The notes beneath the pieces are model-generated. The model was not told the origin of the DNA. It ran no database searches and saw nothing but the letters and a program-made list of their open reading frames with translations. Below are positions 1-44,334 of a stretch of 44,334 nucleotides of DNA, in pieces. Made by a program: the position numbers and the translations under genes. Position 1 is the first letter of the stretch. Every line of letters starts with the position of its first letter. This DNA is from Sorangiineae bacterium NIC37A_2 (GTDB lineage Bacteria > Myxococcota_A > Polyangia > Polyangiales > Polyangiaceae), in the NCBI GenBank assembly GCA_002085155.1, contig NASX01000041.1, forward strand, positions 1 to 44,334, in the 5' to 3' direction.

Positions 1-18
1 GAGAGACGGGGGCATTAT

Positions 19-1275
19 TTAACCCCCGCCGATGCGACTGAGGCGACTCAAGTGGCGGCTCGCGCGCGCGGCGGCGCTGCCGTCGCGGAAGGCGAAGGTG
101 AGGACCACGGACTCGCCGGAGCGGCCCATCGCCATGCCTTGGGTCGGGCCGAGCGCGGCGGAGAGCGCATTGCGATCGAACTCGGCCGCGGCGCGCTCAA
201 TGTTCGATAGAGCGAAGCCATCGTCGGGGTTGCCGCCAGGAGGACGGCGAAAGGGCGATGCGATGTGGGGAGGATCGCCGTGGTGTCCGAGCAAAAAGAG
301 AAGGCTGGTCGCCGCGTCAGCGTCGGTCTTGCCGAAGAACCAAGAGCCCAGGTGATAGCCGCGCTCGTGCGCGCAGCGGGCGACGACGCCCGCGTGGGTC
401 GCGCCGAGGGCATTCGTGAGAGCGGTAGCGAGGTGATAGTAGCGGCCGCGCTCTTCTTCTCGGAAGTAGGAGTCGATGAGTGAACCGTGAAAGGAAAGGC
501 TGATGCCCTCAAAGCGGCCCCGGGTGCTCTCAAGGGAGAAGCGCTCCAAGGTCACGTGAGCGCTCTCATCGGAGATGGCCGCGAGCTCGGGCTCGTCCGG
601 CCAGATGAGCCGGGCGGGGCCGGTCCAGTCGTGGGCTCCGAAGAAAGGAGCGAGCGCCTCAGCGAGAGGTGGCTCGGGAGCTTCACCCCGCAGGGCGACG
701 AAATCGACCACCCAGCCGTCCGTATCGGCGATCGTGACGGTGGCTCCCCGCGCGACGCGGGCCTTCGTCGCCTCACAGACGCGCTCGGCGCGCGAGGAGG
801 ACTCGGCCGGGCCCTCTGAGCGCACCCTCGTCGTGCTCTCGACCTCCTCTGCCGGCGCAGCGGCCGCTCCGTCCCGCGGCTCAAACCAGAGATAGCCGGC
901 GGCGCCCAGCAGGACGAAAGCGAAGGCACTGGCCGCGACGCCCCAAGGGAACTCGCCCCGGGATTCGAGGACGGGCGGGGGACAATCCGAATCCCGCTTC
1001 TTCACGAGGGCCTTGGCCAAGTCGAGGGCGAGGCTGCGCCTTTCGCTCTCCCCGGCGCCGCAAAAGCGCGCGATCTGAGCCCGGGCGGGCAGCGACACGG
1101 GACCGCGAGGGGTCGTGAGCACGAGACCATCCCCTTCGAGGCAAACCCGGCCGTGAACGGCGAAGCGCGAGAGCGCTTCTTGGACGCGCCGGAGCAGGTC
1201 TTCGGCGTCATCACTCGCGAGCGGCGCGTCGGGAGGTGTCCCGTACCTGTCCGTGCTGCGCTCGTCGTTCCCCAT
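19..1275 (-). CDS. Unknown single-pass membrane protein
   Basis: I do not recognise this 418-residue protein. Residues 1-105 are hydrophilic and probably cytoplasmic. A single hydrophobic segment follows at about 110-131 (WGVAASAFAFVLLGAAGYLWF), then an acidic linker of about 25 residues and a large C-terminal domain on the far side of the membrane. That domain holds two separated Cys residues, at about 167 and 301. The ATG at 1275 is 71 bp from the divergent surE start, so the two genes probably share a regulatory region. A short G5/C5 inverted repeat (8-27) spans the stop codon. The reading frame is intact and has the high-GC third positions typical of the window, which supports a real gene. 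No function is proposed. Confidence 0.7.
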   Translation of the reverse strand: MGNDERSTDRYGTPPDAPLASDDAEDLLRRVQEALSRFAVHGRVCLEGDGLVLTTPRGPVSLPARAQIARFCGAGESERRSLALDLAKALVKKRDSDCPPPVLESRGEFPWGVAASAFAFVLLGAAGYLWFEPRDGAAAAPAEEVESTTRVRSEGPAESSSRAERVCEATKARVARGATVTIADTDGWVVDFVALRGEAPEPPLAEALAPFFGAHDWTGPARLIWPDEPELAAISDESAHVTLERFSLESTRGRFEGISLSFHGSLIDSYFREEERGRYYHLATALTNALGATHAGVVARCAHERGYHLGSWFFGKTDADAATSLLFLLGHHGDPPHIASPFRRPPGGNPDDGFALSNIERAAAEFDRNALSAALGPTQGMAMGRSGESVVLTFAFRDGSAAARASRHLSRLSRIGGG

Positions 1276-1346
1276 ACTCGCCGGAGTTTGTCACGACCAA
1301 ACCCAGAGCGGAAGGGAGCGCCTTGAATGCAAGGGAAACGGGTTCT

Positions 1347-2123
1347 ATGGGACGAGTGATGCGGCCGCTGATCCTTCTCTCCAACGACGACGGGTACCGA
1401 GCACCAGGCATCGTGGCAGCCCATGAGGCGCTCCGACAGTGGGCCGACGTCGTCGTGTGTGCGCCGGACGCCGAACAGAGCGCGGCGAGTCACGCCCTCA
1501 GCATCAACCGCCCCTTGCGCCTCTACAGGCACGGCGACGGGATTTTCTCGGTCGACGGGACCCCGGCCGATTCCGTTTACGTCGCGATGAACCTCGAGGG
1601 CCTCTTGCCGAGGCGGCCCGATCTCGTCGTCAGCGGCATCAACCACGGCCTGAACCTCGGCCGTGATGTGTTTTATAGTGGCACCGTCGCCGCCGCGCGG
1701 GAAGGTGCACTCTCGGGCATTGTTGCCCTCGCTTTCTCCGCCGCGCGAGACACCGAGCTCGCCGCGGCCGCGCGCGTGACGAGCCATATCGCCAAGACGA
1801 TCCACGAGTCAGGCCTCGGCGGGAGCCGCCTCTTCAACATCAACTTCCCGCCCGGCAGCGAGTGGGACGTGCGCCCGACCAGGCTCGGCGAGCGCGTGTA
1901 CGGCGGGGGCATGGTCCAGCGCAGCGATCCGAGGGGGCTCGACTACTTCTGGATCGGCGGCAGCGGCCATGACGCGCGCCACGAACACGTCCCCGGGAGC
2001 GACACGGAGGCCTTCGATGAGGGCCACATCGGAATCACGCCCCTCGTTCTCGACCTTTGGTCGAGTAACCTCGAGCCTGACGCGCGTCTGATCGTTGACC
2101 TCCTGAAGAAGGAGGAGCGGTGA
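1347..2123 (+). CDS. surE: 5'/3'-nucleotidase SurE
   Basis: SurE is a cytoplasmic, divalent-metal-dependent phosphatase acting on nucleoside 5'- and 3'-monophosphates, linked in many bacteria to stationary-phase survival. The 258-residue product has the family length and signatures: the N-terminal metal site SNDDG (12-16), SGINHGLN (96-103) and YSGTVAAAREG (110-120). I chose the ATG at 1347 because it sits about 10 nt after AAGGGA; an ATG at 1359 is also possible. The frame stays open further upstream, but that part has no SurE similarity. Its TGA overlaps the GTG of apt, so the two are translationally coupled. A nucleotidase next to a purine-salvage enzyme suggests a small nucleotide-turnover operon. 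Confidence 0.95.
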   Translation: MGRVMRPLILLSNDDGYRAPGIVAAHEALRQWADVVVCAPDAEQSAASHALSINRPLRLYRHGDGIFSVDGTPADSVYVAMNLEGLLPRRPDLVVSGINHGLNLGRDVFYSGTVAAAREGALSGIVALAFSAARDTELAAAARVTSHIAKTIHESGLGGSRLFNINFPPGSEWDVRPTRLGERVYGGGMVQRSDPRGLDYFWIGGSGHDARHEHVPGSDTEAFDEGHIGITPLVLDLWSSNLEPDARLIVDLLKKEER

Positions 2124-2680
2124 GCGTCACGAAAAACGAGGCGCCGCCGAACCTCGAGAGGATCGAGAGCCTGATCCGGACTATCGCGGACTTCCCGAGT
2201 CCGGGGATCCTATTCCGCGATCTGACGCCGGTCCTCGCTGATCCGGCCGGCTTCGAGGCCGTCCTTTCGGCTTTTGAGAAGATCTGTGCGGCCGATCGGC
2301 CTGAGGCGATTGTCGCGATTGAGGCGCGTGGGTTTCTCTTTGGCGCGCCTCTCGCGGCTCGGCTCCGGGTGCCTTTGATCCCGGTGCGCAAGGCCGGAAA
2401 GCTGCCGTTCCAGGTTCGGAAGGTCAGCTACGCCCTCGAATACGGGACCGCTGAGCTTGAGATGCACACGGACGCTTTGGCTCATGGCACGCGAGCGCTG
2501 GTGGTGGATGATGTGCTCGCGACGGGGGGAACAGCTGTGGCTGCGGCGGAGCTCGTACGGTCCCTCGGGGGGACGGTGAGCGCCTTTGCGTTTGTCGTCG
2601 AGCTCCCAGGTCTCGGGGGAGCCGCGCGCCTCAGGGAGGCGGGCGAGAGCGGCCTGGTCCACTCGCTCGTCCAGTATTGA
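2120..2680 (+). CDS. apt: Adenine phosphoribosyltransferase
   Basis: Apt makes AMP from adenine and PRPP in cytoplasmic purine salvage. The 186-residue product matches the family: the N-terminal PSPGILFRDLTPVL stretch (27-39), EARGFLFG (68-75) and the PRPP-binding loop VVDDVLATGGT (128-138). It starts with GTG at 2120, inside the surE stop codon (GTGA overlap), with a good GGAGGAG site at 2111-2117. It is the second gene of the surE-apt operon and runs convergently towards the EpmA-like gene, leaving a 44-bp gap in which I see no clear terminator. Confidence 0.95.
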   Translation: MSVTKNEAPPNLERIESLIRTIADFPSPGILFRDLTPVLADPAGFEAVLSAFEKICAADRPEAIVAIEARGFLFGAPLAARLRVPLIPVRKAGKLPFQVRKVSYALEYGTAELEMHTDALAHGTRALVVDDVLATGGTAVAAAELVRSLGGTVSAFAFVVELPGLGGAARLREAGESGLVHSLVQY

Positions 2681-2724
2681 CGAGCGGACAGAACAGCGCC
2701 GCCGCTCGGCGTTAGATTTTCGGC

Positions 2725-3882
2725 CTATTTCTCCTGGCTCGAGAAGGCCAGGACCGGCGCGATGCCCTGGCTTCCGAGGCAGAGCGCGAGCAGACGATCG
2801 AAGCCGAGCGCATTGCCGATCGAAGGGGGCAGACCTTCTTCGAGCGCGCTCAAGAAGCGCTCATCGAGCGGGTACACAACTTCCCCGGCGCGCCTTCGGC
2901 GCTCCTGCTCTTCGAGGAAGCGGCGCCGCTGCTCGACGGGATTCGTGAGCTCAGCGAAGCCGTTCGAGAGCTCGATGCCGAGGGCGTAAAGCTCAGCCCG
3001 CTCCGCGAGCTCCGGTGCTCCGGGCACAGGCGTCGCGAGGGCCGCTTGGCTCAGGGGATAGTGATAGAGGAAGACAGGGCGGGAGAGCCGAGCGAGCTCG
3101 GGTTCGATCTGCGTTGTGAGCAGCTCGAAGTAGAGCTCGGGCTTTGATGCGGCCAAGTCGACGACATCGCTCTGATCTGTGAACTCGGCGAAGGCTTCTC
3201 TCACGCTGATGCGCTCGAAGGGCCCTTCGACGGAAGCCACTTGGCCCGGTCGATCTCCGCGCCGGAGCTCGCCCTTTCCGGTGAGGGCCTCACAAACGTG
3301 ACGCACAAGGTCTTCGGTGCTCCGGAGCAGATGCTCGAAGTTCGAGAAAGCCTCGTACCACTCGAGCATCGTGAACTCCGGCTCGTGCCAAGTGCCTTGT
3401 TCTTCCGAGCGATAACATGGAGCGATCTGGTAGATCTTGTCGAATCCACCGACCAGGAGCCGCTTCATGTGGAACTCGGGGGAGGTGCGCAGATATCCGA
3501 AAGAGCGCTCGCTGATGACCTCACCGAGAGAATGGACGTGAGAATCGAGGCCGGGGCAGGGCACCACGGCCGGTGTGTCGACCTCGAGGAAGCCGCGGCT
3601 GTCGAAGTAGCCCCTGAGGATGCGGAGGGCGCGGTGCCGCTCACGGAGGAGAGAGCCCTTTTCTCCGAGCAAAAAACGCGCGACCTCCCCGTCGCCCCGC
3701 GGTTCCGGGGCCTTCTGGGCGAGCGTGAGCGCGGCGGACCCGTCCGCTTGTTTCTGCCATTCGACCCAGTCGCCGGGCGCGAGCGAAACCTCTTCGTCTA
3801 CCTCGAGCCAGGCGCGTCCGCTCACGGAAGCGACGAGCACCCGGTTTCCGTCCAGACCGAGGATGCGCCCCGCTCCTCGCAT
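2725..3882 (-). CDS. epmA: EpmA/GenX-type EF-P lysyl-transferase (LysRS-like)
   Basis: The product is a class II aminoacyl-tRNA-synthetase paralogue without the normal anticodon-binding domain. EpmA activates lysine or beta-lysine and puts it on elongation factor P. The catalytic core is clear: motif 2 region YRSEEQGTWHEPEF (157-170) and motif 3 GNALGFDRLLALCLG (356-370). At 385 residues it is longer than E. coli EpmA (about 325). The extra part is an N-terminal ~60-residue, beta-rich, OB-like segment (GRILGLDGNRVLV ... LAPGDWVEW, 5-43). The ATG at 3882 lies 14 bp after the preceding gene and has a GGAGAG site. No EF-P or epmB gene is in the window, so the substrate is inferred. A degenerate lysyl-tRNA synthetase is the main alternative. 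Confidence 0.85.
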   Translation of the reverse strand: MRGAGRILGLDGNRVLVASVSGRAWLEVDEEVSLAPGDWVEWQKQADGSAALTLAQKAPEPRGDGEVARFLLGEKGSLLRERHRALRILRGYFDSRGFLEVDTPAVVPCPGLDSHVHSLGEVISERSFGYLRTSPEFHMKRLLVGGFDKIYQIAPCYRSEEQGTWHEPEFTMLEWYEAFSNFEHLLRSTEDLVRHVCEALTGKGELRRGDRPGQVASVEGPFERISVREAFAEFTDQSDVVDLAASKPELYFELLTTQIEPELARLSRPVFLYHYPLSQAALATPVPGAPELAERAELYALGIELSNGFAELTNPVEQRRRFLEEQERRRRAGEVVYPLDERFLSALEEGLPPSIGNALGFDRLLALCLGSQGIAPVLAFSSQEK

Positions 3883-3896
3883 AGGGCTCTCCGAGC

Positions 3897-4397
3897 TCAG
3901 TTCGCGGCGCCGCCAGCGGCGCTGACGCAGGTCCCGTCGTCGCAGACCTTCCCGTCGTTGCAGTCGCGATCCGTGACGCACTCAGCTTGGCACCGGCCCG
4001 AAGGTCCGCAGATCAGGGGCGATCGGCAGTCTGACGTATAGTCGCAACGGGCGCCCACGCCGACACCAGCGCCGCCGCTCCCGCCGTCGTCGCCGTTACT
4101 TCCGCCCATATTGCCGGAGGCACCCGTTCCGCCGGGGCCAACAGGAGCTCCACGCTTGCAGCGATCATCGCGAATAGGCTGGCCATCGTCGGGACAGCAG
4201 CGGCTCACACCGTCCCCGCCGGACTTGAGCTCGGACGCGGGCGTGCAGACGAGCCCACCTTCACAGTCGAGATCTCCGTTCGCCTGAACGCAGCGGTCGC
4301 CCTCAGGCTGCTTCTGGCAGCCGGGGGTAGCGATGCTCGCGAAGAGAAGACAGCCGCCCAAAGAGAGGGCGAGCTTGAAGCGAAGGCGGGAAACCAT
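3897..4397 (-). CDS. Cysteine-rich secreted protein or lipoprotein
   Basis: This 166-residue protein has an N-terminal signal sequence (hydrophobic 8-24) followed by a possible weak lipobox ending at Cys27. The mature part has two Cys-rich patches (about 36-80 and 123-157) joined by a Gly/Ser/Asp-rich linker. The C-terminal patch repeats the CxxDxDCxxGxxCxxxxC style common in myxobacterial surface proteins. It sits 30 bp after pgsA and 14 bp before the EpmA-like gene on the same strand, so it is probably co-transcribed with both. Disulfide-bonded export is likely; no specific function can be read from it. Confidence 0.75.
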   Translation of the reverse strand: MVSRLRFKLALSLGGCLLFASIATPGCQKQPEGDRCVQANGDLDCEGGLVCTPASELKSGGDGVSRCCPDDGQPIRDDRCKRGAPVGPGGTGASGNMGGSNGDDGGSGGAGVGVGARCDYTSDCRSPLICGPSGRCQAECVTDRDCNDGKVCDDGTCVSAAGGAAN

Positions 4398-4427
4398 GGG
4401 GCGGCCTTATCAGTTCGGCGGGGACCG

Positions 4428-5048
4428 TCAAGCCCGGCCCTTGGCCCGGAGCGCTTCGCTGAATCCGTAAATGTAGCTGGCGGCGCTCACCAAGGAGAAG
4501 CCGAGCGAGATATAGACGAGGGCGCGTCCAGCCACGACCAGGTCGACCACCCCAAAATCGAAGGGGAAAAAGCCAATCTGGTACGGGTAGCCGATGATCA
4601 GGCACAGGATGCCGACCATCTGGAAGGCGGTCTTGCTCTTTCCGCTGTCTCCGGCCGCGATGATGATCCCCTCGGTGACGGCGATGCTCCGAAGGCCGGT
4701 GATGCTGAGCTCACGGGTGAGCAGGAGCACGACGGCCCAGGCAGGGATGCGCCCCATGGACACGAGCCACACGAGCGTCGCCATGACGAGCAGCTTGTCA
4801 GCGAGGGGATCCAGGAACTTTCCGAGCACGCTCACGATCCCCATGCGTCGCGCCAGGATGCCGTCGAGCAAATCGGTGATGGCCGCGCCGCCGTAGACGA
4901 GCGCGGCGTAAACACAGTCCTCAGGCGTTGCCCGGTCGAGGAGCCAGAGCACCAGAGGGATCGCCACGATTCTTCCCATGGTGAGCAGATTGGGAAGGGC
5001 GAGCGCGTCAGCGGCGAGGCCGCGCGGTCTTGGGGCTGTGGATGCCAC
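4428..5048 (-). CDS. pgsA: CDP-diacylglycerol-glycerol-3-phosphate 3-phosphatidyltransferase
   Basis: PgsA makes phosphatidylglycerophosphate, the committed step to phosphatidylglycerol and cardiolipin, in the inner membrane. The CDP-alcohol phosphotransferase motif DGx2ARx8Gx3Dx3D is complete: D62, G63, A66, R67, G76, D80, D84. The 206-residue chain carries several hydrophobic helices, as expected. The subfamily call (PgsA rather than phosphatidylserine or cardiolipin synthase) rests on the N-terminal LPNLLTMGRIVAIPLVLWLL and the overall length. It lies 118 bp after hisH and heads a tight three-gene run with the Cys-rich protein and the EpmA-like gene. Confidence 0.93.
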   Translation of the reverse strand: MASTAPRPRGLAADALALPNLLTMGRIVAIPLVLWLLDRATPEDCVYAALVYGGAAITDLLDGILARRMGIVSVLGKFLDPLADKLLVMATLVWLVSMGRIPAWAVVLLLTRELSITGLRSIAVTEGIIIAAGDSGKSKTAFQMVGILCLIIGYPYQIGFFPFDFGVVDLVVAGRALVYISLGFSLVSAASYIYGFSEALRAKGRA

Positions 5049-5166
5049 GGGGCTTACGATAATCGAAAGAAAGCGAACATGAAAAGCCGGGGACTCCGGT
5101 CTCGCGAGGGGCCCTACAGGGCGGGACTTTCGCGGTCAGGCGGGGCCGAGGGGCGCGGGCGCCCGG

Positions 5167-5793
5167 TCAAAGAGCGAGGAAACGGCCGAGGAGCTTCTGG
5201 CCGGCGGCCTGGCTCTTTTCGGGGTGGAACTGGGTCGCGATGACGTTGTCACGAGCGACCGCTGCCGTGACCCTGGTCGAACCGTGGGTCGCGGTGGCGG
5301 CGATGATGGAACGATCCTCGGGGACCGCGTGGTAGGAGTGGACGAAATAGAACCAGAGGTCGCTGGGTCCGAGGTCCCGGAAGACCGGGTGGGCTGTGGG
5401 CTCGATCTCGATGCGATTCCAGCCCATGTGGGGGATCTTGATGCCGGGCTCTTCGCGCAGCTTCTGGCAGGAGCCCGAGAACCATCCGAGGCCTTCGACC
5501 CCCGGCGCCTCTTCACTGCTCGCGAAGAGGGCCTGGAGGCCGAGGCAGATGCCGAGGTAGGGGGTTCCTTTTTTCATGGCTTCCACGAGGGAGTCACCGA
5601 CGCCGCTGCGGATCCCGGCCAAACAGTGGGCGAAGCCGCCCTGGCCGGGGACCACGAGTTTATCCGCCGAGCGGACGTCCTCTGGAGTGCGCCCGCGCAC
5701 GATGGTCACGTCGCTCCTCGGAGCCGCCACCTCGAGGGCGCGGCACACCGAGGTCATGTTCGCGTGGCCCGTCTCAACGACTACGACGCGCAT
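5167..5793 (-). CDS. hisH: Imidazole glycerol phosphate synthase, glutaminase subunit
   Basis: HisH hydrolyses glutamine and passes ammonia to HisF, forming imidazole glycerol phosphate in histidine synthesis. The class I amidotransferase triad is present: nucleophile Cys83 in LGICLGLQ, and His190 with Glu192 in QFHPEKS. The PHMGWN motif (121-126) is diagnostic of HisH. Length is normal at 208 residues. The N-terminal motif is unusual: VVVETGHANMTSV where most HisH have IxDYGxGNLxSV, and VPGQGGF where VLPGVGAF is usual. It starts inside the hisB stop codon (TGATG). hisA and hisF are not in the window, so the pathway is split. Confidence 0.93.
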   Translation of the reverse strand: MRVVVVETGHANMTSVCRALEVAAPRSDVTIVRGRTPEDVRSADKLVVPGQGGFAHCLAGIRSGVGDSLVEAMKKGTPYLGICLGLQALFASSEEAPGVEGLGWFSGSCQKLREEPGIKIPHMGWNRIEIEPTAHPVFRDLGPSDLWFYFVHSYHAVPEDRSIIAATATHGSTRVTAAVARDNVIATQFHPEKSQAAGQKLLGRFLAL

Positions 5794-6380
5794 CAGTCGA
5801 GGCTTCCCTTCGTCGAGGGGATTTGGTCCCCGTCGACGCGCACCGCATCGCGCAGCGCACGGGCGAGGGCCTTGAAGGCGATTTCGGTGATGTGGTGCAG
5901 GTTCTTCCCGGCCTCCTGCACGACGTGCAGGTTGATCTGAGCCGAGCGCGCGAGCGCCTCAAAGAAGACCTCCGCGAGCTCCGTGTCCCACTGTCCGATC
6001 TTCGCCTTCGGCATGTCGACGTCCCAGACGAAGAACGCGCGTCCCGAGAGATCCAAAGAACAGCTCACGCGCGCCTCGTCCATGGGGAGAGTGGCGTGAC
6101 CGTAACGATTGATCCCGCGGCGATCGCCGAGCGCTTCACGCAGCGCCTGGCCGAGCACGATGCCGACATCTTCGGTCGTGTGGTGACCGTCAATGTGGAC
6201 GTCGCCTTCGGCGCGCACCGTGAGGTCGAAGCGGCCGTGACGGGGCAGCTGCTCGAGCATGTGAGACAAGAAGGGCAGCGGCGTCACGATGTCGTGGCGC
6301 CCGGTTCCGTCCAGGTTTACCTCGACCGTGATGCGGGTCTCGCTCGTTTCTCTCCGGACGGTGGCTCGGCGTTCGCTCAT
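5793..6380 (-). CDS. hisB: Imidazoleglycerol-phosphate dehydratase
   Basis: This is a monofunctional IGPD of 195 residues, without the N-terminal phosphatase of the E. coli bifunctional protein. It removes water from imidazole glycerol phosphate to give imidazole acetol phosphate. Both manganese-binding motifs are intact: HHTTED (66-71) and NLHHITEIAFKA (160-171). The C-terminal IPSTKGSL is also typical. Translation is coupled to hisH (TGATG overlap), and the gene begins only 4 bp after the upstream lipoprotein gene. Confidence 0.95.
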   Translation of the reverse strand: MSERRATVRRETSETRITVEVNLDGTGRHDIVTPLPFLSHMLEQLPRHGRFDLTVRAEGDVHIDGHHTTEDVGIVLGQALREALGDRRGINRYGHATLPMDEARVSCSLDLSGRAFFVWDVDMPKAKIGQWDTELAEVFFEALARSAQINLHVVQEAGKNLHHITEIAFKALARALRDAVRVDGDQIPSTKGSLD

Positions 6381-6384
6381 GACC

Positions 6385-7143
6385 TCAAAAGCTTTCGATT
6401 TTCCAGGTGCCGCCCTCTAGCACAAGACTCGCGGTCCGTCCCTTGCCGTAGGCGACCGCTGCGCGCACTCCAAGGAGCTCGATGGGCGCGTCGTCGACCG
6501 CGAGCCGGAGACTGTCGAGGGCCGAGGCGAGGGAGCCGGGGCCAGGGCTCGTGAGGGCCTCTCGGAGCTCAGCCTCGCTCAGCTCCTTTCGGCGCGCCTC
6601 AGGCATCAGGCGATGGACAACATCCATGCGCCCTGCGTCGAAGGCGGAAATGAGCGAACGGAGAGCTTCACGGGGAGTGCGCGCCGGGTAGACGTCGATG
6701 GCCTCAGGCGGAACGCGCCATTTCCCATCCTCGTAGACAAGGAGGATCCCCGGACCACAGCTGGTCGTGACGATGGTCTTCGGCGTGCCGTCGCCTCGGG
6801 TCAGGGCTTCAGCGAAGGCGCGCACAGAAGCGGGGGACTTTCGAGAGAGGTCGCGGAAGGCCGCGCGAGAGATGCCGAGGCGGGCCTCCGAGCTCAAGAA
6901 CTCATAGGCGCGGTCCGGATCGCCTTTGTCGAGGGCCCGCGTGTACGCGGCGAGGGCAGCCTCGGGCGTTTGGGCGTTTGTTCGAGGCGCGCAGGCGGAC
7001 AAGAGAAGGGCGAAGAGCGCCCATTTTGTCCCCTGTGCCCCAAGCGCGTGCCCCCAGCCAGAGCAAATTTCTGGTTTTTGGTGTCGTTTGGGGTGCGGCT
7101 GCGCGGACACGAGGATAGGATTCCCGACGAATGACTCGTGCAC
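6385..7143 (-). CDS. Probable lipoprotein, unknown function
   Basis: The protein has a short hydrophobic stretch and lipobox (WALFALLLSAC, Cys51 counting from the ATG), then a 200-residue soluble domain. The domain contains two similar halves, each ending in a GxW strand (EDGKWRV and EGGTWKI), which hints at duplicated NTF2-like folds. The start is unclear. The only ATG (7143) overlaps the divergent lon start by 13 bp and gives a signal region that is too long. A GTG at 7110 is the best alternative but still leaves about 40 residues before the Cys. It is the first gene of the hisB-hisH run, 4 bp before hisB. I know of no link to histidine synthesis. Confidence 0.65.
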   Translation of the reverse strand: MHESFVGNPILVSAQPHPKRHQKPEICSGWGHALGAQGTKWALFALLLSACAPRTNAQTPEAALAAYTRALDKGDPDRAYEFLSSEARLGISRAAFRDLSRKSPASVRAFAEALTRGDGTPKTIVTTSCGPGILLVYEDGKWRVPPEAIDVYPARTPREALRSLISAFDAGRMDVVHRLMPEARRKELSEAELREALTSPGPGSLASALDSLRLAVDDAPIELLGVRAAVAYGKGRTASLVLEGGTWKIESF

Positions 7144-9527
7144 AAGGGGCCCAGAAACCGGAGCGGATCGCTATCCTTCCTCTTCGGAACTCCGTCCTGT
7201 TTCCGCGATCGGTTGTCCCGATCAACGTTGGTCGCCCCAAGAGCGTGCGACTCGTCGAAGAGCTCGAGGCGGGCGGAGGCCTGATCGGCGTTGTTGCTCA
7301 GCGAGATCCTCAGACGGTCGATCCGACCTTCGACGACATTTACACGGTGGGGACCGTCGCGCGGATCGTCCGGGTCATTCGGATCAGCGCCACGAACTAC
7401 TCCGTCGTTCTGAATGGAATCGGCCGTTTTCACGTCACTCAGCCCCTCGGCGTTGAGCCCTATCTCCGGGCGGAGGTCGTCCGAGTCTCCGATCCGACCG
7501 AGACCAGCCCCGAAATCGAGACCCTGGCCGGAGAGCTCCGGGACAAGACGCGGCAGGTGCTCGCGCTCACGCCGAACCTCCCGAAAGAGACCCAGAGCAT
7601 CCTCGACAATGTCGAAGAGGCGGGCAGTCTCGCCGACCTCGTCGCTTCGAACTTCCCCGAGGAGCTCGCTCAGGTTCCCGTGCGTCAGCGAGTGCTTGAA
7701 GCCTACGGAATTCGCGAGCGGCTCGAGATTGTGACGAAGGTCCTGGACCGTCAGCTCGACGCGCTTCGGATCAAGGCTGAGGTCTCGAACATGGTCGAGA
7801 CGGAGATGAGCCGGAATCAGCGCGCTTACGTGCTTCGGCAACAACTCCGGGCGATCCGGGAAGAGCTCGGGGAGAGCCCCGACGAGGACGATGAGGTGGA
7901 GCAGCTCCGGGAGCGCCTCGCGCTCATGGACCTGCCGACGGAAGCGCGCGACGTTGCCCGAAAGCAGCTGTCGCGGCTCGCTTCGATGCAGAGCCAGTCC
8001 CCCGAGTACCAGATCGCGCGCAACTACGTGGAGTGGATTTTGGACCTCCCATGGAAGGTCTCGACCCCGGATCTCCACCTCATCTCTGAGGTTCGGCGCT
8101 GTCTCGACCAAGATCACTACGGCCTCGAGCTCGTCAAGAAGCGCATCATTGAGTTCTCAGCGATCCGTGCCCTGCGCCAGGACAACCGAAGTCCGATCCT
8201 GCTCTTCGTCGGCCCGCCTGGCGTCGGCAAGACCTCTCTCGGCCGCTCGATCGCCCGCGCCATGGGGCGCCGCTACGCGCGCATTGCCCTCGGCGGCGTC
8301 CGCGACGAAGCGGAGATCCGCGGCCACAGGCGAACGTACGTTGGGGCGCTCCCCGGGCGCATCCTCGCAGCGCTGAAGAAGGTCGGAGCGAACAACCCGG
8401 TGTTGGTGCTCGATGAGATCGACAAGATGGGTGCGGACATGCGTGGCGATCCGGCCGCGGCGCTGCTCGAGGCCCTCGATCCGGCCCAGAACGATTCCTT
8501 CGTCGATCATTACCTCGACTTGCCCTTCGATCTCTCGAAGATCACCTTCCTCGCCACCGCGAACAGCTTCGGGGCGATCCCTGAAGCTCTCCGCGACCGC
8601 CTCGAGGTGATCGAAATCCCGGGTTATACCCCGATCGAGAAGCGCGAGATCGCGAGGCGCTTCCTGATCCCGAAGCAGCTCGAAGAGCACGGCATCGCCC
8701 CCGAACGTCTGACCTTCACCGAAAGCGGCATTCAGACCATCGTCGACTCCTATACGCGGGAGGCCGGCGTGCGCACCCTCGAGAAGCGCATCGCCGCGAT
8801 CTGTCGCGAGATCGCCGTCAAAGAGGCGGAGGGGGAAATCCAGGCGGTCGAGGTCACCCGGACCGTCGTCGAAGAGATCTTGGGGCCCCCGGAGTACCGT
8901 CTCGAGACCACCGAGATCGCTCCCGCGCCGGGCATCGCAGCTGGGCTCGGAGCGAGCGGAGCCGGAGGAGAGCTGGTCATCGTGGAGGTGAGTCGGATGC
9001 CCGGGAAGGGGAACATTCGGCTCACGGGGAGTCTCGGAAAGGTGCTCGAAGAAGCGGCCCATACGGCCGTGAGTTTCGTGCGTTCGCGGGCTGACCGGCT
9101 CCACCTGAGCCCCGAATGGCTCAAGGACATCGATGTTCACATCCACGTGCCACGGGCGCGCGCTGTGCGCGATTTTGCTGGTCTCGGCTCGGCGATCTTC
9201 GCCGCGCTTTGTTCGCTCTTGCTCGGTGTGCCCTGCAGGAATGACGTTGCCGTCGTCGGCGAGCTCACGCTTCGAGGAGCAATTTTGCCTGTCAACAACG
9301 TGAAGGCGATGCTCCTCGCGGCGCATCGGGCGGGTGTGACGGAGGTCATCCTTCCGGCTCGCAATGAGGCGGATGTGAGTGAGGTCTCCGATGAGATCCT
9401 CGCGAATTTGAGGATTCGCTACATCTCTCACGTCGATAGTCTTCTCGGTTTGATCTTGTCCCCCGACGCTGCGCGCGCTTCTTCTGCGCCCGCCCAGCCG
9501 GGGCCGGCCGCAGCGCCGGCACTCTGA
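7131..9527 (+). CDS. lon: Lon-family AAA+ protein lacking the catalytic serine
   Basis: The 798-residue product has LonA architecture: N-terminal substrate domain (about 12-210), coiled coil, AAA+ module with Walker A GPPGVGKT (361-368) and Walker B VLVLDEID (424-431), then a C-terminal protease domain. Active Lon has KDGPSAG around the nucleophile Ser. Here the ungapped match is RDFAGLG (680-686), with Gly684 at the Ser position. The partner Lys is kept (Lys725 in [14 protein letters not shown]), although the usual GG before it is NN. The surrounding DVHIHVP and [12 protein letters not shown] blocks align without gaps, so misalignment is unlikely. I predict ATP-driven unfolding, chaperone or DNA-binding activity without Ser-Lys proteolysis; another active Lon should exist elsewhere. 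It is the first gene of a three-gene operon. Confidence 0.93.
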
Positions 9528-9537
9528 GCTCGCCGGC

Positions 9538-11652
9538 ATGTTTCTGCTCAGGGGACCGGGGTACGAGCTGGCCCTCGTCTTTGGGCTCGTGGGGCCCTTC
9601 GTAGCGAGCCTCTGGGTCGCGCTCGGGCGCTCGCGCGCCCCGGTCTTCGGCAGCCTCGCGCGCGGCGCCTGGGTGAGCGCAGCCGTGCTCCTGGTCGCGT
9701 TCTTAGGCGGTCTTCAGAGCCCGGCCTGTGAACGGGGTCAGGCCTATGCGCTCATGCTGCTCGGGCCGACGCTCGGGACCGTCCTTGCGGCTCTGTGCAC
9801 CGAGGCGGCGCTTTTTGCACGTCTGCGATCCGCCAAGCTCCAGCGGATCCCGCGCGCGCTGATCGGGCTCCTGGTGCCGCTCGCTCCGATCTGTATCGGG
9901 CTCTACGGGATCTACGCGTCCCCCGCGGTGTTTGCGTATAGTGAGTTCGTGGGTTACTTCGCTGGGCCCCTTTACGACCGTGTGGAGTACCGCTTCGAGA
10001 CGCTGCTCAGCTATCGAGCCGGCTCGATTCTCCTCGGAGTGGGTCTGAGTCTCCTGCTCCGCAAGCAGGCGGTTCGGCTTGGGATCCTCTGTTTGGGCGG
10101 CTATTTCCTGGTTCGCTCGCTCGGCGATCAGCTGGGGCACGAGACGAGCGCCGAGAGCTTGTCTCGGGCCCTTTCGGGTCAGGTTCGCTTCAACGGTTGT
10201 TTGGTGACCTACGCGGAGGAGAAGACAAGCCGCGCCGAAGCGGAGCTCATCGCGCGGGAGTGCTCGGTGCACCTCGGCGAGCTCGCCGAATACTTCGAGG
10301 TCGAGCCCGAGCGGGAAGTTCTTGTGCGGCTCTTCGGGAGCGTCGAGGAGAAGGCCCGCTGGACCGGGGCAGGCCGAACTTACGTCGCGAAGCCCTGGCG
10401 CGGCGAGATCTACGTGCATTCGAGCGGCTACCCTCATCCGACGCTCCGCCACGAACTCGCGCACATCGTGGCGGCTCGCTTCGGACGGGGACCCTTTCGC
10501 ATCGCAGGCGAGCTCGGCGGATGGATCCCCGATCCGGGACGCATCGAAGGTTTTGCTGTGGCTGCCGCTCCCCACGAAAACTCCGACGGGACGCTCCTTG
10601 AGTGGGCCCGGGCTCAAGTTGTGGTGGGCGCGATGCCGCCGCTCCGGCGACTCTTTCAGTTCGGATTCTACGGGGAGTCTTCGGCGCGCGCCTATGGAGC
10701 CGCGGGAGCCTTCATTGCCTACCTGCGCGAGGAGTACGGCGCGGGGGCGCTGCGCGCTTGGTACGGCGGAGCGGATCTCGAAGAGCTCACGGGCCAATCG
10801 ATCGCCGAGCTGGAGCGGGGGTTTCATCGAGCCCTCGAGCGCGAGACGGTCCCCGAGGTAGTGCAGAGCGCGGCGCGGGCCCGTTACTCGGGCCCGGCGA
10901 CCCTCGAGAGGATCTGTCCCCACGCCGTCGATCGCATCTTGGCTCGAGCGGAGCGCACCTGTTCTCTCGATCCCCGCGCCGCGGAGCGCTTGGCGAGCCA
11001 GGCTTGGACCTGGGAGCCCCGGGCGCGAGAGGCTTCCCTGTTCCTCTCGCGCTGCTACCTGGGCGCGGGAGCCTCGGACGAGGCGCGACGTTTGCTTGGT
11101 CCGGTGCCCGGTGAGCCTCCTTGGACTGAAGAGCAGAAGCGTGAGGGGCGCGCTGACCTCGATTGGCTCGAGGGGCGCGCTGAGCGGGCCCTGGACGCTT
11201 ATCGGGAGCTCCTCTCGGAGGCTTCTTCGAGCGGCCAGCGCAGGGCTCTTTGGCTGAAGATTTGGGCGCTGACGGACGCGCGCGGCTCGGCCGATGAAAC
11301 GCTGGTTCGGGAGCTTCTTGCCCGCCGCGCGGGGCCCGTCGAGATTGTGAGCTATTTGGCCCAGAGCGCCGAGAGCGAGGAGTCTGAGTTTCTTCGGGCC
11401 TATCTGCTCGGGCGCGCGCTGCTGTCCCTCGGTCAGCCGGGGCCGGCGGCGGACGCATTTCTGCGCGCGCAGACGGAAAGGGCACCGAGTCTCGAGTTTG
11501 AGCAGGAAAACGAGCGAAGTTTGATGGTGAGTTTGTGTCAGGCGCGCCGCTCAGAGGAGGCGAAACAGGTCTTCGAGTCCCTGGATCTTTCGACGCGCAG
11601 CGCGGCCCGGAGGCTCGAACTGGAGGGGATCCAAAGGCGGTGTTTGCCATGA
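9538..11652 (+). CDS. Membrane gluzincin-like protease with C-terminal helical repeats
   Basis: This 704-residue protein has about five or six hydrophobic helices in residues 1-200, then a soluble domain with a zinc-protease motif HELAH (305-309). A downstream Glu337 in RIEGFAVAA fits the third zinc ligand of gluzincins (peptidase MA-like superfamily). The C-terminal part (about 440-700) is Ala/Leu/Arg-rich and helical, resembling TPR-type repeats. The gene starts 10 bp after lon and its stop overlaps the next gene (ATGA), so the three are one operon. A zinc protease beside a Lon that cannot cut suggests a paired quality-control role, but that is inference from context alone. Confidence 0.75.
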   Translation: MFLLRGPGYELALVFGLVGPFVASLWVALGRSRAPVFGSLARGAWVSAAVLLVAFLGGLQSPACERGQAYALMLLGPTLGTVLAALCTEAALFARLRSAKLQRIPRALIGLLVPLAPICIGLYGIYASPAVFAYSEFVGYFAGPLYDRVEYRFETLLSYRAGSILLGVGLSLLLRKQAVRLGILCLGGYFLVRSLGDQLGHETSAESLSRALSGQVRFNGCLVTYAEEKTSRAEAELIARECSVHLGELAEYFEVEPEREVLVRLFGSVEEKARWTGAGRTYVAKPWRGEIYVHSSGYPHPTLRHELAHIVAARFGRGPFRIAGELGGWIPDPGRIEGFAVAAAPHENSDGTLLEWARAQVVVGAMPPLRRLFQFGFYGESSARAYGAAGAFIAYLREEYGAGALRAWYGGADLEELTGQSIAELERGFHRALERETVPEVVQSAARARYSGPATLERICPHAVDRILARAERTCSLDPRAAERLASQAWTWEPRAREASLFLSRCYLGAGASDEARRLLGPVPGEPPWTEEQKREGRADLDWLEGRAERALDAYRELLSEASSSGQRRALWLKIWALTDARGSADETLVRELLARRAGPVEIVSYLAQSAESEESEFLRAYLLGRALLSLGQPGPAADAFLRAQTERAPSLEFEQENERSLMVSLCQARRSEEAKQVFESLDLSTRSAARRLELEGIQRRCLP

Positions 11653-12899
11653 GGAGGGCTGTCCTCACGAGCGCCGCGTGGGGCGTTTTCTTGGTGATCG
11701 GGTGCAAGAAGACCGACCCGCCGCCCCCGCTGGAAGAGCCTCGGACAGCTCCTGCGCCGTCCGAGCCCGAAGTGCAGCTCGAGGCGCGCTCGGACACTCC
11801 ACCGAGCAGAGTGGAGCTGAAGCCCGAGGCGTGCCCGGAGGGGATGGCGGACATCCCCAGGGGGACCTTCTGGGTGGGCTCGACCGGACGGACCTACGGA
11901 GATGAGGAAAATCCGCGCTTTCGCACGAAGGTTCGGGGGTTCTGCGCAGATGTGCACGAAGTGACCGCGGCGGAATACGACGCCTGTGTGAGTCGGGGGA
12001 AATGCCCCGTCCCCGCTGGCACCAAGCAGAGCCGCCGCTGCACGTCGGGTCAACCAGGGAAAGAAGATCACCCTATCAACTGCATCACATATGCTGAAGC
12101 TGAGGCCGTGTGCGCAGACCGGGGCGCACGCCTGCCGACGGAGATCGAGTGGGAGTATCTGGCGCGCGGGGGCGCTGAGATGCGAAAGTTCCCTTGGGGC
12201 GAGGTGAGCCCCGACGGGCACACTTGCTGGAAACACTCGGAGACCTGCAAGGTGAAGAGCTACGAGCCCGGGGCTTTCGGGCTCTATGACGTTGGGGGCA
12301 ACGTCTGGGAGTGGACTTCGAGCTGGTTTGCGCCCTATCCGTGGCCCGCGGCGACCGGGCGCCACCGGGTGTACCGCGGAGGGAGCTGGAGTCGCCGCTT
12401 CGACAAGTGGATGAAGCCGACCTTGCGAAGTCGCGGCAGGCCTGACGATTCCGGGTCACACCTCGGGGTCCGCTGCGTCTTCGACAAACCGTCTGAACCG
12501 TGCCCCTACGGGAGCGACGAGGCGGGAGGCTGTTTGTTTGGGGTGGATGAGGTCGAGTGTCTCGACGGGAAAGTCTGGAACGGGCTGCGCTGCGCGAAGG
12601 CGGGTGCGACCGGCTGCGAAGAGGGAGCGCGTGAGGTCCCCGGGCGAGGTTGTGTGCAGGAGCGTTCGAGCGTGTTGGGGAGCTCAAACAAGGGCGCCTC
12701 TGCGCAGAGCGCCGCCAAGGTGACGCGCGAGCGTTCCCCGTCTTTTGATGAAGACTGTAGAGCGAACCAGCCGAGTCGCCCCGTCGCCTACAAGTACACG
12801 GGCGGGGAGCACGTGGAGCGCAATCAGGCGGGGAAACGCGACGGCTGTAAGAATCGCGACGTGGGGGTCGGCTGGAACTCGGCCTGCTGCCCGAATTGA
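11649..12899 (+). CDS. SUMF1/FGE-domain lipoprotein
   Basis: A lipoprotein signal (LVIGC, Cys19) and a Pro/Glu-rich linker lead to a formylglycine-generating-enzyme-like (SUMF1, C-type-lectin-like) domain at about 62-282. Recognisable blocks are IPRGTFWVGS, LPTEIEWEYLARGG, GLYDVGGNVWEWTSSW and VYRGGSWSRR. The last ~130 residues are Cys-rich and Lys/Arg-rich. Most bacterial SUMF1-domain proteins of this kind are not sulfatase activators; many are surface or signalling partners, and no sulfatase gene is in the window. The ATG at 11649 overlaps the previous stop (ATGA), which fixes the start and the operon. Confidence 0.85.
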   Translation: MRRAVLTSAAWGVFLVIGCKKTDPPPPLEEPRTAPAPSEPEVQLEARSDTPPSRVELKPEACPEGMADIPRGTFWVGSTGRTYGDEENPRFRTKVRGFCADVHEVTAAEYDACVSRGKCPVPAGTKQSRRCTSGQPGKEDHPINCITYAEAEAVCADRGARLPTEIEWEYLARGGAEMRKFPWGEVSPDGHTCWKHSETCKVKSYEPGAFGLYDVGGNVWEWTSSWFAPYPWPAATGRHRVYRGGSWSRRFDKWMKPTLRSRGRPDDSGSHLGVRCVFDKPSEPCPYGSDEAGGCLFGVDEVECLDGKVWNGLRCAKAGATGCEEGAREVPGRGCVQERSSVLGSSNKGASAQSAAKVTRERSPSFDEDCRANQPSRPVAYKYTGGEHVERNQAGKRDGCKNRDVGVGWNSACCPN

Positions 12900-12930
12900 G
12901 CCACGGCGCTTCGCCTCGGAGAAATGGCTC

Positions 12931-12969
12931 ACGGGGCCCCCGAGGGAGCCCCGTCCGAGTTCTAGTTTT
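12931..12969 (+). terminator. Hairpin between convergent genes
   Basis: ACGGGGC (12931-12937) pairs with GCCCCGT (12948-12954). A T-rich stretch follows at 12957-12969, so it reads best as a terminator for the lon operon. It lies between the convergent SUMF1 and unknown lipoprotein genes and may also slow minus-strand transcription. Confidence 0.5.
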
Positions 12970-14569
12970 TGGCCCGAGAAGAGCTTTGGATCGCGTCGCT
13001 CGTGGCCGCCGCCGTCTGGGCCGCGTCGCTTGCGCGCGCTCTTGCGTCGACTTCCTCGGTCGGACGCGCCGCGAGGGAGAGGCCCGGGCCGAGCTTCTTT
13101 TCAGCGTCCCGGAACTGGGTCGCGATCTGACGCCAATCGAGGGCAGCCCCCGGCGGAAGCACGAGTCCCCGCAAGTAGGCCAGATTGAAGGCGGCTGCGC
13201 CCGCCAAAGGACCTGTGCCCCGAGCGATCTGCTCGAGCGCTTCGGAGCTGCCCAGGGAAAGACCCACGAAGGAGCCCCGGCGCATCAACTCAACGGGACC
13301 ATTGGGACCTGTCGCAAGCGCCGCTCCGAGCGCTCTGATGAGCTGCGCTTCGGAGAGGAGAGGTGAGCTCTCTGTGATGGTCTTGGCCAGATCGGCCGCG
13401 GCCACAAAATCGCTCGAACGGAAATAGGTTCGCCCCTTGTGGAAACGGGTCCAGGCCAGCGTCAGGCGTTCGCTCTCGCTCAGATCTGCGGGCAGGGCTT
13501 GGTCCCATCCGGCCGGAATGCCCCGCGCGGAGGCCGCGGTGAGGAGGAGACCTGTGACCCGGGCGTCTCCGAGCAGGAGCGGCAGGTAAGGGGAGGGGAC
13601 GCTCGACGCGATCGCTTCGGCAGCGGCCGCGGGCGAAGGCGCTTGAGCCTTGGGAATCAGCAGAGAGTCGATGGCCTTCAGGCGCGAGCCACCGAAGACC
13701 TGCACGAGCAGGTCCCGCGCGAGATGGACCCGCGCATCGAAGACCACGCCTGCGCGCTCGAGCTCGATGAGCCCGACCAAACTCGCGTCCCGTCCGCGAT
13801 TCTTCCGCGCGTCGAGAGCTTCCTCGAGGGAGGAGTAATAGACCTCTCGGACCTCTTCATCTGCGAGCATCTCCTCGGGAAGCGGAACCTCCCGGACGAG
13901 ATTCACGAACCGCATATCGGCCATGCCCGCCTCGACCGCCGCGATTCCACGCGCGTAACCCCGAAGCTCGGAGCCTTTGCGGGCGAGACGCTCGAGAGCG
14001 ACAGCTTCTCGCTTCGCCCAGGGGAAGACCTCTTGTTCGAGGAACTGGACGATCGCCGCCTTCTTCCGATCTTGAGGTGCGCCGGGCAGCTCGTGGGCCA
14101 AACGGCGAAGTCGTGCGGAGATCCCGTAGGCGAGCAGGAGCTCTCTCACGCCGCGCGAGACCTCGTCTTTGGCTCCTTCGCCGACCACGGAGGCCACCAG
14201 CACGTCCCCACACTCCACAGGACCGAGCTCCGCGCGGAGGGCACGAATCAGACCTGGCTCGAATTCGGAGCAGCGCTCGAGAGAGGCGAGCGCCGCTGAA
14301 GGCTCAGACGCCGTGACGGCGGAGGCCAAGAGGTTCAGGGCCCCATCGCAGCTTTCCCGGGCGGGCAGAGGCTCGCCGGGCGTGCACGAAGCGGGCGCGG
14401 GCGGCACCGCCTCGTCGAGGGGGCCGAGCACGTCTCGCTCCGCTGCAGCACGTTTCTCAGGGGGCGGCGCAGAAACTTCGGAGCCGCTCGAAGCGCTCTT
14501 CGGCGGCGGGGGAGTGCTCGCCCCGCACCCGGCGAGGACGAGCACACTCGCTGCGAATAGAATCCTCAC
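12962..14569 (-). CDS. Large lipoprotein, unknown function
   Basis: This 535-residue protein starts with GTG at 14569, overlapping the stop of the FKBP gene (GTGA). It has a clear lipoprotein signal (FAASVLVLAGC, Cys15), a Pro/Ser/Glu-rich linker and then a long Ala/Leu/Glu-rich region that looks all-helical, with several helix-turn-helix pairs like TPR or Sel1 solenoids. I cannot assign a family. It is translationally coupled to the tandem FKBP lipoprotein, so both may work in the periplasm or outer membrane on protein folding or assembly. Confidence 0.7.
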   Translation of the reverse strand: MRILFAASVLVLAGCGASTPPPPKSASSGSEVSAPPPEKRAAAERDVLGPLDEAVPPAPASCTPGEPLPARESCDGALNLLASAVTASEPSAALASLERCSEFEPGLIRALRAELGPVECGDVLVASVVGEGAKDEVSRGVRELLLAYGISARLRRLAHELPGAPQDRKKAAIVQFLEQEVFPWAKREAVALERLARKGSELRGYARGIAAVEAGMADMRFVNLVREVPLPEEMLADEEVREVYYSSLEEALDARKNRGRDASLVGLIELERAGVVFDARVHLARDLLVQVFGGSRLKAIDSLLIPKAQAPSPAAAAEAIASSVPSPYLPLLLGDARVTGLLLTAASARGIPAGWDQALPADLSESERLTLAWTRFHKGRTYFRSSDFVAAADLAKTITESSPLLSEAQLIRALGAALATGPNGPVELMRRGSFVGLSLGSSEALEQIARGTGPLAGAAAFNLAYLRGLVLPPGAALDWRQIATQFRDAEKKLGPGLSLAARPTEEVDARARASDAAQTAAATSDAIQSSSRAKN

Positions 14570-15486
14570 GAAACGTCCAAGAGCTCCACGTCAAAGGTGA
14601 GCTGACCCGACGGCATGCCTGGCCGCGGCGGGGTCTCTCCATAGGCGAGATCTGCGGGGATCCAGAAGCGGAACTTCGCTCCCTGCTTCATGAGCTGGAG
14701 GCCCTCAGTCCAGCCGCGGATGACGCCGTTGAGCGGGAAAGAAGCGGGTTCACCGCGCGTCACCGACGAGTCGAACAGCTTGCCGTCTTTGGTCCAGCCG
14801 GAATAGTGGACAGTCACGGTGCTCTCTTCGGTCGGTTTCTTGCCATCGGCTTTGCCCGGTGAGAGCTCGATGTACACGAGACCCGAAGCGGTCTTCTTTG
14901 CACCCGGAGGCGGAACCGCCACGTCTTTCGGCGCGGCCGGGGGGACCTTCAAGAGCTCGATGTCGAAGGTGAGCTGACCTGCGGGACGACCGCCCATAGG
15001 CGTCTCACCGTAAGCGAGCTCAGCGGGGATCCAGAAGCGGCGCTTCTCTCCCTCTACCATGAGCTGGACGCCTTCGGTCCAGCCCTTGATCACGCGGTTC
15101 AGAGGAAACGAAGTCGGCTGTCCGCGGACGACCGAGCTATCAAACATCTTCCCGTCTTTGGTCCAGCCGGTGTAGTGCACCGAGACCGTGTCCGTCGGAC
15201 CTGGGTGCGTCGTGCCCGTCCCTTTTGTGAGCACCTTGGAAGCGAGACCCGACGCGGTCTTCTCAGCATCCGCGGGCGGCGCGGCGACGTCTTCCGGGGC
15301 AGGGATGGCTTCGGGTTTCGGCTTCTCAGCCCCTTTGTTGGCGCTATCGGTCGTCACTTCTTTTTTCTCCTGGGCTGAGGGTGTGGAGCTCGTCGAATCT
15401 CCGGGCTCCTGGGAACGACGCGAACACGCGAGGGAGGAGGCGAGCAGAGCGACAGTGATCCATCGGACCGTCGGGGACTGATTCAT
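14566..15486 (-). CDS. Tandem FKBP-type peptidyl-prolyl isomerase lipoprotein
   Basis: The 306-residue protein has a signal with Cys21 as the lipidation site (LLASSLAC), an acidic linker, and two complete FKBP domains at about 80-184 and 205-306. Each carries the family blocks VxVHYxGWTKDGKxFDSSV, FPLNxVIxGWTEGxQLM and FWIPAxLAYGE, so both could catalyse cis-trans proline isomerisation. The two domains are close copies, pointing to internal duplication. The ATG at 15486 is chosen because it gives a proper lipoprotein signal; longer starts do not. A 251-bp divergent gap separates it from the SGNH lipoprotein. Confidence 0.93.
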   Translation of the reverse strand: MNQSPTVRWITVALLASSLACSRRSQEPGDSTSSTPSAQEKKEVTTDSANKGAEKPKPEAIPAPEDVAAPPADAEKTASGLASKVLTKGTGTTHPGPTDTVSVHYTGWTKDGKMFDSSVVRGQPTSFPLNRVIKGWTEGVQLMVEGEKRRFWIPAELAYGETPMGGRPAGQLTFDIELLKVPPAAPKDVAVPPPGAKKTASGLVYIELSPGKADGKKPTEESTVTVHYSGWTKDGKLFDSSVTRGEPASFPLNGVIRGWTEGLQLMKQGAKFRFWIPADLAYGETPPRPGMPSGQLTFDVELLDVS

Positions 15487-15737
15487 GGGGGCGGAGCATT
15501 GTGGAAACTCCGCCGCTTGACCAGAGGTTTGGTAGTCCCCGGGCGGCACCTCGATTTTTCGAACCATGCTCATAGCTTTTCTGGTTCAGGTCGGTTGGTG
15601 TGGGATGGGACTCTGGCGGTTGGTCCAGGCTGGGACTTGTCGGATGCACGAGGGGCCGCCGGTCTCATTGTCGCCGCCTGGAGAGGTCAGTGAGGGGCCG
15701 CGCGGGGGCGCCATCGACTCGGAGTGGCCTTTTTAGT

Positions 15738-16517
15738 ATGGGGCCGGGCGTGCGGACGCACTGGTTCTCCTCATTGCTCATTGTCGCGACTCTCGGAGGG
15801 GCCTTCGGCTGCGGAGGGGCTCAGCCGACCCCGAGCGCTCCTGAGAGTGAGCTCCCCCAAGAGCCGAAATCACCTGCGACAGCCGAGCCGGAGGTTGCTC
15901 AGAAACCCCCGTCGGCGACCCCGGCGTTCGAGGAACCCGAGCCAGCCCTGGCCAAAGCTTCGGAGCCCAGCGCGCCTCCTTTGCCTCGCGGGACCAAGGT
16001 GCTCCACGTGGGAGATTCGTTTGCGGGCGCTCTCGGACTCCCGCTCGGAAAGATGTTCGAAGAGGCGGGCGTGGGTTCGGTGCTCAAGTTCACGGACGCG
16101 AGCTACCTGACCGATTGGGCCTGGGATGGAAATCTTCAGAAGCACATCTGGAAGTACAACCCCGACCTGGTCCTCATTACCCTGGGGGCCAACGAGCTCG
16201 AAATCCAAGATCCAGAAAGTCGCGGCAAGACGATCAAGAAGATGATCGAGGCGATCGGTGACAGGCCCTGCGTTTGGATCGCGATCCCTCTCTGGGCGGG
16301 GCCGAAAAACGGTCTGCTCGACGTGATCGCGCGCAATGTTTCGCCTTGCCTTTTTCTCGACACCAATCAGCTCATGGATGTCGAAAATATGCCGCGGATT
16401 CGTGACGGCATTCATCCGACCGAGTCCGCCCGCAAGCAGTGGGCCGAGGTCGTGCTCCATTGGCTCAAGGCGCATCGGGAGGACGGCGCTGAGCGCCCTT
16501 GGGCGCTCCGGCCTTGA
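15738..16517 (+). CDS. SGNH/GDSL-type hydrolase lipoprotein
   Basis: The 259-residue protein has a lipobox (GGAFGC, Cys25), a Pro/Glu/Ala-rich linker to about residue 85, and an SGNH hydrolase domain. Catalytic blocks are visible: GDS with Ser94 (HVGDSFAG), Asn152 (ITLGANEL) and Asp223-x-x-His226 (DGIHPT). Such enzymes remove acyl or acetyl groups from lipids, peptidoglycan or polysaccharides. The substrate is unknown; acetyl groups on plant polysaccharide are possible given the cellulases nearby. The ATG at 15738 gives the lipoprotein signal. Confidence 0.85.
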   Translation: MGPGVRTHWFSSLLIVATLGGAFGCGGAQPTPSAPESELPQEPKSPATAEPEVAQKPPSATPAFEEPEPALAKASEPSAPPLPRGTKVLHVGDSFAGALGLPLGKMFEEAGVGSVLKFTDASYLTDWAWDGNLQKHIWKYNPDLVLITLGANELEIQDPESRGKTIKKMIEAIGDRPCVWIAIPLWAGPKNGLLDVIARNVSPCLFLDTNQLMDVENMPRIRDGIHPTESARKQWAEVVLHWLKAHREDGAERPWALRP

Positions 16518-16580
16518 TGCTCCCCTGAGCTCGCCTGGCCTCCGAGCCATGGATCTGCGCGGCGCTCGAGCCTCGTCGTG

Positions 16581-16616
16581 AAAAGAAAAAGCCGGAGCAA
16601 CTCGCGTCGCTCCGGC
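16581..16616 (-). terminator. Intrinsic terminator for the first PFK gene
   Basis: GCCGGAGC (16591-16598) and GCTCCGGC (16609-16616) form a perfect 8-bp stem with a 10-nt loop. Read on the minus strand it is followed by TTTTTCTTTT (16581-16590), a proper U-tract. It lies about 110 bp past the PFK stop, beyond the tandem repeat. Confidence 0.85.
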
Positions 16617-16650
16617 CTCGCTGAGCTCTGATGCGCCTTTGAGGCGAACC

Positions 16651-16741
16651 TCAGTGGCTGACCTCAGTGGCTGACCTCAGTGGCTGACCTCAGTGGCTGA
16701 CCTCAGTGGCTGACCTCAGTGGCTGACCTCAGTGGCTGACC
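16651..16741. repeat. Seven tandem copies of a 13-bp unit
   Basis: The unit TCAGTGGCTGACC is repeated seven times without a mismatch (16651-16741). On the minus strand the unit reads GGTCAGCCACTGA. The first copy in the direction of transcription encodes the last residues of PFK (V-S-H) and its TGA; the other six copies lie in the 3' untranslated region before the terminator. The array probably grew by slippage from the end of the coding sequence. Confidence 0.97.
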
Positions 16742-17961
16742 TCGACGCGCTTGCCGAGGGGCTGACCGATCTCGGCGAGCAGCTCCTTGAACCAGGGCTC
16801 TTCGATGTTGAAAGGTTTGCCACCCTTGATGCGCGGGAACTCGATGGAGCGGAGGCGACCGTCCTGGTCCTCGTCGTGACCAATCACGCCGGAATCTCCC
16901 TTGAGACCCGACTCGACAGCGAGGTCGACCATGCTCTTGATGAGCTTGAGGTCGGCTTCGTTGGCCGCCGCGGAACGGGCGAAGTAGCCGGACTTCTGGA
17001 CCAAGGACTTCTCAGCACCGAGCGCCTGCGAGAACTGCTTGGAGAACCAGTTGCCGACGTTGACGGCGTCGAGCTTGTAGTGACCGAACGCGTCCTTGGG
17101 GACGGACTCGCCGCGACTTTCCATCTCCTTGATGATCTGATCGACGCAAGCGCCCTCAGAGACGAAGATGTTGACGCAGTCGTTTTGGTCCATGAGCGCG
17201 CTCAGGCGCTTCGCTTCGGTCTCCGGATTGAACTCCATCTCGGGCACGTACACAGCGTGCACGTCCTTGTGAGCACGCGGCAGGTTGAAGCCGGGGACGA
17301 AATCCATCTTCTTGAGGCGCTCGCGGTAGACGCGAGCGGTAGCTGCGGTCAGCCAGCCACAGTTGCGGCCCATGACCTCGTGGATGATGAGCATGCGCGG
17401 GTTGGCCGACTGTTCGTTCACGACGTTCTCGAAGTAACGAGCACCTTCTTCCGCTGCGGTGTAAGCGCCGAGCGACTGGCGGATGGGGAAGACGTCGTTG
17501 TCGATGGTCTTGGGGAGACCGACGACTGTCAGGTCGTAGTTATGGGTCTTCAGGTAGGCGGCCAGATCAGCGGCCGTCGTGTTCGTGTCGTCGCCGCCGA
17601 TCGTGTGGAGGATGGTCACGCCGTCGCGGGTGAGCTGGCGAGCGGCGACCTCGAGCGGAGACTCTCCTTCTTTGACGAGCCCGCGCTTCACGCAATCTTT
17701 GACGTTCGTGAGCTTGACGCGACTGTTGCCGATGGGGCTGCCGCCGTGCTTGTGAAGGATGCTCGCTTGCTTCTTGACCTCGGGGGTCACGGTGAGACTC
17801 ACGCCCTGCAGGAGGCCCTTATAGCCGCCGAGGTAACCGATGATCTCGATGTCCGGAGCGATTTCCGTGTAGCGTTCGATGAGTCCTCCCACAGCCGAGG
17901 AGAGACAAGGGGCGAGTCCGCCTGCGGTCAGGAGGGCAACTTTCGGCTTCTTAGCGTTCAT
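16729..17961 (-). CDS. pfp: 6-phosphofructokinase, PPi-dependent type
   Basis: The 410-residue enzyme phosphorylates fructose 6-phosphate. The phosphoryl-donor site reads GGDDTN (122-127); the second Asp of GGDD, with Lys in PKTIDND (150-156), marks PPi-using PFKs, while ATP-PFKs have GGDG. This suggests a reversible PPi-linked step, working in glycolysis or gluconeogenesis. MGRNCGWL also fits the family. The start at ATG 17961 follows a purine-rich stretch but no strong Shine-Dalgarno. Transcription ends at the terminator past the 13-bp repeats. A second PFK gene lies about 4 kb away. Codon use is strongly biased to C/G-ending codons, consistent with high expression. Confidence 0.9.
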   Translation of the reverse strand: MNAKKPKVALLTAGGLAPCLSSAVGGLIERYTEIAPDIEIIGYLGGYKGLLQGVSLTVTPEVKKQASILHKHGGSPIGNSRVKLTNVKDCVKRGLVKEGESPLEVAARQLTRDGVTILHTIGGDDTNTTAADLAAYLKTHNYDLTVVGLPKTIDNDVFPIRQSLGAYTAAEEGARYFENVVNEQSANPRMLIIHEVMGRNCGWLTAATARVYRERLKKMDFVPGFNLPRAHKDVHAVYVPEMEFNPETEAKRLSALMDQNDCVNIFVSEGACVDQIIKEMESRGESVPKDAFGHYKLDAVNVGNWFSKQFSQALGAEKSLVQKSGYFARSAAANEADLKLIKSMVDLAVESGLKGDSGVIGHDEDQDGRLRSIEFPRIKGGKPFNIEEPWFKELLAEIGQPLGKRVEVSH

Positions 17962-18271
17962 GTTCTTTTCTATTCGTTCTCGGAGGAAAAACGGTTCGAG
18001 CGCGCCGCTTAGCAGGGGGTGTCTCTCTCGAAAACCGCCAGAGCGCCGACGAACCGCATTTCTGCCATCCCGTCAACGCACCAAAATTGCAATCTAGGAA
18101 AAATTCAGTCCTCCGAGAAATGCGATTCTGCTGGACGGGCGGTTGCTCCGGGGCCGATCGGCTCGTACACCTCGACGCTCAGAGACGAGGTGGGTGGAAC
18201 CGCTACCAACGTCTTTGAGTCGTCTTAATTTTTGACCCTGTTTTCGAGCTTCACGATCGAACCACCGAGCC
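17962..18271. other. Divergent intergenic region, no gene seen
   Basis: This 310-bp gap separates the minus-strand PFK gene from the plus-strand GH12-like gene and must hold both promoters. It is locally AT-richer (18085-18125 and 18227-18245). An inverted repeat CACCTCG (18168-18174) / CGAGGTG (18186-18192) could be an operator or attenuator stem. No convincing sigma-70 box or coding region is visible. Confidence 0.4.
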
Positions 18272-20146
18272 ATGACGTTATTCTCTGATCTTCGCCGGGC
18301 CCTTCGAAACTTCTCATTGGTCCAAATGGTCCTCGCGGGCCTAGGGCTCGGGGTAGCCTGTCTTCCCCAGTCGTCGTCGCCGACCTGCCAAGGCGGTCAG
18401 GTCGACTGTAACGGAGTCTGCGTTTCTGTCACATCCGACCCCCAGAACTGCGGCGCGTGCGGCAACGCATGTGGCGCTGGTCTCGTCTGCTCGCAGAACA
18501 CTTGCTCTGCGACCTGCGGCGCGGGCCTCGAGAACTGCAATAGCGCGTGCGTCGTGCTCGCCTCCGATCCGAACAACTGTGGCGCCTGCGGCAATGCCTG
18601 CGCGAGCGGTAGCTGTGTGAATGGTGTGTGTGCGGCCAGCCAGGGTACGGGCGGCGGTCCGGGCGTCGGTGGCGGCGGTCCGGGCGTCGGTGGCACCGGG
18701 GATCCGGGCGCCGGAGGAGGCACGCCGGGCGTCGGTGGCGCCGGTGATCCGGGGAGTGGTGGCGCTGGACCGGGCGCTGGTGGCAGCGGTACGGGCGGCG
18801 AAGGCGAAGAAGGACCGATCACGGGTTACTTCGAGTCGGGCCCCTGGCATGGCTTCGGGTTCACCTCGCTCTTCAGCAGCGACGCGAACTCCGGCAACAC
18901 CATCGAACCGCCGAACTTCGAAGGCGTCGAGACTTGGCCGATGTGCGCCAAGGGTACGATCAAACCTCCTTCTGAGCCTGATGGCTGGAGTGGCGCTCTC
19001 GTCGGTTGGGGTATCAACCAAGAGCGCGTGGAGAACGCCCCTCTCGGTACGGTGACCCCGACCAAGGAAGGCATCATCCTCGACATTCAGAACAAGAGCG
19101 CGACCCAGCTTCGCTTGCAGATTCAGGGTCCGGACGGCGCCACCGACGCGAACCAGCGCTGGTGCGCGGAGATCGGCGCTACCTCGAATCCGAGCCTCTT
19201 CGTCGCGTACGAAACGTTCAACACGGAGTGCTGGGCGGGTGGAAACGGCAAAGCTTACAATGGAGAGCCCCTCTCCCAGATCATCGTTCAGGCTCAGAGC
19301 ATTCCGGACTCGACCGCGGACGTGAACTTCGACTTCTGCGTCAACAACATCTCTGAGGGGAACGGAAACATTCCGACCGTTGGATGCGACGTGAGCGGCG
19401 CTCCCGCTGGTGGTCAGAGCGGTACGCTCAGCAGCGGCGGCGGCGCGTTCCAGCGCGTGACTGCGGTCAACGGTCCTCCCACGATCGCGATCCAGAACAA
19501 CATCTTCAGCGGCGGCGGCAGCTACAACATCACCTATAACGGCGCGAGCTTCAGCGTCACGAACTTCTCTGGCAACCGTCCCACCACCGATGCACCGGTC
19601 GGCTACCCGTCCTTCATCTTCGGTTCGAACGGTGGGGATGGGTTCGGAACTGCCGGTAGCAACCTGCCGAAGTCGGTCGGGCAGTTGAACAAGATTCCGA
19701 CGGGCATCCGCTGGAGCGGTGGTGGAAGCGGCGAATACAACGTTGCCTACGACGTCTGGTTCTCTCCGGGCGGCGCTGATGGCGGCCCGGGATCGCGGAG
19801 CTTCCTCATGGTCTGGCTCGATCGCTCCCCGAACGTCTACGCCGAAGGCCAAGGCCAGGGCGAGTCCGGTGGAACACTCGCCATCGGTGGACGTACCTTC
19901 GCGATCTACGTCTCGCGCCAGTTCGAAGGCCGACCCATCATCAGCTACGTCGCGACGAGCCGGCTCAACGAGTTCAGCTTCGACCTGAACGACTTCATCA
20001 AGGACGCCAAGACGCGCACCTCGACGACGGAGAAGACGCCGGTCATCAACGACAGCATGAGCCTCACGAACGTGTTCGTTGGCTTTGAGGTCTGGAGCGG
20101 CGCAAGCAACCTCAAGATCGACAACTTCTGCATCAGCAATAATTGA
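18272..20146 (+). CDS. Lipoprotein with GH12-like domain lacking the nucleophile Glu
   Basis: The 624-residue protein has a lipobox (LGLGVAC, Cys30), two Cys-rich repeats each with the core NCGACGNAC (59-67, 102-110), a Gly-rich linker (about 125-187), a beta-rich domain (about 188-370, possibly carbohydrate-binding) and a C-terminal GH12-like beta-jelly-roll (about 380-624). GH12 endoglucanases have a nucleophile in ELMIWL or EIMVWL; here the match is FLMVWL, with Phe511 in place of Glu. The acid/base Glu seems kept (Glu606 in VGFEVWSG, compare FGTEPFTG). It may bind rather than cut glucan. A strong terminator follows. Highly biased codons suggest high expression. Confidence 0.78.
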   Translation: MTLFSDLRRALRNFSLVQMVLAGLGLGVACLPQSSSPTCQGGQVDCNGVCVSVTSDPQNCGACGNACGAGLVCSQNTCSATCGAGLENCNSACVVLASDPNNCGACGNACASGSCVNGVCAASQGTGGGPGVGGGGPGVGGTGDPGAGGGTPGVGGAGDPGSGGAGPGAGGSGTGGEGEEGPITGYFESGPWHGFGFTSLFSSDANSGNTIEPPNFEGVETWPMCAKGTIKPPSEPDGWSGALVGWGINQERVENAPLGTVTPTKEGIILDIQNKSATQLRLQIQGPDGATDANQRWCAEIGATSNPSLFVAYETFNTECWAGGNGKAYNGEPLSQIIVQAQSIPDSTADVNFDFCVNNISEGNGNIPTVGCDVSGAPAGGQSGTLSSGGGAFQRVTAVNGPPTIAIQNNIFSGGGSYNITYNGASFSVTNFSGNRPTTDAPVGYPSFIFGSNGGDGFGTAGSNLPKSVGQLNKIPTGIRWSGGGSGEYNVAYDVWFSPGGADGGPGSRSFLMVWLDRSPNVYAEGQGQGESGGTLAIGGRTFAIYVSRQFEGRPIISYVATSRLNEFSFDLNDFIKDAKTRTSTTEKTPVINDSMSLTNVFVGFEVWSGASNLKIDNFCISNN

Positions 20147-20147
20147 G

Positions 20148-20230
20148 GTTCGGCCCCTCGGGGCACGTCGGCCCGCTTCTTTTCGAGTTCCCTACCCGGG
20201 GGACCGAGAGGGGCGGGCCGAACGCTTTTT
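20148..20230 (+). terminator. Intrinsic terminator after the GH12-like gene
   Basis: GTTCGGCCC (20148-20156) and GGGCCGAAC (20215-20223) form a perfect 9-bp outer stem, with further GC-rich pairing inside. A TTTTT run follows at 20226-20230. It starts 2 nt after the stop codon. Confidence 0.8.
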
Positions 20231-20321
20231 GGAGCCCCAGCTGCGCTTTCTGAGCGACGGCGCAGGGCTGACCTTTCGGACGATGGCGCGGAGAGGCTGC
20301 GCAGGTTAGCCTTCAAGGGTC

Positions 20322-20831
20322 ATGGTGCAGCAGAGTCGCCGGCCGAGCTCCGGTCGCCCGAGCCAATCCCGAGGATCTTCGCCCGCGAGCCAAGCGGGGG
20401 GGGACGAGACCTACGCGGTTCCGATCAAAAAAACCTCACCGCTCCTCTACGTTGTGGGTGGTTTGGTGGTGCTCGGCATCGGTCTCGTCATCGCGTTCAC
20501 CTCGGGAGGCAGCGACGCCGAGGAACAAGCCAAGAAGGTCACTCCGGAGCCTTCGGAGGGTCTGACGGTCGAGCAGCAGAAGGAACGCCTCGAGCATCTC
20601 CGCAAGACGCAGGCCGCCCTCCAAGCTGCTGAGCTCGAAGAGAAGGCCGCCGAGGCTGCGAAACCCGCACCGTCACCAGAGCCTGCGCCGGCCACTACCC
20701 AGGCACCGAAACAAGCTGCCGCAGCTCCGAAGGCCCCTGCGGCTGCGGCTCCGAAGAACAACGAGCAAGCCAAGAAGAAGGCGGCGGACCTCGACGCGCT
20801 CGGCGCTGACATCACTTCCCAGCTCAAGTGA
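20322..20831 (+). CDS. Single-pass membrane protein with Ala/Pro-rich tail
   Basis: This 169-residue protein has a Ser/Arg-rich N-terminus, one transmembrane helix (about 40-61, LLYVVGGLVVLGIGLVIAFTS), a charged coiled-coil-like stretch (about 80-115) and an Ala/Pro/Lys-rich tail. The layout resembles TolA- or TonB-like spanning proteins but there is no conserved C-terminal domain, so no function is claimed. The stop overlaps the nagZ start (GTGA), so the pair is translationally coupled. Confidence 0.75.
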   Translation: MVQQSRRPSSGRPSQSRGSSPASQAGGDETYAVPIKKTSPLLYVVGGLVVLGIGLVIAFTSGGSDAEEQAKKVTPEPSEGLTVEQQKERLEHLRKTQAALQAAELEEKAAEAAKPAPSPEPAPATTQAPKQAAAAPKAPAAAAPKNNEQAKKKAADLDALGADITSQLK

Positions 20832-21847
20832 CGGCAGATCCCTTGGCGGTTCACAAGGAGCCTACGAGCAGCTCGGAGGCGGCTCGGCGCGCGGCTTCGC
20901 TCATTGTGGCGGGCATCGAAGGGACCGAGCTCACCGATCAGGCCCGAGAGGTGCTCGATCTGGGCGTCGGCGGTATCATCCTCTTCTCCCGGAACTACCG
21001 GAGCCGCGATCAGGTCGGCGAGCTCATCGGAGCGCTGCGCAGCTACGCGGGGCGCAAGCTCGTGGTGAGCGTCGATCACGAGGGAGGAGTCGTGCAGCGC
21101 TTTCGCGAAGGGTTCACCCGGATCGAGCCCATGCGCGCGATCGGGGAAAGAGGCGACGCTCGCCTGGCCTTTGAACTTGGCCAGACGATGGGCCGGGAGC
21201 TCCGCGCGGTCGGGATCGACTGGAACTTCGCCCCGGTGCTCGACGTCGACACCAACCCAGAAAACCCCATCATCGGAGATCGCTCGTTCTCACGCGAGCC
21301 GAGCGTGGTGGGGGAGTTTGGGGTGGCGCTGGCCGAGGGCCTGGAATCCGAGGGAGTTGCCTCCTGCGGGAAACATTTTCCAGGACACGGCGACACCTCC
21401 CAAGACTCACACCTCGAGCTCCCCGAACTTCCTCACTCTTTCGAGCGCCTCCGCGCCGTCGAGCTCCCTCCGTTTCAGCGGTACGCGGAGGCGGGTCTCG
21501 CTTCGATCATGACGGCTCACGTTCTGTTCCGGGCGCTCGACCCCGAGGTTCCGGCGACTATGTCGCGAGCCGCTTTGACTTCTCTCTTGCGTGAGGAGCT
21601 CGGCTTTCAGGGTCTGATTGTGAGCGACGATCTCGAGATGAAGGCGATCCGCGATCACTACGGAGCGGCCGAAGCCGCCGAACGAAGCCTGCTCGCGGGC
21701 GCCGATGCGTTCCTTTGCTGCGCTCCGAACGGGACCATCTTCAAGGTGTACGAACGGCTCAAGGCTCCCTCGAGTGAGGAGTTCGAGCGCCGTCTTTCGG
21801 AGTCCAGCCTGAGGATGGCCGCGTTTCAGGCCCACTGGGCACCTTGA
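20828..21847 (+). CDS. nagZ: GH3 beta-N-acetylhexosaminidase (NagZ type)
   Basis: This is a single-domain GH3 enzyme of 339 residues without a signal peptide, so it is cytoplasmic. Signatures are VDHEGGVVQRF (82-92), the His-bearing acid/base loop KHFPGHGDTSQDSH (182-195) that distinguishes NagZ from GH3 beta-glucosidases, and the nucleophile block VSDDLEM (265-271). NagZ releases GlcNAc from peptidoglycan fragments in cell-wall recycling. Its place inside a cellulase region could suggest glucan use, but the KHFPGHGDT loop argues for beta-N-acetylglucosamine substrates. It starts with GTG inside the preceding stop. Confidence 0.92.
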   Translation: MTADPLAVHKEPTSSSEAARRAASLIVAGIEGTELTDQAREVLDLGVGGIILFSRNYRSRDQVGELIGALRSYAGRKLVVSVDHEGGVVQRFREGFTRIEPMRAIGERGDARLAFELGQTMGRELRAVGIDWNFAPVLDVDTNPENPIIGDRSFSREPSVVGEFGVALAEGLESEGVASCGKHFPGHGDTSQDSHLELPELPHSFERLRAVELPPFQRYAEAGLASIMTAHVLFRALDPEVPATMSRAALTSLLREELGFQGLIVSDDLEMKAIRDHYGAAEAAERSLLAGADAFLCCAPNGTIFKVYERLKAPSSEEFERRLSESSLRMAAFQAHWAP

Positions 21848-21912
21848 GAAAAAAGCGCTCTGGGGGGAGAGGGCCTTCGGATGTAGATGCCGAGGGGCCG
21901 CAGAGCGAATTT

Positions 21913-23199
21913 TTAGCCGACGAGCGCGGCGGCCTTGGCCAAGAAGCGGAGGGGCGGGGCCTCGTCGTGGACAAGGGGCGCGAAGCGCTTGCGGAACTCG
22001 CCGCTCGTCATGTTCGCGGTGGTCGCGAGGCGAGCCAAGAGATCTTCGTCTTCGAAATCATCTCGCCGCAGGCGGATCATGTAGCGTCGAGCGATCTTGT
22101 AGGTCTCGGTCTCGGTATCGACCGGGCGCACCTGAAGCCCTCCGCCGGCCTGGCTCTCCATGTCCGTAAAGCTTACGGGCGTGAACTTGCCAGCCACCAT
22201 GGTCATCATCGCGCTCTTGCCCCCTTCGAGCAGGAACTTAGCGGCGGAGTAACCAAGGTCTCGGGCGTACTCCATGTCGAAGGGGATCGGATCGGCGCTC
22301 CGCAGCTCGTAGCCGATGCTCTTTTCGGCCATCTCCGCGCGCACTCCAAAGTGCCCGAGTCGCTCATGGACGCGGTCGCGCACGACCTCGCCGAGGCGCA
22401 GATCACCGAGACGCACGCTCGAGCCGCTCGCGGGCCGACGCACGAGCGCGAGCTCGTCGGGGGGAAGCCATTCGGCCAAACCTTCAGCGAGGAGTGCCAC
22501 GCCGTCCCGTCGACCTGAGGCCATGCGCTTGATGATGGCTCCGATGAGAGTATCGACGATCCAATCGATGGTGAGGCGGCCGGGAGGAAGCTCTTCGGGG
22601 ATGAGCGTGAGGGTAGCACCCGCGGCTTTTCCGATGCCGAGCGCGAGGTGACCGGCGCTTCGGCCCATGGTGGTGACCAGGTACCAGCGGCCCATGGTCT
22701 TCGCGTCGACTAACAGATCGCGAATGATGCCTACTCCGACGTGTCGCGCGGTTTCGTAGCCGAGCGTCTGGATGCCTGGGGGGAGGGGGAGATCGTTGTC
22801 GATGGTCTTTGGGACGTGGACGAAGTGAATGTCCGAGGTCGCCCGCGCCAGGCGCATCGTCACCTTGCAGGTTTCGTCGCCGCCGATCGTGATGAGCCGA
22901 TCGATGCCGAGCACCTTGAGCGTGTTGATGGCAGCCTGATCTTCGGCGGGGGTGCTCGGAACGTCGCGGGAGGTGCGGAGCAAAGAGCCGCCGCGGAAGT
23001 GAGATTGGCTCACGACTTCGATGGGCAGAGCCATCCGCTGAGGTGTCGTCTTGCCCCGGAGATGGGAGTAGCCGTCCATCAGGCCGATCACCTCAACTCC
23101 CGCCAAGTTCCCGCGGATAGCCGCAGCTGCGATCACGCTGTTGGTACCTGGGGCCGGTCCGCCGCCGACGAGGATGCCGAGCTTGCCCGTTTTCTCCAT
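21913..23199 (-). CDS. Second phosphofructokinase-family enzyme (GGDE type)
   Basis: The 428-residue protein is a PFK homologue clearly different from the one at 16.7-18.0 kb. It has GGGPAPGTN (12-20), the donor-site motif GGDET (106-110) and PKTIDND (130-136), plus TTMGRSAGHLALG. GGDE replaces the GGDD of classical PPi-PFK and GGDG of ATP-PFK. Lys in PKTIDND favours PPi use, but the Glu makes donor choice uncertain. It is convergent with nagZ; the 65-bp gap holds no clear terminator. Two PFK genes about 4 kb apart suggest separate roles, for example forward versus reversible flux. Confidence 0.88.
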   Translation of the reverse strand: MEKTGKLGILVGGGPAPGTNSVIAAAAIRGNLAGVEVIGLMDGYSHLRGKTTPQRMALPIEVVSQSHFRGGSLLRTSRDVPSTPAEDQAAINTLKVLGIDRLITIGGDETCKVTMRLARATSDIHFVHVPKTIDNDLPLPPGIQTLGYETARHVGVGIIRDLLVDAKTMGRWYLVTTMGRSAGHLALGIGKAAGATLTLIPEELPPGRLTIDWIVDTLIGAIIKRMASGRRDGVALLAEGLAEWLPPDELALVRRPASGSSVRLGDLRLGEVVRDRVHERLGHFGVRAEMAEKSIGYELRSADPIPFDMEYARDLGYSAAKFLLEGGKSAMMTMVAGKFTPVSFTDMESQAGGGLQVRPVDTETETYKIARRYMIRLRRDDFEDEDLLARLATTANMTSGEFRKRFAPLVHDEAPPLRFLAKAAALVG

Positions 23200-23442
23200 G
23201 GGTTACCGGTCCATATCACGGCCTCCTGGGAAGACGAAAAGGACGGCTCGTCATAGAAATGTTAGTTCAGGTGAAAAGATTTGCTCGTGCCACCTGAGCG
23301 ACGACGCGAAAGCTCTTCCCGCACATTCGCTCCTTCGAAGCTGGAAGATTTCATGATTCGCTGGAAGAACAGCTTGGGCAGGCGTGACAGGACGAGAAAA
23401 CCGCTTGCTCTTTCCCTAAGGGGTGATAGCGCTACCACGTTC

Positions 23443-25326
23443 ATGGAATCGAAGAACTTTGGCTTAATGCTCGCTCTGGGAATCGGGGGACTTTTCTTGG
23501 ACGCGGCCTGCGAGCCCGCGCCGATCCCAAAGCTCTCCTGTGGCCCGGACGAGACCTACGGTTACCGGCGCTGCTGGCTACGAGCTGACGTTCGCCTCAA
23601 CACGGTCGGGCTGTTGCCCGAGCGAAAGAAGGTCGCCGCCTTCGCTGGGGACGAGGCGCGTTTTGAGGTGCGGCGCGTCTCCGATGACCAGCGTGTGTTC
23701 GAAGGAAAGGCGAGCGCGCCCGTCGATTGGCCGGAGACGGGAGAGAAGCTCCGAATGGCGGACTTCTCCGACCTCCGTGAGCCTGGCGAGTATTACGTCT
23801 CCGTTGTTGGGACTTCGCAGCGCTCAGCAGCGTTTTCGATCGGGAGCGAACGCCTTGTGGAGGCCGCTTCGGTCAGCGTTCTGGCGATGTATGGGCAGCG
23901 CTGCGGCGAAGCGGTGCATCTGGAGCACGAGGGAGACACATTCTCCCACGACGAGTGCCACATGGCCGAGGCCCGGCTCGATCACGCCAAGTACCCCGCG
24001 AGCAGCGCAGAAGGAGCTGCGGGAGCGGCAGGCGCCTCGAGTACTCCGGCGACAGCCCCCGCGCCGAAGAGCCTCGACGATCGAGGCGGCTGGCATGACG
24101 CGGGCGATTACGGAAAGTACACGGTCAACGGCGCCTTCGCGCTCGCTTATTACTTGAAGGCTTACGAAGAGTTTCCCGAGACCGCGGGGCGGCTCGAGGT
24201 GGCGATCCCTGAGCGCGACAACGACGTGCCGGATCTGCTCGATGAGTCGCGGGTCGAGCTCGAGTGGCTGCTCAAGGTGCAGTTTCCGAACGGTGCCTTC
24301 GCTCACAAGGTCACGGGCCTGAACTTCGAGGCGAACATCATGCCCGAGGCCGATCTGCAGACCCGCTATTTCACCGAAGCCGGCAGCGCGGCGACGGGAG
24401 ACGCCGCAGCGGTCCTCGCCCTCGGGGCGCGACTTTATCGCGAGCTCGATCCTGAGTTCTCAGCGCGGTGTCTTGACGCGGCGCGCCGCGGGGCGGCGTT
24501 CCTCGATGAGCACCCCGAGCTGATCCGTCCTGATCTGAGCAAATTCGCGACGGGCGCCTACCTGGCGGGGGACGGGGACGCAGACGAGCGGGCCTGGGCC
24601 CTGATCGAGCTCTATGAAACGACGGGGGAGCTCGAATACCTCAAGAAGTTCGAAGAATTCCTGAAGAAGCCCGCGGACCGCGTGCCCGCGGGGGGCCCTT
24701 CGCCGCTCCGTCTACATCCCTTCATCGATTGGTACGGGGCCAATAACCTCGCGCTCATCACCTACGTCAGATCTGCGAGCGAGGAGCGGGATCCCGACCT
24801 CCTCGCGCAGGTGCAAGACAGTCTCTTGCTCGTCGCTGACAGCATCGTCACGGAAGCCGAGACCGATCCCTACGGACGAGGCTCGCGCGTTTACTCCTGG
24901 GGTGGCAACGGAGGCGTCGTGCGCATGTCCCACCTGCTCGCCGCGGCCTACACGGTTGAGCCGAAAGAGGAGTATCTCGACACGATCCAAGCTCAGGTGG
25001 ACCACGTGTTTGGGCGAAATCCGTTCTCGCGCTCCTTCGTGACGGGAGTGGGTCACTATCCGCCGCTCTATCCGCACCATCGTCCCTCGACGGGCGATGA
25101 CGTGGGCCTCCCGTGGCCCGGCCTGCTCATCGGTGGGCCCCACGGCGACGGCAATGTGCCTGGGCATGCGCTGCCGGCGATGAATTGGGCGGATGCGCTG
25201 AACGACTATTGGCACAATGAGATCGCCATCAATTGGAACACAGCGCTCACCTACGCGCTCATCGCGCTGCTCGGCACCTCCGAGAGCGAGCTTGGGCCTT
25301 CGGGCCAGGCGGATGCGGAGGAATGA
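23443..25326 (+). CDS. GH9 endoglucanase/cellulase
   Basis: A 627-residue secreted GH9 enzyme, cutting beta-1,4-glucan by inversion. Order: signal segment (about 6-22, with a weak possible lipobox at Cys23), an N-terminal Ig-like (CelD_N) domain at about 45-135, then an (alpha/alpha)6 catalytic domain. Catalytic base block: GGWHDAGDYGKY, with DAGD at 219-222. Catalytic acid: Glu593 in NEIAINWN. A substrate-binding PHHRPS motif lies in between. A Ser/Ala/Pro-rich insert sits at about 187-210. The start is uncertain: ATG 23443 gives the best signal peptide, while ATG 23353 has a better ribosome site (CTGGAAG) but a long basic N-terminus. Confidence 0.9.
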   Translation: MESKNFGLMLALGIGGLFLDAACEPAPIPKLSCGPDETYGYRRCWLRADVRLNTVGLLPERKKVAAFAGDEARFEVRRVSDDQRVFEGKASAPVDWPETGEKLRMADFSDLREPGEYYVSVVGTSQRSAAFSIGSERLVEAASVSVLAMYGQRCGEAVHLEHEGDTFSHDECHMAEARLDHAKYPASSAEGAAGAAGASSTPATAPAPKSLDDRGGWHDAGDYGKYTVNGAFALAYYLKAYEEFPETAGRLEVAIPERDNDVPDLLDESRVELEWLLKVQFPNGAFAHKVTGLNFEANIMPEADLQTRYFTEAGSAATGDAAAVLALGARLYRELDPEFSARCLDAARRGAAFLDEHPELIRPDLSKFATGAYLAGDGDADERAWALIELYETTGELEYLKKFEEFLKKPADRVPAGGPSPLRLHPFIDWYGANNLALITYVRSASEERDPDLLAQVQDSLLLVADSIVTEAETDPYGRGSRVYSWGGNGGVVRMSHLLAAAYTVEPKEEYLDTIQAQVDHVFGRNPFSRSFVTGVGHYPPLYPHHRPSTGDDVGLPWPGLLIGGPHGDGNVPGHALPAMNWADALNDYWHNEIAINWNTALTYALIALLGTSESELGPSGQADAEE

Positions 25327-25580
25327 GGGACGGGCGCTTTCGGGATGGAGCATGGACTTCGGAGAGACCCGCAAGAAAGTGAGAGCAGGCTCCCCGAAAG
25401 TGAGAACTCCCGAGGCGCGAGAGTAGGGTAAAAAGCCCCCATGCCTTGAGCTAGGGCGGATTTCCCTGGTAAAGGAGCGTCCGCGCGAGCGAAAGAAGTC
25501 GTGAGTCCTAGGGTGCTTGAGGCAGGGGGCCCGCGAGACGCGCACCAAGAGTTTCTACGAAGTCGTGAGAGAGGAATCGA

Positions 25581-26327
25581 ATGAACACCGAGATGAAGAA
25601 GCGAATTTCACAGGCCACCCTCGCAATGCTTGCCGCAAGTGGCTTGGCTGCTCTGGGCTGTCAGGGCACCGTCAACCCCACTGACCCGAAAGTCGCTGAG
25701 ACCGAAGAGGGAAAGATCTGCGAGGGCCCCGACGGGCTCATCGACGACGGTGAGGACAACAACAACGCGACCGCTGTTGTCGCTGGTCGTGGTGGCTACT
25801 GGTACACCTTCGTGGACGACGCAGGCTCGACCGTTTGGCCGACCGCTGGCGCGCACGGCGGTACCTTCGAGATGTCCCCCGGTGGCGCCGAAGGCTCCCA
25901 GTTCGCCGCCCGCTTCAAGGGCAAGATCGGAAACGGCTCCGTGCTGTTCTCCGGCATGGGCATGAACTTCCTCGATCCGAAGGGCCCCTACGACGCGAGC
26001 AAGTACGGCGGTATCTCCTTCTGGGCGAAGAAGGGTCCCGGCTCGACCGGCAAGATCCGCATCAAGATCCCCGACAACAACACGGATCCCGATGGTGGCG
26101 TGTGCACCGAGTGTTTCAATGACTTCGGTATGGACCTGACGCTGACGGAAGAGTGGCAGCGGTTCATCATCCCCTGGTACGCGATGCGCCAGATGCCGGG
26201 TTGGGGCCGTCCGAAGAAGATGAAGATCGACCCGACGACCGTCTACGGTATCCAGGTTCAGGTCAACGAGCCGGGCGCTGACTACGATATCGCTATCGAT
26301 CAGATCCGCTTCACCGGCTGCAAATAA
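25581..26327 (+). CDS. Free-standing carbohydrate-binding lipoprotein
   Basis: This 248-residue lipoprotein (LAALGC, Cys27) carries one beta-jelly-roll domain and no catalytic module. The pattern IDDGED...GRGGYWYTFVDD near residues 54-80, the central GISFWAKK and the ending IAIDQIRF are typical of galactose-binding-fold carbohydrate-binding modules (CBM11- or CIA30-like). It probably holds a polysaccharide at the cell surface next to the GH9 enzymes that flank it. The start is supported by GAGAGGAA 5 nt before ATG. A strong terminator follows. C-ending codons dominate, suggesting high expression. The 254 bp before it hold no gene I can see. Confidence 0.85.
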   Translation: MNTEMKKRISQATLAMLAASGLAALGCQGTVNPTDPKVAETEEGKICEGPDGLIDDGEDNNNATAVVAGRGGYWYTFVDDAGSTVWPTAGAHGGTFEMSPGGAEGSQFAARFKGKIGNGSVLFSGMGMNFLDPKGPYDASKYGGISFWAKKGPGSTGKIRIKIPDNNTDPDGGVCTECFNDFGMDLTLTEEWQRFIIPWYAMRQMPGWGRPKKMKIDPTTVYGIQVQVNEPGADYDIAIDQIRFTGCK

Positions 26328-26344
26328 AGAGCCGATTTTCAGAG

Positions 26345-26383
26345 AGAGGCGAGTCCATAAAGGGCTCGCCTCTTTTCTTTTCA
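26345..26383 (+). terminator. Intrinsic terminator after the carbohydrate-binding lipoprotein
   Basis: AGAGGCGAG (26345-26353) pairs with CTCGCCTCT (26365-26373), a perfect 9-bp stem with an 11-nt loop, followed by a T-rich tail (26373-26381). Confidence 0.9.
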
Positions 26384-26449
26384 CTCAACCGAAGAGGCTT
26401 GGGCCCGTGAGATGATCCCCGGGAAAGAGCCTCGGAAAGACCCTTTGCC

Positions 26450-28753
26450 ATGTTCCGAACCTCGACTCAGCTCCTTCTGATCTCCTCGCTTGTTCTGTCG
26501 CTCTCCGCGTGTCAGCGCAAAGGCGCGAGCGCTCCAGCGGCTGGCGTTGATATCCCCGACGGCCCTCCGCCCGGGGGGAATCTGCTCAAGAACGCGACCT
26601 TTGACGGCGGCAAGAGCGTCCCCTGGACCTCCTCTTTTACGGCTCCTGCCCGGGGCAAAGCCAAGGTCATCGATGGCGCCCTGTGTCTGACGATCGAAGA
26701 TCGCGGGGTGAATCCTTGGGATGCGCAGCTGCGTCATCGGGAGATGGTGGCCCAACAAGGCCACACCTACACCGCGAGCTTCAAGATCTGGGCGAACCAG
26801 ACCTCGATGGGGCGCGTGAAGCTCGGCATGTCCGGGCCGCCCTATGCTGAGTACTGGTACCAGGATGTCCCGCTCACGACCGAGAAGAAGACGGTGCGCT
26901 CGACGTTCACGATGCGCGGCAAGGATGATCCGACGGTCGAGCTCGCGTTCCATTTGGGCGGCAGGCTCGCCCAGAACGCGACGATGCCTCTCGTCGTGTG
27001 CATCGATGATGTCTATCTGAGCGATCCCGAGTTCACGCCGCCGCCCGCGGAGGCAGAGGCGCCCGTCTCGAACGTGCGCGTGAACCAGCTCGGCTACCTC
27101 CTCAAGGGTCCGAAGATCGCGACCTATGTCACCGACAAGAAGGAACCGCTCGCTTACCAGCTGAAAGAAGGCGAGACCGTGGTGGCTTCCGGGGAAACTG
27201 TGCCGTTTGGTCCCGATCCGGCGAGCGGTGACTCTGTGCACACCATCGACTTCTCCGAGGTGAACAAGGAGGGCGAGTTCGTGCTCGTGGTCGGCGACGA
27301 TGTGAGTCCGCCCTTCTCGATCAAGGAGCGACTCTACAGCGAGCTCAAGCGCGACGCGATCAAATACTTCTACCACAATCGGAGCGGCGTGCCGATTGAG
27401 CTGCCTTACGCCGTGGAGGAGCGCTGGACCCGCCCTGCGGGTCATGCCGAAAGTGATAAGGCCGTTCGCTGCGCCCAGGATGCGGGCTGCGACTACAGCT
27501 TGGATGTGAGTGGGGGATGGTACGACGCTGGCGACTTCGGAAAATACGTGGTCAACGGCGGATTTTCGGTCTGGATGCTCCTGAACGCCTGGGAGCGAGC
27601 AGAGCTGAAGAAGACCTCCGCGGCTCTCGGCGACGGAACTCTCCAGATCCCCGAGTCGAAGAACGGGATCCCGGATCTGCTCGACGAAGCCGCCTTCGAG
27701 CTCGATTTCTTCCTGAAGATGCAGGTGCCCGAGGGCAAGCCCCACGCCGGCATGGTCCATCACAAGATCCACGACGTGAACTGGACCGCGCTCGGCCTTC
27801 GTCCTGATGAATCGGAGAAGCAGATGGAGCGCCGGCTGCGTCCGGTGTCGACGGCTGCGACCCTGAACGCAGCGGCCACGCTCGCACAAGGCGCGCGCAT
27901 CTTTGCCCGCTTCGATCCGGCGCGGAGCATGAAGTATCTCGAGGCTGCGCGCCGCGCTTATCGCGCGGCCGAGAAGGAGCCGAAGCTCTTCATTGGTCCC
28001 GAGGACACGACGGGCGGTGGTCCCTACGACGACAAGAATGTGAGCGATGAGTTCTACTGGGCTGAAGTCGAGCTGTTCCTTGCTACCCGGGAGGACGAGT
28101 TCAAAAAGAAGTTCCTGGCGTCCCCGCTTCATCAAGCCTCCGGTCTCGGTGGTGAGGGCTTCTATTGGCGCGAGACAGCAGGACTTGGTCTCTTGAGTCT
28201 CGCGACCCACCGAAACGTTCTCTCTGCGCAAGAGCGGGCCCAGGTGGAGAAGAAGCTCTTGTTCGCGGCGGACCGGCTCCTCGAGATCCAAGCCAAGCAG
28301 GGCTACCGCATCCCGGTCGGCCATGAGCATGGCTACTACTGGGGCTCGAATGGCGCTTTGCTGAATGAGCTCGTGGTGCTCGCTGTCGCTTCCGACATCG
28401 GCCCCGAGGAGAAGTACCGCAAGGCGGCGACGATCGGGTTCGATTATTTGCTGGGAAGGAATGCCCTCGGTCAGTCGTACATCACAGGTTACGGTCATCG
28501 TCCCCTGAAAAACCCTCACCACCGCTTCTGGGCTCACCAAGCGGTCTCGAGCTTCCCTGAGCCGCCGCCCGGAGCCGTCTCAGGCGGCCCGAACAGCCAG
28601 ATCCAAGATCCCTACACGGAGGCTTCTGGTCTCGCGGGCTGCGCGCCCCAGCGCTGCTTCGTCGATCACATCGACGCCTACAGCGTCAACGAGGTCGCGA
28701 TCAACTGGAACGCGGCGCTCGGCTGGTTCGCGATCTATCTCGACGAGAAGTGA
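26450..28753 (+). CDS. GH9 cellulase lipoprotein with N-terminal CBM
   Basis: A 767-residue lipoprotein (LSLSAC, Cys21). Order: CBM4/9-like jelly roll (about 42-200, NLLKNATFDGG ... CIDDVYLSDP), CelD_N Ig-like domain (about 207-298, VNQLGYLLKGPKIATYVTD) and a GH9 catalytic domain (about 300-765). Catalytic Asp block: GGWYDAGDFGKY, with DAGD at 359-362. Catalytic acid: Glu748 in NEVAINWN. The substrate motif NPHHRF is present. The domain order matches processive or endo-acting GH9 enzymes of theme CBM-Ig-GH9. With the CBM lipoprotein upstream and the first GH9 gene it forms a surface cellulase set; the terminator just upstream means it has its own promoter. Confidence 0.93.
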   Translation: MFRTSTQLLLISSLVLSLSACQRKGASAPAAGVDIPDGPPPGGNLLKNATFDGGKSVPWTSSFTAPARGKAKVIDGALCLTIEDRGVNPWDAQLRHREMVAQQGHTYTASFKIWANQTSMGRVKLGMSGPPYAEYWYQDVPLTTEKKTVRSTFTMRGKDDPTVELAFHLGGRLAQNATMPLVVCIDDVYLSDPEFTPPPAEAEAPVSNVRVNQLGYLLKGPKIATYVTDKKEPLAYQLKEGETVVASGETVPFGPDPASGDSVHTIDFSEVNKEGEFVLVVGDDVSPPFSIKERLYSELKRDAIKYFYHNRSGVPIELPYAVEERWTRPAGHAESDKAVRCAQDAGCDYSLDVSGGWYDAGDFGKYVVNGGFSVWMLLNAWERAELKKTSAALGDGTLQIPESKNGIPDLLDEAAFELDFFLKMQVPEGKPHAGMVHHKIHDVNWTALGLRPDESEKQMERRLRPVSTAATLNAAATLAQGARIFARFDPARSMKYLEAARRAYRAAEKEPKLFIGPEDTTGGGPYDDKNVSDEFYWAEVELFLATREDEFKKKFLASPLHQASGLGGEGFYWRETAGLGLLSLATHRNVLSAQERAQVEKKLLFAADRLLEIQAKQGYRIPVGHEHGYYWGSNGALLNELVVLAVASDIGPEEKYRKAATIGFDYLLGRNALGQSYITGYGHRPLKNPHHRFWAHQAVSSFPEPPPGAVSGGPNSQIQDPYTEASGLAGCAPQRCFVDHIDAYSVNEVAINWNAALGWFAIYLDEK

Positions 28754-28767
28754 CAGGAGCTGACCTT

Positions 28768-28796
28768 GCGGCGCTCCCCTTTTTCGGGGGCGCCGC
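28768..28796. terminator. GC-rich hairpin without U-tract
   Basis: GCGGCGCTCCCC and GGGGGCGCCGC pair with one bulge around a short TTTTTC loop, 15 nt after the GH9 stop. There is no T-tail on either side, so it is at best a partial terminator between the convergent GH9 and MFS genes. Confidence 0.45.
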
Positions 28797-28936
28797 AGGC
28801 GCTCGGTCGGCGAGGATGAAGACGTCAGCCGCCGGAGGGCGACGCTCGTTTTCCCTGTCGCGAGCCGCGCGCCTCCGCCTCTTGGGGCGCCGTTTGAAGC
28901 TTCGAAGCGGGCGGCTCGGACAGGCGCGCGCAGCCC

Positions 28937-30220
28937 TTAGGCCGTTTGCTGTTTGGTCTCGTCACCGTAGCCGAAGGCCATCGCCACGAGGCCGAGGGCG
29001 GGCGCAACCGCGACCCACTTGAGCGTCTCGAGGGGGCTGATCCCCGAGCGCACGATGACGCCGACCAAGAAGGGGAAGAAGGCCGTCGCGATCCGGCCGA
29101 AGTTGTAACAGAAGCCCGCTCCCGTTCCGCGAAGGCGCGTCGGGAACAGCTCCGGAAGGTAGAAGGAGAAAGCTCCAAACACGCCGAACACGGTGACTCC
29201 CGTCAGGCCCATCGCGAACATCCGGACGTCCGGCGAGAGCGGGAGCGCGTATGTGGCCCAGACGCCGATGGCGCTGAACCCAAAGTAGATCGCGAACATC
29301 GGCCGGCGTCCGAGGTAGAGCGCCGCGGGGATCGTGAGCAGTGTTCCGATCAGGCCGCCGAGATTGAAGCGGGTGGTGGCGGTGGTGATGTAGGCCGTCT
29401 TCTCGAGGGCGAGCTGGGAAGGATCGGTGTTTGCTGTCTGAGCGAGGTAAGAGGCGACGACGGGCAAAAACGCGCTGCAGGTCCACCAGGTGATGAGCGC
29501 GGTGATCGAGAGGATGAGCGCGCCGATGGTGCGGCGACGAAGCTCCGGCGAAAACAGCTCGCGGATGCGCGGAGCCTTGTCGGATGGAGCCCACTCCTCG
29601 GACTCTTTGACTTTGATGCGGATGAGGAGGGCCACGACCGCCGGGATCAGGCCGGTGAGGAAGACCGCGCGCCAGGAAAGGTCCGGGTTCGAGGCGAGGG
29701 AGTCCATTTGGCGCGTGAACAGGTCGTTCACGAAGGTCGCAAGGAAGAGACCGAAGGGCGCCGATGTGTAGAGCAGCGCTCCGCCCATCACGCGCTTTTC
29801 CCGCGGAAGAGTCTCGGCAACCAGAGACGCTCCTGCGGCCCATTCACCGCCGATACCGAGCGCGGCAATGAAACGGAAACACGCGAGGAAGAGGATGTGC
29901 GGAGAGAAGGCGCAGGCCGCTGTTCCGAGCGCGTAGGTGAGCATCGTCAGAAGCAGCGTCTTGGTTCGCCCGAAGCGGTCAGTAAGCTTGCCGAACACGA
30001 TGCCGCCGATGGCCCAGCCGACGAGCAAGAGGCTCGTGAGGCTGGCGGTCCAGTACATCGTCGTCTTATGGGTCGCGGGATCGCCCGGATCGAGGCCGAG
30101 GAGGTTCGGGATGCAGATGGGCGCGACGAAGTTGAAGAGGAGTCCGTCGAAGACGTCAAAGCCCCAGCCGAGCCAGGCAGCGAAAAGGACGAGCCATTGA
30201 TAACGCGACAAGCCGAACAT
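28937..30220 (-). CDS. MFS transporter, sugar or organic-acid type
   Basis: The 427-residue protein has about 12 hydrophobic helices and MFS signatures: the loop 2-3 motif GKLTDRFGRTK (about 77-87), RFIAALGIGGEW (about 116-127) and PREKR. The N-terminal WLGWGFDVFDGLLFNFV matches the sialate/aromatic-acid:H+ symporter and sugar-porter branch. The substrate cannot be read from sequence. Cellobiose or a cellulose-derived product is attractive because the gene sits between GH9 and GH94 genes, but adjacent genes here are on opposite strands and no operon links them. Confidence 0.85.
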   Translation of the reverse strand: MFGLSRYQWLVLFAAWLGWGFDVFDGLLFNFVAPICIPNLLGLDPGDPATHKTTMYWTASLTSLLLVGWAIGGIVFGKLTDRFGRTKTLLLTMLTYALGTAACAFSPHILFLACFRFIAALGIGGEWAAGASLVAETLPREKRVMGGALLYTSAPFGLFLATFVNDLFTRQMDSLASNPDLSWRAVFLTGLIPAVVALLIRIKVKESEEWAPSDKAPRIRELFSPELRRRTIGALILSITALITWWTCSAFLPVVASYLAQTANTDPSQLALEKTAYITTATTRFNLGGLIGTLLTIPAALYLGRRPMFAIYFGFSAIGVWATYALPLSPDVRMFAMGLTGVTVFGVFGAFSFYLPELFPTRLRGTGAGFCYNFGRIATAFFPFLVGVIVRSGISPLETLKWVAVAPALGLVAMAFGYGDETKQQTA

Positions 30221-30341
30221 AAAGTGCTCCCCATACCAGAGACTGCCCCGGGTTCCCTAGGGCTTTCGGGACGCTCGGAACTCGAAAAATCGGTGCCATT
30301 TTGGCTTGCGGCGACGCGGCAGGTTCGCGAAAACGGGCCGA

Positions 30342-31955
30342 GTGACGACTGACGAGATCCCCCGTCCGAGAGCGGAGAGTGAGGAGCGCTGGAGCTCCAA
30401 GATCGGGGTGATCTTGGCGGTCGCGGGATCGGCCGTCGGGCTTGGAAATTTCCTGCGCTTCCCGGGCCAGGCCGTCGAGAACGGCGGGGGAGCGTTCATG
30501 ATCCCCTATGTGATCGCCCTCGTCTTCCTCGGCATTCCGATCGGCTGGGCTGAGTGGACCATGGCGCGTTACGGTGGTCATAAAGGATTTCACTCAAGCC
30601 CTGCGGTGCTCGGCGCCATCGGAGGGGGCCGAACGACTCGCTACCTCGGCGTGCTCGGTCTGCTCGTGCCTCTCGTCATCTACATGTACTACGTGGTGAT
30701 CGAGACCTGGTGCATGCGCTACGCCTGGGACTACCTGACCGGCGGCATCCAGCTCGGCGACGATCCATCCCGCTTCTCTGAGGGCGCTGGGGATCACTTC
30801 GCTGCGGTATCCGGGGTCCGCGGCACCGGCGCCCATTTCCTCGAACGCCTTGCGCCCTGGATCTTAGTGACGGTCGTGAACGTCTGGTTCGTGGGCCGCG
30901 GAATTTCTAAGGGGATCGAGCGGGTGTCCCGCTTGGGCATGCCGCTTATGGCGCTCTGCGCCTGCATCGTCTTGGGACGTGTTCTGACCCTGGGTACGCC
31001 GGACCCGAACTTCCCTGAAAGGAATGTTCTCGGAGGGCTCGGTTACATGTGGAACCCGAACCTCTCCCAGCTTGCGGACTTCAAGACCTGGCTCGCGGCG
31101 GCGGCTCAGGTCTTCTTCAGTCTCTCGGTCGGCTTCGGCGTCATCATCAACTACGCCTCCTATCTCCGCCGCAAGGACGACGTCGTGCTCTCGGGTCTGA
31201 CCGCGGCATCGACCAACGAGACGTTTGAGGTGGTGTTTGGCGGCCTGATCACGATCCCGGCCGCTTTTATTTTTCTGGGCGCAAGCGGTGCGGCGGGGGG
31301 AACCTTTGGCCTCGGGTTCCAGACCTTGCCGGTCGTGTTTGAGCACATGGGTCCCTCGGGCCGCTTCTTCGGTTTCGTCTGGTTTTTGATGCTCTTTTTG
31401 GCAGCGCTCACGAGCTCGCTCTCGATGCTGCAGCCGGTGGTTGCGTTCGTCTGTGAAGCGCTCGGCGTGTCGCGGGCGCGCGCGGTCGCCTTCACGTCCG
31501 CGCCGGCTTTGCTCGGATCGCTTTGGGTCCTCTATCAGAGCGAAGATCTCGTGGCCCTCGACACGATGGATTTTTGGGTAGGAACCCTGGGAATCTTCCT
31601 GTTCGCCACGGTCCAAATCGTAACCTTCGGCTGGATCTTCGGAGTCGAGCGGGGGATCTCCGAGGCCCATCACGGCGCGCTGATTCGAATTCCACGGGTC
31701 TACCGGTACATCATGAAGTACGTGGCACCGACCTACCTGCTCGTAGTGCTCGTGGGCTTCTGCTTCCAATCGTTGCCCGGCTACGTGCAGGCTATCTTCG
31801 ACAACCATGTGGTTGCCTGGACACTTGCGGGGCTAGCTCTCGTGATCGCGGGCCTCTTGCTCTTGACGAGACAACTTGAGGTGCGCCTCCGGGCGGCCGG
31901 GTTGGATGTCGACGGAGAGTTGGACGAGGTTGCCCCGCCGAGGAGGACGACGTGA
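30342..31955 (+). CDS. Sodium-dependent transporter, NSS family
   Basis: The 537-residue protein belongs to the neurotransmitter:sodium symporter family (LeuT/MetP-like), importing an amino acid with Na+. The helix 1 signature is clear: WSSKIGVILAVAGSAVGLGNFLRFP (within 17-45), and about 12 helices follow. I chose GTG 30342 as start because the extension before it is basic and lacks similarity; a TTG at 30306 is possible. The stop overlaps the next small gene (GTGA). That partner makes the pair resemble MetPS, a methionine/alanine importer, so an amino acid substrate is likely. Confidence 0.92.
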   Translation: MTTDEIPRPRAESEERWSSKIGVILAVAGSAVGLGNFLRFPGQAVENGGGAFMIPYVIALVFLGIPIGWAEWTMARYGGHKGFHSSPAVLGAIGGGRTTRYLGVLGLLVPLVIYMYYVVIETWCMRYAWDYLTGGIQLGDDPSRFSEGAGDHFAAVSGVRGTGAHFLERLAPWILVTVVNVWFVGRGISKGIERVSRLGMPLMALCACIVLGRVLTLGTPDPNFPERNVLGGLGYMWNPNLSQLADFKTWLAAAAQVFFSLSVGFGVIINYASYLRRKDDVVLSGLTAASTNETFEVVFGGLITIPAAFIFLGASGAAGGTFGLGFQTLPVVFEHMGPSGRFFGFVWFLMLFLAALTSSLSMLQPVVAFVCEALGVSRARAVAFTSAPALLGSLWVLYQSEDLVALDTMDFWVGTLGIFLFATVQIVTFGWIFGVERGISEAHHGALIRIPRVYRYIMKYVAPTYLLVVLVGFCFQSLPGYVQAIFDNHVVAWTLAGLALVIAGLLLLTRQLEVRLRAAGLDVDGELDEVAPPRRTT

Positions 31956-32116
31956 CGCCGCTCGGCTGGGTCTTCATGCTGAGCTCGGTGAGCTTCGTCC
32001 TCGGGCTCACGACGTTCTGCTTCTACCGGGTGCTCGTGTCCCACGTGGAGCCCCCGGAGGACGACAACGCGCCGGGGAGAGAAGACGAGCGCTCTCCTTC
32101 TGAGGGTGTCGGCTGA
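31952..32116 (+). CDS. Small single-helix subunit of NSS transporter (MetS-like)
   Basis: This 54-residue protein has a single N-terminal transmembrane helix (about 4-25: LGWVFMLSSVSFVLGLTTFC) followed by FYRVLVS and an acidic tail. It begins with GTG inside the transporter stop codon. Small helical proteins of this form, encoded right after an NSS gene, are known as MetS in Corynebacterium, where both parts are needed for transport. The call rests on position, size and the helix-FYRVL pattern. Confidence 0.78.
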   Translation: MTPLGWVFMLSSVSFVLGLTTFCFYRVLVSHVEPPEDDNAPGREDERSPSEGVG

Positions 32117-32148
32117 GGTTCTGCTCGGGCGGTCCTTTGGAGTCTCTT

Positions 32149-34131
32149 TTACAAGTCGATTTGTCCGCCGATTTCGATCACCCGGTCTGAAGGCAGACCG
32201 AAGAAGGTCGTCGCCTTCGCTGAGTTCCTGAGCAAGAACGCGTAGAGGAACTTGCGCCAGCGAGCCATGCCTCCGCGCTCGGTGAGGCGGAGCGCCTCGC
32301 GCCCGAGGAAGAAGGTCGTGTGGTCGAGGGGCGGGGAGGGGGTGTCGGGCCGCCGCAAAATCTCTGTGAGGTCCGGCTGCTCCATGAAGCCGTAGTGGGC
32401 CACGATGCGAATGAAGCCGTGGCCGAGATCGGTGACGTCAACGCGCTTCGAGACGTCGACATAAGGCACCTGTTCGGTGACCACCGTGAGCAGGATGACC
32501 TGCTTATGAACGACCCGGTTGAAGCGGAAGTTCTGCATGAGCGGCGGCGGGGTGCCGTCCGAGTTGCTGGTCATGAACACCGCCGTCCCGGGAACACGCG
32601 CAGGCATCTCGACGTGCAGAACCTCGACGAAGTCGTCGATGGGGATAATCTCTTCGACGATTCTCTCTGCCACGAGGCCTCGTCCCCGGTGCCAAGTCAG
32701 CATGACCGTGAGCATGGCCGCGCCAACCAAGAGCGGGACCCAGCCGCCCTGGGGGATTTTCAGAACTGTCGACGAGAAGAAGGCCAGATCGACGCAGAAG
32801 AAGATGATCGTGACGCTGAGGGCGAGGGGCGCGCTCCACTTCCAGGCTTTCCGCGCGACCACGTAGGCGAGGGCGGTCGTGATGAGCATGCTGGTCGTGA
32901 CGGCGACGCCATAAGCCGCAGCGAGCCGGGTCGATGACTGGAAGCTCAGGACGAGCAGGATCGTCGAGATCATCAGGACCCAGTTCACGAGCGGCACGTA
33001 GATCTGACCGATCTCGTGGGCGGAGGTGTGCCGGACCTCAAAGCGCGGCAGATAACCGAGCATGGTCGCCTGCCGGGTGACCGAAAATGCTCCGGAGATG
33101 AGCGCTTGTGAGGCGATGATCGTGGCGCAGGTCGAGAGGAGAACCAGCGGTAAGAGGGCCCAGCGGGGCGCGAGGGAGAAGAAGGGGCTCTCGGCGAGCT
33201 CAGGGCTTTGGAGCAGGAGCGCGCCTTGGCCGAGGTAGTTCAATAGGAGCGCGGGGCCGACGAAAAAGAACCAGGAGACCCGGATCGGTTGAGGGCCGAA
33301 ATGACCCATGTCCGCGTAGAGGGCCTCGCCGCCCGTGATGACGAGGAACACCGCCCCGAGCACGACCATGCCGTGGAGGCCGTTCTTCATGAAGAACTGG
33401 ACGGCGTAGACCGGATTCAGCGAGGTGAGGATGCGTGGCTCTTGGAGGAGCTGACCGAGACCGAGGAGCGCGATCGTGCAGAACCAAAGCACCATCACCG
33501 GGCCGAAGATGGCGCCGATTTTTCCCGTGCCCCGCTTTTGGGCCAAAAAGAGCCCGCACAGAAGGAGGCAGGTGATCGGGAGGACAACATGCTCGAGGCG
33601 ACTCGTTACGACCGTGAGGCCTTCGACGGCGGAGAGCACCGAGACCGCCGGGGTGAGCATGCCGTCTCCGTAGAGGAGCGCTGCACCGAAGAGCCCGAGC
33701 AGGATGATGATTTTTTTGCGCCACTTTGCGTCGCTGCCGTGCGTGAGCGCGAGGGCCATCAGCGCGAGCTCACCACCCTCGCCGTGGTTGTCGGCGCGGA
33801 GCACGTAAAGGACGTACTTGATCGAAACCGAGAGCGTCAAAGACCAGAAGATCAGCGAGAGGACGCCGAAGATGTTGGTCTCCGTGACCGGCAGGCCGTG
33901 GGCTCCGGAGAAACACTCGCGGAGCGCGTAGAGAGGGCTCGTGCCGATGTCGCCGTAGACGACGCCGAGCGCGGCAACGCTGAGCGCAATGATGCTCTTG
34001 TGCCCGTGTTCCGAGTGATTCTCCTGATGCGGGGGCTCGGGGGGAGCGCGGTCGTCGGGCGAAGTCGCAGAAGCTTCAGAAGTGGGGGAGGCCGCTGCGT
34101 GAGATGGCCCGTCTGGATTCGAGTCGGTCAT
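32149..34131 (-). CDS. kup: Low-affinity potassium transporter Kup
   Basis: Kup takes up K+ with protons across the inner membrane. The 660-residue protein has the family start ALGVVYGDIGTSPLYALRECF after a disordered, acidic and His-rich N-terminus of about 45 residues, about 12 helices, GGEALYADMGHFG, and a C-terminal cytoplasmic domain of about 150 residues. The ATG at 34131 is preferred because the residues before it show no similarity to Kup. It converges on the NSS-MetS pair with a 32-bp gap and no terminator that I can see. Confidence 0.95.
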   Translation of the reverse strand: MTDSNPDGPSHAAASPTSEASATSPDDRAPPEPPHQENHSEHGHKSIIALSVAALGVVYGDIGTSPLYALRECFSGAHGLPVTETNIFGVLSLIFWSLTLSVSIKYVLYVLRADNHGEGGELALMALALTHGSDAKWRKKIIILLGLFGAALLYGDGMLTPAVSVLSAVEGLTVVTSRLEHVVLPITCLLLCGLFLAQKRGTGKIGAIFGPVMVLWFCTIALLGLGQLLQEPRILTSLNPVYAVQFFMKNGLHGMVVLGAVFLVITGGEALYADMGHFGPQPIRVSWFFFVGPALLLNYLGQGALLLQSPELAESPFFSLAPRWALLPLVLLSTCATIIASQALISGAFSVTRQATMLGYLPRFEVRHTSAHEIGQIYVPLVNWVLMISTILLVLSFQSSTRLAAAYGVAVTTSMLITTALAYVVARKAWKWSAPLALSVTIIFFCVDLAFFSSTVLKIPQGGWVPLLVGAAMLTVMLTWHRGRGLVAERIVEEIIPIDDFVEVLHVEMPARVPGTAVFMTSNSDGTPPPLMQNFRFNRVVHKQVILLTVVTEQVPYVDVSKRVDVTDLGHGFIRIVAHYGFMEQPDLTEILRRPDTPSPPLDHTTFFLGREALRLTERGGMARWRKFLYAFLLRNSAKATTFFGLPSDRVIEIGGQIDL

Positions 34132-34456
34132 CGGTTCTCTATCGAACGTCCGCTTCGACCCATAGTCCACCCGAGGGCATGTCGGAACCACTTTGCCCCA
34201 CAAGACCGGGCACGTGCGGGGAGGGCCGCAGGACCGAACAGTAAGATCTGCCGACCACTCCCCCCATTCGCCCTGAATAACGCGGACTTTTTGGAGGTCA
34301 CCGGCCCCAGCATTGTCGGCCCTCCGGCATCTTTCACGGGCGCGGGGGGAGTGCTAGGAGTCGCCCTGCTTTGTGCCCGGGGCCCGGTTGGCCGCGGCCA
34401 CTGCCAGACTCCTCTCGGCCCTACGAGCGGCCCCGCGAAGAAAGAAAAACTACGTC
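34132..34456. other. Divergent kup/GH94 promoter region
   Basis: The 325-bp gap holds no gene I can support. It must carry the promoters for kup (minus) and the GH94 gene (plus). It includes an AT-richer patch with a TTTTT run (34273-34294). No operator or riboswitch fold is obvious. Confidence 0.4.
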
Positions 34457-36889
34457 ATGCGTTTCGGTCACTTCGACGACGACAACAAAGAGTACGTCAT
34501 CACCACTCCGAAGACCCCGTACCCCTGGATCAACTACCTCGGTTCGGAGCAGTTCTTCGGTCTCGTCTCCAATCAGGCGGGCGGCTATTGCTTCTACCGG
34601 GACGCCAAGCTCCGTCGTCTGACCCGTTACCGGTACAATAACGTTCCGACGGACGATGGTGGGCGCTACTTCTACGTGAAGGAAGGCGACACCGTGTGGA
34701 ACCCCTCCTGGGGCCCGGTGAAGACCGATCTCGACTCCTACGAGTGCCGCCACGGCCTCGGCTACTCACGCATCACTGGCAAGAAGAACGGCCTCTCCGT
34801 TTCGACGCTGTTCTTCGTCCCCGTGGGTAAGACCTGCGAGGTTCACTCGGTCACCCTGAAGAACGAATCGTCCGAGAAAAAGCGCTTCCAGCTCTATTCT
34901 TTCCTCGAGTGGTGCCTCTGGAACGCCGAGGACGACATGACCAACTTCCAGCGGAACTTCTCGACCGGTGAGGTCGAGATCGCGGACGGCGGTCAGACCC
35001 TCTACCACAAGACCGAGTTCAAAGAGCGCCGGAACCACTACGCGTTTTACCATGTCAACGCGCCGGTCGTCGGGTACGACACGGATCGCGAGACCTTCCT
35101 CGGCCTCTACAATGGCTTCCACGAGCCCCAGGTCGTGCTCGAGGGCAAGAGCCGCAATTCGAAGGCTGCTGGCTGGTCGCCGGTTGCATCCCACTGCCTC
35201 GAGATCGAGCTCGCTCCGGGCGAAGAGAAACACCTGTCTTTCGTCCTCGGCTACATCGAGGTCCCCAAGGATCAGAAATGGGAGTCGAAGGGCGTCATCA
35301 ACAAGAAGCCGGCCAAGGAGCTCATCGCTGAGCTCGACTCGAAGGAGAAGGTCGACGCGGCTCTGGCTCAGCTGAACAGCTACTGGAACAACCTGCTCTC
35401 CGGTTACTCGCTGAAATCGAGCGAAGAGAAGCTCGACCGCATGGTGAACATCTGGAACCAGTACCAGTGTATGGTCACCTTCAACATGTCGCGCTCCGCT
35501 TCGTTCTTCGAGAGCGGCATCGGACGCGGCATGGGCTTCCGCGACTCGAACCAGGACCTGCTCGGCTTCGTGCACCTGATTCCCGAGCGCGCTCGTGAGC
35601 GTATTCTCGACATCGCAGCCACCCAGTTCGAGGACGGCAGCGCCTATCACCAGTACCAGCCCCTGACCAAGCGCGGCAACAACGCGATCGGCAGCGGCTT
35701 CAACGACGATCCGCTCTGGCTCATCCTCGGCGTCGCCGCTTACATCAAGGAGACCGGCGACTTTTCGATCCTCGACGAGCAGGTTCCGTTCGACAACGAC
35801 GAGTCGAAGGCGAAGAGCCTGCTTGAGCACTGCAAGCGCTCCTTCGACCACGTTCTGAACAACCTCGGTCCGAACGGCCTCCCGCTCATTGGGCGCGCCG
35901 ACTGGAACGACTGCTTGAACCTGAATTGCTTCAGCGACACGCCCGGGGAGAGCTTCCAGACCACGGAGAACCGTGAAGGGCGCACCGCCGAGTCGATCTT
36001 CATCGCCGGCATGTTCGTCTCGATCGGTCCGATGTACGCGGACATGGCTGAGCGTAAGGGCGACAAGGCGGAAGCCGAGCGCGTCCGCGCCGAGGTCGCC
36101 AAGATGGAGAAGGTCGTGCTCGACAAGGGATGGGACGGAGAGTGGTTCCTCCGCGCTTATGACTTCTTCGGCAAGAAGGTCGGGTCCAAGGAGAACAAAG
36201 AGGCCAAGATCTTCATCGAGCCCCAGGGTTACTGCGTCATGGCGGGCATCGGCGTGAAGACGGGCCATGCCATCAAGGCGCTCGACTCCGTCAAGGAGTA
36301 CCTCGACTGCCCCTACGGCATCGTTTTGAACAACCCCGCTTTCACCGAGTACGTCATCGAGTACGGAGAGATCTCGACGTACCCCGCCGGGTACAAGGAA
36401 AACGCTGGCATCTTCTGCCACAACAATCCCTGGATCATGATCGCGGAGACTGTCGTCGGACGGCCCGAGCGCGCTTGGGAGTATTACCGGAAGATCTGCC
36501 CCTCCTATCTCGAGGACATCAGCGATCTTCACCGCACCGAGCCCTACGTCTACGCCCAGATGATCGCGGGCAAGGACGCAGTGAAGCCTGGTGAGGCGAA
36601 GAACAGCTGGCTCACGGGTACGGGCTCTTGGAACTTCGTGGCCATCAGCCAGTACCTGCTCGGCGTCCGTCCGGAGTGGGATGGCCTCGTTGTGCAGCCC
36701 TGCATGACCAAGGAGGTCCCGAGCTACGAGGTGACCCGACGTGCCCGCGGCGCGATCTACAAGATCACCGTGAAGAACTCGGGTTCGGCCGGTCCCGCCA
36801 AGCTGACGGTCGACGGCAAACCCATCGAGGGGAACCTCGTGCCCTACGCTCCGGCCGGATCGGTCGTGAACGTGTACTGCGAGGTCTAA
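34457..36889 (+). CDS. Cellobiose phosphorylase (GH94)
   Basis: The 810-residue protein has no signal peptide, so it is cytosolic. GH94 cellobiose phosphorylase splits cellobiose with phosphate to glucose 1-phosphate and glucose, saving ATP. Family marks are the N-terminal [50 protein letters not shown] and the catalytic block [11 protein letters not shown], with the acid Asp485. Length is normal. I chose ATG 34457 after a purine-rich stretch; upstream frame has no similarity. It would use the cellobiose made by the GH9 enzymes 6-11 kb away, though no transporter is linked in an operon. Codon use is the most biased in the window, pointing to high expression. Confidence 0.95.
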
Positions 36890-36979
36890 CGCGAGGTGTC
36901 GCTCGGGGGACGCGGTCTCCTGGGCGCTTCCTGAAGTCCCGCCACGCAGCCAGAAATGGCTACGACAAGCGGGACCGAG

Positions 36980-37012
36980 AGGGCGGTGAGCGGATCGTTC
37001 GCCGCCCTTTCT
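36980..37012 (+). terminator. Probable terminator after GH94
   Basis: AGGGCGG (36980-36986) pairs with CCGCCCT (37002-37008), followed by TTTCT. It lies 90 bp past the GH94 stop. The U-tract is short. Confidence 0.6.
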
Positions 37013-37143
37013 GCGTCCATCTGTCTCGCCAGACCGAAAATTAGCGTCATCGCAAAAACGGTCGTGGGTGCCGAATTTGTTCCGATTTGACGGTTGCCAT
37101 GCGTGGCCGCTGAAAGCGCTTCGGGCTACACTTTTCATCCATC

Positions 37144-38559
37144 ATGCTTACCTCTCGGACTCCTAGCGCCCGTTCTTTGTTTCGGGCTCTCGCTTATCCA
37201 TCACTTGCAGCTTTTGGAATCATCGCGCTTGCCTGTGGCGCTAGTAAGCCGAGCAGCGGCCCCGGCGGTGATGGGAGCAGTGACCACGGCAGCGATTCCA
37301 GTGATGGTTCGTCGAGCGATGGACAGAATCCGGGGGTAGGGGGAAACAGTTCGGCCAGTGACGGGAACCAGGGCACCGGCTCGAATGGCAGCGGCGCGGG
37401 AAGCTCGGACGACGAAGACTTCGACGATTTGATCATCGGCGGCGGCGGCAAGGGAACTTACGTCCCGCCGGAGGAAGAGGAGTTCTGCGACAGCGTTGCG
37501 GTGAGCTTCGTTCCGAAGACCCCGACGGTTTATGTGCTCGTGGATCGGTCGAAGAGCATGTTCGAGGCCACCGACTTCTGGGGCAAGCTGAAGACGGCCG
37601 TGCTTCCCGTGCTCCAAGAGCTGCAGGACGACGTACGGCTTGGATTCGGGGCGTACACCGGAACGAGCAACGCGATGTGTGAGGGGCTCACGCCCGGCGC
37701 CCCGATCGGCCTGAACAACTACAGCGCCATCGAGACCGCGTACAACGCCCTTTCCTGGGAAGGTTCTGGCGAAACGCCGACGCCGCAGGCGATCGAGCAA
37801 GCGCGAGACCTCCTGCTCCAGGATCGTGCCGCCATGGGAGCGTCGGCCGGCGATTACTACATCCTCCTGGTCACGGACGGCGATCCTGACTTCTGCGACA
37901 ACCCGAACCCGATCTGTCCTGCGGACGTACTCGTCGCAACGCTGCAACAGACCGCAGCGCAAGGTGTTCGGACTCTCGTGTTCGGGATCGATAACCCCTC
38001 GCTGAATGACGACCTGCGGGCGGCCGGGATCTTCGACGTTTACGCGCAGGCCGGCTGGGGTCAGGAGCCGGACTGGGTCGATGGTCTCGAGGTCGGGAAC
38101 TACAACGGCAAGCTGGATGGACAGTGCAAGGGAACGCCTGAATGGCTTGCAGCGCGTACGGCGAACGGGAACGCACCTGCGGCGGCGGATTGCAGTCCTC
38201 AGCCCGCCGAGGGGAACCCCGCCTGCTTCCTGCCCGCCGGAAAGTACAGCGCGGCCGGTGGCACTCAGAAGGCCTTCTTGAACACGGATCCGGCTGCTCT
38301 CGCGGCGGAGATCCGCAGCCGCCTCGAAGCCCTCAAGTCCTGCATCTTCGACCTGAGCCACTCGAACGTCGAAGTGAAGGAAGACAAAGTCGCGACCGGC
38401 CAGATCTATGTAAACGAGGAGCTCATCCCGAGCACCGACTGGCGCATGAACGATCCGACGACTCTCGAGCTCCTCGGCAACGCCTGCGAAACGTGGCTCA
38501 AGCCCGAGGTCACCGAGTTCTTTGCAGGCTTCCCCTGCGACGCGCTGATCATCAAGTGA
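37144..38559 (+). CDS. Von Willebrand A-domain lipoprotein
   Basis: The 471-residue protein has a lipobox (IIALAC, Cys31), an 80-residue Ser/Gly/Asp-rich low-complexity linker, and a VWA domain from about 125. The metal-ion-dependent adhesion site is visible as VDRSKSM (Asp134, Ser136, Ser138) with a later TDGDPD (about 246-251). Several Cys in the C-terminal half suggest disulfides. Such proteins mediate surface adhesion or protein contact. The gene stands alone between GH94 and the Rhs region. A perfect hairpin follows its stop. Confidence 0.85.
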   Translation: MLTSRTPSARSLFRALAYPSLAAFGIIALACGASKPSSGPGGDGSSDHGSDSSDGSSSDGQNPGVGGNSSASDGNQGTGSNGSGAGSSDDEDFDDLIIGGGGKGTYVPPEEEEFCDSVAVSFVPKTPTVYVLVDRSKSMFEATDFWGKLKTAVLPVLQELQDDVRLGFGAYTGTSNAMCEGLTPGAPIGLNNYSAIETAYNALSWEGSGETPTPQAIEQARDLLLQDRAAMGASAGDYYILLVTDGDPDFCDNPNPICPADVLVATLQQTAAQGVRTLVFGIDNPSLNDDLRAAGIFDVYAQAGWGQEPDWVDGLEVGNYNGKLDGQCKGTPEWLAARTANGNAPAAADCSPQPAEGNPACFLPAGKYSAAGGTQKAFLNTDPAALAAEIRSRLEALKSCIFDLSHSNVEVKEDKVATGQIYVNEELIPSTDWRMNDPTTLELLGNACETWLKPEVTEFFAGFPCDALIIK

Positions 38560-38562
38560 GTC

Positions 38563-39891
38563 TTGTGGGTGGGGCGCTTCGCGCCCCACCATGCAGCGCA
38601 GCTCTCACAGAGAGGCCAGAAGACCCGGGAGCTCGCGAATGGAGTTCGGCTGGCTCGCCTCGCTTACGAGGGGACCAGCGAAGTCCCCGAGGTCACCCCG
38701 GGAACAGGCGCGGGCCAAGTCAACGCCAGCGTCTCTCAGGTGCACGTCTTCTTCGAGCTCGGGGACCACCTCGGCTCGACGAGCGTCGTCCTCGACAAAG
38801 CGACGAGCGAGCTCGTCGAACGCTCGACCTTCCAAAGCTATGGAGCGACGGAGAGCGACTACCGCCCCGGCCGCTGGAACGCGTTCCGGGAGGATTATAA
38901 GTTCACGGGGAAGGAGGAAGACGCCGAAGTCGGGCTCACGTACTTCGGGAAGCGGTATCTCAACGCGTATTTGGGGCGCTGGATTTCGGCGGACCCGCTC
39001 GCCATTCACGCGCCGGGTGAGGCGGACCTGAATGTTTATGCGTATGTGAGCGGAGGCATTCTCAAGAATGTGGATCCGCTGGGGCTCGAGGAGGATCAGA
39101 CGCAGAATGCCTCGTTTGAGCCAAACCAGAGTCTTGAAGGCGGCGGGGTTTCGGATGGTACGCACGAGCAAAACCAGAGCTATCTTGAGCCAAGCGGGAG
39201 TGGTCAGGGCTACCTGCAGTCGACTGCGCCAAATTGCTGGGCAGCAGGCTGTCATCCGGTAACGGGGGAGTTTCTCCCGACAGTAGCGGAGCAGACGAGA
39301 CCGAGTGCCGAGACGGCTCGAACCGTCCTGGAGGTTTCGGCAGGTGCCGTGCCTGTGCTGGGGGAAACGGTGGACGTGGCCACGCTGCTGTCGCCAAACT
39401 CCAGCACAACGGAGCGAGTCCTTGCTGGAGTGGGGCTAGTCCTGCCGTTTGTCGGGGGCGCGCTGCTTAGAAGAGCCGCATCTGGCGTTGATGCGGCGAC
39501 CAAAGTGGATAGGGCCGGTGAAGCAACTGCGGAACTTGCAACCAAGGGTGGCGTTGCGTTCAGAGCGATTGATCCGCAGTATGCTCAATCAACGGCCGAG
39601 AACGGCTTCTACTTGTCCGGTGCCCCGGGTCACGGGATATATGCAAACTCGACGATTGAGGGAGCGATCAAAGAGTTTCAGTTTCATGTGCCAGACGTCA
39701 TTCCCGCCGTATTCGAGGTCCGAGTTCCTAGCGGGCTACGACTCCAGATAGACCCGCCTTCTGGCTACTTTAAGCAGCCTCTTCCCTTCACCGAGGGAGC
39801 AAACATTCTCGAAGCGCCATCGGTGCGGGCGCCAGGGACGATCAACCTCCTGATTCGAGATGGTGCGACGCCAGGAGCTAGAGTTCAATGA
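38563..39891 (+). CDS. 5'-truncated Rhs tip with variable C-terminal toxin (end 1)
   Basis: This is the C-terminal end of an Rhs protein. Rhs core is recognisable from about 38631: GDHLGSTSVVLDKA, DYKFTGKEEDAEVGLTYFGKRYLN, LGRWISADPLAIH and the closing motif KNVDPLGLE (to 39090). The rest of the core, about 1000 residues in full-length Rhs, is absent. After it comes a variable part: a Gly/Ser-rich and hydrophobic pretoxin (about 39100-39480), then a ~115-residue end with FRAIDPQYA, GHGIYANSTIEGAI and FEVRVPSGL, which may be an ADP-ribosyltransferase-like toxin; this is a weak guess. A TTG at 38563 is the formal start, but translation may be absent. The stop overlaps the next gene (ATGA), as in toxin-immunity pairs. 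Confidence 0.75.
   Translation: MWVGRFAPHHAAQLSQRGQKTRELANGVRLARLAYEGTSEVPEVTPGTGAGQVNASVSQVHVFFELGDHLGSTSVVLDKATSELVERSTFQSYGATESDYRPGRWNAFREDYKFTGKEEDAEVGLTYFGKRYLNAYLGRWISADPLAIHAPGEADLNVYAYVSGGILKNVDPLGLEEDQTQNASFEPNQSLEGGGVSDGTHEQNQSYLEPSGSGQGYLQSTAPNCWAAGCHPVTGEFLPTVAEQTRPSAETARTVLEVSAGAVPVLGETVDVATLLSPNSSTTERVLAGVGLVLPFVGGALLRRAASGVDAATKVDRAGEATAELATKGGVAFRAIDPQYAQSTAENGFYLSGAPGHGIYANSTIEGAIKEFQFHVPDVIPAVFEVRVPSGLRLQIDPPSGYFKQPLPFTEGANILEAPSVRAPGTINLLIRDGATPGARVQ
38568..38590 (+). terminator. Perfect 10-bp hairpin after the VWA gene
   Basis: GGTGGGGCGC (38568-38577), loop TTC, GCGCCCCACC (38581-38590). It lies 8 nt past the VWA stop. No U-tract follows, so it may be a terminator-like stem or an insertion-site palindrome at the border of the Rhs region. 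Confidence 0.6.
38631..39087 (+). repeat. Direct repeat copy 1 (Rhs core end)
   Basis: This 457-bp stretch matches 41279-41735 without any insertion or deletion (constant offset 2648). About nine in ten bases agree by eye, including a block of about 90 identical bases starting near 38739. Both copies end at the DPLGL motif, after which the toxins diverge completely. Confidence 0.92.
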
Positions 39892-40256
39892 GACGTCGGA
39901 AAGTGCGGTGTTACCGAGCCTTTGCAGAGGGTGCGGGTACGTTCAACAATGAGGTCTTTTACATCGCGACGGAGGGGTATCGCATTGAGCTGGCTTCATG
40001 TACTTGCTGCGGAGAGGTCTTCGCAGTTGATCGTGAGAACAGGAACATTGGAGCACGCGCGCTCAGGGAGGTTTCCGCTTCCGTTGCATGTCCTGGGTGC
40101 GGAACAGTTCTCAGAGATTCGATTTCGGCATATCCGGAAGTCTTTCTCGCCAGGAATGGCAAACTGGGTTGCTTCTCTCCTCCAACCATCATTCCGCCGG
40201 ACGAAGAAAGTGCTGTCATGGAGTTCTGGGCGCTGGAAATCGAGGATTTCGTATGA
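39888..40256 (+). CDS. Probable immunity protein 1 with zinc-ribbon-like Cys motifs
   Basis: This 122-residue protein starts inside the stop codon of the first Rhs toxin (ATGA), the usual arrangement of a toxin and its immunity protein. It contains CTCCGE (38-43) and CPGCG (68-72), a CxxC...CxxC pattern likely to bind zinc. It has no signal peptide, so it acts in the cytoplasm where the incoming toxin would act. Base composition is lower in GC than the housekeeping genes, as is common for Rhs tips. I do not recognise a named immunity family. Confidence 0.7.
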   Translation: MRRRKVRCYRAFAEGAGTFNNEVFYIATEGYRIELASCTCCGEVFAVDRENRNIGARALREVSASVACPGCGTVLRDSISAYPEVFLARNGKLGCFSPPTIIPPDEESAVMEFWALEIEDFV

Positions 40257-40305
40257 ACCGAGGCTGTCTTCTTCGGGTGGGAGCCATTGAGTCGAAGGAT
40301 GGCAA

Positions 40306-40333
40306 GGCAATCTTCTGTCACGGAGAGATTGCC
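40306..40333. other. Inverted repeat between immunity gene and IS remnant
   Basis: GGCAATCT (40306-40313) and AGATTGCC (40326-40333) form a perfect 8-bp stem. It abuts the sequence AGAGCACGTTTCAAAA (40335-40350), which looks like one terminal inverted repeat of the IS. It could terminate the immunity transcript. Confidence 0.5.
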
Positions 40334-40344
40334 TAGAGCACGTT

Positions 40345-40795
40345 TCAAAAATGGCGAAGCATGATGACGGCGCAGGCAAGTCGTAAGAAGCCTAGAAAGT
40401 TCGACGACTTGTATTCCCAGCGAGTGGCGATGCGGCGGAAGCGTTTCAGCCAAGCAAAGAGTCTTTCGACCTTCCACCGACGCCGGTGGCGCCGAAGAGG
40501 CCTGCCATCCTGAAATCGACCACTTGTGGATCTCACAGGGGCGATGAGCTCGATGTTTCTTTCTTCTTTGAGGCGCAGCGCGAGGGGTGAACTGTCCCAA
40601 GCTTTGTCACCGATCAGTCGAGGGGGGAGTTCATCGACGAACGCAGCATCGAGAGTTCGCTCGGTGAGAACGACGTCGTGTCGGTTTCCTCCAGCAATAG
40701 CGATAGCGAGTGGAAGACCATCACGATCTGCAATTGCCATGATCTTGGTTGCCTTGCCTGGCGTCGAGCGAAAGCAAATGTATCATCGACCAATC
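40345..40795 (-). pseudogene. IS5-family transposase remnant
   Basis: The intact part (40345-40740) gives the C-terminal half of a DDE transposase: KIMAIADRDGLPLAI, GDKAWDS and the final Glu block ERLFAWLKRFRRIATRWE. Upstream, STPGKATK continues the same frame to about 40763, then a frameshift joins it to VDDTFAFARR, which resembles the VDGTFAPAKKGG motif of this family. The N-terminal part and the second end of the element are missing. The remnant ends at about 40800, exactly where the ~100-bp stem-loop repeat starts. It is not a functional IS. Confidence 0.8.
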
Positions 40796-40800
40796 TCGGG

Positions 40801-40900
40801 GCCAGCGAGCACGGGTAAGAGGGACCCTTGCCGCGCGCACCGCAGGGAGCACGGCAAGGAGTGAAGCCGAGCTCACCCGCGGGGGAGCCTTCAGAGACGA
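40801..40900 (+). repeat. ~100-bp stem-loop repeat, copy A
   Basis: Matches 43940-44040 almost without gaps (one base difference in length, about 75-80 % by eye). It contains an inverted repeat CCTTGCCG (40826-40833) / CGGCAAGG (40852-40859). Its second half encodes SEAELTRGGAFRDD in the Rhs frame. It marks the border between the IS remnant and Rhs end 2. Confidence 0.75.
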
Positions 40901-41278
40901 CGCCGGGCACATGGTCCGAATGGATCTCGCGCGGAGCGGTCCATGTTTGCCCGTGGGCGCGACGTGCAGTCAGCGGTTCGCGTACGAGTGGGACGAGGTC
41001 GGGCGCCTCGGCCGAGCGCGCCGCTGGGACACGGCTCCGGGCGCGAGCATCGACGATCCGCTCCCTGGGGGCACACCCGCCGCCGATCTCCGGTACACCT
41101 ACGACGCAGGCGACCAGCGCGTCATCAAGCACGCAGTAGACACGAGCGGCGAGAGCTTCACGCTGTACGTCTTCGCGTCTCTCGAGCTCCGGCGGAGCCA
41201 GTTCGGGACGGACTACTCTGACACTGGCAGCGGCCCTGCGGATTACGAAGCGAGCGTTTTCACCGTCGTTCGGTACCT

Positions 41279-41735
41279 GCTCGCGAATGGCGTCCGCCTC
41301 GCGCGCCTCGCTTACGAAGGAATGAGCGAAGTTCCCGAGGTCGCGACTGGCACCGGCGCGGGCCAAGTCAACGCGAGCGTCTCCCAGGTGCACGTCTTCT
41401 TCGAGCTCGGGGACCACCTCGGCTCGACGAGCGTCGTCCTCGACAAAGCGACGAGCGAGCTCGTCGAACGCTCGACGTTCCAAGGCTACGGCGCGACCGA
41501 GAGCGACTACCGCCCAGGACGCTGGAACGCGTTCCGAGAGGATTATAGGTTCACGGGGAAGGAAGAAGACGCTGAGGTCGGGCTCACCTACTTCGGGAAG
41601 CGATACCTCAACGCGTACCTAGGAAGGTGGATTTCGGCGGACCCGCTCGCCATTCATGCGCCGGGCGAAGCTGACCCGAATGTTTATGCTTATGTGAGCG
41701 GAAGCGTTCTGAAGAATGTGGATCCGTTGGGGCTC
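41279..41735 (+). repeat. Direct repeat copy 2 (Rhs core end)
   Basis: Second copy of the 457-bp repeat at 38631-39087, same orientation, no indels. Recombination between the copies would delete toxin 1, immunity 1 and the IS remnant and put end 1's upstream sequence onto toxin 2. Confidence 0.92.
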
Positions 41736-41929
41736 GAGGAGCAGACCGTAGACGCCGCAAATGCTGGCGGAGCATCGGCTGCGGATCCCGCCGAACACAT
41801 GGGAACGGGGCATGAAGGCGCGTCGTCTGACGGTAGCTACTTAGAGGCTACGTCGGACCCCGAAGCCGCCCGTGAGGGTGTCGCTGCCGGCGCTGGTTTT
41901 GCTGGGCTTGCGCTGTGTGCGGTTGCGTC

Positions 41930-41936
41930 GGGGGGG
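41930..41936 (+). other. Seven-G tract causing the toxin frameshift
   Basis: G7 in the context CGTC-GGGGGGG-AGCG. Loss of one G restores one reading frame from Rhs core through the toxin to 42501. It may be a phase-variable switch, a fixed disabling mutation or a sequencing error. Confidence 0.7.
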
Positions 41937-42503
41937 AGCGTGCATCGCGGGAATGGCAGTGTACACAACGGCAACGCAGGCTACGGCGGACACCCCTGCC
42001 GAGCCGGGTTCGCAAGAGCATGCGGATCGGGCGGACGCGGCGAAATCAAATGCGGCGGCCGTCGCAATTGTTGCACCGATGGCAGCACCGGCCGCAAGGG
42101 CCACGGTAGCGGCGGGGCGGGCGGTAGCGGCGGGGATACGTTCAACAGTTGCGCCTTGGTTGCGGGACTGGGCGCAAAAGTCGGGGCTGCATCGGAGTAA
42201 AGCGATGGCCGGTGTCGAGACAAGCGCGCCGGAAGTGCCGAGTACTGCATCTGCGCCGATGGCTGGCGAGAGCACTGCTCTGGCTACTGTACCAAACTTC
42301 TCGAATCAAGCGGAGGCTGCACGCCACTACGCCAAGCATGTGAAAGGTGTAACGGTGGGATCGAACGGAAGGCTCACCGCGCGACGGGCCGACATGCCTG
42401 AGTTCGGAAGTATGTCGGACTACGTCAAGGCAGCTCGTGAGTTCCATCCCGAGGGCGATGCGGCCGCGCAGCTCAAGTACTTCAACGACCAATTTAAATA
42501 GCT

Positions 42504-42896
42504 ATGACCTACGTTGCAGAACAAGAAGTTGTGCGTAAGCAACTGAACATTCGCGAGACTCCCAGCGAGCTGTTGGAGCTTTGGGAAGGCCACGTTTGTG
42601 CGTGCGAAGGTGGCTACCAATGGGATTATAGCGAATATCTCAACGAGTTGAGGGTTCGAGACGTCTTGGAGGCAATTATGCGTGCTCCCGAACTGGCTAA
42701 ATTTCCGGAGCACGCTGAATTCGAAGGGAGGGTGAACGAAATTGATCGCCGTTTCCGCTCAGTCCTGATGGAGAATGCAAGAGCCACCACAGACGGACCG
42801 TGGTGGCGTATGGGTGTCTTGCGGAAGGCGGGGTCCCCTTATGTCGAATACTGCGCAAAGGCTCTAGGGATCAATGTTGAATCTGTTGACCCATAG
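42504..42896 (+). CDS. Probable immunity protein 2
   Basis: This 130-residue cytoplasmic protein starts 2 bp after the stop of the second Rhs toxin frame. Size and position fit an immunity protein to that toxin. It is mostly helical and acidic, with a Trp/Tyr-rich patch (GGYQWDYSEYLNEL, about 36-49) and no named motif. Visibly lower GC than the flanking Rhs core supports its status as an exchangeable cassette gene. It remains open although the toxin is out of frame, which suggests continued selection or a recent frameshift. Confidence 0.65.
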   Translation: MTYVAEQEVVRKQLNIRETPSELLELWEGHVCACEGGYQWDYSEYLNELRVRDVLEAIMRAPELAKFPEHAEFEGRVNEIDRRFRSVLMENARATTDGPWWRMGVLRKAGSPYVEYCAKALGINVESVDP

Positions 42897-42911
42897 ACAA
42901 AGGATGCAAGG

Positions 42912-43385
42912 ATGGTCATGAGCAAATCCGGTTGGGAGCAGCTTAACTGTCAATATTTCGCCAACGTGTGTCGCCGTGTGCTAGGCGCTCTTCTGGGGGC
43001 TCAAGGGTTCGCCGAAAGAGGCCTGACTCCCGGCGGGGGTGTGATCTTTTCGAAAGGCGACGTGGCCCTTGAGCTCAACTACGATGTGAGCCGTTGCCCA
43101 AGGTATTTTGTTACCGCGTGGTTGAGCTTGGGAGATTGGGTTCATAGAGGAAATGGAGTGCCGCTCTGGTACATGCTGTCCAACGAGCATCCCTACCGTG
43201 AAGGGACTCACTGGAATTTCCACAACGAAGAAGAGCTCTTTCGTGTGCTCAGCGAAGTGAAGGCAGATTTTGTTGAAGCGATTCTGATTCCACTGCTGGA
43301 CAGCCAGGACGCTTTGGAGCGGCTTATTGATCGGTTTCGCCGGGATTCAGCCGTCGGCAAAGTAGGGCCGGGTCAACTCCAATGA
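42912..43385 (+). CDS. Probable immunity-type protein 3
   Basis: This 157-residue protein (155 if ATG 42918 is used; AAGGA at 42908-42912 fits the later start) has no signal peptide and a mixed alpha/beta pattern. Blocks such as DVALELNYDVSRCPRYFVTAWL and GTHWNFHNEEEL recall small immunity proteins that sit in toxin cassettes, but I cannot name a family. It follows immunity 2 by 15 bp and its stop overlaps the next ORF (ATGA). GC is lower than in Rhs core. Confidence 0.6.
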   Translation: MVMSKSGWEQLNCQYFANVCRRVLGALLGAQGFAERGLTPGGGVIFSKGDVALELNYDVSRCPRYFVTAWLSLGDWVHRGNGVPLWYMLSNEHPYREGTHWNFHNEEELFRVLSEVKADFVEAILIPLLDSQDALERLIDRFRRDSAVGKVGPGQLQ

Positions 43386-44334
43386 CATGTGTTCGCTTTC
43401 AGAACGATCACGCGGCGATGGGATTGCCCATGGCCGTGCCCGTCGTTTTGTTTGCGCGGGAGCTGGCTATGGATGCCACCCTATCAAAGGCGCAGCCTCC
43501 GATGCTGAAAGCCGAGGAAGCGTCGCCACTTCTGGATGCCGCGTGGAGAACTCCGAACTTCGGTAGCGCCTTCGCGCTTGCCTTAGAATACAGCGTCGGC
43601 AAGACGCTGGCAGACGTCAAGATCGTCAAAGGACCGCCGCCGCATGAGCTGTTGAAGTCCGAAGGAGACGAAGCCGACCGAGGGCGAGCGCGCCCTGCGC
43701 TCACAAAGGGCCAATGTGACTTGCTCTGCGAAGGGCTCCAGCTCGGCTATCGCTGGGTCCCGTGGCGGCCACTCGTGCCGTGGTGGGACGTCGAGTATCA
43801 TCCGGAGAATCCCGGCCAGTTGGTGCTGCTCGCACCCCGGGCCAAGGCGAGCTTGGGCCCCTCCGCCGCGCGGACCTTGCCCTCGGGCTCTCCTTTCTCA
43901 CAAAGAGCTTTCTTGAGTTCGTTGTGGTTACTGAGAGGGGCCAGGGAGCACGGCGAAGAGGGCCCCTTGGAGCGCGGAGCCTTGCGGAGCGCGCCAAGGA
44001 GTGAAGGCGAGCTCACTCGCGGGGGAGCCCCAAGAGACGATCTCTACCGAGCGACGCGGATCGACTATCAATACGCGAGCGGGGACGACGCCTGGACGAG
44101 CCCGTTCAAGGAAGAGAACGACGGAGTCGCGAGCAGCGCGCCCCTCGATCCGAGGCGGGCGCTCCCGAGCCCCCACGTCGAGTTCTCGAAGCGAATCCTC
44201 CGCCAAACCTACGACTACGACTGGCTCGGGAATACCGATAAGACGACGGACGACGCGAACGGTTTCTACGATCGAAGCCTGGGCGCGGTCACTAACGACG
44301 GAGCAGCCAACAAGCCCTACCAGCTCAAGAGCGC
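43382..44334 (+). CDS. Unknown protein fused in frame to Rhs core, runs off the window
   Basis: One open frame runs from ATG 43382 (overlapping the previous stop) through to the window end, at least 317 residues. Residues 1-160 are unlike Rhs (RWVPWRPLVPWWDVEYHPENPGQLVLLAPRA patch) and look like another cassette gene. From about 43940 it enters the ~100-bp repeat and then Rhs/YD-type core: ELTRGGAPRDDLYRATRIDYQY (from 44009), KRILRQTYDYDWLGNTDKTT. The two parts probably came together by recombination. The Rhs core present here is from a more upstream part of the protein than in ends 1 and 2, so a larger Rhs gene may continue past the window. Confidence 0.6.
   Translation, partial: MTCVRFQNDHAAMGLPMAVPVVLFARELAMDATLSKAQPPMLKAEEASPLLDAAWRTPNFGSAFALALEYSVGKTLADVKIVKGPPPHELLKSEGDEADRGRARPALTKGQCDLLCEGLQLGYRWVPWRPLVPWWDVEYHPENPGQLVLLAPRAKASLGPSAARTLPSGSPFSQRAFLSSLWLLRGAREHGEEGPLERGALRSAPRSEGELTRGGAPRDDLYRATRIDYQYASGDDAWTSPFKEENDGVASSAPLDPRRALPSPHVEFSKRILRQTYDYDWLGNTDKTTDDANGFYDRSLGAVTNDGAANKPYQLKS
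43940..44040 (+). repeat. ~100-bp stem-loop repeat, copy B
   Basis: Second copy of the repeat at 40801-40900. The stem is kept with changed bases: CCTTGG (43965-43970) pairs with CCAAGG (43994-43999), followed inwards by GCGC (43972-43975) with GCGC (43989-43992). It lies at the same place in the repeat as the stem in copy A. Together the copies flank the second toxin cassette. Confidence 0.75.

Follow-up and report, generated by a model that had tools for sequence, protein, structure and literature searches.

The lon3 locus

We analyzed a 44,334-nucleotide stretch of contig NASX01000041.1 from Sorangiineae bacterium NIC37A_2 (family Polyangiaceae, order Polyangiales), which we call the window. 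It contains a gene for a LonA-type AAA+ protein, which we named lon3 because its product belongs to a third group of Lon paralogues (Lon3). This gene heads an operon, in which it is followed by a gene for a seven-transmembrane (7-TM) protein with an HExxH domain and TPRs (hereafter, the partner) and by a gene for an FGE-like lipoprotein. The partner gene starts 11 bp 3' of lon3. The original prediction for this DNA placed this gene first in an operon that includes a membrane zinc protease; gene order and motif bear this out. The features are listed here with their coordinates in the window.

6385-7143, minus strand: divergent small lipoprotein-like gene, a conserved neighbor of lon3 within the family; the actual start is probably below 7131
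7131-9527, plus strand: lon3, LonA-type AAA+ protein of 798 aa with a predicted dead protease domain (ORF, domain, profile, and model evidence)
8211-8234, plus strand: Walker A GPPGVGKT, residues 361-368, invariant in 136/136 Lon3
8400-8417, plus strand: Walker B VLVLDE, residues 424-429; D428 and E429 invariant in 136/136 Lon3
9168-9188, plus strand: degenerate nucleophile motif RDFAGLG, residues 680-686, canonical form KDGPSAG (alignment)
9180-9182, plus strand: GGT codon for Gly684, at the catalytic Ser position (alignment)
9255-9257, plus strand: Val709, in place of the active-site Thr (T704 in E. coli; alignment)
9294-9305, plus strand: NNVK, residues 722-725, canonical form GG-x-K; Lys725 kept (alignment)
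9538-11652, plus strand: partner, a 7-TM protein with a predicted periplasmic HExxH metallopeptidase-like domain (H305, E306, H309, E337) and TPRs
10450-10464, plus strand: HELAH, the HExxH motif of the partner; all partners read as far as this site have HExxH
11649-12899, plus strand: FGE-sulfatase-like lipoprotein; its ATG at 11649 overlaps the partner stop by 4 bp

The small lipoprotein gene belongs to a minus-strand group at 4428-7143, divergent from lon3, that also includes pgsA-like, hisH, and hisB genes. In much of the family, hisB and hisH adjoin lon3, and in Sorangium- and Polyangium-like genomes the small lipoprotein gene is reversed. Farther downstream, the minus strand at 14566-15573 encodes an exported-looking protein with two tandem FKBP-type prolyl isomerase domains. 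An Rfam scan of the window returned no match, nor did a promoter scan, which is uninformative in a GC-rich genome.

Domain layout and active site of Lon3

The window Lon3 has the complete LonA layout of N domain, AAA, lid, and Lon_C on a single chain, with LON_substr_bdg, AAA, Lon_lid, and Lon_C all above the Pfam cutoffs. On the NCBIfam profile for "lon" endopeptidase La (TIGR00763) it scores 789 bits against a cutoff of 608, so automatic annotation would label it an active protease. The protein is 40 to 45% identical to LonA of other phyla. An AF2 model (pLDDT 82) has the fold of solved LonA, and a fold search with this model placed Ser-to-Ala Lon hexamers among the nearest solved chains.

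The interval singled out in the original prediction (9117-9335) corresponds to residues 663 to 735 of the lon3 product. When we aligned the protein with solved Thermus-type LonA chains, there were zero gaps across the protease active site. As predicted, Gly684 occupies the position of the Ser in KDGPSAG, the dyad residue Lys725 is present, and the GG that normally precedes it is NN. Asp681 and both His residues of DVHIHVP are also kept. The active-site Thr has been replaced as well (Val709), a change that the original prediction overlooked. A genome from the same genus (G001) carries the motif QDYAGLG, with the identical Gly at the Ser position; therefore, the substitution is not a one-off error of sequencing or base calling. 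We considered S687, which adjoins the motif, as a displaced nucleophile and rejected it, as this residue is V in the nearest relative. The motor, which had been described as intact, is indeed so: Walker A and B, the pore-loop Tyr, the sensors, and the Arg finger are all present. Given its sequence, the window Lon3 is very likely inactive as a protease. The window protein is a LonA by architecture, but by the dyad that defines the class, as read from the alignment, it is not a LonA protease.

Lon3 among the Lon paralogues of the order

Lon3 is present in nearly all the genomes that we searched from the family and order of the window. A scan of contigs from other genomes mostly matched ordinary LonA from other phyla. 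The original prediction had proposed looking for a canonical lon in the same genome, and two further full-length Lons were found there, both with KDGPSAG and the dyad Lys. The dyad is likewise canonical in all 20 Lon1, Lon2, and Lon4-like sequences taken from eight further genomes in the order. Among the Lon paralogues of the order, only the Lon3 group decays. Some genomes of the order have four or five full Lon paralogues (L234, L235, L238, L241, L244), with a canonical dyad in all except Lon3.

The presence of canonical Lon1 and Lon2 in the same genome raises the question of whether dead Lon3 is a regulatory or dominant subunit, joining active Lon1 protomers or competing for their substrates and so tuning proteolysis. 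In Lon assembly a sixth protomer is added, and inactive protomers can poison the ring (PMC10643698). We regard this explanation as unlikely, given that Lon3 and Lon1 are only ~49% identical, that there is no evidence of mixed rings, and that the conserved operon would be left unexplained.

Repeated loss of the catalytic dyad

We aligned 136 Lon3 sequences and recorded the residues at the two dyad positions. The Ser position is S in 107, A in 22, G in 5, N in 1, and C in 1; the Lys position is K in 124 and R in 1, it is lost in 10 (T, P, I, S, or Q), and it is unsequenced in 1. Overall, Ser and/or Lys is missing in 36 of the 136 sequences, a recurrence that strengthens the original prediction of a lost catalytic Ser. 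Over the same set, Walker B, the pore Tyr, sensor 1, the Arg finger, and sensor 2 are 100% conserved, in line with the invariant Walker A.

Parsimony required 13 changes between dead and intact states on the full tree, which was built without the protease domain, and 10 on a reduced tree that included class-level outgroups, although parsimony alone cannot separate loss from regain and the inner branches are partly weak. Within the 26-member clade that contains the window, six changes at the Ser position were counted by parsimony on a mixture-model tree, and an AU test rejected a single clade for the four Gly-bearing sequences of this clade (P = 0.0002). The window Lon3 branch is unusually long (0.45 to 0.75, compared to 0.11 to 0.18 in the same-genus relative), and its partner protein is also fast-diverging. 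Class-level Lon3 sequences (G312, G485) and all sister Lon groups carry KDGPSAG, which indicates that the intact dyad is ancestral and its loss derived. By parsimony, the dyad has been lost independently at least about 10 times in Lon3. Most Lon3, including those of Sorangium-like genomes, appear from their sequences to be proteolytic; therefore, the core task of the group may be proteolysis, with the loss being local.

Conservation and predicted topology of the partner

In about 101 of the 136 loci, the partner gene is the same-strand neighbor of lon3, often with a 4-bp overlap, as in a Sandaracinaceae MAG (L073). Sorangium-like genomes are examples of genomes with no partner beside lon3. The partner consists of seven predicted TM helices followed by the HExxH domain and then TPRs. 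Among 89 aligned partners, H305, E306, H309, and E337 (the third ligand) never vary. Its charge pattern is N-in/C-out, with positive residues on the N-terminal side and four invariant cysteines on the outer side; the HExxH/TPR domain should therefore be periplasmic. In three genomes (G044, L160; G092, L116; G093, L114), the partner carries the FGE-like lipoprotein as a C-terminal fusion (48 to 49% identity), and fusion of an exported protein agrees with an outside C-terminus. The Peptidase_MA_2 match in Pfam is weak (2 of 6 relatives, best E value 0.025), and searches of the PDB and NCBIfam found no homologue of the peptidase domain, only TPR matches. An AF2 model of the partner from two sequences was poor (pLDDT 45), and we did not use it.

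Outside the order, the partner occurs in 208 of 377 genomes of the phylum, but not beside lon. In the three such loci whose surroundings we read most closely (L256, L257, and L258, from G188, G308, and G254), it lies in a recurring cluster of exported proteins. The cluster contains a large protein with a signal peptide, joined at two of these loci by small lipoproteins, and after these comes another exported HExxH protein, of about 915 to 953 aa. That its neighbors outside the order are exported proteins rather than lon suggests that the partner is an envelope protein that became the neighbor of lon3 in this order.

An adjacent partner was found for 34 of 35 dead Lon3 and 67 of 86 active Lon3 (Fisher P = 0.007); because this association is not significant when phylogeny is allowed for, we make no claim from it. 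Distances for Lon3 and the partner are correlated (partial r = 0.77 given hisB, 22 genomes), which is suggestive of coevolution, with one slow gene as the sole control.

The original prediction held that the neighboring membrane protein could supply cutting. Together the two proteins would then be a split AAA+ protease, in which dead Lon unfolds substrates and the partner cleaves them, like ClpX with ClpP. The gene order conserved over the order and the invariant metal-site residues are what such a division of labor would lead one to expect, but the same gene order accompanies active Lon3, and elsewhere in the phylum the partner is found away from lon. Because Lon3 and the HExxH domain are predicted to lie on opposite sides of the inner membrane, we consider a split protease quite improbable.

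Pattern of erosion and selection

Three clades of Lon3 show different patterns of loss. In clade I, which contains the window, K680, G682, P683, M708, T709, I712, G722, and K727 are replaced even in members that retain the Ser; the Ser itself has become G, C, A, or N, or else the Lys has become Q. In clade II, the Lys is lost in all nine members (T, P, I, or S), and the GG is lost alongside it. In clade III, Ala replaces Ser in 19 of 31 members. The conserved protease-domain (P-domain) positions most often lost in the window clade fall mainly in active-site segments (K680, G682, P683, A685, M708, T709, I712, G722, and K727). The canonical group has 55 conserved P-domain positions, of which 36 to 39 remain at least 90% conserved in each clade (39 in the window clade). 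In these clades, the losses fall mainly in active-site segments, with the fold and the motor retained.

Pairs of dead Lon3 have dN/dS values of 0.02 to 0.31 across the N, AAA, and P domains (pairwise Nei-Gojobori), which overlap those of active pairs. For the window and G001, the values are 0.19, 0.24, and 0.24 (N, AAA, and P), although dS is high and these values are less exact. No relaxation of the protease domain was seen: the P/AAA dN ratio is 0.85 to 2.1 in dead pairs, within the 0.4 to 3.1 range of active pairs. Because the dead P domain is constrained about as much as its active counterpart, it should still serve a purpose, probably by forming a second tier in the ring. Dead Lon3 genes are maintained and are not pseudogenes. 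With a catalytic residue lost and both fold and gene under purifying selection, these proteins have the properties of pseudoproteases.

These data bear on three further explanations. The first is that Lon3 acts on DNA, with its protease domain turned into a DNA-binding scaffold as in RadA, ComM, or BrxL. A DNA-binding Lon was among the options in the original prediction, and Lon-like domains are used by DNA ATPases elsewhere (PMC11612176, PMC10164562). We found no gain of basic charge: the mean net charge of the P domain is the same in the window clade as in canonical Lon3 (-0.2 in each; -1 in the window protein). In addition, the N domain for protein substrates and the pore Tyr are retained, and the operon is without DNA-related genes; a role on DNA is thus very unlikely. 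The second, that Lon1 and Lon2 make Lon3 redundant and the gene is on its way to being lost by drift, could account for the many different letters at active-site residues and for the long branch of the window protein. The full-length open frames, low dN/dS in all domains, invariant ATPase residues, and near-universal presence in the order argue against decay, which is largely refuted by purifying selection, and we give it very little credence. The third, that Lon3 still cuts by means of another nucleophile or assisted catalysis, is suggested by the retained Lys725, Asp681, and His residues, but it is hardly credible given that relatives without the Ser have no conserved Ser, Thr, or Cys nearby, that S687 is not conserved, and that the Ser site itself has come to hold Ala, Gly, Asn, or Cys.

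Relationship to known Lon proteins

Lon3 shares its four domains, their order, its length, and its fold with LonA (MEROPS S16, TIGR00763), but the dead window protein has neither the catalytic Ser nor the active-site Thr nor the GG that precedes the Lys. LonB, in contrast, has a membrane segment in its AAA module and its own nucleophile motif, whereas Lon3 has the LonA layout with an N domain; the window Lon3 scores far below the cutoff on the LonB profile (TIGR00764). Like the window Lon3, LonC (the Meiothermus taiwanensis Lon-like protease) has lost one of the two activities of Lon, but it is the mirror image: LonC keeps the dyad and is without canonical AAA+ motifs and ATPase (PMC3391209), the reverse of the pattern in the window Lon3. 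In RadA, ComM, and BrxL, the Lon fold likewise serves as a ring scaffold, and BrxL has no obvious Lon active-site motif (PMC10164562); however, these proteins are distant, have other ATPase domains, and act on DNA, and Lon3 has no charge change that points to DNA.

Also similar are the engineered mutants E. coli S679A, MtaLon S678A, and LONP1 S855A, in which the Ser has been removed, the ATPase is kept, and substrates are bound and held. Unlike these mutants, dead Lon3 is natural and recurrent, its active site is further eroded, and selection maintains it within a conserved operon. Several LonA paralogues in one genome are familiar from myxobacterial LonV and LonD/BsgA, as in the genomes with Lon3. 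Within the literature accessible to us, no paper describes a Lon paralogue whose dyad has been lost repeatedly in nature, and none a third myxobacterial Lon paralogue losing its dyad. A survey from 2008 counts 2 inactive homologues among 117 Lons, with no analysis of them in the text available (PMC2605481).

Proposed function

Taken together, these results lead us to favor the view that dead Lon3 is a natural Lon pseudoprotease, probably a nonproteolytic cytosolic unfoldase or holdase tied to an envelope module. Lon3 would assemble into the usual LonA hexamer, its N domain would bind substrates, and its intact AAA+ motor would pull or unfold them. The Ser nucleophile is gone, as are the Thr and the GG around the Lys; hence the protein would be unable to cut, and we infer that it would be inactive in vitro. 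The protease domain would remain as a folded ring that closes the chamber, so that Lon3 acts as an ATP-driven cytoplasmic holdase or unfoldase that releases or sequesters its clients. The conserved place of lon3 at the head of the operon suggests that these clients lie in or near the envelope module, and they may belong to it or control it; a functional link to the partner would follow.

In E. coli, Lon that has been inactivated sequesters substrates; in yeast, inactive Lon supports the assembly of membrane complexes. Casein binding persists in MtaLon S678A, which closes into a substrate-bound hexamer (PMC10643698), and human LONP1 S855A retains an ATPase-dependent anti-aggregation role (PMC8368198). 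Since Lons without the Ser keep binding and anti-aggregation activity, client handling driven by ATP without cleavage is the most likely function for dead Lon3. The unfoldase or chaperone role named in the original prediction fits this evidence and the behavior of the Ser-to-Ala mutants. A bolder proposal, which we offer tentatively and think rather unlikely, is that this Lon lineage has repeatedly switched from destruction to nondestructive remodeling, with cytosolic Lon3 spending ATP to pull, assemble, or gate a dedicated module of the 7-TM periplasmic metallopeptidase and the FGE-like lipoprotein, and its chamber becoming dispensable once the partner is in place.

Lon is the textbook one-chain AAA+ protease, and what is known of its nonproteolytic chaperone role comes largely from mutants engineered to carry Ala in place of the Ser. 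In Lon3, nature has removed the cutting site about 10 times and left the motor untouched, with close active orthologues available for comparison, which makes the group a natural experiment on the work of Lon in the absence of cleavage. The group also shows that part of a common gene family is wrongly labeled "endopeptidase La," and it links Lon to an uncharacterized envelope operon. The repeated loss of the cutting site with an unchanged motor suggests that the cell uses dead Lon3 for the handling of proteins, not for their destruction.
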